In this document: piece after piece, positions 1 through 64,000 of the stretch
Numbering within the stretch: the first letter of the stretch is position 1
Layout of the letters: every line of letters begins with the position of its first letter
Assembly: GCA_023212725.1 (NCBI GenBank)
Contig: JALBYF010000010.1
Coordinates: 248,001 to 312,000, forward strand
From: Tranzscheliella williamsii
Lineage: Eukaryota; Basidiomycota; Ustilaginomycetes; Ustilaginales; Ustilaginaceae
Direction: 5' to 3'
Length of the DNA stretch: 64,000 nucleotides
Position numbers and translations under genes: made by a program
Notes under the pieces: generated by a model
The model's input: only the letters and a program-made list of their open reading frames with translations
The model's database searches: none
What the model was told of the DNA's origin: nothing

Positions 1-3000
1 TGCTGGCGCTCGCCACCCTGGAGTACGAGCTCAAGGCCGCCGTGCACAGTTTCTACGCCGACTCCGAGTACAAAGAGCTGTCGCATCTGACCGACTACCA
101 TGCGCATCCGCAGTCCGGCGACTCCACCCTTTTCCCACCCAGCATGCGGCCCGGCAGCAATGGCGTCGGCTGGTCGGCGGACAGCGTAGCGCAGATCGCC
201 GACAAGGTGCTAGAGCATGCCGACAGCTCGAATAGGCACATCGCCATCTCCTTGCGTGCGCTTGCCCTGGTCACCCTCGGGCGAGACGAGGAAGCGGTGG
301 ATATCATGCATCGGGAGAGGTTTATGGAGACCGCCGGCCAGACGGCTGCGCAGGCCGAGTTCCACAACAGCGCCCCCACTGCGCTCGTCATCCAGGGCTT
401 CACCCTGTACGGAATGGCCAACGAGCGGCTGCTGGTCACCAAGAGCGAATCAGGCTACGCTCCCTTTGCCCTGGCCGGCTATGCCCGTGCCATAGAGCTG
501 CACGAGGAGTTTCGTGGAGGCAAGAAGGCCAATGCTCTGCGTGGTCTGCCCGCCGACGAGGTGGAACGATGGTCCGAGGTGGCGCTCTATCGGAATGCGC
601 TTCTGTCGCTCCGGAATGGCGAGCCAATGCAGAGCTTGAACGCCCTCCGCTCGTACCAGGCGCATGTGGGCCGATGGCCGGCCGACTTCCGCCTGCCGCA
701 GCGCAACGTCATCTACCGTTACTACCTGCGCACGCTCAACCGTGCCGCCGAGCTGGGCACCTACGCCGATCCTCCAGAGCTCCTGCCCAAGAGCCAAGAC
801 GACTGGAGGAGCAAGGCCTACCAGCTCGCCGTTGTGGCTACCGTCGCTTCCCGGGTCCAGATCCGCGATTACGAGTCCGAACGCCTCCGCGATCCCTCGG
901 CCAAGCGTGTCCATCCGCCGTTCAGCGCAGCGCGCGTCAGCTCCCGGACCGTCTCCAAGCGGCGGCCGTCTGCCACCCGCGAGCTGCGACCACCGACGGT
1001 GCTGTGGTCCAACGAGGTGCTCACCGCCCAGAAGATCGCCTTTGCTGCGCTCCAGAAATCCACCGAGTTCCCGCACGCTGGCCACATCAACACCTCGGTG
1101 CTCGACTTTGCCGACGAGATGGTCAAGAGCTGGCAGATCAACGGCGAACAGGGAGGCGAGCAGGCAGACGACGTGGTCGAGATCCTCTACGGCCTGGTGC
1201 AACTCAGCTTCCACTCGCAGCGCATAGCACGCTACCTAATCCGCTTGCTCTTTGCCGCCGAGAGTTACGACGAGGCCAAACGCGCCGTGCAAGCCTACGT
1301 CCAGATTGTCGAGAAGGCGCGCGAGGCCGACCAAGGCTCCACTGCACAGGAAGTGGCCAACGTCGAAAAGGGCAATGCGCAGATCAACGGCGAAAGCAAC
1401 GGCGCCAGCGGCGCCGAACAGGTACCGAGCGACTTGGACAACGACGAGACGTATGCAAACACGCTGGCGCAGGCAGCCCACGCGGTCGGCAAGTACTGCC
1501 ATGACTTTGTCCTGGCCGACAAGGTCGCCGAAAAGGCTCTGGCGGTGGTGCAGGACAAGGGCGGCAAGATCAAGAGCGGCTTCGAGACCAAGACTGTACT
1601 GGTCGCGCGGCTGAAGCGTGTCAGCGGCTGCGCCAAAGCCGGCTTGGCGGTCCAGCTGGCCGACCCGATCCGGCGCCCCATGCTGCAGGCCGATGCGCTC
1701 GCGACGCTCACCGCCGCGGTGCAACTGGATGACCAGTCGTCGGAAGCATACTACCAGCTCGCCTACCTGCAGACGGAACTGCGCGACGTCCATGCTGCCA
1801 TCCATTCGGCACGCCAGGCCGTCCAGCTCGAGCCTGCTGACATGGACTCGTGGCATCTGCTGGTGCTGCTTCTTTCGGCACAGAAAAAGTACAAAGATGC
1901 GTTCAAGGTGGCCGAAGCAGCACTGGCCGAGGCTGAACGGGACTCGCAGGCGCCATGGCCAAGCGCTGACGGCGCTGCGCCTTCCAGCTTTGCACCGACA
2001 CAGCTCCTGAGCGTCGACTATCCACCAACGGTTGCGGAGCGGAACGAGTCGATATTGCGACTGATGATGACCTACAATGCTTTGGAAGAGGTCAACGACG
2101 GGGTAGAAAATGCCATTGCGGGCCAGAAGGAACTCTTCGCCTTCTTCCACAAGGCTTTCCCGTCGGCGGCTGCTGCCGCCGCCTCGGCTTGGGCGGCCGC
2201 TCCCGCCGCCAGCGCTGCCGAGGAGGAGCCAAGGCCGTCTGAGGAGACAGGCGGCCTACGACGGTATGGCTCGCTGGCGCATTTCGGACATGCCACGAAC
2301 GATTCCACGCTCGGCCGTTCGCAAACAACTGCGTCGACCAAGGGTCGAACGCGATCGTACGCGCAGAAGGCGCATTCGATCACCAGTCCTACGAAGAGCG
2401 CCACCATTGTGCCCGGCATGCAGCTGGGCGACGAGGAGGAGGACATGTCAGCCGGCGGCGCGGAAAGAAGCCTGGAACATCTCCGGCAGCAGTCGCTGGC
2501 GCTGGCCAGCATCTGGCTCTCGTCCGCGGCCAGCTTCCGCCGCGCGGGCCAGCTCAAGGAGTGCCGCTCGGCGATCCAGGAGGCGGAGCGGCTACAGCCG
2601 GGCCTGGCGGAGGTGTGGGTGCAGCTGGCGCTCTACTTTGTCGAGACGGGCAGCTCCAAGCTGGCCAAGGAGGCGCTCTACAAGGCGCTCGCCTGCTCGG
2701 GCCAGCACGTCGCCGCGTCGGTGCATCTGGCACGCCTCTTCCTGACCGTCTCGGACGTCAAGCCGAGGAACGAGACCGACGAGCCGATCCCCGATCTCAA
2801 CGTCGATGGATCAAAGAGCCACAGCCTGCCCAAAGCGCCGACAAGCTCGGCGAACACGACGCTGGGCGATGGCACCCAGCGCCGATACAACTCGACGGCG
2901 GAAGCGACGCTGAGTGCCAGCGCGCAGGACCTGTCGTCGGTCAGCCTGGCCGAGGGACTGCTCACGACAGCGACCAAGGGCAGCGGCTGGGACACCAGCG

Positions 3001-3134
3001 AGGCGTGGCTCTTCCTCGGCCAGGCCATCCAGCGCAGCCAGCGCACACAGCGCGCGCGCGAGTGCTTCGAGTACGCCCTCCAGCTCGAAAACTCCAAGCC
3101 CATCCGCCCACTCGTCGCCGCTATCCCGCGTTAG
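1..3134 (+). CDS. YPP1: YPP1/TTC7-like TPR protein, 5' partial
   Basis: The frame is open from base 3 to the stop at 3132-3134, and no start is inside the window (the codon at 42 is GTG within the open frame), so the N-terminus is missing. About 1,040 residues remain. They are rich in TPR-like helix pairs, the clearest around 1710-1950 (a Tyr/Leu/Ala-spaced unit, then Ala-Ile-Xaa-Ser-Ala-Arg-Gln-Ala) and at the C-terminus (AWLFLGQAIQ, then RARECFEYALQLE). That C-terminal TPR and the length fit the Ypp1/TTC7 family. In yeast this scaffold links the PI4-kinase Stt4 to Efr3 at the plasma membrane. A low-complexity Ala/Glu/Ser insert (about 2160-2480) separates the TPR blocks. Another large TPR protein is possible; the family call rests on architecture and the C-terminal motif. 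Confidence 0.72.
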   Translation, partial: LALATLEYELKAAVHSFYADSEYKELSHLTDYHAHPQSGDSTLFPPSMRPGSNGVGWSADSVAQIADKVLEHADSSNRHIAISLRALALVTLGRDEEAVDIMHRERFMETAGQTAAQAEFHNSAPTALVIQGFTLYGMANERLLVTKSESGYAPFALAGYARAIELHEEFRGGKKANALRGLPADEVERWSEVALYRNALLSLRNGEPMQSLNALRSYQAHVGRWPADFRLPQRNVIYRYYLRTLNRAAELGTYADPPELLPKSQDDWRSKAYQLAVVATVASRVQIRDYESERLRDPSAKRVHPPFSAARVSSRTVSKRRPSATRELRPPTVLWSNEVLTAQKIAFAALQKSTEFPHAGHINTSVLDFADEMVKSWQINGEQGGEQADDVVEILYGLVQLSFHSQRIARYLIRLLFAAESYDEAKRAVQAYVQIVEKAREADQGSTAQEVANVEKGNAQINGESNGASGAEQVPSDLDNDETYANTLAQAAHAVGKYCHDFVLADKVAEKALAVVQDKGGKIKSGFETKTVLVARLKRVSGCAKAGLAVQLADPIRRPMLQADALATLTAAVQLDDQSSEAYYQLAYLQTELRDVHAAIHSARQAVQLEPADMDSWHLLVLLLSAQKKYKDAFKVAEAALAEAERDSQAPWPSADGAAPSSFAPTQLLSVDYPPTVAERNESILRLMMTYNALEEVNDGVENAIAGQKELFAFFHKAFPSAAAAAASAWAAAPAASAAEEEPRPSEETGGLRRYGSLAHFGHATNDSTLGRSQTTASTKGRTRSYAQKAHSITSPTKSATIVPGMQLGDEEEDMSAGGAERSLEHLRQQSLALASIWLSSAASFRRAGQLKECRSAIQEAERLQPGLAEVWVQLALYFVETGSSKLAKEALYKALACSGQHVAASVHLARLFLTVSDVKPRNETDEPIPDLNVDGSKSHSLPKAPTSSANTTLGDGTQRRYNSTAEATLSASAQDLSSVSLAEGLLTTATKGSGWDTSEAWLFLGQAIQRSQRTQRARECFEYALQLENSKPIRPLVAAIPR

Positions 3135-6763
<3,629 letters not shown>

Positions 6764-7345
6764 TCGCTAGCCCCGCCCTGCTGCAACCTGTATTGTTATG
6801 TAAGCAGATACCCGCAGCCATTGTGATTCTCATTCTCGTCCGCTTTGCTCTGTATCGCCAGCGTGGCTCGCAGCGTAGCCGTGCCGAGCAACCCAGCTCG
6901 TAAGGACCGTGCACGGGAGGTTGGCGCATGGCGGCGATGGGATGCAATGTAAGATCGGACGAGGGAAAGGCGACGCCAAGCCTCGTCATCGCGCTCGCAT
7001 GTGCGATTTCAATCGTGACCATGCGGTTGAACTCGCCTTTGCTGCGTGCGTATTCTACTTCGGGCGCATTTCGAGGCAGTCACGACGCGGAAAAGCAGCG
7101 CTGAATCCAAGGCCGAGTGCGCGACCGCATCATTGTGATTGCTCGCACTGCCCAAAATAGAGAGGATTTGCGCCCGCCGAATAAGCTGCCAAGAGGCGTT
7201 TGCTGCCAAGAGGCATTTTTGCGGTGGTTGGGTTGGGTGCCCTTTGGACTGAGGTAGAGTTGGCCCTTGTTGGCGCTCCACCATCTCGCTGTCCGCATCT
7301 TGCGCAAGTTGCTTTTTCCCGCTCGACACAGCCAGTCCCGTCGAT
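6764..7345. other. Intergenic SNF1-VCX1
   Basis: No gene seen. Contains ATTGTGATT motifs near 6820 and 7133 and a two-copy 17-bp tandem repeat (gctgccaagaggc at 7185 and 7202). It presumably holds the SNF1 terminator and the promoter of the exchanger. Confidence 0.45.
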
Positions 7346-8584
7346 ATGCCCGCCTCGGAGCGCACGCCTCTCGTCGGCAACGATGGCGGCGACAACAGCC
7401 TGCCCAGCCACCGCGGCTCGCGCCGAGCTTCTCCCAACATCCTCAGCTCGCTCTGGTGGATCGTGAGCTGCTCATGGATCAACGTCCTGCTCGTCTTTGT
7501 GCCCCTCGGCGTGGTTGCTGAGCATGCGCACTGGCCTGCCGTCTGGATCTTCTCGCTCAACTTCCTCGCCATCATCCCGCTCGCCAAGATGCTCGGCGAT
7601 GCCACCGAGCAGGTCTCGCTGCGTCTGGGCCAGACCCTCGGTGGCCTCCTGAACGCTACGTTTGGCAACGCCGTCGAGCTCATCGTCGGCATCGTTGCCC
7701 TCGTGCAGGGCCAGCTCCGCATCGTACAGACCAGCTTGATCGGCTCGATCCTCTCCAACATCCTCCTCGTCCTCGGCATGTCGTTTGCCGCCGGCGGTAT
7801 CTTCCGCTCCGAGAATACCTTTCAGCAGACCGCCGCCCAGGCGTCCGCCTCGATCATGACGCTCGGATGCATCACCCTCGCCATCCCCGCCGCCTATCAC
7901 ATGTCGATCAAGACCAACAGCCTGCTGCAACAGGACTTTACCACGCTCGCCCGGCTCAATGCCAACGACGGCGAGGACGAGACCGGCCTGCTGTTCATCT
8001 CGCGCGGCACCTCGCTCATCCTCGTCGGCATCTACGTGCTCTACCTCGTCTTCCAGCTCAAGACCCACGGCTTCCTGTTTGAGGCCGACGAGCAGGACGA
8101 AGAGGAGGAGGAGGAGAGCATGTTGCCCGCCGCCGCCATGATCGCGCTCGCGGCGATCACCGTCTGCACCTCGTTCAACGCAGACTATCTCGTCGGCGCC
8201 ATCGACGAGGTGGCCAACCAGTACCGCATCCCCAAGGCGTTTATCGGCGTCATCCTGCTGCCCATCGTCGGCAACATGGCCGAGCATCTCACCGCCGTCT
8301 GGATGGCCGTCAAGGGCAAGATGGAAATCAGCATCGGCATTGCCATCGGCTCCTCGATCCAGATCAGCGTCGGCATGATCCCCATCCTCGTCCTCGTCGG
8401 CTGGGCCATCGGCCAGCCGCTCACCCTCTACTTTGAGACCTTCGAGACCGTGGTCCTCGTCGCCGCTGTCTTCCTTGTCAACACCCTCGTCCAGGACGGC
8501 AAGAGCAACTACATGGAGGGCGCCATGCTCTGCAGTCTCTACTTTGTCGCCGCACTCTCCTTCTGGGTCTCGCCGTCTACCTGA
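7346..8584 (+). CDS. VCX1: Vacuolar Ca2+/H+ exchanger (CAX family)
   Basis: Single exon, 412 aa, normal CAX length. It has two halves of hydrophobic helices separated by an acidic loop (DEQDEEEEEES, about residues 250-262). Each half carries a cation-selectivity repeat: GNAVELIVGIVAL in the first (about 110) and GNMAEHLTAVWMAVKGKMEI in the second (about 307), followed by SIGIAIGSSIQIS. These are the c-1 and c-2 repeats of CAX antiporters, which load Ca2+ into the vacuole using the proton gradient. The hydrophilic N-terminus is short and lacks the long leader of plant CAXs, as in yeast Vcx1. It converges on the small secreted-protein gene ending at 8936. Confidence 0.93.
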   Translation: MPASERTPLVGNDGGDNSLPSHRGSRRASPNILSSLWWIVSCSWINVLLVFVPLGVVAEHAHWPAVWIFSLNFLAIIPLAKMLGDATEQVSLRLGQTLGGLLNATFGNAVELIVGIVALVQGQLRIVQTSLIGSILSNILLVLGMSFAAGGIFRSENTFQQTAAQASASIMTLGCITLAIPAAYHMSIKTNSLLQQDFTTLARLNANDGEDETGLLFISRGTSLILVGIYVLYLVFQLKTHGFLFEADEQDEEEEEESMLPAAAMIALAAITVCTSFNADYLVGAIDEVANQYRIPKAFIGVILLPIVGNMAEHLTAVWMAVKGKMEISIGIAIGSSIQISVGMIPILVLVGWAIGQPLTLYFETFETVVLVAAVFLVNTLVQDGKSNYMEGAMLCSLYFVAALSFWVSPST

Positions 8585-8800
8585 GCCCAGCCCCCGCCGC
8601 ACGCCTCTACCCACCCGCTCCCTGCGTCCGTCCTGTAGATTTCGCTCGTCGGTCTGCACATACACTCGCTCACACTCTGCGCTGCTCGGTTGACGGTAAG
8701 CGCTTTGGTTTCGGCGTCGAGGTGGACAGCCTCCCGTCCGGCCTTCCAAGCCTGTCTTGCCGGACGGTACGTTGGGGACGGATTGGGCGGTTTTGTTTTT

Positions 8801-8899
8801 GACGTGTTGCTGTTTTCACGTGTTGCTGTTTTGAGGTGTTGCTGTTTTGACGGGTGTTGCGTTTTGGCATGGTGCTGTTTTGACGGGTGTTGCTGTTTT
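8801..8899. repeat. Minisatellite, six units of 16-18 bp
   Basis: Six head-to-tail copies of a unit like gacgtgttgctgtttt start at 8801, 8817, 8833, 8849, 8866 and 8882. The first three are exactly 16 bp apart. The later ones carry 1-2 bp insertions and substitutions. The array lies between the convergent stops of the exchanger and the small secreted-protein gene. Confidence 0.9.
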
Positions 8900-8935
8900 G
8901 GTCTGCTTGGATGGCGAGGCCGGGGTTGTGGTGCG

Positions 8936-9217
8936 CTAGTGGTGGGAGGGGTAGCGGACGGGGGAGGAGGGCGGTGCGGGGGGATCGGTGTGTGGTTGGG
9001 CGGGTGGTGCGGGGTGGGGAGCGGGGGGGGTGCGGGGCGGGGGGTCGCGCTGGAGCTGTCGGGCGAGTTCCTCGACCGGGTTGCTGGGTGCGTGGTCGAC
9101 GAGGTCGGCGAGCGCCTCGGCGGCCCGTTCTAAGCGTTGTGGGGCGGGGTGGGCGCGAGGTGTGGCGGCCAGCAGCGCGAGGAGCGCGAAGAGCGCGAGG
9201 CGGCGGGGCGCGGGCAT
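8936..9217 (-). CDS. Small secreted proline-rich protein, unknown function
   Basis: 93 aa from the ATG at 9217-9215. The N-terminus is a clear signal peptide (RR, then LALFALLALLAATPRAHP). A short amphipathic stretch with Ala/Leu/Glu (about residues 26-55) and a Pro-rich tail follow. A perfect TATATATA at 9267-9274, 50 bp upstream of this ATG, supports a real promoter. The frame stays open slightly upstream without an ATG. There are no cysteines in the mature part, so it is not a disulfide-rich effector. A longer overlapping minus-strand frame (8670-9353) is Arg/Pro-rich GC shadow. Family not recognised; a secreted effector or cell-wall protein is possible. Very GC-rich coding sequence. Confidence 0.5.
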   Translation of the reverse strand: MPAPRRLALFALLALLAATPRAHPAPQRLERAAEALADLVDHAPSNPVEELARQLQRDPPPRTPPAPHPAPPAQPHTDPPAPPSSPVRYPSHH

Positions 9218-9266
9218 GGTGGTGGTCGCAGTGCGACGCCAGCGCAACCCCCTGCTGTCCCCCTGC

Positions 9267-9274
9267 TATATATA
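9267..9274 (-). promoter_or_regulatory. TATA box for the 93-aa secreted protein gene
   Basis: Perfect TATATATA, 50 bp upstream of the ATG at 9217 on the minus strand, in an otherwise GC-rich region. The motif is palindromic and could in principle also serve the plus strand, but no good plus-strand gene follows. Confidence 0.5.
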
Positions 9275-9398
9275 CCGCCGCGGCCGGTGGCGGCCGTGTC
9301 GGCTTCATCAGCACCGCATCGCTGGCGAGCCGCACATGAAGCCCCAGCACCACCGCGCCAACCTAACACCCCGCTCCACCCTCCCTGCCACACCGCGC

Positions 9399-9917
9399 TC
9401 AGCCGCCCGGTCGCAGCTCCTGAAACGCAGCGCCGACATCGATGAGCCACTCGAACCATTGGCGGTAGATTGTGTCTGCCGCCCAGAGGTTCGGCAGCGT
9501 AGAGTGAATCTCGCGCGCGTTCGCAAGCTCCTGCGCGTGCGCTTCGCCCGACATCATGCCCATCGCATACTGGACATTCGCAGAGAGAAGCCGCGCAGTG
9601 CGGTACTTCTCCGGCCGCCGCGTCCCCCACGCTAGCCCCACCGCCGGCTCGTTGTCATCGTGTATCTCCACATCCACCTTCTCCAGCACCGACGGCAGCC
9701 GCTGTAATGTCCGCTGCGGCCGCGACGAGAGCGCCGACACCGGCCCTACCCTAGTCGGCGGCAGGCTCTTGAATCGCTGCGACGTCAACAATTTCTGCAG
9801 AAGTTCCGTCGCCTCCCCATTCCCGGCCCGGCTGCTGCTTTCAGGCGGTGTAGGAACCGGCGCAGCGAGGCACATGGTCACCAGAAGAAAGCAGAAAACC
9901 GCTTTGAACGCCAACAT
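9399..9917 (-). CDS. Small secreted protein, unknown function
   Basis: 172 aa. It begins with a textbook signal peptide (MLAFKAVFCFLLVTMCLAAP), with likely cleavage after the Ala near residue 19. The mature part is mixed polar and hydrophobic with no cysteine, ending in an aromatic helix-like segment (YRQWFEWLIDVGAAF). Base composition is ordinary and the frame is complete from ATG to stop. It lies in tandem with the 93-aa secreted protein, with 181 bp between its stop and that ATG, so the two form a small secretome pair. No family recognised. In smuts such clusters often hold effectors; here that is inference only. Confidence 0.65.
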   Translation of the reverse strand: MLAFKAVFCFLLVTMCLAAPVPTPPESSSRAGNGEATELLQKLLTSQRFKSLPPTRVGPVSALSSRPQRTLQRLPSVLEKVDVEIHDDNEPAVGLAWGTRRPEKYRTARLLSANVQYAMGMMSGEAHAQELANAREIHSTLPNLWAADTIYRQWFEWLIDVGAAFQELRPGG

Positions 9918-10366
9918 GGCCGCCGCAGCTGAATCGCGTTAGTAGCTAGGTCAAAGCCGTACCTTCCGCCTTGCCGAGTTGCAGGGTTGCAGGCTTGCAG
10001 AGTTGTTCTTGTTTCAAGGTCGTTGGGAGGCCTGTAGTGGACCTTATAGGAATGGGTCACGCTTGTGGGGTCGTGTCGTGTGTCGGCTCGCGACCCTGAG
10101 GCGATACCGCTAAAGCAGCTCCTGCCGTAAGATTGCACAAAGATGGAAGCAGCGGCTGCACGGTGCTGCACGCCAGTTGCTCTACGTTTGGCGGGCAGCA
10201 CGGGCCAATTACCGAGCCGCTCCCGCCGGATCCAAAGCAAGGCAACGGGGCCAGAGCAGAGCATCAGATCCATAGCAGCGCCACCAATCCATAGCAGGGC
10301 GACGGATCTACACCAAGGCGATTGGGTCAAATTGGCTAGAAGCCTCAAACTCCAGTTGGTGGCGGC
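9918..10366. other. Intergenic, promoter of the 172-aa secreted protein
   Basis: No gene seen. It holds short direct repeats: ttgcagg/cttgcag runs near 9975-10000, and atccatagcag at about 10268 and 10287. It also contains the 3' flank of the helicase gene. Confidence 0.4.
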
Positions 10367-12658
10367 TTATGAAAGCGGACCAACGCGGACCGTTTCGCGC
10401 TCGGTGCGCGCCTTTTCACGTTCGTTGCGCCGCCAGATCCTGTTGGAGGACTTGGCCGAGTGCTGCCAGCGGGACTTGGCGCCATGCAGCAGGCGGGTCA
10501 GGATGACCGAGGCCTGTCCTTTGGTGAGCTGTCCGGTGGGGCGCCTTGTGCTGCCCGCGGCCTGGCCTTCATCTGAGGTCGATCCGGCTGGAGTGTCGGA
10601 CGAGGAGATACCGAGCCGCTTTTCGACGAGCTTGCGCTGGCTGTCGCTGGCACGCGTCTGCCGCCAGCGTGCATGCCGGCTCAGCAGGGCGTACAGCTGC
10701 GGCGAGTTGCGCAGCACCGTCTTCTGCACGTACACGTCGCTGCCCCGCACGGCAGCCTCCAGCGTCGGCGCCTGAAGCACGTGCCGTGGCCGCCGATAGG
10801 GCGAGCCCGCGCGGCTCCAAGGGCGCACAGCACCGGCACCGACGCTCCTGCCCTGTGCTGCCATCGCCTCCTCCATGTCACTGTTAGCCGGCGTGAACGA
10901 TGAAGTCCATTTCGCGGTATGAATCTCATCTGTATGCGGTGAGGAAGCCTGCGCATTTTCATCCGCTTCACGTTGCACACGGATGAAGCCATAGCGCGGC
11001 ACATCGAGGATGTAATTTTGCCCACCACAGTCGACCCATGCATTGGCGCTCATCGTCTCGACAACAGCCGACCGCGACAGCATGGCCTGCTGCAGCTGAA
11101 ACGGATCTTCATAGTCGATATACACGACCTTGGTGGGATCCGTCAGTTGGGAGCCGTTGTCATCTTCCACAGGCCCTTCCGGCGGCTGGGCCGACGTCTC
11201 ATTTTCGATCACTTGATCCACATCGAGGCCGAATAGCGTGGGTGTACAGACGACCCCCTTCTCGATGTTGCCGACGATATCGAGAACCAGGCAATCCTTC
11301 TTGGCCGTCTTGGGCGAGAGACGGAGGCCACGGCCGATCATCTGGGAGAAGAGGTTGCGAGAGCGAGTCGGGCGCGCGAGCAGGACGCAGTCTATGGCGG
11401 GTACGTCGGCGCCTTCGGTGAGGATGGCGCAGTTGACAAGGACGGGAAAGACGCCCTGCCGGAACTGCTGCAGCAGCTGGCGCCTCTCCACGGTGGGAGT
11501 GCCGCCGTGCAGATAGCGGGCGTCGATGCCAGCCTGGCGAAAGGTGTCGGTGAGTTGCTGGACATGGTCTACGTTGACGGCAAAGACGAGAGTGGAGCGG
11601 CGCTGCTTGTGTGCCCTGTCAAGCCACGCCTTGAGGATGAGGCGGTTGACGACAGGTGTGTTGACAACAGAGGCGAGCGAGGCGGTGGCAAAATCCGAGT
11701 TGGTGTTGGAGATCTTGACCGAAGCAAGGTCGATGTCGGCCTTGATCGAAGTGAAGCGGATCGGGCAGAGCCACTTTTCGCCGATCATCTCGAGAAAGTC
11801 TTTATGGAAGACGATGCGGTCAAAGACCTTGCTGAGCGCGAGTCCATCGTGTCGACTAAAGGTGGCAGAGAAGCCGATGATGGGCACGCCAGGCATGTCA
11901 TCGGATGCGCTCTGATTGTCAGCGTCCACGGCGCCGGTGCCGTTTTGTATAGCCGGGTCAAAGTGCGACAACACCTTGAGATAGGAAGGAGCAGCGGCAT
12001 GATGCGCCTCATCGACGACAACGGCCTTGAAGTCGGAAGGGTGAAACTTATCGAGGCGCTGAGCGTTTCTATGAAGCGTCTGGTAGGTTGCGACAGTAAT
12101 GTCGGCGAAACCGGTGGCCTTGTATTTGCTGCCCTGTTCGATCTCGATCGACTTTCCGGGAAAGGCTGCGGCTACCGACTCCGCAGCCTGTAGGGCCAGC
12201 TCGATGGAGTTGACGACGACCAGCACCCTGTCTCCGCCGCTGGGACCCGGAGGCAGAAGGTCGATGAGGTGGGTGAAGATGGTAGTCTTGCCGCTTCCGG
12301 TTGGCGAAGAGACGCCGATGCGTGTCACGCCGCCCTCGATCGCAGCCAAGCATTCTTGTATGCATTCTTCCTGGTAGGGACGCAGTGCGAAGGGAGAAGA
12401 CGGTTCGGATACAGGCAGCATAGAGCCCTGCGGAGCTTCCAATGCGTTGGTCGGGTGCGCAGGTCTTACAGAAGCGCTGGAGCTCCATCGGACCGGCGAA
12501 TAGAAGCGAAGTACTGGCGAAGCCTGCAATGAGATAGTGCGCAGATGGTGGGGAAGAAAAGGTTCGCCCGGCGAAGCTCTGGCTGGCCTGGGCACTGTGT
12601 GGGCTAGCTGCCGGAAGGACGAGATGCTACGGTGCCAGCATCTTGTCACAAAAGACAT
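10367..12658 (-). CDS. IRC3: Mitochondrial SF2 helicase, IRC3-like
   Basis: Single exon, 763 aa. The first about 65 residues are Arg/Ser-rich and almost free of acidic residues, fitting a mitochondrial presequence. The helicase core follows: RPYQEECI (93), Walker A SPTGSGKTT (118-126), DEAH (216-219), motif III-like SATF, and motif VI GRGLRLSPKT. The 'RPYQ...GSGKTTIF...VVVDEAHHA' arrangement is that of the bacterial-type ATP-dependent helicases represented in yeast by Irc3, a branched-DNA helicase that maintains mitochondrial DNA. The C-terminus beyond the core is basic. Another DEAD/DEAH mitochondrial helicase such as Mrh4 is less likely, given the motifs. It is divergent from the kinetochore candidate at 13008. 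Confidence 0.8.
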   Translation of the reverse strand: MSFVTRCWHRSISSFRQLAHTVPRPARASPGEPFLPHHLRTISLQASPVLRFYSPVRWSSSASVRPAHPTNALEAPQGSMLPVSEPSSPFALRPYQEECIQECLAAIEGGVTRIGVSSPTGSGKTTIFTHLIDLLPPGPSGGDRVLVVVNSIELALQAAESVAAAFPGKSIEIEQGSKYKATGFADITVATYQTLHRNAQRLDKFHPSDFKAVVVDEAHHAAAPSYLKVLSHFDPAIQNGTGAVDADNQSASDDMPGVPIIGFSATFSRHDGLALSKVFDRIVFHKDFLEMIGEKWLCPIRFTSIKADIDLASVKISNTNSDFATASLASVVNTPVVNRLILKAWLDRAHKQRRSTLVFAVNVDHVQQLTDTFRQAGIDARYLHGGTPTVERRQLLQQFRQGVFPVLVNCAILTEGADVPAIDCVLLARPTRSRNLFSQMIGRGLRLSPKTAKKDCLVLDIVGNIEKGVVCTPTLFGLDVDQVIENETSAQPPEGPVEDDNGSQLTDPTKVVYIDYEDPFQLQQAMLSRSAVVETMSANAWVDCGGQNYILDVPRYGFIRVQREADENAQASSPHTDEIHTAKWTSSFTPANSDMEEAMAAQGRSVGAGAVRPWSRAGSPYRRPRHVLQAPTLEAAVRGSDVYVQKTVLRNSPQLYALLSRHARWRQTRASDSQRKLVEKRLGISSSDTPAGSTSDEGQAAGSTRRPTGQLTKGQASVILTRLLHGAKSRWQHSAKSSNRIWRRNEREKARTERETVRVGPLS

Positions 12659-13007
12659 GCCTCTGGTCTAGCTCGGTCCAGAACGCCTTCCGAGTCTCCC
12701 TTCTGCACAGAATTGACTATAGCATGATGCCAACGTAGGCGGCAGCGGTCAATCAAATGATGAGGAGCGAAAGGTAACAGCGTGTTGAGGTGCAACGGCC
12801 TAAGCTTCCACTACTGCCTCCACTTGACAGGATCACAGCTTACGGTCTAACAAACCGGGTTCATTTAAGTTGGATCTAACAAGACCATCGCAAGCTCTCG
12901 TCGCGTCGCTCAGCCTCGAAGCAAAGTAACAGAAGCCAACTTGTGCCGCATTCAAGGGTCGCCGCGAGCCAAGCATCCACGGTCCGAGCTACCAACACCC
13001 CCGCTAC
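12659..13007. other. Divergent promoter, IRC3 / CENP-K candidate
   Basis: 350 bp between two start codons that point away from each other. No ORF and no clear TATA box seen. Confidence 0.5.
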
Positions 13008-14228
13008 ATGGCAGCCGTTATGAGCAGCACAGCGCTGTTGGATCTGGCTGAGCTGGTGCGCGAGTCGGCGCTGGAAGAAGCCGCGCAGAGGACCAAGTCA
13101 AGGACGGCCCAGCCTACTCCGCCCGCCAACACCGACGCGCCCGGATCGTCCCAGTCGGCAGCGCAGCATGTCGACACTGTAGAACAGGCCGTCGACGAGC
13201 TGATGGCCACTTACCACGACGAAAAGCTCAAGAACGACGTGCTGGCCAAGCAGCTCGACGCGGTAAGCGCGCCCCTCCCGTCTCCTGCCGATCCAGGCGC
13301 CCGCCTCGACTTACTGACATCGGCCCGCCCACGGACGCGACGCCCCTGCGCACAGAGATCGGAGGCGCTTGCTGCTGTCCAACAGGAGCCAGAGACAAAT
13401 GCGGCGAGGCAGCTCAGAATACAGCAAAACGAGTGGCAGCAGCTCCAGTTTGCCATCCAACAGCTAGAAGAAGGTAAGCCGCGGCCCAGGCTTCACCTCA
13501 TGCGGCATCGCCCCTTTGGTGCTGGTTTGTGCTGACGCGTTTCTGCCTTTGCCATCTCCTCCTGTGGGATAGAGAAGCAACACATACCGCCGCTGGAGGC
13601 CGTGGCGGTGCTGGACGTGCGGACACGCGCTGAGCTGCACGATGTGGCGCTGCAGTACGGCGATGCAGTGGAGAAGCTGAGCGCCGAGCTGGCGGGCGAG
13701 AAGGAAGATCTGGCGCGCGAGACGCAGATGCTGGCTGACCTGGAGATTGTCTATGCGGGGCTCGAGAAGCGGCAGCTGCAGCTGACGCGGAGGAAGGCGC
13801 GCGATCTGACCTCCGAGAGTGCGATCCGGTGAGTAGCGCGCTCCGGCCTGGCGTGGCGCCTGCGACGGCTACTAACACTGTCTGGTTTGGATGGCAGCGA
13901 ACTGTCGCGCCGGCGCACGAGCGAGGAGGCACAGCTCGGCGCACTCATCGCCCTCCTCATCGACATCGGCTCCTCGCTCTTCGCCCCCAACGACAACAAG
14001 ATCCGCGTCCTGCGGCAGTACCTCGACGAATTCATGAACCGCGCCTGGGATGTCCCCCTCGACCCCTGGATCGCCCCCGCCGACCTCCTCAGGAAACGCA
14101 CAGCTCCCGTCATAGACGACGCCATGATCGAGCTCTTCCTCCGCGCCAACATTATCGTTCCCCACCCCAAGGACGCCCGCCGCTGGAAACTCGTCCCCTT
14201 CCACAGACCCACCCGTGCCGCCAACTAA
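13008..14228 (+). CDS. Candidate inner-kinetochore protein CENP-K/Sim4-like, 4 exons
   Basis: Proposed exons 13008-13262, 13356-13473, 13573-13828 and 13898-14228 give 319 aa. Each junction has GTAAG or GTGAG donors, C/TAG acceptors and branch-like CTGAC/CTAAC, and the phases match. Exons 2-3 encode a long coiled coil (Glu/Gln/Leu/Arg-rich heptads). The C-terminal part (LRQYLDEFMNRAWDVPLDPW, then FLRANIIVPHPKDARRWKLV) resembles the conserved end of fungal CENP-K/Sim4 proteins (constitutive centromere network), where a 'PHDPY' segment is followed by 'LLRAGIxxxHPxDxxRI'. This is motif recall, not an alignment, so other coiled-coil kinetochore proteins remain possible. Intron 1 is 93 nt and stop-free in frame, so retention would add 31 residues. 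Confidence 0.6.
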
Positions 14229-14643
14229 GCCGTCTACCCCGACACTCCTTGTATATTATGCCACCGAGTATTCCATCTCAGGTTTGTACTTGTATCCCTG
14301 TTGCCCCCACGCAATTGCATCGCCAAGTTGGCGGATCCTCCTTTAACACGGCAGCGCAGACGTAGGACGCGTGGCAGAGGGTAAAAATTAGCGCAGAGCG
14401 TAGTGAAAGCGGACAAGGCGCGGGTAGCTAGAACAGGGAGGTACCAGATGTAGCTGAAAGGGGCCAAAGGTGGAGCGGAGATGCGGGCAGACAGGGGCAG
14501 AATGGAGGAGCCGGAGAAGCATGAGGTGGGAGCGCTGCGCCGGGCGGGGGTGGGGGTACAAGTACAAGTAGATACAGAGGGCGAGCTTCGAGTGGGGGAG
14601 GGCAGGTACCGTCCATGAAAGGCGGAGGATCGGCGGATGCGGG
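14229..14643. other. Convergent 3' region
   Basis: Between the stop codons of the CENP-K candidate and the Zn2Cys6 regulator. No gene seen; presumably two 3' UTRs. Confidence 0.5.
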
Positions 14644-16356
14644 TTATGACTCGGTGGGCTCGAGCGCGGCGGCGCGAGGCGGGTAGGCGGCCGGGTGCTG
14701 GCTCCAATAGCCAGCGGTGCGGTCGGACGCGTGGTCGGTGTATGCAACGGGATGCGCAGCCTCGTGAGGCTGCTTCGCAGGCCACCCGTAACCATCGGTG
14801 TGCGGCACCGTCGCATTCTCGCCGTGCGGACCGGGCGCGAACGGAGACGGATTCGACCAGGTCCCATCGCTGGCGGAAGAGTGGGACGAGACCGCTGCCG
14901 GCGCTGGCGGCGCCTGCTGCGAGGCAAACGGCATTGAGAAAGTCACGCCGCTCGCGCTGCCGGTCGAGTCGCTGCGCTGGTCCAGAGCGCCATTGGTGCC
15001 GTAGTACGCATCTGCCGCTGCGCTCAGATGGTGCGGCTGGTGAGGTGGGTCGCCGTTGACATGCGCATGCGACAGCGCGGTACTGCTCCCATTCGAACCT
15101 TTGTCGCTGCCCGTGCCGTCCACCGAGCCGCCAGACTTCTCCTTTTTGGTCGTCTTTTTCTTCTGCGGGCTGTCATCGTAATGGCAGTCTCGCTTTCCGA
15201 TCCTGCATTGCTTGCACGGTGTTCCGTCCTGGCTGCATTTTACCTTTCTTTTCCGGCAGACGAGGCAGCCGGTTCGGCTTCGCTTGAATTTGGCCCTTCG
15301 AGCAGGGCCTGGCCCGCCGGAAATATCCCCTTCCATCATCATGCCAGGACCGAGATGCGGCGCCATACCATAGCCCATGGTAGCGGCCGTGTGCGCAGCC
15401 GAGCCGTTGGCGCCATAAGGATTGCCATAGGAACGACCACTGGCAGCAGAGCTGCTCATGGAACGGTAACGTGTCGGGGACATCTGCGACATGGCATTGG
15501 CATCGTAGCCGTACGCCGGCTGCATGTTCGAAGGTGCGCCGTACGCCATGCGGTTGTGATCGTATGGCTGCGGAGCGCCAGCGGATATCGAGGCGTGCCG
15601 GGCATGGATACCGGCCGATGTGGCTCCCCAAGGCCAGTGGCGGCCTGACGATCCAGGTGCTTGGTAGTCGGCCGAAACCATGCCAGACTTGCCCATGGGT
15701 GGCTGATTGCGAATCGAACGCTCGTCCAGCGAAAACCGCCGGGCATCGGCCGCTTGCTGACTCTGCGCGTACCGCAACTGAGCGGGCAATGGAGGAGATT
15801 GGTCATAGAAGTGACCGCTGTTCGACCCACTGTCGATGCTGCTGTTGAGCCCGACCGAGTCGAATTGGCCATTTAGCGAGTAGATCGACGCATGACGGCT
15901 AGCGGCAAGGCCAGGAGAGGATGGCGCCCATCCACCCGTCACATCGTGAGGCGATGAGATGGAGGAGATCGAATCCTGCCTGTGGTGGGGCAATCCCAAG
16001 GACGAGGGATGGGAGAAACTACCTCGGTAGCCTGTAGCAACAAAAGCGGAAAATTGCAGAGCACCGTTACGTCCAAGTCAGCGTGCCGTTATCTGAAGCA
16101 GACTCTGCAATGCAGTCACGCCGGTCCGACAGAGCAGCGAGGCAGAGCAAATGGACTTACTGGACATAGGTGAGTGTGCTTCTTCCACGGCGCCTGGCTG
16201 GGGGTGGGCAGCCATGCCTGGCGGAGGCGCATATGGGTCTCCAGCATGAGTCTCGAACGGTCGAGGAGCTCTTGGCTCATGCGCATCGGCCGGGAAGATC
16301 GGAGCTGAGCGATCTGGCAAAGCACCGTAGTGCGCGGAATAGTTGCTAGGCTCCAT
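14644..16356 (-). CDS. Zn2Cys6 binuclear cluster transcription factor, 2 exons
   Basis: Exon 1 is 16356-16161 and exon 2 is 16031-14644, joined across a 129-nt intron (donor GTAAGT at 16160, acceptor CTACAG) in matching phase, giving 527 aa. The zinc cluster is C-x2-C-x6-C-x6-C-x2-C-x6-C (about residues 321-348: GCLVCRKRKVKCSQDGTPC...), followed by a basic Lys-rich tail. The cluster is unusually central. The rest is low-complexity (His/Ser/Gly/Tyr/Pro) with no visible fungal-TF middle domain. A DNA-binding regulator of unknown target. Upstream on this strand is a long C/T-rich leader-like stretch to about 17.7 kb, which may be a long 5' UTR. The ATG at 16356 is the first plausible one in frame, but further 5' exons cannot be excluded. 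Confidence 0.8.
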
Positions 16357-19300
16357 ATATGCGCTGAGAAAGTCGGTCGGAAGAGCAGAAGAAAAGTGGT
16401 CAGCATGCAGCACATGAAGCCAGAGACCAGTAACAGGCATCCAAGGCTTGTCCCGCCCACCGGAGCAAGGGACAATAACGGACAACTCGGAAAGCCAACA
16501 GGCACCGGAGAGGTGAGAGCCGCGAACGGCGAGAAGCTTACTTTGTGCTCATCTTGGAGAATGCAGGACGGTCCGGTCAGCGGATGCAAGCCGCGAATGC
16601 TTTGAATCGTACCTCTGACTGCGATCGAATGTTGCAAGGGACCTGCGGGAGGAAGCGCGGCAAGACGCTGCTGACACAATACGCGAATAGTAACCCTAGT
16701 GATAGAAACCGTTCGCTGCTTGATGCACGAGGTTAAGTCGAGGCTGAATCGTACAGCGCAAGACGCCAAGACACAAAACCGGCAGATGGCCGCGCAGAGA
16801 TGGCGATAAAGTTATGCCAGAAGACAGGTTCTGCGCAGGGTTCGAGGAATCTGTTGGCCTCGTTGGCTTGTAGCCGGACAGGAGGCGAGATGACGACAAG
16901 GAGGAGCGTGTGCGCGATGAGGAGCGACGGTGGTCCTGGTCGCCACGAGAGAAACGGCGGTGCGGTCGAGGTTGCAGGATGGCGGTCGTTGCGATTCGAG
17001 GCGCAGTGCACGATGGAGGGGATGGATGGAGGTAAGAAGCGGAGTAGAGAGGAGAAGAAGAAGAAGAAGAAGGAGAAGGGGAGACGGAGGAGGAGGAGTA
17101 GGACGCAAGAGTAAGCAAGCGGCGTCGGCGGACGTCAAGGCCGAGATGCGAAGGAGGGATGGGAGATGTGGATGTGTATGTGGATGGGGATGGGGTGGGA
17201 GAGGAGTGCGAGAAGCGGAAGGCAGCAGGTCAAGCCAAACCCAGACGCAAAGCGACAGAGAGAGACAGGCAGACAGGGCGTCAGATCTCGTAGCGAGGCG
17301 GATGCGAGCAGAAAAGCGGAGTCGAGCGCCTTTCGTGGCAGACGAGACAGACGACCACGGCCACATCCATCAGCCTACGGTTAAGCAACGACTCAGTGAA
17401 CAACAGACACTGCCCCCGCGCCGGCACCAACCACAGCTGAGCAACGTTTGCCGGGCTTGTGCTGGGCGAGAATGTACGCAGCCAGTCCGAGACCGCTCAC
17501 TGGGTGGGGGCGAGGCATCTAGGCAGAGGCCAGGGCAGAAAGACAAGACGAATGACGACGGAGAAGGCATGAGAAGGCGAGATGGGACAGACCGACCGGG
17601 CAAAAGTGGAAAGAGAGACAGGCAGATTGACGTAGGCAAAGGTGGACGATGAGCTGCATAGGATGGGAAACTTGCGACGGCTTGAATGGTATGCAAAAGA
17701 GACTGTGAGGTGCTGGGATGTTGCGTCTGTCAGTGTCGGTGCATGCGTTAGAACTAGAGGCGTCGAGTGCCTTACGATGGCCCAGTTTCCATTTTTCTTT
17801 GCCTCGCTCGCCTAAGCAACAACACACTGAGGCCGAACCTTTTCTGCCAGGCTGGCTGGCTGCACACCCGCCTTCCCGCCTTCCGTCTGCTGTCTTGCCT
17901 TGCCGCATCCTGCCTCGCCCTGCCAGCTTGGTCGGCTCATCCTCTTTGCTGGCTTACCTGCGACCGATTGCAATATGCAATCGCACGATTGCACTTATCG
18001 CCATGGCGTTCTTATCCCTCAAACTTTCCAATTCCGTCTCTGTCCATGTGTCTGTCGCGCACGCTGCACGCGCCGTGCTGTTTTGACTAATTTGGCCATG
18101 GTGAGCAATTCGTCGCGTGCGGTATTCACACGGCTTGACGGATGCGATCCGCTTTCTTTAGCTGAATTTCAAATCGTAGCAGAGCAATCCCTCAGCCAAA
18201 TACGCCAGGCAGCGGGATCAACCCGACTAACAAAGTCGCGGCATCCTCTTACCATGGCGCTCCTTATCCCCTCCTGATCTCGACGCGCAATTGATGGGCG
18301 CTCTTTGCCAGCTCGGATGAGCCCGACAATGATCTTTCGCGGTTTAGCTGCGACGGACAAGCCGCTGACCTAGTTGCGAATAGTTATTGGGTTTTCGAGG
18401 GCCAACTGTACGGCGGAAGGCATTCCAGCTACAGCGTCTGTAATCCACGGTGTTAGATGGCAATGATCCCGGATTGCTGGGTAGGCTCCCGCCCCAAATG
18501 AAATGAGAAATCAGGTGAGGGAATAATTCCAAATACCGAAGCCAACCTTGTAATAGACTTTCGGTGCTGCAGCGAACTGAGGCGAAAGCTCTGCACGGCG
18601 TCTTGCAACTGAACCCGCTGGGTGGTAAGAGCCAAAGCAGCTAAGTTTTCAACGTCGACTCGACCATGTACGTAGACTTCAGGCGTCTAGCTGGCAAGAG
18701 CGTGCAGAGAAAATAGAAGGGACAAGAGAACGAACAAGCGCCTCCCACCCAATCCAGCTCCCACACTGTGTTTCCTTGGGAAATCGTGCTGACGCATCAC
18801 CGCGCGGACTTGCAGACAAACGCAACAAGCCAGAAAGAGGGCTGCAAGAAGATGCATGAAAAAGATGGCCTCCCGCTAAGCGAGCATGGATATCGGTGTG
18901 GACATCTGAAATGACTCTTATTTTCCAATCATGAAACCATGAATCTCCTAACTCAAGCACTTAGTAAAGGCGCGCTGCATCGGAAGCTAGCCGCCCGATT
19001 TGTCCGTATGTGCGCTTTCAGATTTAGAGCGCTGCCCATTCACATTATTTTGGCGCCCATCCCCAAGTCAAGTCGCAGCTCCCGTCGCTCCGACGCCGTG
19101 CACAGATCAAACTCCGCCATCTGCACCTACAAACTCCGACAGCAGAACATGGCGCTTGCCAAGGTGGCTGAGATTGTCAGAAAGTACTAGCGCGGAATGG
19201 AAACTCACAGTCTGCCTGCTCTCCGGCCTTTGCACACCGTTTTCTTGCCCTGTCAACGCCAGCACCGGCAAGTAGATTGTTGCTTTTTGAGCCACAAGTT

Positions 19301-21229
19301 CTGCCTTCACACAGCTTCGTGTGCCAGCTTCCACGGTGCCGCCTCCGATCCCGGGAAGGGGCGCTCATGGCGGGGTCCAGCGACGGTTATCTTTCCCTCG
19401 CCTCCACCGCACGTCCGCGGACCTGGACCTGCTAGTGTACATCAGCCCCGAAGGACGCGGGGAAAGGATGTCGAGATGGCCAGGCTGGCCGCTGCGGCTA
19501 CCTTCACCTGTTTCGGTCGTTCGTTCCGGCATCGTCGTTCAGTTGTTCGCGATACGTGCTCAGATACTGAACTCCGGCGGAGTCCGTTCGTTGTTTGGGG
19601 GCACCGCATCTTGTTACATCCTCACGCGGCCCGAAACAGAGGACAATGACGGATACAGACCAGACAGCGCAGCGCTTGAGCAGTCATCGATCCGCCCTAT
19701 AGAAGGCGGATAAAAACGATCTGTGGGCGTCCAAGGCAATGATTCACCAGGCTGTGGCGAGACACGCACATAAGTCTCCTGAATACGATGGCATTCACAA
19801 TTAGTACTCACGTTCACAATCACGTCCAAGAGGGGAGCAAGGGAATCGCTCGAAATGGAGTGACGCAATGGCTTCTGGCCGCATTCAAGCTCAGCTTGGA
19901 AACGCCGAACGTTCATGGCACCCATCTCGGCGGCGTATGGCTGCTTGCCAGTTGCCACCTGCAGCGTCAAGCGTGGAGACGAAATCACGACTGCGCAGGA
20001 CCGCTCTTACCTGCTCCTATGTGTGTCCCGTGAGTGGGATCGACAAGGCGGAAAGCTTTGGCGAGGCAGCATGAGCTCGTGCGGCGGCATCGCACCTCGA
20101 TTGGTTGAAGGCGAGACAAGAAAACAGGACGGGGACCGTGTTTAGGGCTCTCGCCTCTGAACTCGCTTTCGGCACTCCGTTCTTCCGTGCTTCACTCGTG
20201 TTTCTGACAGCCCGACTGCCTTCGCCTCGCATTCGGTTTGCAGGATCTCCAGACCGGCTAACAAGTCCCTGTAGGGCGAGCGCGCCCTCGCACGGCCCAC
20301 TCGTGTAATGACGCATCCTTTCATGCAATCCGTCGAGCTGGGCTCTCTGATTGGCTGGTGTATGGCTGCGCAAATGCCAAGCCGCTGTCTCGGGCCTTGT
20401 CGATGCCGTCGGAATGGACAAAGCTAAATTTCGATATGCCGCCGCGACCGCTAGGCTGGAACAAGCTCGCGGGCAGAAGAGCTAAGAGGGATGGCCCGCT
20501 GCTGCTAGCTGCGCAGTGGGGGCGGGACGGGGCAAGCTGGCCAAGCTGGGTAACATCTAGCCAGGCTAAATCGAAACAAGAAAGATTCCCATGCAAAGGG
20601 GGTTTTAGTCCGGTTGGCGCGACCACATGCTCTGTGCCCATGTCGCTCCGGGTTCTGAGCGTCAGAGCGCTAGCCTGGCCGAAAAGAAAAAAAGGTGGGG
20701 GAGGACCCAGAACACATGCATGGTCGGAGTCACAGTGCACAAACCACATATGCAGCAGCGCTAAGCCGCGGATCCCAGCGTGAAAGTCAACTGATGTGAC
20801 TGTGACTTGTGACTGTCATCGCTCACGTGCTTGCACTCTCAGCATCACGTAAGCTTTGAGCCTTCCCGTTGAAACCGCCGTGTGCCTGTTTTGCGTTTCT
20901 CCGCAATCCGATATTCTAGGATAGGAATCCGATCTTTTTGGGTCGACTGAGTTAGCCCCCACAGTAATTTTTGAGGAGCAGCATGACAGCCGTTGTGAGT
21001 GAAATCGCATTTGCTTCTTTGTCGTCGATGTTGCATCACTTCCTGTTACTTTGCTGATTATGTAGCTCTACATACCTTTGTTTGCGTGACGTCTGTTCGA
21101 ACGGTGGCATGGAACGACTTGCACAGATCGAAGCGTACAAGAGCAGCAAGAGACGGCGCGCCGAATCCCCCCTACATCCCGACCTCAGCACATCCGAGAT
21201 GCCTGATCATTCGTACCAATACTGCTGCC
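16357..21229. other. Gene-poor stretch
   Basis: No convincing protein gene in about 4.9 kb. The frames present are short and show no recognisable motif. The left part has a purine-rich run (GAA/GGA repeats around 17030-17100, pyrimidine-rich on the regulator's strand). The middle and right parts are of mixed composition with TGACTGTGAC-type short repeats (about 20790-20820). It adjoins the relic gene and telomere repeat, so it may be subtelomere-derived. Confidence 0.5.
17030..17100. repeat. Purine-rich GAA/GGA tract
   Basis: Nearly uninterrupted purines on the plus strand with (GAA)n then GGA/GAG runs. Such homopurine-homopyrimidine tracts can form triplex DNA. It lies upstream of the Zn2Cys6 gene, where it would be a polypyrimidine leader. 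Confidence 0.7.
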
Positions 21230-23130
21230 CATGTAACCAAAGAAGCTCTGCCTACGCATTCAAGCCTTGAAACTTTGCTCAAATATGTTCTCGAAAACAT
21301 TCCGGAAGAAATAGATAAACACATGAACCTTGCGATCAAGGGCTTCTATAACCTCTGTTGTCGAGGGAGCTCGCCGGAAACGCCGCAAGAGGAGATCGAG
21401 AACCAGATGGCCCAGTACTTCCCTGGTAATCTCAAGCCTCTACTAGGCTGTGCCAAACGCATCTTGCAACCAGCAACTGAGTCTGAAGGCTTTTGAAGGG
21501 ATCTGGCGCGGTTCATTGAGTCTGAGATCGATCATCGACAGCTTTGGCTAACCCTAACCCTAACCCTAACCCTAACCCTAACCCTAACCCTAATATTTTC
21601 ATCGATACATGTTCCGGTATTACTGATCTTTACGATCTAGAAGATCCCGGAAGATGGAGGACGCAGCCGCCACTACGACCTTATGTTTCCTTACCTTTCG
21701 ATATCTTTAAATCTCCAATGCTGCCATGTGCATCCGCGAACGATCTACTCTCCTTCGCACTGCTCAAAAAAATCGGTAGGCCAGTAAGTGTTATGCTGGT
21801 CTCGGCTGGTTAAGAAGCCCAGGATGTCCGACCGCTGCTAACGTCCTGGCGTTCGCCTGTCGTTTTCTTTTATACAAAGCTATGGAATAGCATCCAGGAC
21901 AAGAATTTCGTAGCTTTCGGTGCACGTAAACTTCTCTGTGCCGATCCGACGAGGGCGTCAGACACGACAGGCTTCCGTCCTACCGACGAACATCACGTAA
22001 TGGCCGTCTTCTCCGTTCGTGTTCAGCTTGTCTTATCTGTACATACGCACCGATCATCGACTCGCCGAATTCACTCTCGCATACTCAAGCGAATGACCCC
22101 ACTATTCTAGACGAAGAGCGCGAAGGACTCTCCACTAAGACCGCGACACTTGCACAGGAGGGTGTGCGCCGTCATATGCGAAGCTTTAAGCATTTCGAGT
22201 CCCCGAACGTAATCAGCACGTTGACAGCCAACGAACCCGCCCTCGCCCTTGGAGCTGCACGGGCGCTCACTGTTCCTCTGAACGATTACGAGGTCGCTCT
22301 CCAAACCCTCTTCGCCGAAATTATCAACAGACGGCGCATTCTTGACAAGGGAAACATGGGCGAATTCCTCTCTCGCCTGCTATTAGTAATTGCGCGAGAT
22401 CTCTCAGGTAAACTGGTGGTCGAGGATGTCAACAATCGTGTCTACCGCGTACAGGCAGTGGAGGCTAGCATCTTCCTGCAAACACTTCTAGGAAGCAACT
22501 TCGGTCTGGCGTCGCAGAGCAACTGCAATGCTCTATCGGAGCAGCTCGTCGGTGGCTTCGTCTCCTTCACTCAATCCGGAATCAGATTGGATCCTGGACG
22601 GCGTCAACACCGAAATATTGATGAATGCTTGGGCACGAACGGCAGCCTTGCAGTGTCACTTCAGTCAAGCCGTCGTTGATATTATTATTCCAGTGTACAA
22701 AGGGGATCTTTGCCAACGCCTTGACATCAAGAATTTCACTTAGATTGGGTTACAGTCTAAACTGCGAGTCAACAAGACGTCGCCCAAGTGGATTGTAACG
22801 ACCATATCCGACGTCGAAGGCGGTCGCTCGCGTAAGGGAGAAGAAGCCATCGAATCGGTGCGTTGCCACGTCTGGGGTCCCTACGTGAAGAACAGCAACT
22901 CAGAGAATCACCGACCCCTGGTGATCATTATGGACCTCGGTCTGCGCGAAGTTGCAAACTACACCCCTTCGATGTTATATCAGAGCACGATAAAAGTTAG
23001 CGGAGATGGCCCGGTTGGTGTTGGCGCTGTTGATCGCAGTTCTGTGCGGCCCAATGAGATTGCCGTTGAAGATTGCAAGGGCAAGGTCTTCTCACGGCTG
23101 TGCAGAGGCAGCACCAAGACTAGCTAGGAG
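21230..23130 (+). pseudogene. Decayed copy of a repeated basidiomycete gene family (unknown function)
   Basis: Pieces of one protein appear in order but in changing frames. They include a segment ending GNLKPLLGCAKRILQPAT (about 21440), AFEGIWRGSLSLRSIIDSFG (21486-21548), IFIDTCSGITDLYDLED (21597), LLSFALLKKIGRPVS (about 21750), FVAFGARKLLCADPTR (about 21905), INRRRILDKGNMGEFLSRLL (about 22325), NAWARTAALQCHFSQAVVDI (about 22620) and IIMDLGLRE (about 22930). At least three frame changes plus stops (21494, 21811, 22108, 22741) break it. From memory, these blocks match a large multi-copy family of uncharacterised proteins in smuts and mushrooms, with the order retained. No intact copy is present. 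Ends are approximate, and debris may extend to about 23.5 kb. Confidence 0.65.
21548..21593 (+). repeat. Interstitial telomere repeat, CTAA(CCCTAA)7
   Basis: 46 bp of perfect fungal/vertebrate-type telomere repeat, with the C-rich strand reading left to right. It sits inside the relic gene, between the blocks encoding ...IIDSFG and IFIDTCSG..., so it was inserted into or expanded within a formerly continuous coding region. There are no variant repeats within the array. Confidence 0.97.
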
Positions 23131-23704
23131 GATAAAGCTGCAGAGCTAGCTTCGATCGTTCTTGGGTGGATGCAAAAGCGTCGACGAGGATGTTCGCTTT
23201 GCTTGCCTACATGTCGCAGGGCTGGATGCTGCCACCTAACCCTTGCTCCGGGTTCTTATGGATAGCGAAACCAAAAGGCTTCTGGCGGGTTTGGTCCGTC
23301 AAATTGCCGGCGGCCTCGGCGACGCTCCGCCCGGCTCAACTGAACAGGAGAAGCGTCTGACTGCTTCGTGGTCTTTGTCGCTTGACCGCCTAGCTGAGGC
23401 TGATGAGTAGATTCCGCACACATTTGCCAGTATCCTTAGCCTGCACACCTGCTCACTGGTTGTAGATAGCCGAAAATTCAATCGCACTCTGTGGTCAACC
23501 AGATGCAGATTGGACAGGCTGCATTGCAAAGACCTTTTGCGTAGATTTTCTACTGGTGACGATGTGCTTGCTGCCTTTCAGACACGACGGAACAGCCAAG
23601 CGTATAGGAGACGCCAGATCCGACTCCAAACGGAACGATAGATGAATAGCTGGATAGGGATGTGAACTACATGGGCTGGGGCGCGAGGTGTGCTCGGGTC
23701 TGAC
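23131..23704. other. Intergenic, relic debris and 3' flank of SPE3-LYS9
   Basis: Short broken frames only. May include the decayed C-terminus of the relic gene. No functional element recognised. Confidence 0.4.
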
Positions 23705-26014
23705 TTATACATATCGCTCCTCGAGAACAATGCCTTCCTGCTCGAGGCCGAGGCGGATGGGGTCGCAGATGTCCTTGGTGTAGGGGGCGAGGATGCCAGG
23801 TTTGGTAAGCGCCGGGTGGCCCTCGAGGATGAGGCGGGTGGCAATGGCGCAGGGGACGCCGACGAGTTTGGCCATGGACGAGGTGCCGTGCGGGATGCCG
23901 TAGTCGAGCAGGGTGGAGGTGAGCGTCTTGTGCTCGCCGGCGGCGGTCTCGATTTCGAACTTGTGCTGGAGCATGACCATGTCGCGCTCGCCGGGGGCGT
24001 AGGCGCACTTGCTCTCGAGCGTGGCGCAGAGCGAGTCGAGCGGGTTGCCCGCCACCTTGTCCGCCTCCTGTGCCGCAGTGCCGCGCACCGTCACCGGCGT
24101 CTGTGTCGAGAAGAGCCCGATCCACCGCAGACCGCGCAAGATCGTCTCCTCCTCCTGCGCCGAGCTGAAGTCCACCTTGGCTTTGATCGCAGCGATCAGG
24201 TCCCGCTCGGCCGTGGACGAGGCACCCACCATCTTGGCGGTCACTTCGGCCCACGACACCTGCGAGCCGTAGGCAATGAAATCCTTGGCCTCCTCGTCCA
24301 GGAAGCCCAGCTTGACGAGCGCAAGAATAAACTCGGGGAAGCCCTGGTATCGGAGCGTGCCACGGATCACCGTCTCAGCCTCGGGGATGTTGTACCACTC
24401 CTTGAACGGAGTAGAGTCGCGGTTGGGGTAGGCGACAAAGGCAAAGGCAGGGTTGATGTAGAAGCTCTTGGCCGCCGCCATGAGCTCAGGGCCCGAGACG
24501 GTATGCTGCTTGCCGTCCTGCCAGAACTTGGCGGTGTTTCGCAGCGCCAAGAGGACGCCTCGCGAGGACCAGGAGAACTTGTAGCCGAGCGGGTTGTCGG
24601 CAGCCTCGGGGGCGGGCAAGCCTCCGCAGTAGGAGAGGAAAGACTTGATCTTTCCCCCTTCGGCGTGAACGTCGTCGATGGCCTTGACGGCGTACAGGTG
24701 GTCGAGACCGGGGTCGAGACCGATCTCGTTCATGACGGTGATGCCTGCCTTTTTGATCTCGGGCTCCAGGGCACGGATGGCGTCGGAGACGTACGAGGTG
24801 GTAACGACGTTGACCTTGTGCTCGCAGGCGGCCTTGATGACGGCGGCATGGTAGATGTATGGGATGAGCGAGATAACGACATCGTTGCCCTTGATAATGC
24901 TGGAGAGGGCGGCGGGGTCGTTTACGTCGACAGAGGAGGCCGTGGCGTTGTGCAGACCCTGGATCAACCGCTGGGCGTGCTCGATCTTGACCGAGGCGAC
25001 CGTCAGGCTGTACTCTGGGAAGCGATTGACGTATTCGGCAAACGGCTTGGCGACGTAGCCGGAGCCGAGAAGAAGAATCTTTTTAGGGTCGCGCTTGGGC
25101 TGGTTGGGACCATCCCCGGTCGCGATGACACGGCCTGGAGCAGGCGCTCCGTCCTCGATCACCTTTCGAGCGAACTCGGGGACGGTGAAAGAGGCTGTGT
25201 GCACCTGCGAGTTGTAGTACCTGCAATTGGGCACTTCTCGGAGGGGCTGTCGAACGTTTCGGTCGGCATCGAGAGAGCAGACAACAAAACCGATCTGGCC
25301 AGAGGGGTAGGTGGGGATGGTGGTGTAGGCGTAGTCGGCGACGGGGAAGAGCTCCTTGGTGGATCGTCGGAGCTCACCAATCAGGCCGAGATGAATCCAG
25401 ACACACTCGGCCTGGGTGGAGATGTGTCCTCCGGGCTTGAGCGCCTCCTTTAGAAGGGCAAAGTAGGGCTGCTGGAAGAGGACCTCAGCGGGCCCAACGG
25501 GGTCGGAAGAGTCAGTGATAATGACGTCGAAGCTGGCCTTGTTCTTGGGGTCTTTGAGAAAGGCGAAGCCGTCGCCGATGATGACCTTGGACTTGGGATG
25601 AGTGAGACCCTGGGCCATGTTGGGCAGATACTGCTTGGAGACACGGGGGACAGCCTCGTCAATGTCGCAAAGAATGGCCTCCTTAACGGTGTCGTGCTTG
25701 ACGACCTCGCGAAGGACACCGCCGTCACCACCGCCAATCACAAGCACGCGCTCGGGGTTAGGGTGCGAGGCGAGCGGAAGGTGGGTGATCATCTCCTGGT
25801 AGGCAAACTCATCTCGCTCGGTGCACTGGATGACGCCATCGAGGACGAGGACATTGCCAAAGGTGGTCGACTCAAAGACGAGGACGTCCTGGTAGAGAGA
25901 CTTCTCGTGATGGAGAATGCGCTGCACCTGGAGGGTCATAGCCTGGCCGGGCCACTGCGGGTTGGCCTCGTGAAACCAACCATCTCGGATGTTGGGGTGA
26001 GTGATGACGCCCAT
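23705..26014 (-). CDS. SPE3-LYS9: Spermidine synthase-saccharopine dehydrogenase fusion
   Basis: Single exon, 769 aa. Residues about 1-290 are a spermidine synthase: an N-terminal beta region ([17 protein letters not shown]), the aminopropyltransferase core [15 protein letters not shown], and [12 protein letters not shown]. It transfers the aminopropyl group of decarboxylated AdoMet to putrescine. From about residue 315 a second enzyme begins with a Rossmann loop ([17 protein letters not shown]) and continues as saccharopine dehydrogenase (L-glutamate-forming). This joins aminoadipate semialdehyde and glutamate in fungal lysine synthesis ([42 protein letters not shown]). The two are continuous with no stop or intron, matching the chimeric gene known in basidiomycetes such as Cryptococcus. 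Cytosolic. Polyamine and lysine synthesis are thus co-expressed from one locus. Confidence 0.96.
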
Positions 26015-26678
26015 TTTCGATACGATGGACTACAGATCTAAGGACGATGTGGTGGTCTAAAGGCAAGACGCATACGAACCGCCACAGCCTACTTCTGCTT
26101 TCCCGCGCTTAGCCACAACGGCGGCAAGCCACAGCCAACCCTGCCAGAGGCCAAGCCGTTGTCTCCGTCGCGATGGCTCCGTGCGGAAGAGGCCGACTTT
26201 GTGCATTTCTTCTGCCTTTGTGCCACTTTTCCGAGAAATGAAATAAATTTTCTTCTCAGGCACTGTATTCGGGGCAATCCCGAGCAGACTATTCACCGTC
26301 AACTAAGTACACCAGTTGTACCTCAAAGCCCCAAAGTACCCCTCTCGACCGGCAAAACCGCGCATAGATGTATATAGTGCGTAAGATCTCGCCGCGCTCG
26401 CATGTTTGCCGTCAGCGCGTTCTCCGCTACTGTCAGCATAGCGACGGTAGCACTCATCGGCGAAGAGCCGAAAGCCATGCCGGCGCTTTTCCGCGCAGCA
26501 GCAAAACCGATCTAACAACCTTAAGTGGAGTTCTTTACCGCCGACATCCAAAGAAGGTTGGTCCGCGCCCTTCTACTTCTCGTTATCACATTCACATTAC
26601 GGGCAAGCCGATCGATCGTCCTCTTGGGCGTAGCCAGCGTTATCTGTCTGGGCAGATACACTCAATTACAGTGGCAGG
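26015..26678. other. Divergent promoter, SPE3-LYS9 / TAF11
   Basis: 664 bp between divergent starts. No gene or obvious TATA box seen. Confidence 0.45.
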
Positions 26679-28100
26679 ATGTCGCAGCCGCCATCGGCAG
26701 TGCCCGGGTCGGGATCGATAATGGACGTTGCCATGAGCGCAAGTACGGGCGAAGGGGCCCTACCTGCGTCCTTTTTTGACATGCCTATCGACTTCGGCGG
26801 CCATGTAGGCATCGACCACGATCCGCTGCAAGGGCTCACCACGTCGGATGCGTTTAGGGGCATCCCGAGTCTGGATGCGATCGCGGCGGAGCTGTCCACT
26901 GCCGCCCCGCTGCCGCATCTGTCCACTGCTGCCCCGCTGCCGCATCTGGTGCCGGGGGCGAGTCCCGCCGTGTCGGCCTCGGCGGCGGGAGGGACGACAG
27001 CCGTGCCCGCGGGACCATCTACGGAGGCGCCACAGCCGTTGGGTACCAAGGCGAAGAAGGCGCCGAAGCCTAAGGCCGAGGGCGGCGAGCCGAAGCCGAA
27101 AAAGCAAAAGAAGAAGGCGAGCGCGGAAGCGGCGGCGACGGACGGTGTGGCGATGGCGGCTGCGAAGCCCAAGAAGGCGGCGAGCAAGAAGAAGGGGGAC
27201 AAGGAGAAGATGGGCGCGGATGCGGCATCGCCCGCGCCGTTTGCAGCGCCTGCGGCGCCGGACAAGGCTGGGCGGGGGAAGAAGGGCGGCGCGTTCAGGG
27301 GCAGCGGCAAGGCAGGCGGCAAGGGCCGCTCGACCACGGCGCAGTCTGACTCGCGCATGTCGTCGGTCGGCAGGGAGATGGCCACCCCGGCGCTGTCGCG
27401 CGCTGGCAGCCAGCGCGTGCCCGAACGCGACGCTGACGACGAAGAACCCGCCCCCCCGCGCGCTCCCGACGACGACGACGAAGACGAAGAGCAAGACGCC
27501 GACGACGGCGTAGACGAGCTCGGCAACGACCACTTCTCCACCCAGGAGGCCATCTACGCCGCCCAGCAGCGCAACATGGGCCTCCTCTCCATGCTCATGG
27601 ACGATGAACAGCTCGACCGCCACATGGCCTCCCGCCGAGGCGCACTCAACAAGACAAGCGTCCGCAAGGTACGTACACCAGCGCCGCTTCGCACGCAGAA
27701 CGAGCCCCCATCCACCCTTCCGTTGCTCACCCGCGCCCTTGCCTCTATCCTGCTAGTTGGTCAACCACGTCCTCTCGCAGTCCGTCTCCCAGCACGTCGC
27801 CATGGTCATTTCCGGTGTCGCCAAGATTTTTGTCGGCGAAATCGTAGAGCAGGGTAAGTGGTCGCCGCGGCCGTCTGTCGCTCACCCTTGTACTGACATC
27901 CGCTTTCCTGCTGCGCTGCGTCGATCGATGGCCCAGCCCGCGAAATCCAGGCCGCGCGCGCCGAGACCGGGCCCCTAAAGCCGAACCACCTGCGCGAGGC
28001 TCACCGCCGCTACTACCTCCAGCGCGAACGCCCCGGCTACTACCCCCCCGGCACCACCACAGGCTTCCCCGGCCTTGGCAAGCGGCGCCGCATGTTCTAG
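26679..28100 (+). CDS. TAF11: TFIID subunit TAF11, 3 exons
   Basis: Exons 26679-27668, 27757-27853 and 27937-28100 join in phase (GTACGT/CTAG and GTAAGT/CCAG sites) to give 416 aa. The C-terminal about 120 residues form the TAF11 histone-fold: LLSMLMDDEQLDRHMASRRG, then VNHVLSQSVSQHVAMVISG, then AKIFVGEIVEQAREIQ and LKPNHLREAHRRYY. This domain pairs with TAF13 in TFIID at core promoters. The N-terminal about 280 residues are low-complexity Ala/Pro/Lys and acidic sequence, including a two-copy 'STAAPLPHL' repeat (about residues 70-90). Introns fall within the histone-fold. The neighbouring gene on the right is convergent. Confidence 0.9.
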
Positions 28101-28304
28101 CCGGCCCCTCCACTCCCTTTACCCACACCCCGCCTGCCCGCCCTGCCGCGTCTCGCCACTCTCGCCGCCAGACTGGGCTTGTATTTCTATTGCATTTTGT
28201 ACTTGTAGCCAGTGACCTCCAGCGCGACTCGCATTGGCCCCAGGTCGGCATAAGACCGCCGGACAGCCATGCACGGTAAAACAGCCCCTCGATGAGCCCA
28301 GCGA

Positions 28305-30227
28305 TCACAACTTCGAGGTGATCTTCTTCTTCTCGGCAAACATTTCCGCCGGGAGCGACTTGGCCATCTCCCGCATGGTACGGCGCAGGATCTTGCCGGA
28401 CGCAGTCTTGGGAATGACATCAATGCTGTGAGGCAGCAGCAAGGCGCGGTGGCGCGAGAAAAACAACAGCCGGGGCGGGTCAGTTAGGCACGGTATTGTA
28501 GCTGAGCGGCACGGACAGACTTACAACGTGAGGCCGCAGAGATGCTTGTAGCGGACCTTGTTGACGGCAACGAACTTGAGGATGGATTGGCGGATGGCGG
28601 CTTCTTCGTCCTGGCCTCCATTCAGCAGGCGTGCCTTCGCGTCTTGCGTCAGCGCGATAAAGGCAAACGGCAATTCTCCCGCTGCTTCGTCCTGCACCCC
28701 GATCACACCGCAGTCATAGACATCAGGATGGTCGAGGAGGAAGCCCTCGAGCTCGGCAGGCGCCACCTGGAAGCCTTTGACCTTGATCAGCTCCTTGAGC
28801 CGGTCGACGAAGAAGACATGGCCACTCGGGCTGATCTTGACCTCGTCGCCAGTGCGTAGCCAGCCGCCGGGCAGGTAGGTCTCCTTGGTCGACTGTTCGT
28901 TGTTGGTGTACCTCAGCGTGACCTGGGGCCCCTTGAGCCAGAGCTCGCCGAGCTCGTCGTAGCCGACTTCATTCCCTTGCGAGTTAACTACTTTGGCTTC
29001 CGTGTTGGAGATTAGCTTGCCTGCCGAGCCCATTGCCGGCTCTTCGCCGACAGGGAACATGGTGGTCACCGAACAGGTCTCGGTCATGCCGGATCCTTGT
29101 CCCCAGTCGAGTTTGGGGAAGACTTTGGTGAATTGCTTGCTGAGATCGACCGAGAGCGGAGCGGCGCCCACCATGGCGAAACGGCCGCACTTGCGCAGCT
29201 CCTCGAGATAAGGCGGGACGCTTGGGTCCTTACAGAAGAGAACGACCTGGGGAGGCACGAGCCACCAGACGGTGATATTGTTCTTAATGATAGTCTTGAT
29301 CATAGCCTCGATGCCGCGGAACTTGGACATGACCAGGTTGGCGATGCCGGCGAAAAAGACAAAATGGACGCAGGTGGAGAGGCCAAAGATGTGGACCTGA
29401 GGCAGCACACCGAGCGAGACATCTTTGCCGGGGCAGAAGCGGCCAGGCGCGCCTATGGTATTGCCGACCTTGTTGTAGGCCATCATTTGGAGGGTATTCG
29501 AGGTGACGGCATGGTGCTGGATAGCCACTCCCTTGGGTAGGCCGGTGGTGCCTGACGAGAAGCAAAGGAATGCGATCTTGCTCAACGATTCGCCCTTTTT
29601 GAGCCCATGGCGTGATGAGGCCAAGGCAGCGGCTCCTTTGGCCTTGAGAAAGTCACGGCCCTCTTCTATCAGGCCTGCCAAAGTCCAAGCGCCCTGCGTC
29701 TTGCGCTGTACTCGGCCGTAGTTGCTTTCGGAGTACTTGAGCACGGTTATGGGTTCTTGGATCACCACAACATTTTTCCTAGGGATTCCGGCGGCTTGGG
29801 CTGCCTCGTAGCCGTTGTTGAGCGAGATGGGATCCTCGCTGACAAAGAGGAGCTTGCTTGTGGATGCCTCGAGCTGAAAGCTCAACTCTTTTGCAAGGAA
29901 AGCAGGGTTGGCAGGCGAAACGGTGGCGCCAAGCCTATGGGTGGCCCAGAATGCAACGGGCAGATAGATGCTGTTGGTGGCGTAGATGCTAGCTATCGAG
30001 TCGGGGCCAATTCCACAGTGTTCCTTGAGCGCAAGAGAGAGGAGGTCGACATTTTGGCGGACTTCGTCAAAGTTCCACTTGAGCGAGGTCTCTTCATCAA
30101 TGAGGAGCGGTAAGCCAGTCTTGCGAAGATCGGGGCGACTGGGAGGAAAGTAATCAAACATGAACGAGTAGACATCGAGGTCATCCGGAAGATGCTTCAC
30201 CGGCTCGGCCTCGGACGAGAAGATCAT
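28305..30227 (-). CDS. Peroxisomal acyl/aryl-CoA ligase (4CL-like), 2 exons, C-terminal SKL
   Basis: Exon 1 is 30227-28525 and exon 2 is 28425-28305, giving 607 aa. The donor GTAAGT at 28524 and acceptor CACAG restore the frame into FIDVIPKTASGKILRR, the final motif of adenylate-forming ligases, with the catalytic Lys. Earlier motifs are the AMP-binding SSGTTGLPKGV, GWLRTGDEVKI and VDRLKELIKVKGFQVAPAELE. The protein ends KKKITSKL: SKL is a perfect PTS1, so it probably acts in peroxisomes, activating a fatty or aromatic acid to its CoA ester. The ATG at 30227 (MIFSSEAEP...) is preferred. The frame is open upstream to 30419, but that extension looks like leader. Substrate unknown. It is divergent from the BVMO gene. 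Confidence 0.88.
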
Positions 30228-31136
30228 GACGGTTGTGGCGGTGCGTTGCGGGTTGAGATGGCAACGACGACAAGTCCAGAGTGGCGCCGCTCTGTAGGCG
30301 GAAATAACTAGGCAGGATGAGATGCGGAAGGAAAGCAAGGCAGATGGGCAAAGCAACAAGATGCGACCAGCACCCAAGGGAGAACGCAGGACGGCGAACA
30401 GACGGACCGGACTGCACATGCAGCTGCGTCCCCAGGAAGCGCGTAGTCATAGCGTCAACTTCTGGCCAAGTGTGACACCCCCAGCTCGGTTCCTGGCTGC
30501 CAAGCGGAAACGCGCGAGAGATACCCCGGCATTCACATTTCTGTTTCGGCGTGGCTCTATGGTGGATTTTTGATTACAAAGGCGCAGTAGCATTCACCCG
30601 TGCATGTAACAGGCTTGCTCTTGGTGATCACACCGACACTTGATGGTCTGTTGCCCGGTGATCACATTGGCTCTTTGTAGGTCACAGCTGCTAGCCGGAC
30701 AAAGCATCCGAAACGACTGACAACTACAGAGCCTCACTATGCTTGTTCCGCGTATTGAAGCGCGTCAGCGGATTGCGGAACCGCAAAACAGAGGGACGGG
30801 GTAATCCCGCATGTGGGGGATATGCGCAAATACGCAGCTGGACCCTGTCTCTGCCGTAGTCGAACGGGGCTCAAGCGCAGCTTTCCATTCATTTTCCCCG
30901 CACAGAAACGCGCCCTGAACGTTGACGGCGGTGACGCTTTTTAACACTGTCATTGTGATTGATGGAGCGCTGGGCGACTCCTTGCCCCATCATCATGTGT
31001 TTGTTGGACGCTTGCGGAGGGAGACTAGGCTGGTGCTCCTGCAATGTGGCGTGCCAGCTTTCCCGTGTGGGCGGCCGGACCCTGACACTTGGACCCTGCG
31101 CGGAAAGCGGCAATACCGACCTGACCCCCACCTATC

Positions 31137-31169
31137 CCACATAGTTATACTTCTAGTACAACTATGTGG
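31137..31169. promoter_or_regulatory. 33-nt near-perfect palindrome, possible operator or hairpin
   Basis: Arms CCACATAGTT and AACTATGTGG pair perfectly. Inside them, after one mismatched pair (A/C), TACT pairs with AGTA around a TCT loop. That is 14 of 15 possible pairs. Confidence 0.7.
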
Positions 31170-31641
31170 CTGTATTGGCACGCCGTAACTGCGCGGCACA
31201 CCGTACCGTAACTGCGTGGCGCACCATAACTTAATTCATGACTGTGAGTTTGCCAAGTTTTGTGATTGTGATCATTGTGATTCTGTGTAGGTGGGGTGGG
31301 TTTTGTATATCTGCACGGCAGTCAGATGACAGGTTTGACAAGCGACAACAAGCGCGTATCGACATGTTCCCATGCCCTCAAAGCATTCACTTGTGCCGTG
31401 CCGCGCAACTCTCCTTAAGTGCCTGGACTCCTCTCGATCCGGGCTCCGCTTTTAACAGGGCTCTACTTTTAAACAAGTCTCTAACGTCCATTCCTCCTGC
31501 GATGCGCTGCATTGTAGTCTGCTGTCGACGGTGTCATAAGCTGCGGAGAAGGAGCCTGTCGGCACTCTTCCGCTCTGGATGTCAGTGATATGTGTACAGC
31601 CAGCCCTTGTCTCCGCACGGACACGCATCTGATAGCAATGA

Positions 31642-33692
<2,051 letters not shown>

Positions 33693-34226
33693 CTTGCCGC
33701 TTTGTAGAATGCATCCATCCTGCTGCGCTTTTTCGCTCTTGTGGGCCGCGTGTAAGCCCGGCTCGAGGGTTCGAGTGCCTATCGATGCGCCAGCGCGCGT
33801 CTCTTGTCAACAGGCGGAGCTTGCTTGCTACTGGCCGAGACGTCCCCGAGGGCAGTCTCCGGACGCTCATCATCAGTACGCAAACGAGGACAAACGATGA
33901 GAGCATAACAGCACCTATCACGAGAGAGCACCAGCGCGGCGGGCCATCATCCCACCCGACCTAATGAAATGAAAGCGTCCGTAGCCTTGTCCGAGCGCCG
34001 TGTTGAGAATGATGCGAAACAGGCCTGCGCTGTAGTCGCTCCTGGCGGGATGAAATTCTTGGCAATGCCAAGAGTACGAGCTACTGGGTGGGCGCTTCGC
34101 TTTGTGAACGCGGGCCAGAGACAGGCCGTTAGCGCAACAGATGGCGGCGGGAGATAAATAGACAAGCTGTTTGCTCTTTGTGCCACACCTCTCTGCATAC
34201 CGCAGAGTGACCTCGCAACCGCCAGG
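33693..34226. other. Intergenic, upstream of the 163-aa secreted protein
   Basis: No gene seen. A TATA-like GATAAATA is at 34153-34160. Confidence 0.45.
34153..34160 (+). promoter_or_regulatory. TATA-like element before the 163-aa secreted protein
   Basis: GATAAATA, 67 bp upstream of the ATG at 34227. Weak match, but well placed. Confidence 0.3.
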
Positions 34227-34718
34227 ATGAGATTTACCTGCCAGCAGACAAGCGGTCTGCTGATGTCCTTGGTGCTTTTGAGCCGGGCGAGCATGGTGGC
34301 GGGCGGGCTGATCCGCCGTAGCCCCGTCAGGGTGTATTCTGTCGTCGAGTCCATCGTCGGCGATCTGGTCCACGCACCCAACCCCGTCGAGACCGTCGCA
34401 CAAAACGCAGACCGCTGGTTGCAAGACGACTTTGGCCACTGGGTCGACGACGGCCCCCACGACGTGCCTGCACGCGCCACTGACAGGACGGTGCCGGCAC
34501 CCGGCGCCACGTATCGGTCTGGACCCTTGGTCATATCCAACAAAGGCAGCGGCTTGCGCGTGCGCAACAAATCGCGGCACTGGCGTTACATCTCCTTCCA
34601 ACAACGCCCGGGCAACAGATACCGCATTGCGCCTAGTTCTACCGAGACCTTCCAGTTCGGGCTCGCAGGCACTTCCTTCCGCCACTGGAAAGCCATACAC
34701 CCACCCTTTCTGTCTTAG
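34227..34718 (+). CDS. Small secreted protein, unknown function
   Basis: 163 aa, complete ATG to stop. It has a signal peptide (hydrophobic GLLMSLVLLSRASMVAGG, residues 10-27) and a mature part without cysteine. The mature region has an acidic/aromatic segment (DRWLQDDFGHWVDDGPHD) and a basic, beta-rich C-terminal half (YRSGPLVISNKGSGLRVRNK; HWRYISFQQRPGNRYRI). No family recognised. A longer minus-strand frame covers the same bases (33918-34700) but has no motif and no signal peptide, so the plus-strand call is preferred. Candidate effector or cell-surface protein. It lies between the BVMO and the GH16 cluster. Confidence 0.55.
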   Translation: MRFTCQQTSGLLMSLVLLSRASMVAGGLIRRSPVRVYSVVESIVGDLVHAPNPVETVAQNADRWLQDDFGHWVDDGPHDVPARATDRTVPAPGATYRSGPLVISNKGSGLRVRNKSRHWRYISFQQRPGNRYRIAPSSTETFQFGLAGTSFRHWKAIHPPFLS

Positions 34719-34938
34719 TGCTCGTACCTAGTAGTCCCGTACTCCCATGATCATACCTGAGCGCCGCGCTGAGCATCACTAGATGCTCCATTGGCCCGAG
34801 GGCATGGCTGTTCTATACGCCAAGGAAAGGCGACATGGGGCAAGGTATTGTCAATGATGTATGTCTACAGGGCTTGAATGGATGGCCTAGGCGGCGACCG
34901 GCATCGGAGAGCCAAGCAATCGACTGGGACTAAGGCAC

Positions 34939-36633
34939 TCAGCAACCCTGGAGCTTGTTCTTGGGCCAAGTGTACGTCTCGCGTGGAAACGAGGTGAGGT
35001 TTTGGTTCTGGTAGAGTTGCGGATGCGTATTGATAAAGTCGGAGGTCGGGTGGTCGGCCGGATCGCAAGAGAGCCGATCCGTCTGCCCGTCCTTCTGGTA
35101 GACGCGGACATAGTCGATAGCCATGGAAGCGGGGAACCTGATGCCGCCTGTGCCAAAGTTGACCGGCTGGAAGCTGCTCGAAATGGCGAGGTTCATAACG
35201 ATTGCCATGGGCTCTACAGGGATAATGCGTTGGCCAATGTCGAGATCGGGCCGCGGCGGGAATGCCTTCGGGTTCACGGTCCACGAAGGCTTGCCATCCA
35301 CATACCACGTCATCGAACCACTACCATCATAGTTGAAGTCTGGTGTGTATTCGACACCATAGATAACGTAGTCGTTATCCGTCAGATTGAAGCCACGATC
35401 GGGTACCTGCGTCACCGCAGAGACAGCCTCCTGAATCTGCCCGCCAGTATAGGAGTTGAACTCGGTGATATCAGAGTCGTATATCGTGGCGTCTGCCGTA
35501 GTGTTTCCCCAGCTATAGGCATCGTCGAAGGGCGCCACCTGGAGCGATTGAGAGGCGTAGGAATGAGTCTCGCCATGCTTGGTCTGCACCTGCACTTCGA
35601 AAATGTCGATCTCGGGAGCTGAACGACCGACATTGACGTTGGGTCCGGGATGGTCTTCGCCGGAACAGGTGCATGCCGAATATCTCATGCCAGGGAGATA
35701 GGACAATTCACCGCCGTAGGCATATACACCTTTGGAATTTAGGGCGAGATCAGGACCGCTACCGTTGACGTAGGTCTGGTTGGGTAGAATGCCAGTGTCG
35801 CACGACTGATACGAGTAGGGCCAAGTTCCTTCGGTGGAAGCAAGGTAGCCCGGCCTACCCAGATTGCCCATAAGCCAAACGGCGGGCCAGAATCCGCTCG
35901 AGCTGGGCGAACCTGGCAGCTTGACGTTAAACTCAATGTAACCTCCCTGGAAGCAAAACTTGTTCCAGGACTGGATCATGCCGGAACGGAAATTTTTGTT
36001 GTGCAATTCATGCTCCTCAAAAGAGATGACCATCGCACCGTTGGTGGTGTTGACCGCCTCGGGCGAGTACCACTCGTAATCGCCAGTACCCGAATACCAA
36101 AGATCGACAGCAGTCCAGAAGGGGTCGTCTCCAGGCCAGAAGGTCCTACCTTCGACATTGAACTCGTCGCTGAATACGAGATGGTAGGAGGACTTATCGG
36201 AGCCACTGGTCCAAGTTTGGGCGTCCGGAGGTGTGTCTGTGTCTATCAGGTTGGCGAGCGGGAGTTCGGGTACCTGGCCACTACCGTTGGTACCGCCGAG
36301 GCCAAAGGCGCCCTTGGTGCTATTGTCGTACATATTGCGGACCTTGACCAGGACGGGATAGCCGAGGAAGAGCATGAGCAGCGAGAGCGCGAGCAGAGTG
36401 AGGGTGAGAATATTGAGAAAGCCTCGCACACTCCATGCATGGGAAGAGGAGTCCCACTTGGTGTCGATCTGATGAAGGTAGTCATCCTCGTCATCGGTCA
36501 AGGTGGAGGGTGCTAGCTGATAGCGCGTGGTGTTTGGACCATCGGTTTGGGGTGCCAAGAGGTGCTCATTGTGGCCGGATGAGCCCCCGCTAGAAGCAGG
36601 GCTAGCATAGCCTGCGGCCTGATGCAAGGGCAT
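34939..36633 (-). CDS. KRE6/SKN1-type GH16 membrane protein, paralogue 1
   Basis: 564 aa from the ATG at 36633-36631. The cytoplasmic N-terminus is acidic (TLTDDEDDYLHQ), a single transmembrane helix spans about 71-95 (LNILTLTLLALSLLMLFLGY), and the lumenal SKN1/KRE6 domain follows. The GH16 catalytic signature is intact as EIDIFE (E341, D343, E346). Many aromatic residues line the predicted cleft (FWPGDDPFWTAVDLWY). Kre6/Skn1 proteins are type II ER/Golgi membrane proteins needed for beta-1,6-glucan in the cell wall. The open frame upstream to 36954 is probably leader. It ends in KNKLQGC, like paralogue 3, so those two are the closer pair. It is divergent from paralogue 2. Confidence 0.93.
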   Translation of the reverse strand: MPLHQAAGYASPASSGGSSGHNEHLLAPQTDGPNTTRYQLAPSTLTDDEDDYLHQIDTKWDSSSHAWSVRGFLNILTLTLLALSLLMLFLGYPVLVKVRNMYDNSTKGAFGLGGTNGSGQVPELPLANLIDTDTPPDAQTWTSGSDKSSYHLVFSDEFNVEGRTFWPGDDPFWTAVDLWYSGTGDYEWYSPEAVNTTNGAMVISFEEHELHNKNFRSGMIQSWNKFCFQGGYIEFNVKLPGSPSSSGFWPAVWLMGNLGRPGYLASTEGTWPYSYQSCDTGILPNQTYVNGSGPDLALNSKGVYAYGGELSYLPGMRYSACTCSGEDHPGPNVNVGRSAPEIDIFEVQVQTKHGETHSYASQSLQVAPFDDAYSWGNTTADATIYDSDITEFNSYTGGQIQEAVSAVTQVPDRGFNLTDNDYVIYGVEYTPDFNYDGSGSMTWYVDGKPSWTVNPKAFPPRPDLDIGQRIIPVEPMAIVMNLAISSSFQPVNFGTGGIRFPASMAIDYVRVYQKDGQTDRLSCDPADHPTSDFINTHPQLYQNQNLTSFPRETYTWPKNKLQGC

Positions 36634-39166
36634 AATTCCACCCAGATGAGCGCAAGCGGACGTTTGACTAGGATCTGGCGAGTGCCAGCGTCCGGCGGAC
36701 GAGGGTAGGCGACAAAGCAGGCAATGGAAGTGCGGAACGTGGAAGATGAAAGACCAGTGTCGAGGAGAGATGCCAAGAAGCAGACAGTAGAGTAAGGGAA
36801 AAAGAGATGGTGCAAGGTAAAGGAGGCAAGTGTTGTGGCAGATAAGTACAAAAGAATGGCCGAGAGGAAGAACAAGATAAGGGGAAGCGTCTTCGTCCAA
36901 CCTCGAAGCTGTCACCGCGAAATCCGCGGCAGGGGCGTAGCCGCCGGCATCCAAGGCAGCCAGCTAAGCGTGGTAAATAATAATACCTACAAAAAGGATT
37001 TTCAACGGCGTTCACAATGTCGGAACTAAGCAGACAAGCTAAAATCATATTGCGGACGAGTGGGTAACGCAGCATGCGGTGCCAGTACAAGTACGTACTG
37101 ATTCGGTGCCTGTCTCTAATGTGTTGTGCATACTAGTACGGGCAACGGCACATGAGTACACATACATGCCGCACGTATACATCGTGAATGCAAGTCGAGA
37201 GCATGTGGATAATTTTAGTTAAGCTAGAGTGCAGGAGAATCACAAATGCATTAGGAAGGCACAGCCCGGGGCTTTTTTGAAAGCCAGAGGCTAAAGCACT
37301 TGGTGCAACCATGTAGGGCAGCCAAGCCACGACGGATTGGTCCAGCCTTGTACACCACCGTACTTGGGCGATTCATTTCGCAGATAGGAGTACTAGGTGT
37401 CTGGCCATCGTTCCAAGGATGTAACCGCATGGGGGAAGAAGGGCTGCATGGACGACGGAGCCTTGTGCGAACCTGCGGCAGCGAGAGCGGCGGCTTTGGC
37501 AGAAATGGACAGACAGCCTTGCAAGCAGAAAAGGGGCAATAAATAGGGACAATTCACACCAAACAACGCGTGATGAATCTGAAAAGAAATCTAAGAGCTG
37601 GACAAATCACGCATGAGGACGCTTGATTATCGACTTTGATCTTCCGTATTCATTTTGCAGGTGATGGTGTGTTAGTACGTCAGCCGCAGGTGACCATCTG
37701 CAGCTTCTAAGAATAGGCACGGTGGAATATCGGCCGATACTCTTGGGCCTGCTCGCAACACTATTTTACGGTTTTGGGGTTCGGCGAACGATGGGCGGAG
37801 TCGAAGTCGGGTTTGAAATGAAAGGGGGGGCATCCGAACCATTTGCGTCATCGTCTGGAACGACAGCTGAAATGATAGCAGCCTGACCCCTCTTTCATAC
37901 AGAATCATCATCTCCCAGCTCTTCGTTTGCCTCGCAAGTCCAGATCGCGCAATGACACATGTCCACTCGTGACTTCTGGTTGCCCCGTCACGTACGGAGA
38001 TCAACTTTCTGCTTCGATCTGGGCGGGGTGGAGACATGACAGGGTCAACGGATACTGGCCACTCAAGGGCCGCTGGAGCGGATCCGAGGTCTGCATACAA
38101 AATGCATTTTGCGGCCACGAGATGATCCGTACTGGGAGTACCAGTGTGAGTGTGAGTGCCAAGGACCGGTCATCGTTGCAGGACTACTCTTCTCCAGATC
38201 GCCGGCTGCTTGACGTCGCCAAACTCGCCTCAGGCTGAGCGAGCGAACGACGTCAATGGAATTTTACCTTAATTCTGAACCAGCGTCCGCATCTGAACTT
38301 GCACCACTTTCCCCGCCCCAGTATGCCTGCATGCGATTACAAGCCACTGCCAACTGCGCACTGGTCGACAGCCTCGAATTGCCTTTCAGCGGTTTCCCAT
38401 TCAGTCGAATGCCCTCAATCGATGTTCGGTTGTTGCAATTCGAGACTGCAACGATACGCCCGGATGCTGCTAGCGGATGCTGCTACTTGCTGCAGCTAAC
38501 TGCTGCTGCTGCTTGTTTGACAGTCGAACCTATACTGCGAGTCTTCTTATTGCGCCGCTCAACTTGCTCGCATGGACGGCTAGTTGTCCTCGATCTTTGA
38601 TACTTCCGTTCTGCATCCAGTGCCCTCGCTCGAGCATTCAGGATTGTCTCTCTTTCGACGCCGTCACGTCAGTCGCCGCCTCCGCCTCTTTCGGGCCTCT
38701 ATGATTCAAGTCACTTGTCTGCTCATCCTCCCATCGGCATGCAGTGGACTTGGGATGGAGCTCGGCTCCTTGCTTTCCCAGCGTCTACCCCTCAACCTTT
38801 CTCTTTGTTGCAGCCTCCCCACATCGTTGTTTGACAGAATTTCTTCGCATCGCCTTCTTGACCAGCATCCTGCCTCTTGGCCAACATAACCCATCCCTAC
38901 CTGTCACTCTCAACAACCCCTTCGACAGCTGAGACGATTTTCCTTTTATCTTAGACATACGGCTTGGCAACGCTAGAAAGCGTCTGGGCCGGCCGAGCGA
39001 CAAGCCTCATCAGCGAGGCAGATCACTACTCAGCAGGGCATACATCCGGATCCCCATGCCTTTGCGGCCCAGCCCTAGGGCCTAGACACCACTATACTCG
39101 CCCTTGGACCGTTTCTAGCCTTTGATCAGGCTGATAGGATTGTAGGATCACAGCACTGCCAGCATT
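36634..39166. other. Divergent promoter, KRE6-like 1 / 2
   Basis: 2.5 kb without a convincing gene. It is C/T-rich over about 38,560-38,940, consistent with a long leader for paralogue 2. There are short repeats of GTAC/TACGTA type near 37,090-37,190. Confidence 0.45.
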
Positions 39167-40939
39167 ATGCCCGAACCCAAAACCACTGCGCGCGATAATG
39201 TTTCCACTTGTTCCGCCGTCTCGTCACAGATCTCGCCCACAGGCTCGACACTCTCGTCTGCTAACTCGCCCTATCTCGGCTCAGAGAAGCTGTCCGGGTC
39301 TCAGCCGGGCCTGCCTTTCAACGACTTTGTCATAGAGAACGATGAGCTGCACGACTACGAAAAACAAGGTCCTGTTAAGCGTCGCATGGATGCGCGTGTC
39401 TTCCTGGACCTCACCACCCTTTGCATCGTCATTGCTGCCGTCATAATGCTCTTCCTCGGCTATCCTCTCGTCCAGTTTGCTGGCCGCCGCAGCAACAACA
39501 AAGGCGGCTTCAGTGTTGGTGGCACCAATGCAACCGGCCAGATCCCCAACGTGCAACACATGCGATTCTCCTTGATCGATCCCGATACGCCTTCCGATCT
39601 CCGCAAGATCAAAAGCGTCGATGGCTCGCGGGACATGCAGCTCGTCTTCAGCGATGAGTTTAACGTTGACGGCAGATCCTTCTACCCCGGCGACGATCCC
39701 TTTTGGACCGCCGTCGACCTTTGGCCCTGGCCCACCGGCGACTACGAATGGTACAGCCCAGCCGCCGTCACCACCCAAGACGGCAGCCTGGTTATCACTG
39801 CGGATGAGGTCGAGACCAACAACCTCAACTTCCGTAGCGGACAGCTCACTTCGTGGAATCAGTTCTGCTTTACTGGCGGCTACATTGAAGCGCGCGTTCA
39901 ATTACCTGGTAGCTCACGCGTATCCGGTTGGTGGCCGGCCATCTGGACCATGGGCAATCTTGGCCGAGCCAACTACGGCGCCACCACCCAGGGCACATGG
40001 CCCTATGCCTATAGCACCTGCGACATTGGCACGCTGCGCAACCAGACTGACGCCGATGGACTGGGCCCTGCCGCTGCCCTCACCAGCGGCGATACGGTCT
40101 TCAACAGTAAGTACCACACCACCTCTATCAGCTGGCAGCCCGGCCAACGTCTCTCGGCGTGCACCTGCCCTGGCGATGACCATCCGGGTCCCAAGGACTC
40201 CAACGGCGATTTTGTCGGCCGATCCGCGCCGGAAATCGACATCATTGAGGCCCAGGTGCAGGGCGGTGTGGGTGGTGTCTCGCAGTCGGGCCAGTGGATG
40301 CCTGCCAACTACGGTTACCAGCTGATCAATACTACGGGCACCGAGTACGAGTTCTTCCAGAACTCAGCGCAGCTGAACGAATACCAGGGCAATGTCCTAC
40401 AGCAGTCGGCAAGTGGCGTCACCGACACGCTCCAGACAGCGTACCAGCACAGCGGAGGCGACTACTCGGTCTATGGCTTTGAGTACCAGCCGGGCTACGA
40501 CGGCTACATCCACTGGATCTCGGATGGCCGTCGATCCTGGTCGCTCTACTCGGGAGCTCTGGCCGCGGATCCTCGCGTCGGCATCGACCGCCGGCCTGTG
40601 CCGCAGGAACCCATGTACATTCTGCTCAACCTTGCGCTCTCGTCGGGCTTTGGCGAGATGGAGTGGGACAAGCTGGAGTTCCCGGGCAAGATGTTGATCG
40701 ACTACATTCGCGTTTATCAACCGGAAGGCGAGGAGAATGTGGGCTGCGACCCGGACGACTTCCCCACCGCAGCCTACATCGACCGCCACATGGAGGCCTA
40801 CACCAACCCGAACCTGACCGTCTGGGGCGGCACCCCCGAGCAGGGCGGCTATCAGCAAGACTGGCCGCGCAATCGACTCTATCCCGACGGCTGCACCAAT
40901 CCGCCATCCAAGTTCCCTGGCCCGAACCCGGCTGCCTAG
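39167..40939 (+). CDS. KRE6/SKN1-type GH16 membrane protein, paralogue 2
   Basis: 590 aa, single exon. The N-terminus is Ser/Thr-rich, a transmembrane helix spans about 79-103 (LTTLCIVIAAVIMLFLGYPL), and the SKN1/KRE6 GH16 domain follows. The catalytic signature EIDIIE is intact (E356, D358, E361). It is the most divergent of the three: the region after the catalytic motif differs (GGVGGVSQSGQWMPANYGYQ), and the C-terminus is extended (ending NPPSKFPGPNPAA) in place of the LQGC end shared by paralogues 1 and 3. Expected role: beta-1,6-glucan assembly in the secretory pathway. It converges on ROT1. Confidence 0.92.
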   Translation: MPEPKTTARDNVSTCSAVSSQISPTGSTLSSANSPYLGSEKLSGSQPGLPFNDFVIENDELHDYEKQGPVKRRMDARVFLDLTTLCIVIAAVIMLFLGYPLVQFAGRRSNNKGGFSVGGTNATGQIPNVQHMRFSLIDPDTPSDLRKIKSVDGSRDMQLVFSDEFNVDGRSFYPGDDPFWTAVDLWPWPTGDYEWYSPAAVTTQDGSLVITADEVETNNLNFRSGQLTSWNQFCFTGGYIEARVQLPGSSRVSGWWPAIWTMGNLGRANYGATTQGTWPYAYSTCDIGTLRNQTDADGLGPAAALTSGDTVFNSKYHTTSISWQPGQRLSACTCPGDDHPGPKDSNGDFVGRSAPEIDIIEAQVQGGVGGVSQSGQWMPANYGYQLINTTGTEYEFFQNSAQLNEYQGNVLQQSASGVTDTLQTAYQHSGGDYSVYGFEYQPGYDGYIHWISDGRRSWSLYSGALAADPRVGIDRRPVPQEPMYILLNLALSSGFGEMEWDKLEFPGKMLIDYIRVYQPEGEENVGCDPDDFPTAAYIDRHMEAYTNPNLTVWGGTPEQGGYQQDWPRNRLYPDGCTNPPSKFPGPNPAA

Positions 40940-41222
40940 CCGCAGCGGCACCTCCTTCGTGGCCGCACCCTGCTTTCCCACTTGCTTGCTCTTGGCTCTC
41001 TTGCTGCCTTGTCCTAGTAGACGACGGCCTCCGGACGCATCGCCGGGGCCGTCCAAAATGGCTCCTCTCTGCGGAACATACGGACACAGATACCTCTTCT
41101 GTTGCTATTTCAGGCGCTAGATTCGTGCGCTGATTTAGGCGCGGGCGCGGGCGCGGTAATTGTGTTATTCTGTTGTTGCAAGAGGCATAGTCCGGAAAAG
41201 GTGAAAGAGGAGGGGGAGCGGG

Positions 41223-42015
41223 CTAGGGGATGCCGATGTACTCGAGGTAGAGGCGGTCGGTGGGGAGCATCATGGGGGGGTCGTAGATCTTCCAGAGGAA
41301 GGGGGACTGGTTACCCCAGGCGTCGGTGAGGCGGAGCGCCGCGCCGGGGACGTTGTGGTGGAGGTCGAGCCAGGTGTCGACGGTGGTGTACTGTTCGAAG
41401 ACGTCGTACATTTCCTCGGGCGGATTTTTGTCGCAGGAGGAGCTGAGCAGCTGGGCGCCCTCGCGCGGGACGGGGAAGAGTGAGAGTGTTCCGTTGGGGC
41501 TGAGCGTGTACTGACCGTGCTGCCAGACCAGCTGCGACTGGATGCATTCTGGCTTGCGTGCTGTGCAGAGATCGACACCCGCACCAACAAGCACCGCCGA
41601 TGTCAGCATGGCGCCGCTGCCTCGGCTCAGCAGTTTTACTTACGGTTGGGCGTAACGCGGTACTTGGCAAACTCCCAGTATCCGTCCGACGTGAAGCTGT
41701 ACGCCATCCCCGGCGCGCGCGGTGGCGTGAAGCTGCGCCTGCGCGGATCGAAGAAGCCCTGCAGAAACACCGAAAGCGTCAGCCACCCCGCCTCACTCCC
41801 CACCACCTCCACTGCCAACTCACCGTCCCCGTAGACACAACACCCGACCCGCTCGACCAGGTACCCTGCAGCATCGCTTCATTGCCAGAACGTAGAATGT
41901 TGTAGCGCTGCCGGCTCGCCACCACCAACCCCACCTCGAAAGCTAGCACCGCCGCCAGCGCCACAACCAACAACCTCCCCACCCGGCTCGCCGCTGTTGC
42001 TGCTATTGTCGTCAT
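41223..42015 (-). CDS. ROT1: ER chaperone ROT1, 3 exons
   Basis: Exons 42015-41824, 41758-41644 and 41560-41223 join in phase (donors GTGAGT and GTAAGT; acceptors TGCAG and CACAG) to give 214 aa. After a hydrophobic N-terminal signal/anchor (about residues 14-33), the ROT1 hallmarks follow in order: MLQGTWSSGSG (about 48), PPRAPGMAYSFTSDGYWEFA, then CIQSQLVWQHGQYTLSPNG. In yeast Rot1 is an essential ER membrane chaperone required for normal beta-1,6-glucan and for glycoproteins including Kre6. Here it lies between KRE6-like paralogues 2 and 3 and is divergent from paralogue 3. It is slightly shorter than the yeast protein, with no strong C-terminal membrane segment visible. Confidence 0.92.
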
Positions 42016-43281
42016 ACCGTACAGATGCAGCCGTGCAAAGTTGCGGCCGCTGATGTGCTCAGTGACAAGGCGCGTTTGCTCACACTTGGAGGCGGCCTTG
42101 CAACGTGTTTGGCGAAGAAGAGCGCTGCCTGTCGACTGGTAGATGGGAGCGACGGCCAGGGTCTAGATAGTTAGTGAGATATGGTACGGAGAGGTACTGA
42201 GTTTAGAGACGAGCGGGAGGCTACAAGGAGCACCGGTGGAGCGGGCGGGGCGGCGGTTTCATGATGAGATGTGAATAGTGACGCATTGAACAAGGCCACG
42301 CAGGGCGAACGGCAGTTGTGTCTAGCAGCTGAGCGATGCTGCCCTGCGACGTGGGCGCGGCGAACTGTTGCAGAAGGCTAGCTTCGCAGCGAAGGTTGGG
42401 GGCTGCGCAGGAGGGTCCCCAAGCTTCTTGGCAGAGACGCCCATTCTCCCACAAGCGTCGCCAACATCAAAGCATCCTATAGAAGTAGAGTATTGCCAGG
42501 CAGTAGAATAGTATCAGGCAGTGCTCCTGTCCAGTTCCGCTTACCCCTCAGCGCTGTGCCGCATTCACGTGTCGCAAAGTCAAACGCCAGTTGTACTCTT
42601 CAATACAACCCAGCAGGCGCGCCAAGCCTGCCAGTCTTGGCACGCCCACCCAGCCAACCCTTAGCTCACACACTCACACACAGCCTCCTTCCCATCCACC
42701 GGCCGAGCCACCCAGCCCAATAGCGTACGAGGTCATCAGCGGCCTCAGCGTCGAGTGTTTGAATTGGTGATGCGGCACAGGCTTCTTTTACCACTTGCAG
42801 TGCAGCCAAGGAAAGCGTAGCTTAGCATAGTCGTGACCGAACAGAGCCACAGCAGAAGGGCCGAGACTGTGGTTGGATGCTGGCAAGGACCCCTTTCGCT
42901 CTATGATCGACACGGCATCGGGCCCCTGGGCCTCTCTATCAGTCGGAGATTTGGTCAACATTCCCGCTGGCTGCTCATCCTGCTCTTGGCAACATGTACA
43001 CCCCTCCACGCAGAGTTCCCTTCCGCACAGGCAATTAACAAGACCCCCGTGGTCCCTTCGTTTCATGCCATCACCATCTTGCGCCTGTATCGCTTGCTCC
43101 CAACCACTTCTTCGTCGCCGGAAGCCTCTTCTTTCGCGACCACGACGCTGTCTTGCCCATCGCCTGTGGGCTCACCTTTGCCCCTTCCCCGACTCGTGCC
43201 CAAGAAGATCACCAGTGAAGCGCGGAAAACAGCTGGTGGTCCTGCCTGCGAAATCACCTTAAAGGTTGGAGGCTGTGGCAC
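42016..43281. other. Divergent promoter, ROT1 / KRE6-like 3
   Basis: 1.27 kb between starts facing away from each other. A long plus-strand frame (42833-43594) overlaps it and the start of paralogue 3, but has no motif. No TATA box identified. Confidence 0.45.
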
Positions 43282-45036
43282 ATGCCAGATCAATCCAAGA
43301 CAGCCTACCATAGGGCCGATAACGGTATGGCCACCTCGTCGCGCCCGTCCGTGCATACCGACTCGAGCGGGAGCACATCTTCCGCGAGGTATGTCACCAT
43401 GCCTCTCAACCCCGGCGCGAACGGCGGCAGGTCGGGAGCGGCCTACGGCGGCGCACCGGTTGGCGTTGCTGGCCGACCGAACAACGCGTCGGTTTGGGAC
43501 GAGGAGGAGGAGGATGACTATCTCTATACCGACAAGGGTCTGGACAAACATTCGGCCTCGTGTTTCAGCTCTCGCGGCATCCTCAACGTCCTGACCCTCG
43601 TGCTGCTCACTGCGTGCCTCCTCGGCCTTTTCCTTGGCTATCCGCTCGTCGCCGTGCTTAGCAAGGTGTTCACCTCGATCGACACGCATCCCAAGAGCGC
43701 CACGCGCCTCACACAGTTCACGCAGCGCGGTCTGATCGACCCAGACACGCCCCCGTCAGCCATGACCCGCAAGGCCCCCACCGACGGCACCGACTGGCAT
43801 CTCGTCTTCTCCGACGAATTTGAGACCGAAGGCCGCTCCTTCTACCCTGGTGATGACCCGTACTTCGAGGCAGTCGACCTTTGGTACTGGGGAACCGGGG
43901 ACTACGAATGGTACTCTCCCGAGGCCGTCAACACCACCGGTGGCGCGCTCGTCATCTCGGTCGAGGAGCGCGAAACCAACAACAAGAACTTCCGCTCCGG
44001 CATGGTCCAGACGTGGAACAAGGTTTGCTTTCAAGGTGCTTACTACGAGGTTTCGGCGCGGTTACCCGGCTCGCACGCCATCGCTGGGTTCTGGCCCGGT
44101 ATCTGGACGCAAGGTAACCTTGGCCGGCCCGGGTATGGCGCCACGAACGAGGGCATGTGGCCCTACTCGTACCAGGGCTGCGACACGGGAGCCTTGCCCA
44201 ATCAGACCTACGTCAACGGCACTGGCCCACCCAAGGCGCTAGACGCGCACGGCCTATTCTCGAGCGGATACAACAACGAACTCTCTTGGCTGCCGGGCAT
44301 GCGCTACTCGTCGTGCAACTGTCCTGGCACCGAGCATCCCGGTCCGAACCACGGCGTGGCGCGCTCAGCACCCGAACTCGACATCCTTGAGGCCAAAATC
44401 AACCTCCGCGGCGGCCACGGCGAGTCGTCACAGTCGCTCCAAATGGCGCCGTTCGACGTCGACTACTACTACGGCAACGACTCGGACGCCGGCGATATCC
44501 GCATCTGGGACAGCACCACCATACTTAACGACTACAAGGGCGGTGCGATTCAAGAGGCCATCTCGGCGCTCAGCCCCGTCCCCGACGTTGCCTACGAGCT
44601 GACGCCTGGCGGACGCTATGTCACCTTTGGCGTCGAGTACGAGCCCGACTGGAACGCCGACGGCTCCGGCTACTCGACCTGGTACATGGACGGCCAGCCT
44701 ACCTGGACCGTCTACGGCCAGGCCATGGGCCCCGTCCCCGAGCTCGACATCAGCCAGCGCATCGTCCCCACCGAACCCATGGGCATCATCCTCAACGTCG
44801 CCCTCTCCCAGTCCTTCCAGGTCCCCGACTTCGCCAACCTCGCTTTCCCCGCCCACATGGCCATCGACTACGTCCGCGTCTACCAGCGCAACGGCCGCCC
44901 CGACCGCGTCGGCTGTGACCCCCCCGACCACCCCACCTACGAGTACATCCAAAACAACAAAGACATCTATTGGGACCGCAACATCACCGAATACCCCCCG
45001 TCCAAGCGTCCCAAGAACCGCCTCCAGGGTTGCTAA
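43282..45036 (+). CDS. KRE6/SKN1-type GH16 membrane protein, paralogue 3
   Basis: 584 aa from the ATG at 43282; an in-frame ATG at 43327 is equally plausible. It has an acidic patch (DEEEEDDY) before a transmembrane helix at about 100-126 (LNVLTLVLLTACLLGLFLGY), then the SKN1/KRE6 GH16 domain. The catalytic motif is ELDILE (E365, D367, E370): Leu replaces Ile, but all acidic residues are kept. It shares with paralogue 1 long identical stretches (LPNQTYVNG, QSLQ-APFD, RPD-LSCDP/VGCDP layout) and the end KN(K/R)LQGC. Type II membrane protein of the secretory pathway, expected to act in beta-1,6-glucan synthesis. Confidence 0.93.
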   Translation: MPDQSKTAYHRADNGMATSSRPSVHTDSSGSTSSARYVTMPLNPGANGGRSGAAYGGAPVGVAGRPNNASVWDEEEEDDYLYTDKGLDKHSASCFSSRGILNVLTLVLLTACLLGLFLGYPLVAVLSKVFTSIDTHPKSATRLTQFTQRGLIDPDTPPSAMTRKAPTDGTDWHLVFSDEFETEGRSFYPGDDPYFEAVDLWYWGTGDYEWYSPEAVNTTGGALVISVEERETNNKNFRSGMVQTWNKVCFQGAYYEVSARLPGSHAIAGFWPGIWTQGNLGRPGYGATNEGMWPYSYQGCDTGALPNQTYVNGTGPPKALDAHGLFSSGYNNELSWLPGMRYSSCNCPGTEHPGPNHGVARSAPELDILEAKINLRGGHGESSQSLQMAPFDVDYYYGNDSDAGDIRIWDSTTILNDYKGGAIQEAISALSPVPDVAYELTPGGRYVTFGVEYEPDWNADGSGYSTWYMDGQPTWTVYGQAMGPVPELDISQRIVPTEPMGIILNVALSQSFQVPDFANLAFPAHMAIDYVRVYQRNGRPDRVGCDPPDHPTYEYIQNNKDIYWDRNITEYPPSKRPKNRLQGC

Positions 45037-45581
45037 CCTCCCACCCACCCCAGCATAGACAATCATTTCACACTCGCGTCGCCCGCTTTTGCCCCACGGC
45101 CCCTGCCTGTATTGTTCTTCCACCGCATCACTCAAGCACATCTCCCTGGCCGCATTCGGCTCGCTCATAGCAGCTCTTGTACTGCGTGAAACCATGTGAA
45201 GCGTGATGTTGGTGCTGGCTCTTTCGCCGGTTTAGAGAGTCAAAAACGGATGCGGACAGGAATCGGCCCTATAGAGGAGCAGATGCTAAAATACAAGATC
45301 AACCAGCCATGGCAAGGTCGTATGAATTCGAGAATAGGCTGGTAGTAACCGACGCAGGGCGGTACGGAGCAGATCCAGCGGGTCGTGTACAGTACAGCAG
45401 CTAGATAGCGGCGGCTGACCTTCAATTGCTGATCGGACAGCAAGGGACGCAACGTGTCTGATCTGGGTAAGCGCGGGGCGGATGCCTGGCGGTCGGCCGC
45501 AAAGACGCAGAGGTTGTGTGTGCGCATGGAGGCAGAGCGTCCACGAAAGCTCGTATCCTTGAAAAGCAGGGCAAGCAGTAA
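45037..45581. other. Convergent 3' region
   Basis: Between the stops of paralogue 3 and the PP2C phosphatase. No gene seen. Confidence 0.45.
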
Positions 45582-48530
45582 TCAGGCAGATGCTGCAGCA
45601 GGAAGCGAAGATGTTTCCTCTTCAGTGACGACCGAGTAGCCGGAGTTGGCCAGCTGTTCTGAAGGGTCACCTACGACGGCGACTACGACCGAAATGTCGT
45701 CGTGTTTACCGCCAACATAGTGCAGGCCTTCTTCCATGGCTCGTTGCTGGAAAGGCGAACTGACGGCTCGTGAGTCCTCGGAAACAGCCTTGGCGCGCGA
45801 GCAGAGTGCTTCCGAGACTAGCTGTGGAGAGAAGTCCTCCGGGAGCCTGTAACTCTGGGCATTGGTGCGAGGGTCGGCCTCGCTGCCAGCTTCCGAATCA
45901 AGCAAATCTGCTTCGCCTTGCTCAGAAGAGGATGGCGATAATGGCGGCGGGGCGAACTTGAGCACCTCCTCGACAATATCTTCGTCAAACAGGTTATCGA
46001 CGAGACCGTCGCTACCGACAATGATGATATCACCCTTTTGGACCTTGACTGTCCATCTACCGGCATCACGGCGTGGCTCATCCCAGTCGACCTCGTCGCC
46101 GTCATCTGCTGACGACGATTCTGTAGACTTCGCTCCCGCCTTCTGAAAAGCAGGATCCGATGTACCAAGCGGATTGGGCGCATCGTCATCAAGATCGTTC
46201 GAAGCACCGGACTGCAGAAAACCATCGCGCGCTAGCGTTTGACTTGCGGCCAGGGTGACGCTCTCGGCGGTATGGCCCATCATGCCGAGTTGGACAGGGA
46301 AATTGAAGGAATGCTGCTGCTCGGTCGAACGAAAGAGCAGCTCTCCCGCCCGGATGATCAGCAAAACGCAGTCGCCAAGGTTAGCAATCCGCAATTCATC
46401 GCCGCGCAGCACGGCGATTAAGGCAGTGGACGATCCAAGGATGCCCTCCCTTCTAGAAGCCCGAACGCACCGCTCCCAAGCGGTATGCATGACTTCGACA
46501 GGATCCACGGTCTCCCACTCCTTGAGTATTTTGCCGCTATCAGCAGCCAGCTGATCCGTATCGAGGCTGTCGAACTTGCCTAACTCGGCGGCGCAGAAAT
46601 GCATTAAAAGGCGCGAGAAGAGAGCGGGGTCGGCACCAGCACGCGACGCCCATCCACCGACTCCGTCAGCGACGCCAAGGGAATCAGGTCGTAGGAAGTA
46701 GGAATCCTCGCCCACCTGAACAGACTCCAGCCGATCTTGTACGATGCGACCATGCTCTCGAATTGGCGAATTGAGGCCCAAGCGACGCCCGTCTTCTGCG
46801 GTGATGGTGTCACCTCCTAGCTTCTGTTTAGAATTGGATGGGCCACTGGGGGAGGTTGAACCTGTAAGAAAGTCGGCCGCTGCGGCCAACATGCCAACGG
46901 CGCCTGTACGAGGTGTAGTCTTGGGCGGCAAGACGGCCTTTTTGCCGTTACCACGAACGGCGGCCCACGGATGCCGTTTGGGAATACCATAGGCGCCATG
47001 CTCGAAGGTATAGCTAAAATTGTGATGCTTTGTTGCCGTGAAGGAGCGCGCCCAAGAAGGAGGCAAGCCAGGATGATCAGAAGAACCGGATGGGGACGGC
47101 GACGCCGAGGCTTCAAGTGTGTCGAGGCTGCTTCGGGGGACATGGGCGGAGCTTGCCAACAAGGATGTAGAGCCAAGCAACGCGGCGTCCAGCTGACTCA
47201 GAGGCTGCTGCACGGGGAGATGCGTAGGTGTACTCGAACCGCTGCTGTGGCCGCTGGAATTGTCTTGTTTAAAGGTAGAGGTAGCCAGATTTGGACGTGT
47301 AGAGATGGTGGAGGAGGACGACTGTGAGGAGTTCGAGGAGGATGAAGAAGACGAAGAAGAGTCACGGGACGATGATGACGAGGACGAAGAGGAGGATGAA
47401 TGGCTCTGATGTGACGAAGGCTGTCCAGGATTGCCATACGAGTCGCACGATGGCGAGGGTTGCAGACCGTGTTGCGTGTCGGAGGAAGGGGCTGGCAAAC
47501 CTACAATTGAAATAGCAGCGTTTGCTTTGGTACTCCGGCTAGACTGATCGGATAAGGGACTGTCGACTACCAATTGAAAAGATCTTAGGTCGTCCGCTAG
47601 TAGACCCGATTCAAAGGGAATAGGATCGTACTGCTGCTGAAAACTTGTGGTACGATAGGTGACATCGAGAGGAGCTCGGGAGGTTGAAACGGAGGAGCTG
47701 GATGCAGTGATCCGCCATAGGGGGACATAATCCTTCGTCATGTCGGTATTCGCTGCAGCTGCGTGCGATGGGCCGGATGGGGAGGTATGCTTGGGCTTGA
47801 GAGGCATACATGCGGTTTCGTGCGGTGAGGCTGTGATGTTGCTGCTGAAAGAATGCGCTGCAGCGGCATGGGGATAGAAGATATGAACACCACGACTGTG
47901 GGGCGGATAGTGCGAGCGAAAGTTTTTGGCCGAGTGACTGTCGAGCAGAGGATGGGAGTGATGCAGACCATTGAACCTGGTCATGTGTTTGGCTGCGACG
48001 ACAAGGGCGGAGGCGGTGGTTGCGGCTGTGAGAAGGGTGTACGAAGGCGGCAGACTAGTGTCGCTGGCAACCAAGGAAGAAGAAAAGGAGCGGTTGTCGA
48101 TATCGCGGGTGAGTTGAGGAAAAGCCTGGTGAAAGTGCTGCAGCTCAAGGGGCTGTGATCCGTCATGAAGAGCCTGCTGAATGCCATCGATAGGGGTGGT
48201 GCACTGGTTGGCACTGTAAGGCTCATCGTTGCGCTGATCGGGTAAGGGCTGCGCTGCTGCGAGCGTTCGCCGAGCAGCATTGTTCGCAGCATTGTTCGCT
48301 GAAGAAGGGAACGGAAGTGGTCCAATGAAGGGGGCAGACGAGGCTGCTTGAGTCTGCGAGGTACTGGCAGCCGAAGTGTTGGAAGCATAGGTATGCTGAA
48401 CCGGCGCCAGTGCCGACGACGCTGAGCGATGCTGATGTGTGCTCCTATTGGCCTGGGCTAGAAGAGAGGTGGAACGGGCGGAAGCAGCTGCTCTTCTGGC
48501 AAAGAGCGCATGGTTAGGGAATTTGGACAT
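45582..48530 (-). CDS. PTC7: PP2C-type phosphatase, PTC7 family
   Basis: 982 aa from the ATG at 48530-48528 (MSKFPNHALFARRAAASARS). The basic, Ala/Ser-rich N-terminus suits a mitochondrial presequence. The C-terminal third is a PP2C domain of the PTC7/PPTC7 (SpoIIE-like) type: LGVADGVGGWASRAGADPALFS with the metal-binding Asp, LGDCVLLIIRAGEL, KVQKGDIIIVGSDGLVDNLF and KHDDISVVVAVV. Yeast Ptc7 is a mitochondrial phosphatase that activates coenzyme Q synthesis. Oddly, about 600 residues of low-complexity sequence precede the domain, with a Ser-only run (about 47310-47420), where the family is usually around 300-350 aa. The open frame upstream to 48647 is probably leader. Confidence 0.85.
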   Translation of the reverse strand: MSKFPNHALFARRAAASARSTSLLAQANRSTHQHRSASSALAPVQHTYASNTSAASTSQTQAASSAPFIGPLPFPSSANNAANNAARRTLAAAQPLPDQRNDEPYSANQCTTPIDGIQQALHDGSQPLELQHFHQAFPQLTRDIDNRSFSSSLVASDTSLPPSYTLLTAATTASALVVAAKHMTRFNGLHHSHPLLDSHSAKNFRSHYPPHSRGVHIFYPHAAAAHSFSSNITASPHETACMPLKPKHTSPSGPSHAAAANTDMTKDYVPLWRITASSSSVSTSRAPLDVTYRTTSFQQQYDPIPFESGLLADDLRSFQLVVDSPLSDQSSRSTKANAAISIVGLPAPSSDTQHGLQPSPSCDSYGNPGQPSSHQSHSSSSSSSSSSSRDSSSSSSSSSNSSQSSSSTISTRPNLATSTFKQDNSSGHSSGSSTPTHLPVQQPLSQLDAALLGSTSLLASSAHVPRSSLDTLEASASPSPSGSSDHPGLPPSWARSFTATKHHNFSYTFEHGAYGIPKRHPWAAVRGNGKKAVLPPKTTPRTGAVGMLAAAADFLTGSTSPSGPSNSKQKLGGDTITAEDGRRLGLNSPIREHGRIVQDRLESVQVGEDSYFLRPDSLGVADGVGGWASRAGADPALFSRLLMHFCAAELGKFDSLDTDQLAADSGKILKEWETVDPVEVMHTAWERCVRASRREGILGSSTALIAVLRGDELRIANLGDCVLLIIRAGELLFRSTEQQHSFNFPVQLGMMGHTAESVTLAASQTLARDGFLQSGASNDLDDDAPNPLGTSDPAFQKAGAKSTESSSADDGDEVDWDEPRRDAGRWTVKVQKGDIIIVGSDGLVDNLFDEDIVEEVLKFAPPPLSPSSSEQGEADLLDSEAGSEADPRTNAQSYRLPEDFSPQLVSEALCSRAKAVSEDSRAVSSPFQQRAMEEGLHYVGGKHDDISVVVAVVGDPSEQLANSGYSVVTEEETSSLPAAASA

Positions 48531-49820
48531 GTTCAGCGCTATGGTAGATGTAATTGCGTCGGTAGTGGGCCGATTTTTGTTCACCGGTTCACGCCCTGAG
48601 AAGAGTAGCAGACAGCGGAGCCTCGCTTTCAGCACGATAACCACCACTCAGGCATACAGCATGCGAGCGTGGCGCGGGCGGAGGCTCCCGAATGCCGAAG
48701 CAACGTCGGAATCTGGCGCGCTATACACCTCTGGAAGGAGTTTGAAAGCGCCGATGGCGGGAGTGCCGAACCGGGTGGAACGATCGTGCAGACGTGATGG
48801 CGTAGAGGATCAAGTTGCGCAAGGGCAATGAAGCATCGATTGGATTGCGATCGTGATTGGTGCGCCGTGGCTGCATTCGAATTGAGATAGCGATAAACGA
48901 TTCCACGCCTCCATTTCATTCTTTTCCATCTGTAATTGTTGGCACTACCGCAATAACTGGGCAAGCTCGTGGGCAAGCTCGTGGCCAACGACGTCCAGCT
49001 GACAATCACATTACTATAACTAGTACGTGTTATGCAGGGTAGACAGAGTTTGCATATATAATAGTCGTAAGGATTATTCACCGACTTCAGCTAGGGGAAA
49101 TACACTCTCGGATGGATTCTGAAGTCGAGTTCAAGAACGCAGGAATGTGCGTGCTGAGGGTGGAATCTTACAATTATTCTGAGCTCAGTTTCAGGGTCTC
49201 TAGATGGGTTCGGTTCGGATCCTACCGAGGCCCCAACGTCGTCGTGCCCCACACTGCCCCCCATCAGCTGTTCAACAGGGACGCTGCTCCGAACGCTTCA
49301 GGACGTAGCTGATTGAGTTTCGGTCGTTGCTTACCACTTTGCAATAGAGCAAGGAGGCTGGCTGTGGTCGTGGTTTGACTTTGGACTTTTCCAGGGCCTG
49401 AGTTGTAAAAGTCGCAGTGGCCCGAGTCCACGATTAGAGTTGTGTCGATACGCATCTAGAAGCTCAGCTCCACTTCTAGTCAACTTGTTGGTGCTTGTTC
49501 CGACTTCGGCTACGCCATCGACTTTCGGCTCGTCTCATCTCTTCCTCGTCCATCTTGCTCCGTCACATCTTTCTCTCCATCTTCACGCCAACTCTGCTTG
49601 TCTGGCCTGGCCATTGCCGCCCTTCAACCAAGCGCTTACTCTTGCATAACAACTCTCTGCCTCGCCACATTCACACGTTTGGCAGCTGCATCCGCCGCTC
49701 GACTCGGTCTGTTTAGGGTTGGACGCTCTACCGCGTCGCTTTGTCGTGATTACAAGTCAAGCGACTGCAGAAGCTTCAGCTTGGTTGCCTGCTTTTCCAC
49801 CTGTAACTCGCCACAGGCAC
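48531..49820. other. Divergent promoter, PTC7 / C2H2 regulator
   Basis: No gene recognised. The right half (about 49480-49720) is C/T-rich, consistent with the regulator's leader. Confidence 0.4.
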
Positions 49821-52800
49821 ATGCTCGCAGTGAATCTGCCCTTTCGACAAAGCCATACCATCACAGCTCCGCGTTCAGCTGCGCGCCAGCCTCGCCCGCA
49901 AGCTCACTCTGTTCCGCAGCTGCATCGACACGGCTCCGTATCGTTTCACTCCACTCTCAGGTGGAACACAACCATCCGCGTCCTTCCATATAGCGATCCA
50001 CAAGCCGATTCCTTGAACCATCATTACACCCATCCGTCGTCGACGCCTGTCAGCTCGCCTGGGCCCGCTACAGCACCGTTCTCTCCACTATCCACCTCCG
50101 AAGCTGTTCTCACGAGCAACAGGTCAGCCATGGTGCGCAAAGAATCGTCTTCGTCCGAAATGAGGTATACTTGCGACCAACCCGGCTGTAGCAAAGTGAG
50201 TTTCATTGCCTTCTCCAGTTTAGGCGTCGATACAGTTGCGCAATCTTTGGCTGGCCCTGTCTTACCCATTCCCTTTCCCTCCCGCCTTTGCGATCATGAA
50301 AAAAGAGCTACTCTCGACCCGACCACCTTTTGCGACACAAACTTAACCACGACCAGGCTCGGGTTCTGTGCTGCAATCAATGCGATCGCACATTTGTACG
50401 GCAAGATCTTCTGATTCGACATCTCGAGCGTCATGCTCTTCGAGGCAAGACCCTTGGCAGGTGGTCCAATAGATCCAAAGAAGACAATGAAAACGATGAG
50501 GACATGCCAACCTCTAACTCTCCCCACAAACACTCTTCAAGGCCGGATCGCCGGCCGTCATCCTCTGCTGGCGCCACATCACGTCGTCAGGATCCATCCC
50601 AGTTCGATCGAGGCGATGATAGTTCGCCGGATGATGAAGAGATCAATTTCAGTGTCGGAACCAATGCTCCCCTCCCTTCTAGGCACGGAGATTCTGTAGC
50701 GCCTCCACCAGCTCACTATGACCCGGTCGCAGGTAATGGAAACCCTCGTCCTCTTCCTCCTCCTCCTCCTCCGCCTCATCATACTTGGTCAAGCCTAGGA
50801 CCGAATCAGCTTGAGTCACCTCCCACGTCACGTTTCGGCAGCCATGCATCCTCTTTCCCGCCCCCTAGCTCCTGGCCAGCACCAGAAAGCACAGCTATAT
50901 CGGCGAATATGCCCGTGTCTTCTCCTCCGCTCAAAGGACCGGAACAGTACTCTAGGCCTCCTCCCGCACACTACCGTCAGGCGCCTTTCGACGCCCATCC
51001 TGTGTCGTCTCATACAAACCAAGCCAGCCCTTATTCTGCATCGACGTACAGGGAGGGTTCCATCTGGGCAGACACTCAAGCAGCACATGTACGATCGCAA
51101 GGCGCCGGCCATGCAAATCCCCCATCCTCTACACCAGGTGGAAATCCCTTCCGCTGGCTGCCTCCCGAAGACATTGCCCCGTCGGGCAGCTATGCTCCTC
51201 CACCCTCAGCCGCTTATTTATCCACTTGGACCGGCTCCACCGGCGATCCACATCAAACAGAAGCGAATCATGCCTCCATCCCTATGGCTGATATGGACGC
51301 GCTCAGTGGGCCCAGGCAAGCCTCAACTATACCGTTGCCCAATCAAGACATATTTCCATTCGCACCCACAAACGTTGATCACTCGGCTGATTATGGCTGG
51401 CTCTTCGATGGTGTAGACCCTTTCGGCACTCCTTTCGCTGGCTTTCGCGGACAGGCCGGCAGCGTTCGAGCGCCTCAATCACAAGCGTCTGCCTTCTCTC
51501 CGAGCAGTTCGGATGGTCTTGGCGGATTCCTTGGCAATTTCCATGGCTCCCAGAATGGCACGGGTCATGGCGCAGCAGCAGGAGATGCCTCAAGTTTTGG
51601 TCGTGGTATGAGTTCCGATGGTGTCCTCATGTCAGGCAGCGAGGCCGAGACCCCCAATGCGCTTGAGGACCTGGCCTATTTTGCCAGCTTGCAAGCTGAC
51701 ATCCCAAGTCGCGTCACTTACCACCTCGATCCGGTCGCGCACCATCGATTGCTCGTCTTTCTCCAGTCGGTTAGCGAGCTCCCAAATTCGCCGCTTTTCA
51801 CACCCTCTGCTCTCAGGTGCTACATCTACCTCTTCTTTATCAAGTTCAACCGGCTTTACCCTCTCATTCATGAGCCCACGTTTTCGGCCAGCACGACCGA
51901 TCCGATGTTACTCAGCGCTATCATTGTGATCGGCGCACACTTTGCAGGTATGCCTGCGCACGATCTAGCCGTCCGAATCGCACAAAAGATCTGGGGAGCT
52001 ATCGTCAGCCTTGAAGACTTCCGTCCAGCAAGAGCGACCTTACCTATGCTACAGGCGCTTGTCCTCACCGAGAGTTTCGGCAAGATGATGAGCACCCGCC
52101 CTCAACACGAGATGGCGCATCTTTTCCACAATTTCATTGTCACGCTCGCCAGACGAAATGCCGTTTTCAACGCAAGCGTTCTCAATCAAATGCAATCCGA
52201 CGACTCAGAGGACGCCTGGAGAAACTGGGCTCGCGAAGAAGAGAAGAAGAGGATTGCCCTTTTCGAATTTATGCTTGATGCTCAGCATGCTACTGTCTTC
52301 CGACATATCCCCTCACTCTCCGCCTTTCAGATTCAATTACTTCTGCCTTGCAGCGACGAAGAGTGGAACAAACCCACTCCTGAAGCTTGGTACAAGCATC
52401 GCAGACGCACAGGCTACAAACCCCCCGGTCCTTTCATCCCAGCGTTGAAGGCTTGCCTCAGCCCTGGAAAGACGCCTCAGGAGATCGACGCTTTTCCCCG
52501 CTTTGTGCTACTCCATGGCCTGATGAGCATTGCATACGATCTGCAGTGGAAGCAAAATGTTCTGCTTGGGGCTGAGACCGATAGTGGTATCGGCAATTGG
52601 AAAGATCGATTATCGGCCGCCTACTCTTCGTTGCAAGCTCGGATGGATATTGCTTACATCAAGGCCGACGAAGACTCCAGCGTCCGACTCATTCATCGTG
52701 CGACCCCAAGTCTCGTGACAGCGGCGCAAATAGCCCTCTTTGCCGACATTATCGATATTCAGATCTACGCAGGCTTGCCGTCAGTGTTGGGACGTTTCAT

Positions 52801-53800
52801 TGATCGCGCCACTTTCAATGCATCGCGACGATCCGTCAAGGACTGGGCAAGGACTTCGGATAGCCGTACCGCTGTATGGTACGCTGTCAATTTCCTCCGC
52901 ACGTCCTTGCTGGGCACTGGGAGCGAGCCATATGGTAGCGTACAAACATTCCGTGCTCCTGGTACCGCGGCACCTGAGGAGAGCCAAGACTCAACGGAGC
53001 GCACCTTCAGGCCGGCCAGCGGGTCTGCACCGCGAAAATCTTCGGATCGCGAACTTGGCCTGGACGAAGTGCTGCATCATCGTTGGTGCCAATATCTGTG
53101 TGCCCTGGTCATTTGGGCTTATGGACATGCGCTCGCAACACCTCGCCATGCTGCGGCGAATGCCACACCCAGCACAAGACCTAGCTCAGCGCACCAGCAG
53201 AGCCTTCAGCCTACGCCGTCCAAGTCTCTGCAAGCATGTGTCTCAGACGAACGCAGTCACTCGGCAGCTCCAATAGAAGAAGCTGGCAAAAGTGAGTCTC
53301 CTCAACGGAATTTCGCGCCCAAATCCGAAGGGATCGAGTTTCTGGAACGAATGTCCACGAAAAGCACCGAGGAGATCGCCAACGTAGATTGCAAATGCTA
53401 CACCAAGGGCGTCCTGGAGATAGTGGAGCGAGAGGTCCGCAGTTCCCGCTGGGAGCTTGGAAGAGAAGCGTCTGGTGTGCTGCGCAAGCTGATTGCCAAC
53501 CACTCCATGCCAGTTTGGGATCGGTCCTTGCAAGCAGGAAAAAACGCGGTGTACAACAGCGCTGCTCCGGCGCGATCAAGTCATCAGGACAGTTGCCCAC
53601 CCCGCGGTTCTTACACCCAGCCAAGCCTGTCGCATTCTGCGGGCCCAGTGAAGGACGACCCGGAGCTCTCCAAGGTCGAAGGTCCGATGCTGCCTGGTGT
53701 CTCTACTGTCTCTACATCGCCAACAGCGGTGAATGGCAAAGCGCCACTCCGCCCGGACCAGCAGGTGGTATCATCAGACCGACGCCTAGCCGATCGTTAG
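49821..53800 (+). CDS. C2H2 zinc-finger transcription factor with fungal TF domain, 2 exons
   Basis: Exon 2 is 50306-53800. Exon 1 ends at 50195, with a GTGAGT donor and an AAAAAAG acceptor. It starts at ATG 50130 (1,186 aa) or the in-frame ATG 49821 (1,289 aa). The intron cuts inside finger 1; splicing rebuilds CDQPGCSKSYSRPDHLLRHKLNH (C-x4-C-x12-H-x3-H). Finger 2 is CNQCDRTFVRQDLLIRHLERH. A long Pro/Ser-rich spacer (including a run of eight Pro) leads to the fungal-specific TF domain (about residues 480-800: YLFFIKFNRLYPLIHEPTFS; EEKKRIALFEFMLDAQHATVF). A nuclear regulator of unknown targets. It shares architecture with the gene at 57863. Confidence 0.87.
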
Positions 53801-54189
53801 CATCCCAGCCCACACATGGTCCGTCTTCGCCAAACACGGCATTCTAACACCGGATTAATGCTGGCAAGACACGCCGTCAAATCATCTGGATGCACACCCT
53901 GCTTGTTGCTCTCTTTTTCCGTGTTTGTCAGGTAGTCTGCTGTTGTTTTTAAAGACTTGCTGACACGCAATCAATGCACAAAGGCTGTGTGAACATATTT
54001 CTGGCACAGCACTCGCGTCTGTTCCTTCCAATATTATGGAGAGTGCTCGCAGTGCTGGCAAACCCGATGGAAGCGATGGAAAGACATGATCTAGCCGCGT
54101 GTCGTACAGCTGCAGACTGACGGCATGAGTTTTGGTTTCGTGGTGCGCATCTGTAGTGGTACACGATGGGCGCTTGGGGAGGAAGGGCA
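53801..54189. other. Convergent 3' region
   Basis: Between the stops of the C2H2 regulator and STE24. No gene seen. Confidence 0.45.
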
Positions 54190-55792
54190 CTACTTGTGCT
54201 TGCCAGACTCGGCACGGATGCGCTGAAGAGCATTCAGCCGTTCAGCCAGGGTAGGATGCGAGTAGTGGTAGGCAGAGAACAAGGGGTCGTGATGCATGGT
54301 AGAGAGATTTTGGATGTGCAGTTTGATGAGCGCTGTGCCAAGCAGGTCAATATACGGTTCCTTGTTGTGAGGATCGACTTTAACCGTTGTATCCACTTCG
54401 GAATTGTATTGCGAAGCGGCAGACAGCTCGGACGGCGTTGGGCCGGGTCTCTCGAGCGAGGCGGCGAATCGGTCCGCCTGATATTCCATACTGCGGACAG
54501 CGGAATTGAGCAGAAATTTGACCAAAGCGTCGGTGGGATTCAATACCAGCTGGAAGAGCTCCAGTCCAATGATGATCGGAAGATAGTTGAGCATGTCAGA
54601 CGCCGAAGTGCCGGCAACCTTCTCGAACAGAGTGGGACCGACTTGGAAACCGAAGGATCGATAGAGCGAAACATTGTTGATGAAGAGGGTAAAAAGGCTC
54701 ATTGTAACCCAAATCTGAACCTGCGACAGAATGAGGAGCTTTGTGGGATCGTTGTTGGCGTAGTGACCTAGTTCATGCGCAAGAACTGCCTCAATCTCAT
54801 CTGGCGTTGACTTGTCGATAAGGGTGTCAAAGATGACAATGTGCTTATTGCCTCCTGGAATGACGCCAAAGAAGTAGGCGTTGGAGTGAGATGAGCGCTT
54901 GCTGCCATCGATTACGTAGATGTGCTTCAGGGGGAATTTGAGAGAAGAGGCAAGAGCTACTACTCGATCGCGCAGAGCGCCTTCGGGCAGAGGGGTCAAT
55001 TTGTTGAAGAGAGGCTGAATAACGGTGGGATAGAGAACCATGGCAATGATCTGGAAAGAAAAGAGGAAGAGAACAACATAGGTAACGAAGGAAGAGCCAG
55101 CCCAGCGGATGATCCATAGCAAGGCGGCGATCAGTGGAGCGCCAATGACGAAACCCAGCGCCCATTCTTTCAGGGTATCTGTTACGAAGCTGGCAGTGGT
55201 CCAGCGCGCGGGAGGATTACGTGGGAGGTAGGAATGGTTCGTCACGTCAGCGACAGCGGCGAGAAAGGTGGAGCAAGGGGACGAAAGGGCGCACGACTCA
55301 CGTTTTGACGGTCATCTTGTTGAAACCGTGCCTTTCCTCAATGACAAAGTTGCGATACAAAGTGAGAGGCATACTGGGAACTTCTCGGAGAACAAACATG
55401 ATCATCATCCAGAGGATGGAACGGGGGATCTCGCTGTCGACCTGTCCGAAGTTATTGAGGAGGGATCCGGCCATAGTCCAGCTCCAAGCATAGATGTCAT
55501 AGTATACCAGAGCGACGCTCATTAGCTGGCCCACAGCGGACGAGAAGAATCCGAAGCGAGCCTTGTCTTTGCCGTAGGTTTGGGATTTGCGGAAGGTACT
55601 TAGATCCACATGGCTGGCTAAGGTGGCGGGCGGGGTCTCAAGCTTGTAGAGGCGGTACTGGCGTAGCGATAGGATGGTTTCGAATCCATAGACAACCCAA
55701 AGGAGGGCGAGAACAAGCTGTTTCCACTGAATTGTGGGGTTGTCGAGCGAGGATTGCAGCAACGCAATGCGCTCTTGCAGGAATGAGAGCAT
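54190..55792 (-). CDS. STE24: CAAX prenyl protease 1 (zinc metalloprotease), 2 exons
   Basis: Exon 1 is 55792-55302 and exon 2 is 55189-54190, joined across a 112-nt intron (GTGAGT/GCCAG) to rebuild HGFNKMTVKTFVTDTLKEW, giving 496 aa. Several transmembrane helices are visible. The zinc site is HELGH (302-306), with the third ligand in MEYQADRFA. These are Ste24 features. It is an ER-membrane protease that trims farnesylated CAAX proteins, including the pheromone precursor in fungi. The length suits the family (about 450-500). The upstream in-frame extension to 55963 is probably leader. It is flanked by two C2H2 regulators. Confidence 0.95.
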
Positions 55793-57862
55793 GGGTGTGG
55801 CCGTAGTCTCTTCTCGCCAGACAATGCTGCGGAGTTGCACTAGGGCAGCGGGCGTAGGATGAGGCCACCGAGAAAGAACGAGTGAATATCGAAGACGAGT
55901 GCAGAGTGTGTGCGACGACAAGGAAGAGGTGAAGGAAGAAGCAGGATAACAACACCCACCCACGCGCCGGCCAGAAAGAGAGGCAAGAGCCTAGATTCTG
56001 ACTTTCTTGCGGCTAGATAGCAGATCGACTCAAGCTACGCCAAAGGCGGCCGATGCATTGCATGCAATCGCGATACTTCTGACCTCACTAATCACGATTG
56101 GTTTGCTCGAGGCTATCCATCATGGCGACGTCCCACCTTCAGGATCTTCCCACACCTCGCCAGCGAAAAACTGGAATGTGATTAATGTGTCCGACGACTC
56201 CCAAACCAGTCCATTCATGATTGAACGCGTCACAACCAGTTTGTACGTGTCGCAACTCAAGATGAAATAGCTTAGTCGAATCACGATCGTATCCTAGACG
56301 CAAGAAAGTGTGAGTACGAAAGTGGGGGTACAAATGGCCCTCCACTTCCTGTTATTTACCTTGGACCGCGCCTTTGTGCTGGCGCGCATGCGGGATGCCT
56401 GCGAGACGCGAATAAGTCACAGTCAAGCGCATCGTCAAACAAAGCTGCAAAAGGTGGGTGCAGAAATAACGGCTCGTTCCGCTATTGATGAGTTGGTGAC
56501 TGCGGCAAACAGCGGAGCCCACGGATTCATTACAGTCACAGCCTCTATTGCATCGCTGTCTCTGTTCTGTTTTCGCCGTGAGCCGCGCTTCACACCTCAT
56601 CGATTGGTCGCCCATCATGCCCGCGCAGCCAAACAGACCGATCGTGGATCCTCGCCATCGGGCTATGTCTCAACCACTTGGAAGGTTGGGTCAGTCTCTC
56701 ATTAACCTCAGCAATGTGATGCCAATAAGAATGATGTTGGCGTTCTGTTAGAGGCTTTTGAAACGGGTGCGTCCCAGCAATTTTCCCGGCCCCACCGACT
56801 CACCAATCCCACCTACAGAGGCTAAGCTGCTTGGGCGCAACATCGCAAGGCTTGCACCAACAAGAGTACCTTTTATGCACGCTTTGACTACAGCCCCGGC
56901 CAACGGGGTCCTGAGGTTGCCAGGAACCGTCGATAACGTGATCAGAAAGGTCCTTTGTGATTCTACGTATTGACGTGATCGGATACGGATGCTATCTTGC
57001 AGCTTCAAGTGTTCTCTACCGAGCGTGGTATAAAGACTGAGTGTAGCAAACGCTGGTGAGCGTCGTTCCTTGTTACGACACCGTGATAGTCCTTCAAGCA
57101 GAAAGCAGTGCATTTCCGTCCCACAATTCTCGAATTGCGCTCCCTTCCCTCGCCAGTATATGCAGATTCTGCAATGTGTTGACCTCGTCCCAATGGCCAG
57201 CAACTGACCCACCACAATCTCCTTCCGTGCCTACGATCACTCTCCCTACATTTCCGCTCCATTACTGAATTGGAGCGGCAACTTCCAGTTGCCTTCCATC
57301 TTATTGTCCCAGGCGAGAAGAAAGGGATAAACTCCTACAACGCCCCGCTCCAAGGTTTAGGTTCGGTGGGACTTTCTCCTCTCCACCTTTCATATGACTG
57401 CCCGGTTATTCGTAAGCCTAAACCAGAGCTTTATATGGTTCGCCGGTCGAATACTTATGTCCCATCCTGTCATCCGCAAGCCTTGACATTGGCATCCTGA
57501 CACAGGTGCTCAACTGGTCTCCCTATGCTCGCAGACATGGTGCACGGCTCACTTTCCCTTGCATCGTCTAGATGCAGCTCTTGGTGGGGACAAAACAGCA
57601 CAAAACAGCGCTAGGGGCAGCTTTGCTGCGCGCCCTAGCCCGCAGCAGGGCTTCGACTTCATACCGCCTCCCGTTGGAAGGAATGAGGGCCTATTATTTG
57701 CGGCCTCCAGTCGCTTGCTTCTTAAAAGACCGATTTATCTCCTGTCCTACACTGTCCCACTTTGTTGACCCTACCCACAACTCTGTTGCGCTTTCTCATC
57801 GAGGTGCATTCTCCGCCTCCGACCGCGAGAAGCGTTTAACAAAAAAAAAAAAAAAAAGTGCC
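55793..57862. other. Divergent promoter, STE24 / C2H2 regulator 2
   Basis: 2.07 kb with no convincing gene; frames up to 155 aa carry no recognisable motif. It ends in an A17 run directly before the second regulator. Confidence 0.45.
57841..57857 (+). promoter_or_regulatory. A17 tract 5 nt before the start codon
   Basis: Seventeen consecutive A, then gtgcc, then the ATG at 57863. If transcribed, it is a poly(A) leader, which can bind poly(A)-binding protein. If not, it is a nucleosome-excluding promoter tract. Confidence 0.6.
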
Positions 57863-60800
57863 ATGCCGGCTACGAGAGGCCACGAGGCCGTGCGCAAGTT
57901 CCCTTGCTCGTTCGAGGGATGCACAGCCGCTTTTGTCAAGCGTGCTCATCTTCGAAGACACGAAATGACTCACACTCAACGCCGAGACTTCTCTTGTCCA
58001 GGATGTGGCAGAGCATTCTCCAGGAACGACAGCATGGCTCGCCATCTCCGTCGCAAGCATGCCCATTTATATCAGTTGCAATCCAGAGGAATCGCAGCTG
58101 CAGCCAGCGTCGACTTTCCAACCGATCAAGCCATTGCCTCGTCTGCGTCCGTACCCGTTACAGCCTTCAGCGGCATCACTTCCGGCCCCACCCTCCTCAC
58201 GCTCAACAGGCCCATGTCCTATACCTCGCAGTCTACTAACGCACTAATAAGGTCATCTTCATCGTGTCAAGCAACTCAAACTGCCATTCAAGCGTCTGGA
58301 TCGCCCGGGCAGTGCTCCACCGAAACCGAAGCAGGGTCGCCTCAGCCCTTCTTGTATCCGCAGTGGCACTCCTCCGAACGTCTTCGTCCAGATGCCTCGT
58401 CCAACCACACGCCTCAGGTGAGTCAAGCCTACGCTTGCGTGATCCCTACCTATCCGTGCCGCACTGGGGTTTTTTTAACGTTCATTGCCTTTTTATCTTG
58501 GCATGCTCAGCTTTACCAGGTTTCTGGAGCTGGCTTATTGTCTTTGCCACCAGGGACGACACAGTCTCGCATGGACGTCCCGGTAAGATACACTTCAGCT
58601 GGCTGGTCAACTTTACAATTGGGCGGCAGCTCACCCTTATCTTCTGTACAGCTGCGTAGCTATCAGCATGGCCCGGCTACTCGAGAGTTGTCATCTTACA
58701 CGGAGCCAATGTTGCAACCTCATATGGCAAACTACTTTCCTTCGACGTTTGATGACAGCAGCCGCTTTGCTACTTCACAAAGGTCAGAAGCGTACGTACA
58801 TGGTCTTGCTACTGATGTAGCACGTCAAAACCACGAGCTGCAAGCCGTTGAGCATGGACCATTTGCTATTCAGCCCTCAAATTCTCGGTCTCTGTACCAA
58901 CCTCCGGTGACTGATCCGTCGCCTGGTTTGCTCGACTTCTCCGAAATCGGCTCGTCGCAACATGACTTTGTCTTTCCTGACGCTCCAGGGATGTCCGACC
59001 CTGCTTGGACGGCGTTCGAAAGTGTGCCCAACATAGAATATCTTCCTGCCCAGCTAGAGATCCAAAGCGGCCCGGAAAACGTCGTCGACGGGGTTAGTCT
59101 TGGATCCGCTTTACCACATGCGAATGTTAATGCAGAAGATAGCTCAGTAAACGCTGCAGATTCTTACTTCCAGCTGGACCCGTCCAACTTTCATGTGGAA
59201 GATCGACTGAGTGTGCCTGGCGATACCAGCAGTGTTGCGAGGTTCCTTTCAGACTTTGGGCTTGCTGTTCCAGGCTCTGGTGTCTTCATCCAAAGGGACC
59301 AAACATACCACGATTCGTATCCAACACGCGTTGGTCTCGAAACAATTGAGACCAACGCAGGATCCTTGCGCTCATCTTTACAAACAGCTGACAGTACGGC
59401 AGGCGTCGATCTAGGGACAGCGGATGTGTTTGCACCCAAAGCAAAGACCCCTACGAACCAAAGCTTTACACAGCCCTCTGCACAGGACTCGTTCGAGTTG
59501 CCGTCTTTGACCTCCTCGCAAGCTGAATTTTTAGGCCCCAGCGCTTGCTCGCACCGGCGAGGCTTGAGCCGAGTCGCCTCACTCGATCAGGCTTCAGGCT
59601 CCACAGGTCAGAGCCAGCCTCTTCGATGGCAAACAAGCATTCTTCAATCAGAAGCGCTTGGTACAGAGCAACCTTCCGACAACGGTGACCTCGAGCTAGA
59701 ATCCTGTGCGACAGCAAGTTTTGTCACACCTGATCGTTCGTCCGTATTTCCTGATCCTACGCGAGATGTAGAGGGTAATAAAGCTTCAGGGGCTATTTCC
59801 AATGAGACGCGGCGACTGGATGTTAATAGGGTTCCAGGGGGAACCATGGCCGGCGGGCATCTGGCTTCTGCTCAGCCTTCTTGGCCGTTCAAAGTTGCCA
59901 CATTCTACCGAGAGGAGGGTCACTCCTCCTCGAAGGCGAGCAGCAACTTTCATTCGTGCGGCTCGGACAGTACTAGCAGCAAGAGGAGCAGCGTCGTAGA
60001 ATTAGAGGCAGTCGAAGGCAAATCAAGAATTTCTTCCGAGGTCACCAGCATACTTGATGCGGAACTCGCCCCCCGGCGTCGGACAGTGCGTCTGAGCTGT
60101 GGGGCGCAAGTGCAAAAGAAGATCAATCAGTTTCAGGACTTTGCGCGGCTCTTCGAAGAACACTCACATCCTTCAGCAAGCTTACTGCCCTCTCTACTAC
60201 TTCTCGTGCCTAAAGCGATCCGACTCGACGTACCAGTTATCCACGCCAAGATGGTTTGCTCCAACAAGGTTCACACCTCGGAGGAAAATCTTGCAATTCT
60301 GGCGGTAGCTTCTCTTAGGAGCAACGAAGCACATTTGAAGAAAGAAGGCCGGAGGCTTGCGTGTTTTCTTCACGGCTTCATGATGGTCTCCGTTAGGCTC
60401 ATACTGCATATTAACGACGACAGGCACGCGTATCTGAAGTGTTTCCTACTTCTTGGGATGCACGCTCTTATGCAGCCAAACCCGGAAGTCTGGTGTTCCT
60501 TCAGGCAAGACCGGATCGTCTCTGACATTCCTGACACGGGCAACTACGGACTGGAACCCGAATTGGACCGTCTTGAGTCTGACGATATACTCAACCCGAA
60601 GGATGAAGAACTATTCCAACTCTGGACTCGGTGGTACAATCACGAAAGCCGCAAGCGGACACTGCTTTTGTGCGCCATCAGAGATTCCCAGGCGTCATCC
60701 TATTTTCCACCCAAGGATCCCCCCCTGACATCGCGCCTAGAAGGTCCACACTGCCAATTTTTGTTTGCTCATTCCTATGAACCTTGCCCGGATGGCTTAC

Positions 60801-62614
60801 TCCATTGCTGGCCGCCCGAAGCTTGGGCGAAGAAGGTAGCAGCAAGTAGTTCCTTACCCTCTGCCAAAGGCGCTCAGACAGCGTTCCGCGATGGAAAACC
60901 TTGCTACGTTGCTACCATATTGAGCGACAACCTTCTCAAGCCCCACATTCTGCGCTACCATACTTCAGAGAGGTCCTACTTTCGCAAATCATTTGATTTC
61001 TCAGCCAACCAGCAGGAGAAACTACCCAAAGCAAGGCGTACAGACAAGAATGCCCCTAGCTTCGAACGAAGCAATATAGAGCGACACGGTTGCAATATGG
61101 CCTCACATCTCGACACGAGCTCGAGCAGATCAGCCGACTCGAGTCGCAGACACTCGTGTAACGAGAGTGGCCCACAAGTACGGACGGTCTCGCAACTGCA
61201 CATTTACGCTCTTCTCGAAGCTGTAAATGGGGCTTGGTCGAGCGATAGTTCCTGGCATCATGCTTCTTCGTGGGGTAAAGATGCACTCAGCGAAGAGCTT
61301 CTTATCGACCAAACCCTGTACGACAATGTCGAGCCGAATTTGAGCTTTCTTCCAGGTTGGAGAATCGGCCGCACTTTGACTGCTGTGCAAGTTGCTCACG
61401 GCCTTATGAACTGGTCCGAACTGTTCAGCAGTCGCTTAGTGGTAAACCGGGACGAACTTGCAATGAATCTCAGCTCTGGGCTCAGATTATCGGACGATCT
61501 CTTCTGCCTGACGATACGATGGCAAGGTATCTTCCTCGACCTTTGTGCGCCGATGCAATGCCTTTGCTACTTTTTGAAAAACATCGACGTCAACGGCCAA
61601 ATGATGCATCGACGGCAAAAAAGGATCTCCCTGCTTTTACATACGTGGGTCAACTCTTCCCATGGACGCAGATCCCTTGTGCACGCCAGCACGATTATGA
61701 CTCTCTATCAGATGACAAAGCAAGCTGAACGTCACGAACAGGTTGGACCTCCCACAGCGCATGCAGTATATTCAGCTATGGCAGTCATTGTTGCTGCCTT
61801 CATCTTATTGCGGCAGAACCCCGTCAACAAGTCTCGACAATTTTCAACGACGTCCACGGAGGAGCTTGTCATGGTTCGAGATGTCTGGTATGGCATGCTA
61901 AGTAACGGTAGTCAAAGCGATTCGTCGCGTTCGATACCGAGCTACAGCCGCTCCCAAGAACAAAAGGAAGACACGGATGCGAGCAGCAACGCACGTAAAG
62001 GCTGGCTATGGGTGCAATTTTGGCATCGCCGATTCGAATACATAGGATTGGCTGGGGTCTTTTCTGTCACCTCGCTCAAATCGGACGCTTTCGCGGACTG
62101 GCAAGGGACTCCGCTGCTCGGCTTGAACACAGGCGTTGCCCCCAATGGACGAACTGCGGTTTTGAGGCAGCGGTACGCCAGCTTGTTCGGGGACACAGTT
62201 CTGCCAGTTTCAAGACGGGGCACTGTTGATGGATCTGTGGCGATGAATCGTCGACAATTCTCACAGGAGCAATCTGAGGTTCGATATGGGTTGCCCAGTT
62301 CTAGCAAGCAGCCAGAACATGCAGCGGACAATGTGAACCCCAGCGCAAGACAGTCTGGTACCGACACGCGCCGTTGGATTTTGCACGGTCCAACACACGC
62401 TGCAACATTTTGCGGCCTGAAGCTGGTGCAACCTCAGCAGGCGAAGCGTGCTGCTACAAAGCCCAGCCAGGAGTCAGCTTCCCAGACCGGAAAGTTGACG
62501 CTGGAGCTGTTGCGAGGCATGGTACACTCTTTCCAAGCAGAGGAGCCTCTGTGGTGTTACAGTAGGGAATACGCTTCACTCCTACTCGGAGCGTTGCGGG
62601 ACGATCCATTATGA
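57863..62614 (+). CDS. C2H2 zinc-finger transcription factor with fungal TF domain
   Basis: Start chosen at ATG 57863, directly before finger 1; the open frame begins earlier but looks like leader. Finger 1 is CSFEGCTAAFVKRAHLRRH (C-x4-C) and finger 2 is CPGCGRAFSRNDSMARHLRRKH (H-x4-H). A likely intron at 58418-58510 (GTGAGT, TTAAC branch, CTCAG) is 93 nt and stop-free in frame. With it spliced the protein is 1,552 aa, otherwise 1,583. The translated intron is a hydrophobic run out of keeping with its surroundings. A fungal-specific TF-like region follows (about residues 760-1400: WYNHESRKRTLLLCAIRDSQ; CWPPEAWAKKV). Function unknown; same layout as the gene at 49821. Confidence 0.85.
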   Translation: MPATRGHEAVRKFPCSFEGCTAAFVKRAHLRRHEMTHTQRRDFSCPGCGRAFSRNDSMARHLRRKHAHLYQLQSRGIAAAASVDFPTDQAIASSASVPVTAFSGITSGPTLLTLNRPMSYTSQSTNALIRSSSSCQATQTAIQASGSPGQCSTETEAGSPQPFLYPQWHSSERLRPDASSNHTPQVSQAYACVIPTYPCRTGVFLTFIAFLSWHAQLYQVSGAGLLSLPPGTTQSRMDVPVRYTSAGWSTLQLGGSSPLSSVQLRSYQHGPATRELSSYTEPMLQPHMANYFPSTFDDSSRFATSQRSEAYVHGLATDVARQNHELQAVEHGPFAIQPSNSRSLYQPPVTDPSPGLLDFSEIGSSQHDFVFPDAPGMSDPAWTAFESVPNIEYLPAQLEIQSGPENVVDGVSLGSALPHANVNAEDSSVNAADSYFQLDPSNFHVEDRLSVPGDTSSVARFLSDFGLAVPGSGVFIQRDQTYHDSYPTRVGLETIETNAGSLRSSLQTADSTAGVDLGTADVFAPKAKTPTNQSFTQPSAQDSFELPSLTSSQAEFLGPSACSHRRGLSRVASLDQASGSTGQSQPLRWQTSILQSEALGTEQPSDNGDLELESCATASFVTPDRSSVFPDPTRDVEGNKASGAISNETRRLDVNRVPGGTMAGGHLASAQPSWPFKVATFYREEGHSSSKASSNFHSCGSDSTSSKRSSVVELEAVEGKSRISSEVTSILDAELAPRRRTVRLSCGAQVQKKINQFQDFARLFEEHSHPSASLLPSLLLLVPKAIRLDVPVIHAKMVCSNKVHTSEENLAILAVASLRSNEAHLKKEGRRLACFLHGFMMVSVRLILHINDDRHAYLKCFLLLGMHALMQPNPEVWCSFRQDRIVSDIPDTGNYGLEPELDRLESDDILNPKDEELFQLWTRWYNHESRKRTLLLCAIRDSQASSYFPPKDPPLTSRLEGPHCQFLFAHSYEPCPDGLLHCWPPEAWAKKVAASSSLPSAKGAQTAFRDGKPCYVATILSDNLLKPHILRYHTSERSYFRKSFDFSANQQEKLPKARRTDKNAPSFERSNIERHGCNMASHLDTSSSRSADSSRRHSCNESGPQVRTVSQLHIYALLEAVNGAWSSDSSWHHASSWGKDALSEELLIDQTLYDNVEPNLSFLPGWRIGRTLTAVQVAHGLMNWSELFSSRLVVNRDELAMNLSSGLRLSDDLFCLTIRWQGIFLDLCAPMQCLCYFLKNIDVNGQMMHRRQKRISLLLHTWVNSSHGRRSLVHASTIMTLYQMTKQAERHEQVGPPTAHAVYSAMAVIVAAFILLRQNPVNKSRQFSTTSTEELVMVRDVWYGMLSNGSQSDSSRSIPSYSRSQEQKEDTDASSNARKGWLWVQFWHRRFEYIGLAGVFSVTSLKSDAFADWQGTPLLGLNTGVAPNGRTAVLRQRYASLFGDTVLPVSRRGTVDGSVAMNRRQFSQEQSEVRYGLPSSSKQPEHAADNVNPSARQSGTDTRRWILHGPTHAATFCGLKLVQPQQAKRAATKPSQESASQTGKLTLELLRGMVHSFQAEEPLWCYSREYASLLLGALRDDPL

Positions 62615-63018
62615 CAAGACGCCCACCCCTGTTCCGACCTAGACACAATCACAATATATCATGCTTCATATACATACGTTTGGTTTGTTTGGTTATGTTC
62701 GGGGCAAAGAGTCACAGTGGTCGTCTTAGGTCCCATGGAGATTTAACAAATAAGGAAAGTTGCGGGCTGCCGGGAACGCCCGTCCATGTCCGAGAAAATT
62801 TCAGATTTTGAGAAGAAACACGCAACACTCAACTCCAGCCGGTGAGGGGTGAGTGGCACCAACAGGGCTCGAAATGGCTCAAAAACGATTGGAGGGCCAA
62901 GCTCATGCTTAACCACGTCGCCCACGATTCGATCGTGGTTCTTTCTTCACAATCCACATTTCTGGACGCCACCCGACTGACGCTGTTACAGGTCAAGCGT
63001 CCCTTCGCCTACTTCAGT
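62615..63018. other. Intergenic, upstream of MEF1
   Basis: No gene. A CTGACGCTGTTACAG sequence (about 62978-62992) looks like an intron 3' end, so MEF1 may have a short upstream leader exon. Confidence 0.4.
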
Positions 63019-64000
63019 ATGGTTGCAATACCGCGGGCTGCCGCTGCTCGGTCTCTTGCTCGGCAGATCGCCAGGCAGAATCTCGGTACCGCGTCCGCTG
63101 CCGCAATCGCCCGACCTGCTACTGCATCTCTGGCAAGGGCGAGACCCACTAACCTTAGCGGCAAGACTCTGCAGTACCGTATGATCTCTTCTACTACTGC
63201 TCGTACAGCTGCTGCTGCCGTAGCTACGACTCTCCCAGCACAGGATGCAGCGGCACAGCACGCTCACGATGGCTCGCAAAAGCCCATAGCTGAGCTCACA
63301 GAGGCCGATCTTGCTCGCCTCATTCGACAGAGGAACGTCGGCATCTCGGCTCATATCGACAGTGGCAAGACCACTCTGACGGAAAGAGTCCTTTTCTACA
63401 CGGGAAGGATCAAGGACATTCATGAGGTTAGGGGCCGCGACGCCGTCGGAGCCAAGATGGATCATATGGAACTAGAACGTGAGAAGGGCATCACCATTCA
63501 AAGTGCGGCTACTTATTGCAGTTGGAAGGCCACGCCACCCACTGAGAAGTCCAGCGTCAGTGGAGATGCCGCTGACATCGACAGCAAGGAGCTCATGGCC
63601 AAGAAGGAAGACTTTCACATCAATATCATCGACACGCCAGGCCACGTTGATTTCACCATTGAAGTAGAAAGGGCGCTGAGGGTGCTCGACGGTGCTGTCC
63701 TCGTTCTCTGTGCCGTCTCAGGTGTCCAGTCACAGACTATCACTGTCGACCGTCAGATGAGACGATACTCGGTGCCTCGGATCAGTTTCATCAACAAGAT
63801 GGACAGAGCAGGCTCCAACCCCTGGAGGGTCATTAACCAGATCCGAAACAAGCTCCGAATGCCGGCCGCTGCCGTACAGATACCAATGGGTGCTGAGGAT
63901 GACTTCAACGGGCTCATCGATCTGATTCGATGGAAAGCCGTTTACAACGAAGGGCACAAGGGTATTGATATCCGTGAGACCGATGACATTCCAGCCGAGT
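63019..64000 (+). CDS. MEF1: Mitochondrial elongation factor G, 3' partial
   Basis: Starts at ATG 63019 and is open to the window edge (327 residues seen). The N-terminal about 90 residues are Arg/Ala/Ser-rich and lack acidic residues ([20 protein letters not shown]), a mitochondrial presequence. The EF-G GTPase domain follows: G1 [14 protein letters not shown], switch I with [19 protein letters not shown]3 [17 protein letters not shown], and G4 NKMDRAG. It catalyses ribosome translocation in mitochondrial protein synthesis. The AHIDSGKTT variant (Ile-Asp-Ser) and length suit mitochondrial EF-G1 rather than EF-G2. Confidence 0.93.

Follow-up and report, generated by a model that had tools for sequence, protein, structure and literature searches.

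Organization of the locus

Three KRE6/SKN1-type GH16 genes (K1, K2 and K3) and one ROT1-family gene (R2) are clustered in 10 kb of the window, the 64,000-nucleotide stretch of Tranzscheliella williamsii DNA analysed here (Table 1). The products of the three KRE6 genes match PF03935 with 632, 597 and 591 bits, respectively (cut-off 30), retain the ExDxxE motif intact (EIDIFE, EIDIIE and ELDILE) and contain one hydrophobic N-terminal segment each, as judged by hydropathy only. R2, whose three exons are separated by GT-AG introns, lies tail to tail with K2, with 283 bp between them by these coordinates. Its spliced product matches PF10681 with 153.8 bits (cut-off 23.2), and the gene model aligns with the homologues P0001–P0006 across 86–96% of model length. 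The initial annotation, which described three KRE6/SKN1 genes with intact motifs and single N-terminal hydrophobic segments, a ROT1-family gene between the second and third, and the orientation − + − +, was borne out on these points. The K1 start at 36,954 is a TTG codon, and the first ATG lies at 36,633. A tRNA search of the window found none.

Table 1. Features of the KRE6–ROT1 locus (positions within the window).
Feature	Position	Strand	Description
K1, KRE6/SKN1-type GH16 gene	34939..36633	-	564 aa from first ATG, single open frame; PF03935; K1-type clade
K1-K2 divergent spacer	36634..39166	.	2,533 bp
K2, KRE6/SKN1-type GH16 gene	39167..40939	+	590 aa, single open frame; PF03935; grouped with K79 and K73
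R2 (ROT1-family gene), exon 3 and stop codon	41223..41560	-	
R2, exon 2	41644..41758	-	
R2, exon 1	41824..42015	-	initiating ATG at 42015; hydrophobic N-terminus resembling a signal peptide
R2-K3 divergent spacer	42016..43281	.	1,266 bp; putative common promoter region
K3, KRE6/SKN1-type GH16 gene	43282..45036	+	584 aa, single open frame; PF03935; putative R2 partner, sister type to K108

A second KRE6–ROT1 pair in the genome

The genome contains at least eight KRE6 genes, one decayed KRE6 fragment and four ROT1-family genes. On contig C108, unlinked to the window locus, a KRE6 gene (K108) stands head-to-head with a ROT1-family gene (R108), and R2–K3 and R108–K108 are the two KRE6–ROT1 adjacencies of the genome; inspection of 10 kb around K60, K79, K73 and K46 in turn revealed no ROT1 gene. 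R2 and R108 have two introns in common, at the same position and in the same phase. The remaining ROT1-family genes, R126 and R13, are intronless single open frames. When 8 KRE6 and 4 ROT1 genes were drawn at random 200,000 times from a set of 6,883 genes, the number in U. maydis standing in for that of this genome, at least one adjacency arose in 0.9% of the draws and at least two in 0.004%. The former value is the fairer one for the original event, because both pairs look like one duplication.

Open frames of at least 60 codons were compared at E 1e-6 between C2 (80,470 bases around the window) and C108 (85,000 of 86,167 bases). No matches were found beyond the KRE6/ROT1 genes and frames overlapping them, at a threshold that weaker matches would escape. 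A large segmental duplication, as visible today, was rejected on this basis.

Phylogeny of the KRE6 and ROT1 families

The KRE6 tree was built from 54 of 120 listed homologues (2,550 were above threshold) and eight proteins of the genome, including K46 as 422 residues of a full model of 702. In this 62-row tree the K3 and K108 types are sisters with support of 100/100, and K1, K2 and K3 fall, with their orthologues, in three old subfamilies. Plain identity between K3 and K1 (55%) is slightly higher than that between K3 and K108 (53%); the tree instead joins K3 with K108. The proteins closest to K1 and K2 within the genome are K60 (60%) and K79 (53%), respectively. Identity among the three window proteins is only 43–55%, and with their separate subfamilies this led to rejection of a recent tandem expansion. 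To judge from the trees, only K3 is the matched partner of R2.

For the ROT1 family, a first tree comprised 26 of 32 listed homologues and the four proteins of the genome, and a second was made after dropping P0008, P0015, P0016 and P0146, which are partial or misframed. Both trees join the R2 and R108 types as sisters (97/91 with 30 rows, 99/95 with 26 rows). Enforcing alternative groups gave p-AU values of 0.024 for R2 with R126, 0.026 for R108 with R126, 0.006 for R2 with R13 and 0.004 for R108 with R13, the groups having been chosen after the first tree was seen. The R108 clade, including proteins from Thecaphora and Pseudozyma flocculosa, received moderate support (94/89 and 93/87). In these trees, whose rows include no budding-yeast protein, R2 and R108 group together, separately from R13 and from the other fungal proteins. 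Taken together, the congruent trees, the shared introns, the C108 pair and the absence of other matches between C2 and C108 indicate that a KRE6–ROT1 pair was probably copied as one unit, earlier than the split of Ustilaginales and Urocystidales. A literature search found no earlier report of such a duplication.

Features of the ROT1-family proteins

Yeast Rot1 carries a C-terminal membrane anchor. Rot1 of S. cerevisiae (PF10681), an ER chaperone, and R2 are alike in the family match, which spans model positions 1–157 of 209, about three quarters (1–209 in Lasiodiplodia), in the signal-like N-terminus and in the conserved core, whereas R2 has no C-terminal hydrophobic tail and is one of four paralogues. 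The tail is missing from all four proteins of the genome (R2, R108, R126 and R13), with best 19-residue scores of 0.13–0.26. Seven of the eight ROT1 proteins outside the R2 and R108 types score 1.11–2.12 (three of them, P0019, P0151 and P0152, pass the 1.6 threshold and four lie below it), and the eighth, P0150, has no tail (0.05). A hydrophobic signal-like N-terminus is present in R2 and R108 and in the majority of their relatives, whereas a hydrophobic C-terminal tail occurs in none of them. HDEL is a C-terminal motif by which ER residence can be judged, and neither it nor a similar ending occurs in any of the four proteins. ER residence of these proteins is therefore uncertain.

R2 does not appear to qualify as an orthologue, rather than a paralogue, of the chaperone Rot1. 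By sequence, it is neither the sole nor the most canonical Rot1 of the genome, being one of four family members and not the best match to PF10681 among them. A sequence search at E 1 with the P. hubeiensis orthologue P0001 found no solved structure for the ROT1 family; the structures matched by KRE6 are GH16 laminarinases and beta-1,3-glucanases.

Linkage in other smuts

Orthologues of R2 and K3 bear consecutive locus tags in two records: PFL1_02155/02156 in P. flocculosa and L1887_57367/57366 on a contig deposited as chicory. In Moesziomyces aphidis the K1-type gene PaG_04556 and the K3-type gene PaG_04559 are three tags apart. Sixteen proteins were counted as R2-type, 10 of them from the first tree and six (P0007, P0009, P0010, P0011, P0012 and P0014) by 59–79% identity alone. 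For 7 of the 16, the longest contig is identical in size to that of a K1-type or K3-type protein, and for the other nine no such contig was seen; the corresponding counts are 0 of 8 for R108-type and 0 of 8 for other ROT1 proteins. Contig sizes of 8,918 and 1,123,934 bp are common to K1-type, R2-type and K3-type proteins. In Thecaphora frezii (Urocystidales), R108-type and K108-type proteins have longest contigs of 1,274,479 bp in both cases. The homologues listed included neither an R2-type protein of Thecaphora nor, for P. flocculosa, a K108-type protein or a K1-type or K2-type protein adjoining PFL1_02155.

These data, read from locus tags and contig sizes rather than from DNA, suggest that the window linkage is conserved in several smuts and, on the same basis, that K1 is linked to the R2–K3 pair in several of them. 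The case considered in the initial annotation, in which the genes would be unlinked in all close relatives and their adjacency a matter of chance, is not what tags and contig sizes indicate. Nevertheless, gene order is regarded as conserved among smuts, so that linkage in close relatives says little about selection. Literature searches found no paper on KRE6–ROT1 linkage, nor one on UMAG_10940, the R108-type protein of U. maydis.

Spacer comparison

The two KRE6–ROT1 spacers showed no clear excess of common words over shuffled sequences, which were sampled from dinucleotide frequencies and preserve these approximately. The R2–K3 and R108–K108 spacers share 29 9-mers, compared with 20 expected (6 of 100 shuffles reached 29), eight 10-mers (5.5 expected), two 11-mers (1.0 expected) and no 12-mers. 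Separately, the K1–K2 and K108–R108 spacers exceeded shuffles, with 56 9-mers against 36 and 10 11-mers against 2.2 (0 of 100 shuffles in each case); one 15-base match accounts for half of the shared 11-mers and all four 12-mers.

Interpretation of the locus

In yeast, folding of Kre6 involves Rot1, Keg1 and calnexin, according to the discussion section of one study (PMC6222916), which also describes what exactly Kre6 does in beta-1,6-glucan synthesis as still unknown. Kre6 and Rot1 are also listed together, in a passage of a review that gives no gene numbers, among the U. maydis genes affected by inactivation of the MAPK PMM pathway (PMC7409079). The KRE6 genes of this genome resemble S. cerevisiae Kre6/Skn1 in the family match (PF03935), the one N-terminal membrane segment predicted by hydropathy and the GH16 ExDxxE motif; they differ in number (at least eight in one genome), in the clustering of three of them in 10 kb and in the head-to-head arrangement of two with ROT1-family genes.

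Our preferred reading, for which we hold the chances to be about even, is that a Kre6-type enzyme has its own soluble Rot1-like folding partner, and that the two are predicted to be co-expressed from the divergent spacer. The core of the locus would be the divergent pair R2–K3, derived from a KRE6–ROT1 pair copied as one unit early in the Ustilaginomycetes, with K1 and K2 as older KRE6 subfamilies adjoining it. Each pair most likely encodes a type II membrane GH16 Kre6-type protein and a soluble Rot1-like partner, which may assist the folding of its Kre6 in the secretory pathway or accompany it there; the spacer would keep both members co-expressed. By analogy with yeast, the likely output would be beta-1,6-glucan and wall remodelling. 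The proposal in the initial annotation of a cluster of KRE6 genes with their chaperone stands as regards linkage, which recurs in the co-duplicated C108 pair and in the tags of relatives; the yeast-type chaperone role was assumed.

Alternatively, the genes may simply be inherited neighbours: KRE6 and ROT1 became adjacent by chance, were duplicated jointly once and persisted because small divergent pairs are rarely broken, with no functional coupling. One chance adjacency is not very rare in the random draws, both pairs appear traceable to one event and the two spacers have no clear excess of common words, all of which fit this account. However, both copies retain the pair in surroundings that otherwise show no match, and the P. 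flocculosa tags are consecutive despite an identity of only 45% between R2 and PFL1_02155. We consider this explanation possible but rather improbable.

It is unlikely, though conceivable, that co-regulation occurs without chaperoning, the linked ROT1-family proteins being secreted or wall proteins that are not ER-anchored and whose expression coincides in growth stage with that of the linked KRE6. The signal-like starts and missing tails of R2, R108 and most or all of their relatives agree with this, as does the listing of a protein labelled ROT1 in a table of a paper on rust effector candidates (PMC10455828). Nevertheless, R126 and R13 are tail-less too, so that the absence of a tail is no mark of a new role in the linked copies, and the ROT1-family core is conserved. 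A single functional cluster of all four genes, as earlier proposed, is quite unlikely: the M. aphidis tags leave space for two genes and the common contig sizes extend to K1-type proteins, but K1 and K2 fall in KRE6 subfamilies different from that of K3, no ROT1 was found in the 10 kb around the other KRE6 genes examined and no K1-type or K2-type neighbour was listed for PFL1_02155.

Returning to the enzyme with its own folding partner, a more tentative extension is that smuts possess private enzyme–chaperone modules, in which two Kre6-type enzymes each have a specific, co-duplicated and anchor-free Rot1-like partner, the soluble partner perhaps following the enzyme past the ER to places where the wall grows. 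Conserved divergent gene pairs are found in fungi, and R2–K3 resembles them in being head-to-head, short-range and, as read from locus tags, kept in relatives; it differs in the apparent duplication of KRE6–ROT1 as one unit and in combining an enzyme with a relative of its yeast folding factor. In our judgement, a client gene kept beside a gene of its folding-factor family is unusual outside metabolic clusters. The findings suggest that the smut KRE6–ROT1 pairs, apparently copied together long ago and kept adjacent, may work as a unit. Having two co-duplicated pairs in one genome amounts to a swap experiment set up by nature: should R2 serve K3 and R108 serve K108, Rot1–Kre6 specificity would become directly testable.

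Gene content of the KRE6–ROT1 locus

The Tranzscheliella williamsii genome comprises 18.18 Mb in 135 contigs, and the window (C2:248001-312000) carries three KRE6/SKN1-type GH16 genes (K1, K2 and K3) together with a ROT1-family gene (R2) located between K2 and K3. The initial annotation was right about this gene set, including the presence, order and orientation of its four members. The products of K1, K2 and K3 match the KRE6/SKN1 profile PF03935 with 632, 597 and 591 bits, respectively, and, as had been proposed, each retains an intact ExDxxE motif and has a single N-terminal hydrophobic segment. The R2 product scores 153.8 bits against the Rot1 family PF10681, and its spliced model aligned with homologues P0001-P0006 of other smuts across 86-96% of the model length. 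Among the matches listed, the closest protein to K3 (77%) is from the smut Moesziomyces aphidis (Ustilaginaceae), and the top matches of R2 are likewise smut proteins. The window also contains an SNF1-like kinase gene and a spermidine synthase-saccharopine dehydrogenase fusion of a kind known from basidiomycetes.

Coordinates of features at the KRE6 and ROT1 loci (L016 and L024 are stretches of C108 and C83)
Feature	Position	Strand	Description
Protein kinase	window 4298-6763	plus	SNF1-like, with UBA and adenylate-sensor domains
Fusion gene	window 23705-26014	minus	Spermidine synthase and saccharopine dehydrogenase in one open frame
K1-K2 spacer	window 36634-39166
R2 exons	window 42015-41824, 41758-41644, 41560-41223	minus	Three-exon ROT1-family gene
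GH32 gene	L016 2145-4484	plus	Invertase-type, directly downstream of K108
K108-R108 spacer	L016 6949-8549
Decayed KRE6 fragment	C83:126343-127101 (L024 4343-5101)		3' part with internal stops, nearest to K3 and K108 types

KRE6 and ROT1 families in the genome

At least eight KRE6 genes are present in the genome, three in the window and the others on C73, C79, C60, C46 and C108 (K73, K79, K60, K46 and K108). The ROT1 family has four genes: R2, R108 (C108), R126 (C126) and R13 (C13). As R126 and R13 outscore R2 and R108 on the Pfam model (189 and 185 bits against 154 and 157 bits), the ROT1 of the window is neither the sole nor the most canonical copy. No ROT1 match was detected in the 9-10 kb examined around each of K73, K79, K60 and K46, or within the 9 kb examined at the C83 fragment (E 0.05); the 10 kb surveyed at each of R126 and R13 likewise gave no KRE6 match (E 1e-4). 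Two homologues, perhaps gene-model fusions, join the KRE6 domain to permease domains (P0122, Thecaphora frezii) or to a bHLH domain (P0116, Malassezia equina).

Probable duplication of the KRE6–ROT1 pair

On C108, K108 (minus) stands head to head with R108 (plus, five exons) at a spacing of 1.6 kb; R2 and K3 in the window have the same arrangement, with 1.27 kb between them. A tree built from 62 KRE6 proteins groups the K3 type with the K108 type (orthologue groups) as sister clades at 100/100 support, separately from the K1 and K2 types. Both ROT1 trees pair the R2 type with the R108 type as sisters (97/91 with 30 rows; 99/95 with 26 rows), and forcing R2 or R108 to join R126 or R13 lowered the likelihood (p-AU 0.024, 0.026, 0.006 and 0.004; groups defined post hoc, following the first tree). 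Two introns are common to R2 and R108 at identical place and phase, the first in phase 0 before GF of TG(T/P)GF and the second in phase 1 in the proline after N or D; R126 and R13 each consist of one uninterrupted open frame. When 80 kb of C2 was compared with 85 kb of C108, matches at E 1e-6 were confined to the KRE6 and ROT1 genes, so that the pair alone is common to both loci and no common flanks were found. Judged from these comparisons, both pairs seem to derive from a single ancestral pair by duplication.

Word comparison of the R2-K3 and K108-R108 spacers revealed no clear excess in common. The K1-K2 and K108-R108 spacers have more short words in common than shuffles, including one 15-base match.

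Thecaphora frezii (Urocystidales) has K3-, K108- and R108-type proteins and Pseudozyma flocculosa (Ustilaginales) has K3-, R2- and R108-type proteins, a distribution indicating that the duplication is probably older than the divergence of these orders. Support for the R108 clade holding both species is moderate (94/89 and 93/87 in two trees), and neither an R2-type protein of T. frezii nor a K108-type protein of P. flocculosa was found among the matches listed. The K108- and R108-type proteins of T. frezii have a same-sized longest contig (1,274,479 bp), which at most shows that they are linked, not that they are neighbours.

Linkage in related smuts

Along with the spacer comparison above, two points weigh against a straightforward reading: smuts are generally regarded as having a conserved gene order, and a single KRE6-ROT1 adjacency arose by chance in 0.9% of random draws, which is not negligible. 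Linkage in relatives was read indirectly, from locus tags and the sizes of the longest contigs in homologue rows. In P. flocculosa the R2 and K3 types bear consecutive tags (PFL1_02155 and PFL1_02156), and in M. aphidis PaG_04556 (K1 type) and PaG_04559 (K3 type) leave space for two genes. A smut-type ROT1 (L1887_57367, P0009) and a KRE6 gene (L1887_57366, P0033) lie on a 99,335 bp contig filed under Cichorium endivia (chicory), probably smut contamination of the plant assembly. Seven of the 16 R2-type rows have a longest contig equal in size to that of a K1-type or K3-type row (8,918; 9,511; 99,335; 1,024,930; 1,123,934; 1,215,177 and 1,490,436 bp). The two sizes below 10 kb place the genes truly close together; those above 1 Mb show no more than a common contig. 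None of the eight R108-type rows, some of the same species, agrees in this size with a K1-type or K3-type row, nor do any of the eight other ROT1 rows, a weak control drawn from other fungi or unnamed samples. An absent match means little, because 120 of 2,550 KRE6 matches were listed and each row gives only its cluster's longest contig.

By tags and contig sizes, the linkage looks conserved, and K3-R2 appears to have been duplicated as a unit, which lends support to part of the interpretation in the initial annotation. The description there as a three-paralogue cluster with an embedded ROT1 is less apt; the locus is better read as a co-duplicated R2-K3 pair with two older KRE6 paralogues alongside. 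No published report of KRE6-ROT1 linkage was found in searches of an open-licence collection that covers few subscription journals.

Possible role of the paired genes

The C-termini also speak against a straightforward reading. No hydrophobic tail is present in R2, R108, R126 or R13 (best 19-residue score 0.13-0.26), whose sequences stop shortly past the (L/W)PT motif. Of the eight ROT1 rows that fall outside the R2 and R108 types, seven carry a tail of greater hydrophobicity (1.11-2.12), only three of them exceeding the membrane-segment threshold, and the eighth, P0150, has none. On inspection of their C-termini, the four proteins of this genome also lack the terminal HDEL-like signal motif, and they may therefore be secreted or remain soluble within the ER.

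According to the discussion section of one research paper, Rot1, Keg1 and calnexin take part in Kre6 folding in yeast (PMC6222916), and another paper describes yeast temperature-sensitive big1, keg1, kre5, kre9 and rot1 mutants with wall phenotypes resembling kre6 deletion (PMC8754110). Rot1 of Candida albicans is called essential for wall integrity in a paper whose main text has 0 mentions of Kre6 (PMC13117340). A review places both Kre6 and Rot1 among the U. maydis genes affected by inactivation of the MAPK PMM pathway; it gives no gene numbers, and hence the effect cannot be assigned to the genes studied here (PMC7409079). By analogy with yeast, each smut pair may supply a Kre6-type enzyme in step with its own Rot1-like folding partner, and joint duplication of both genes would keep the match between enzyme and partner.
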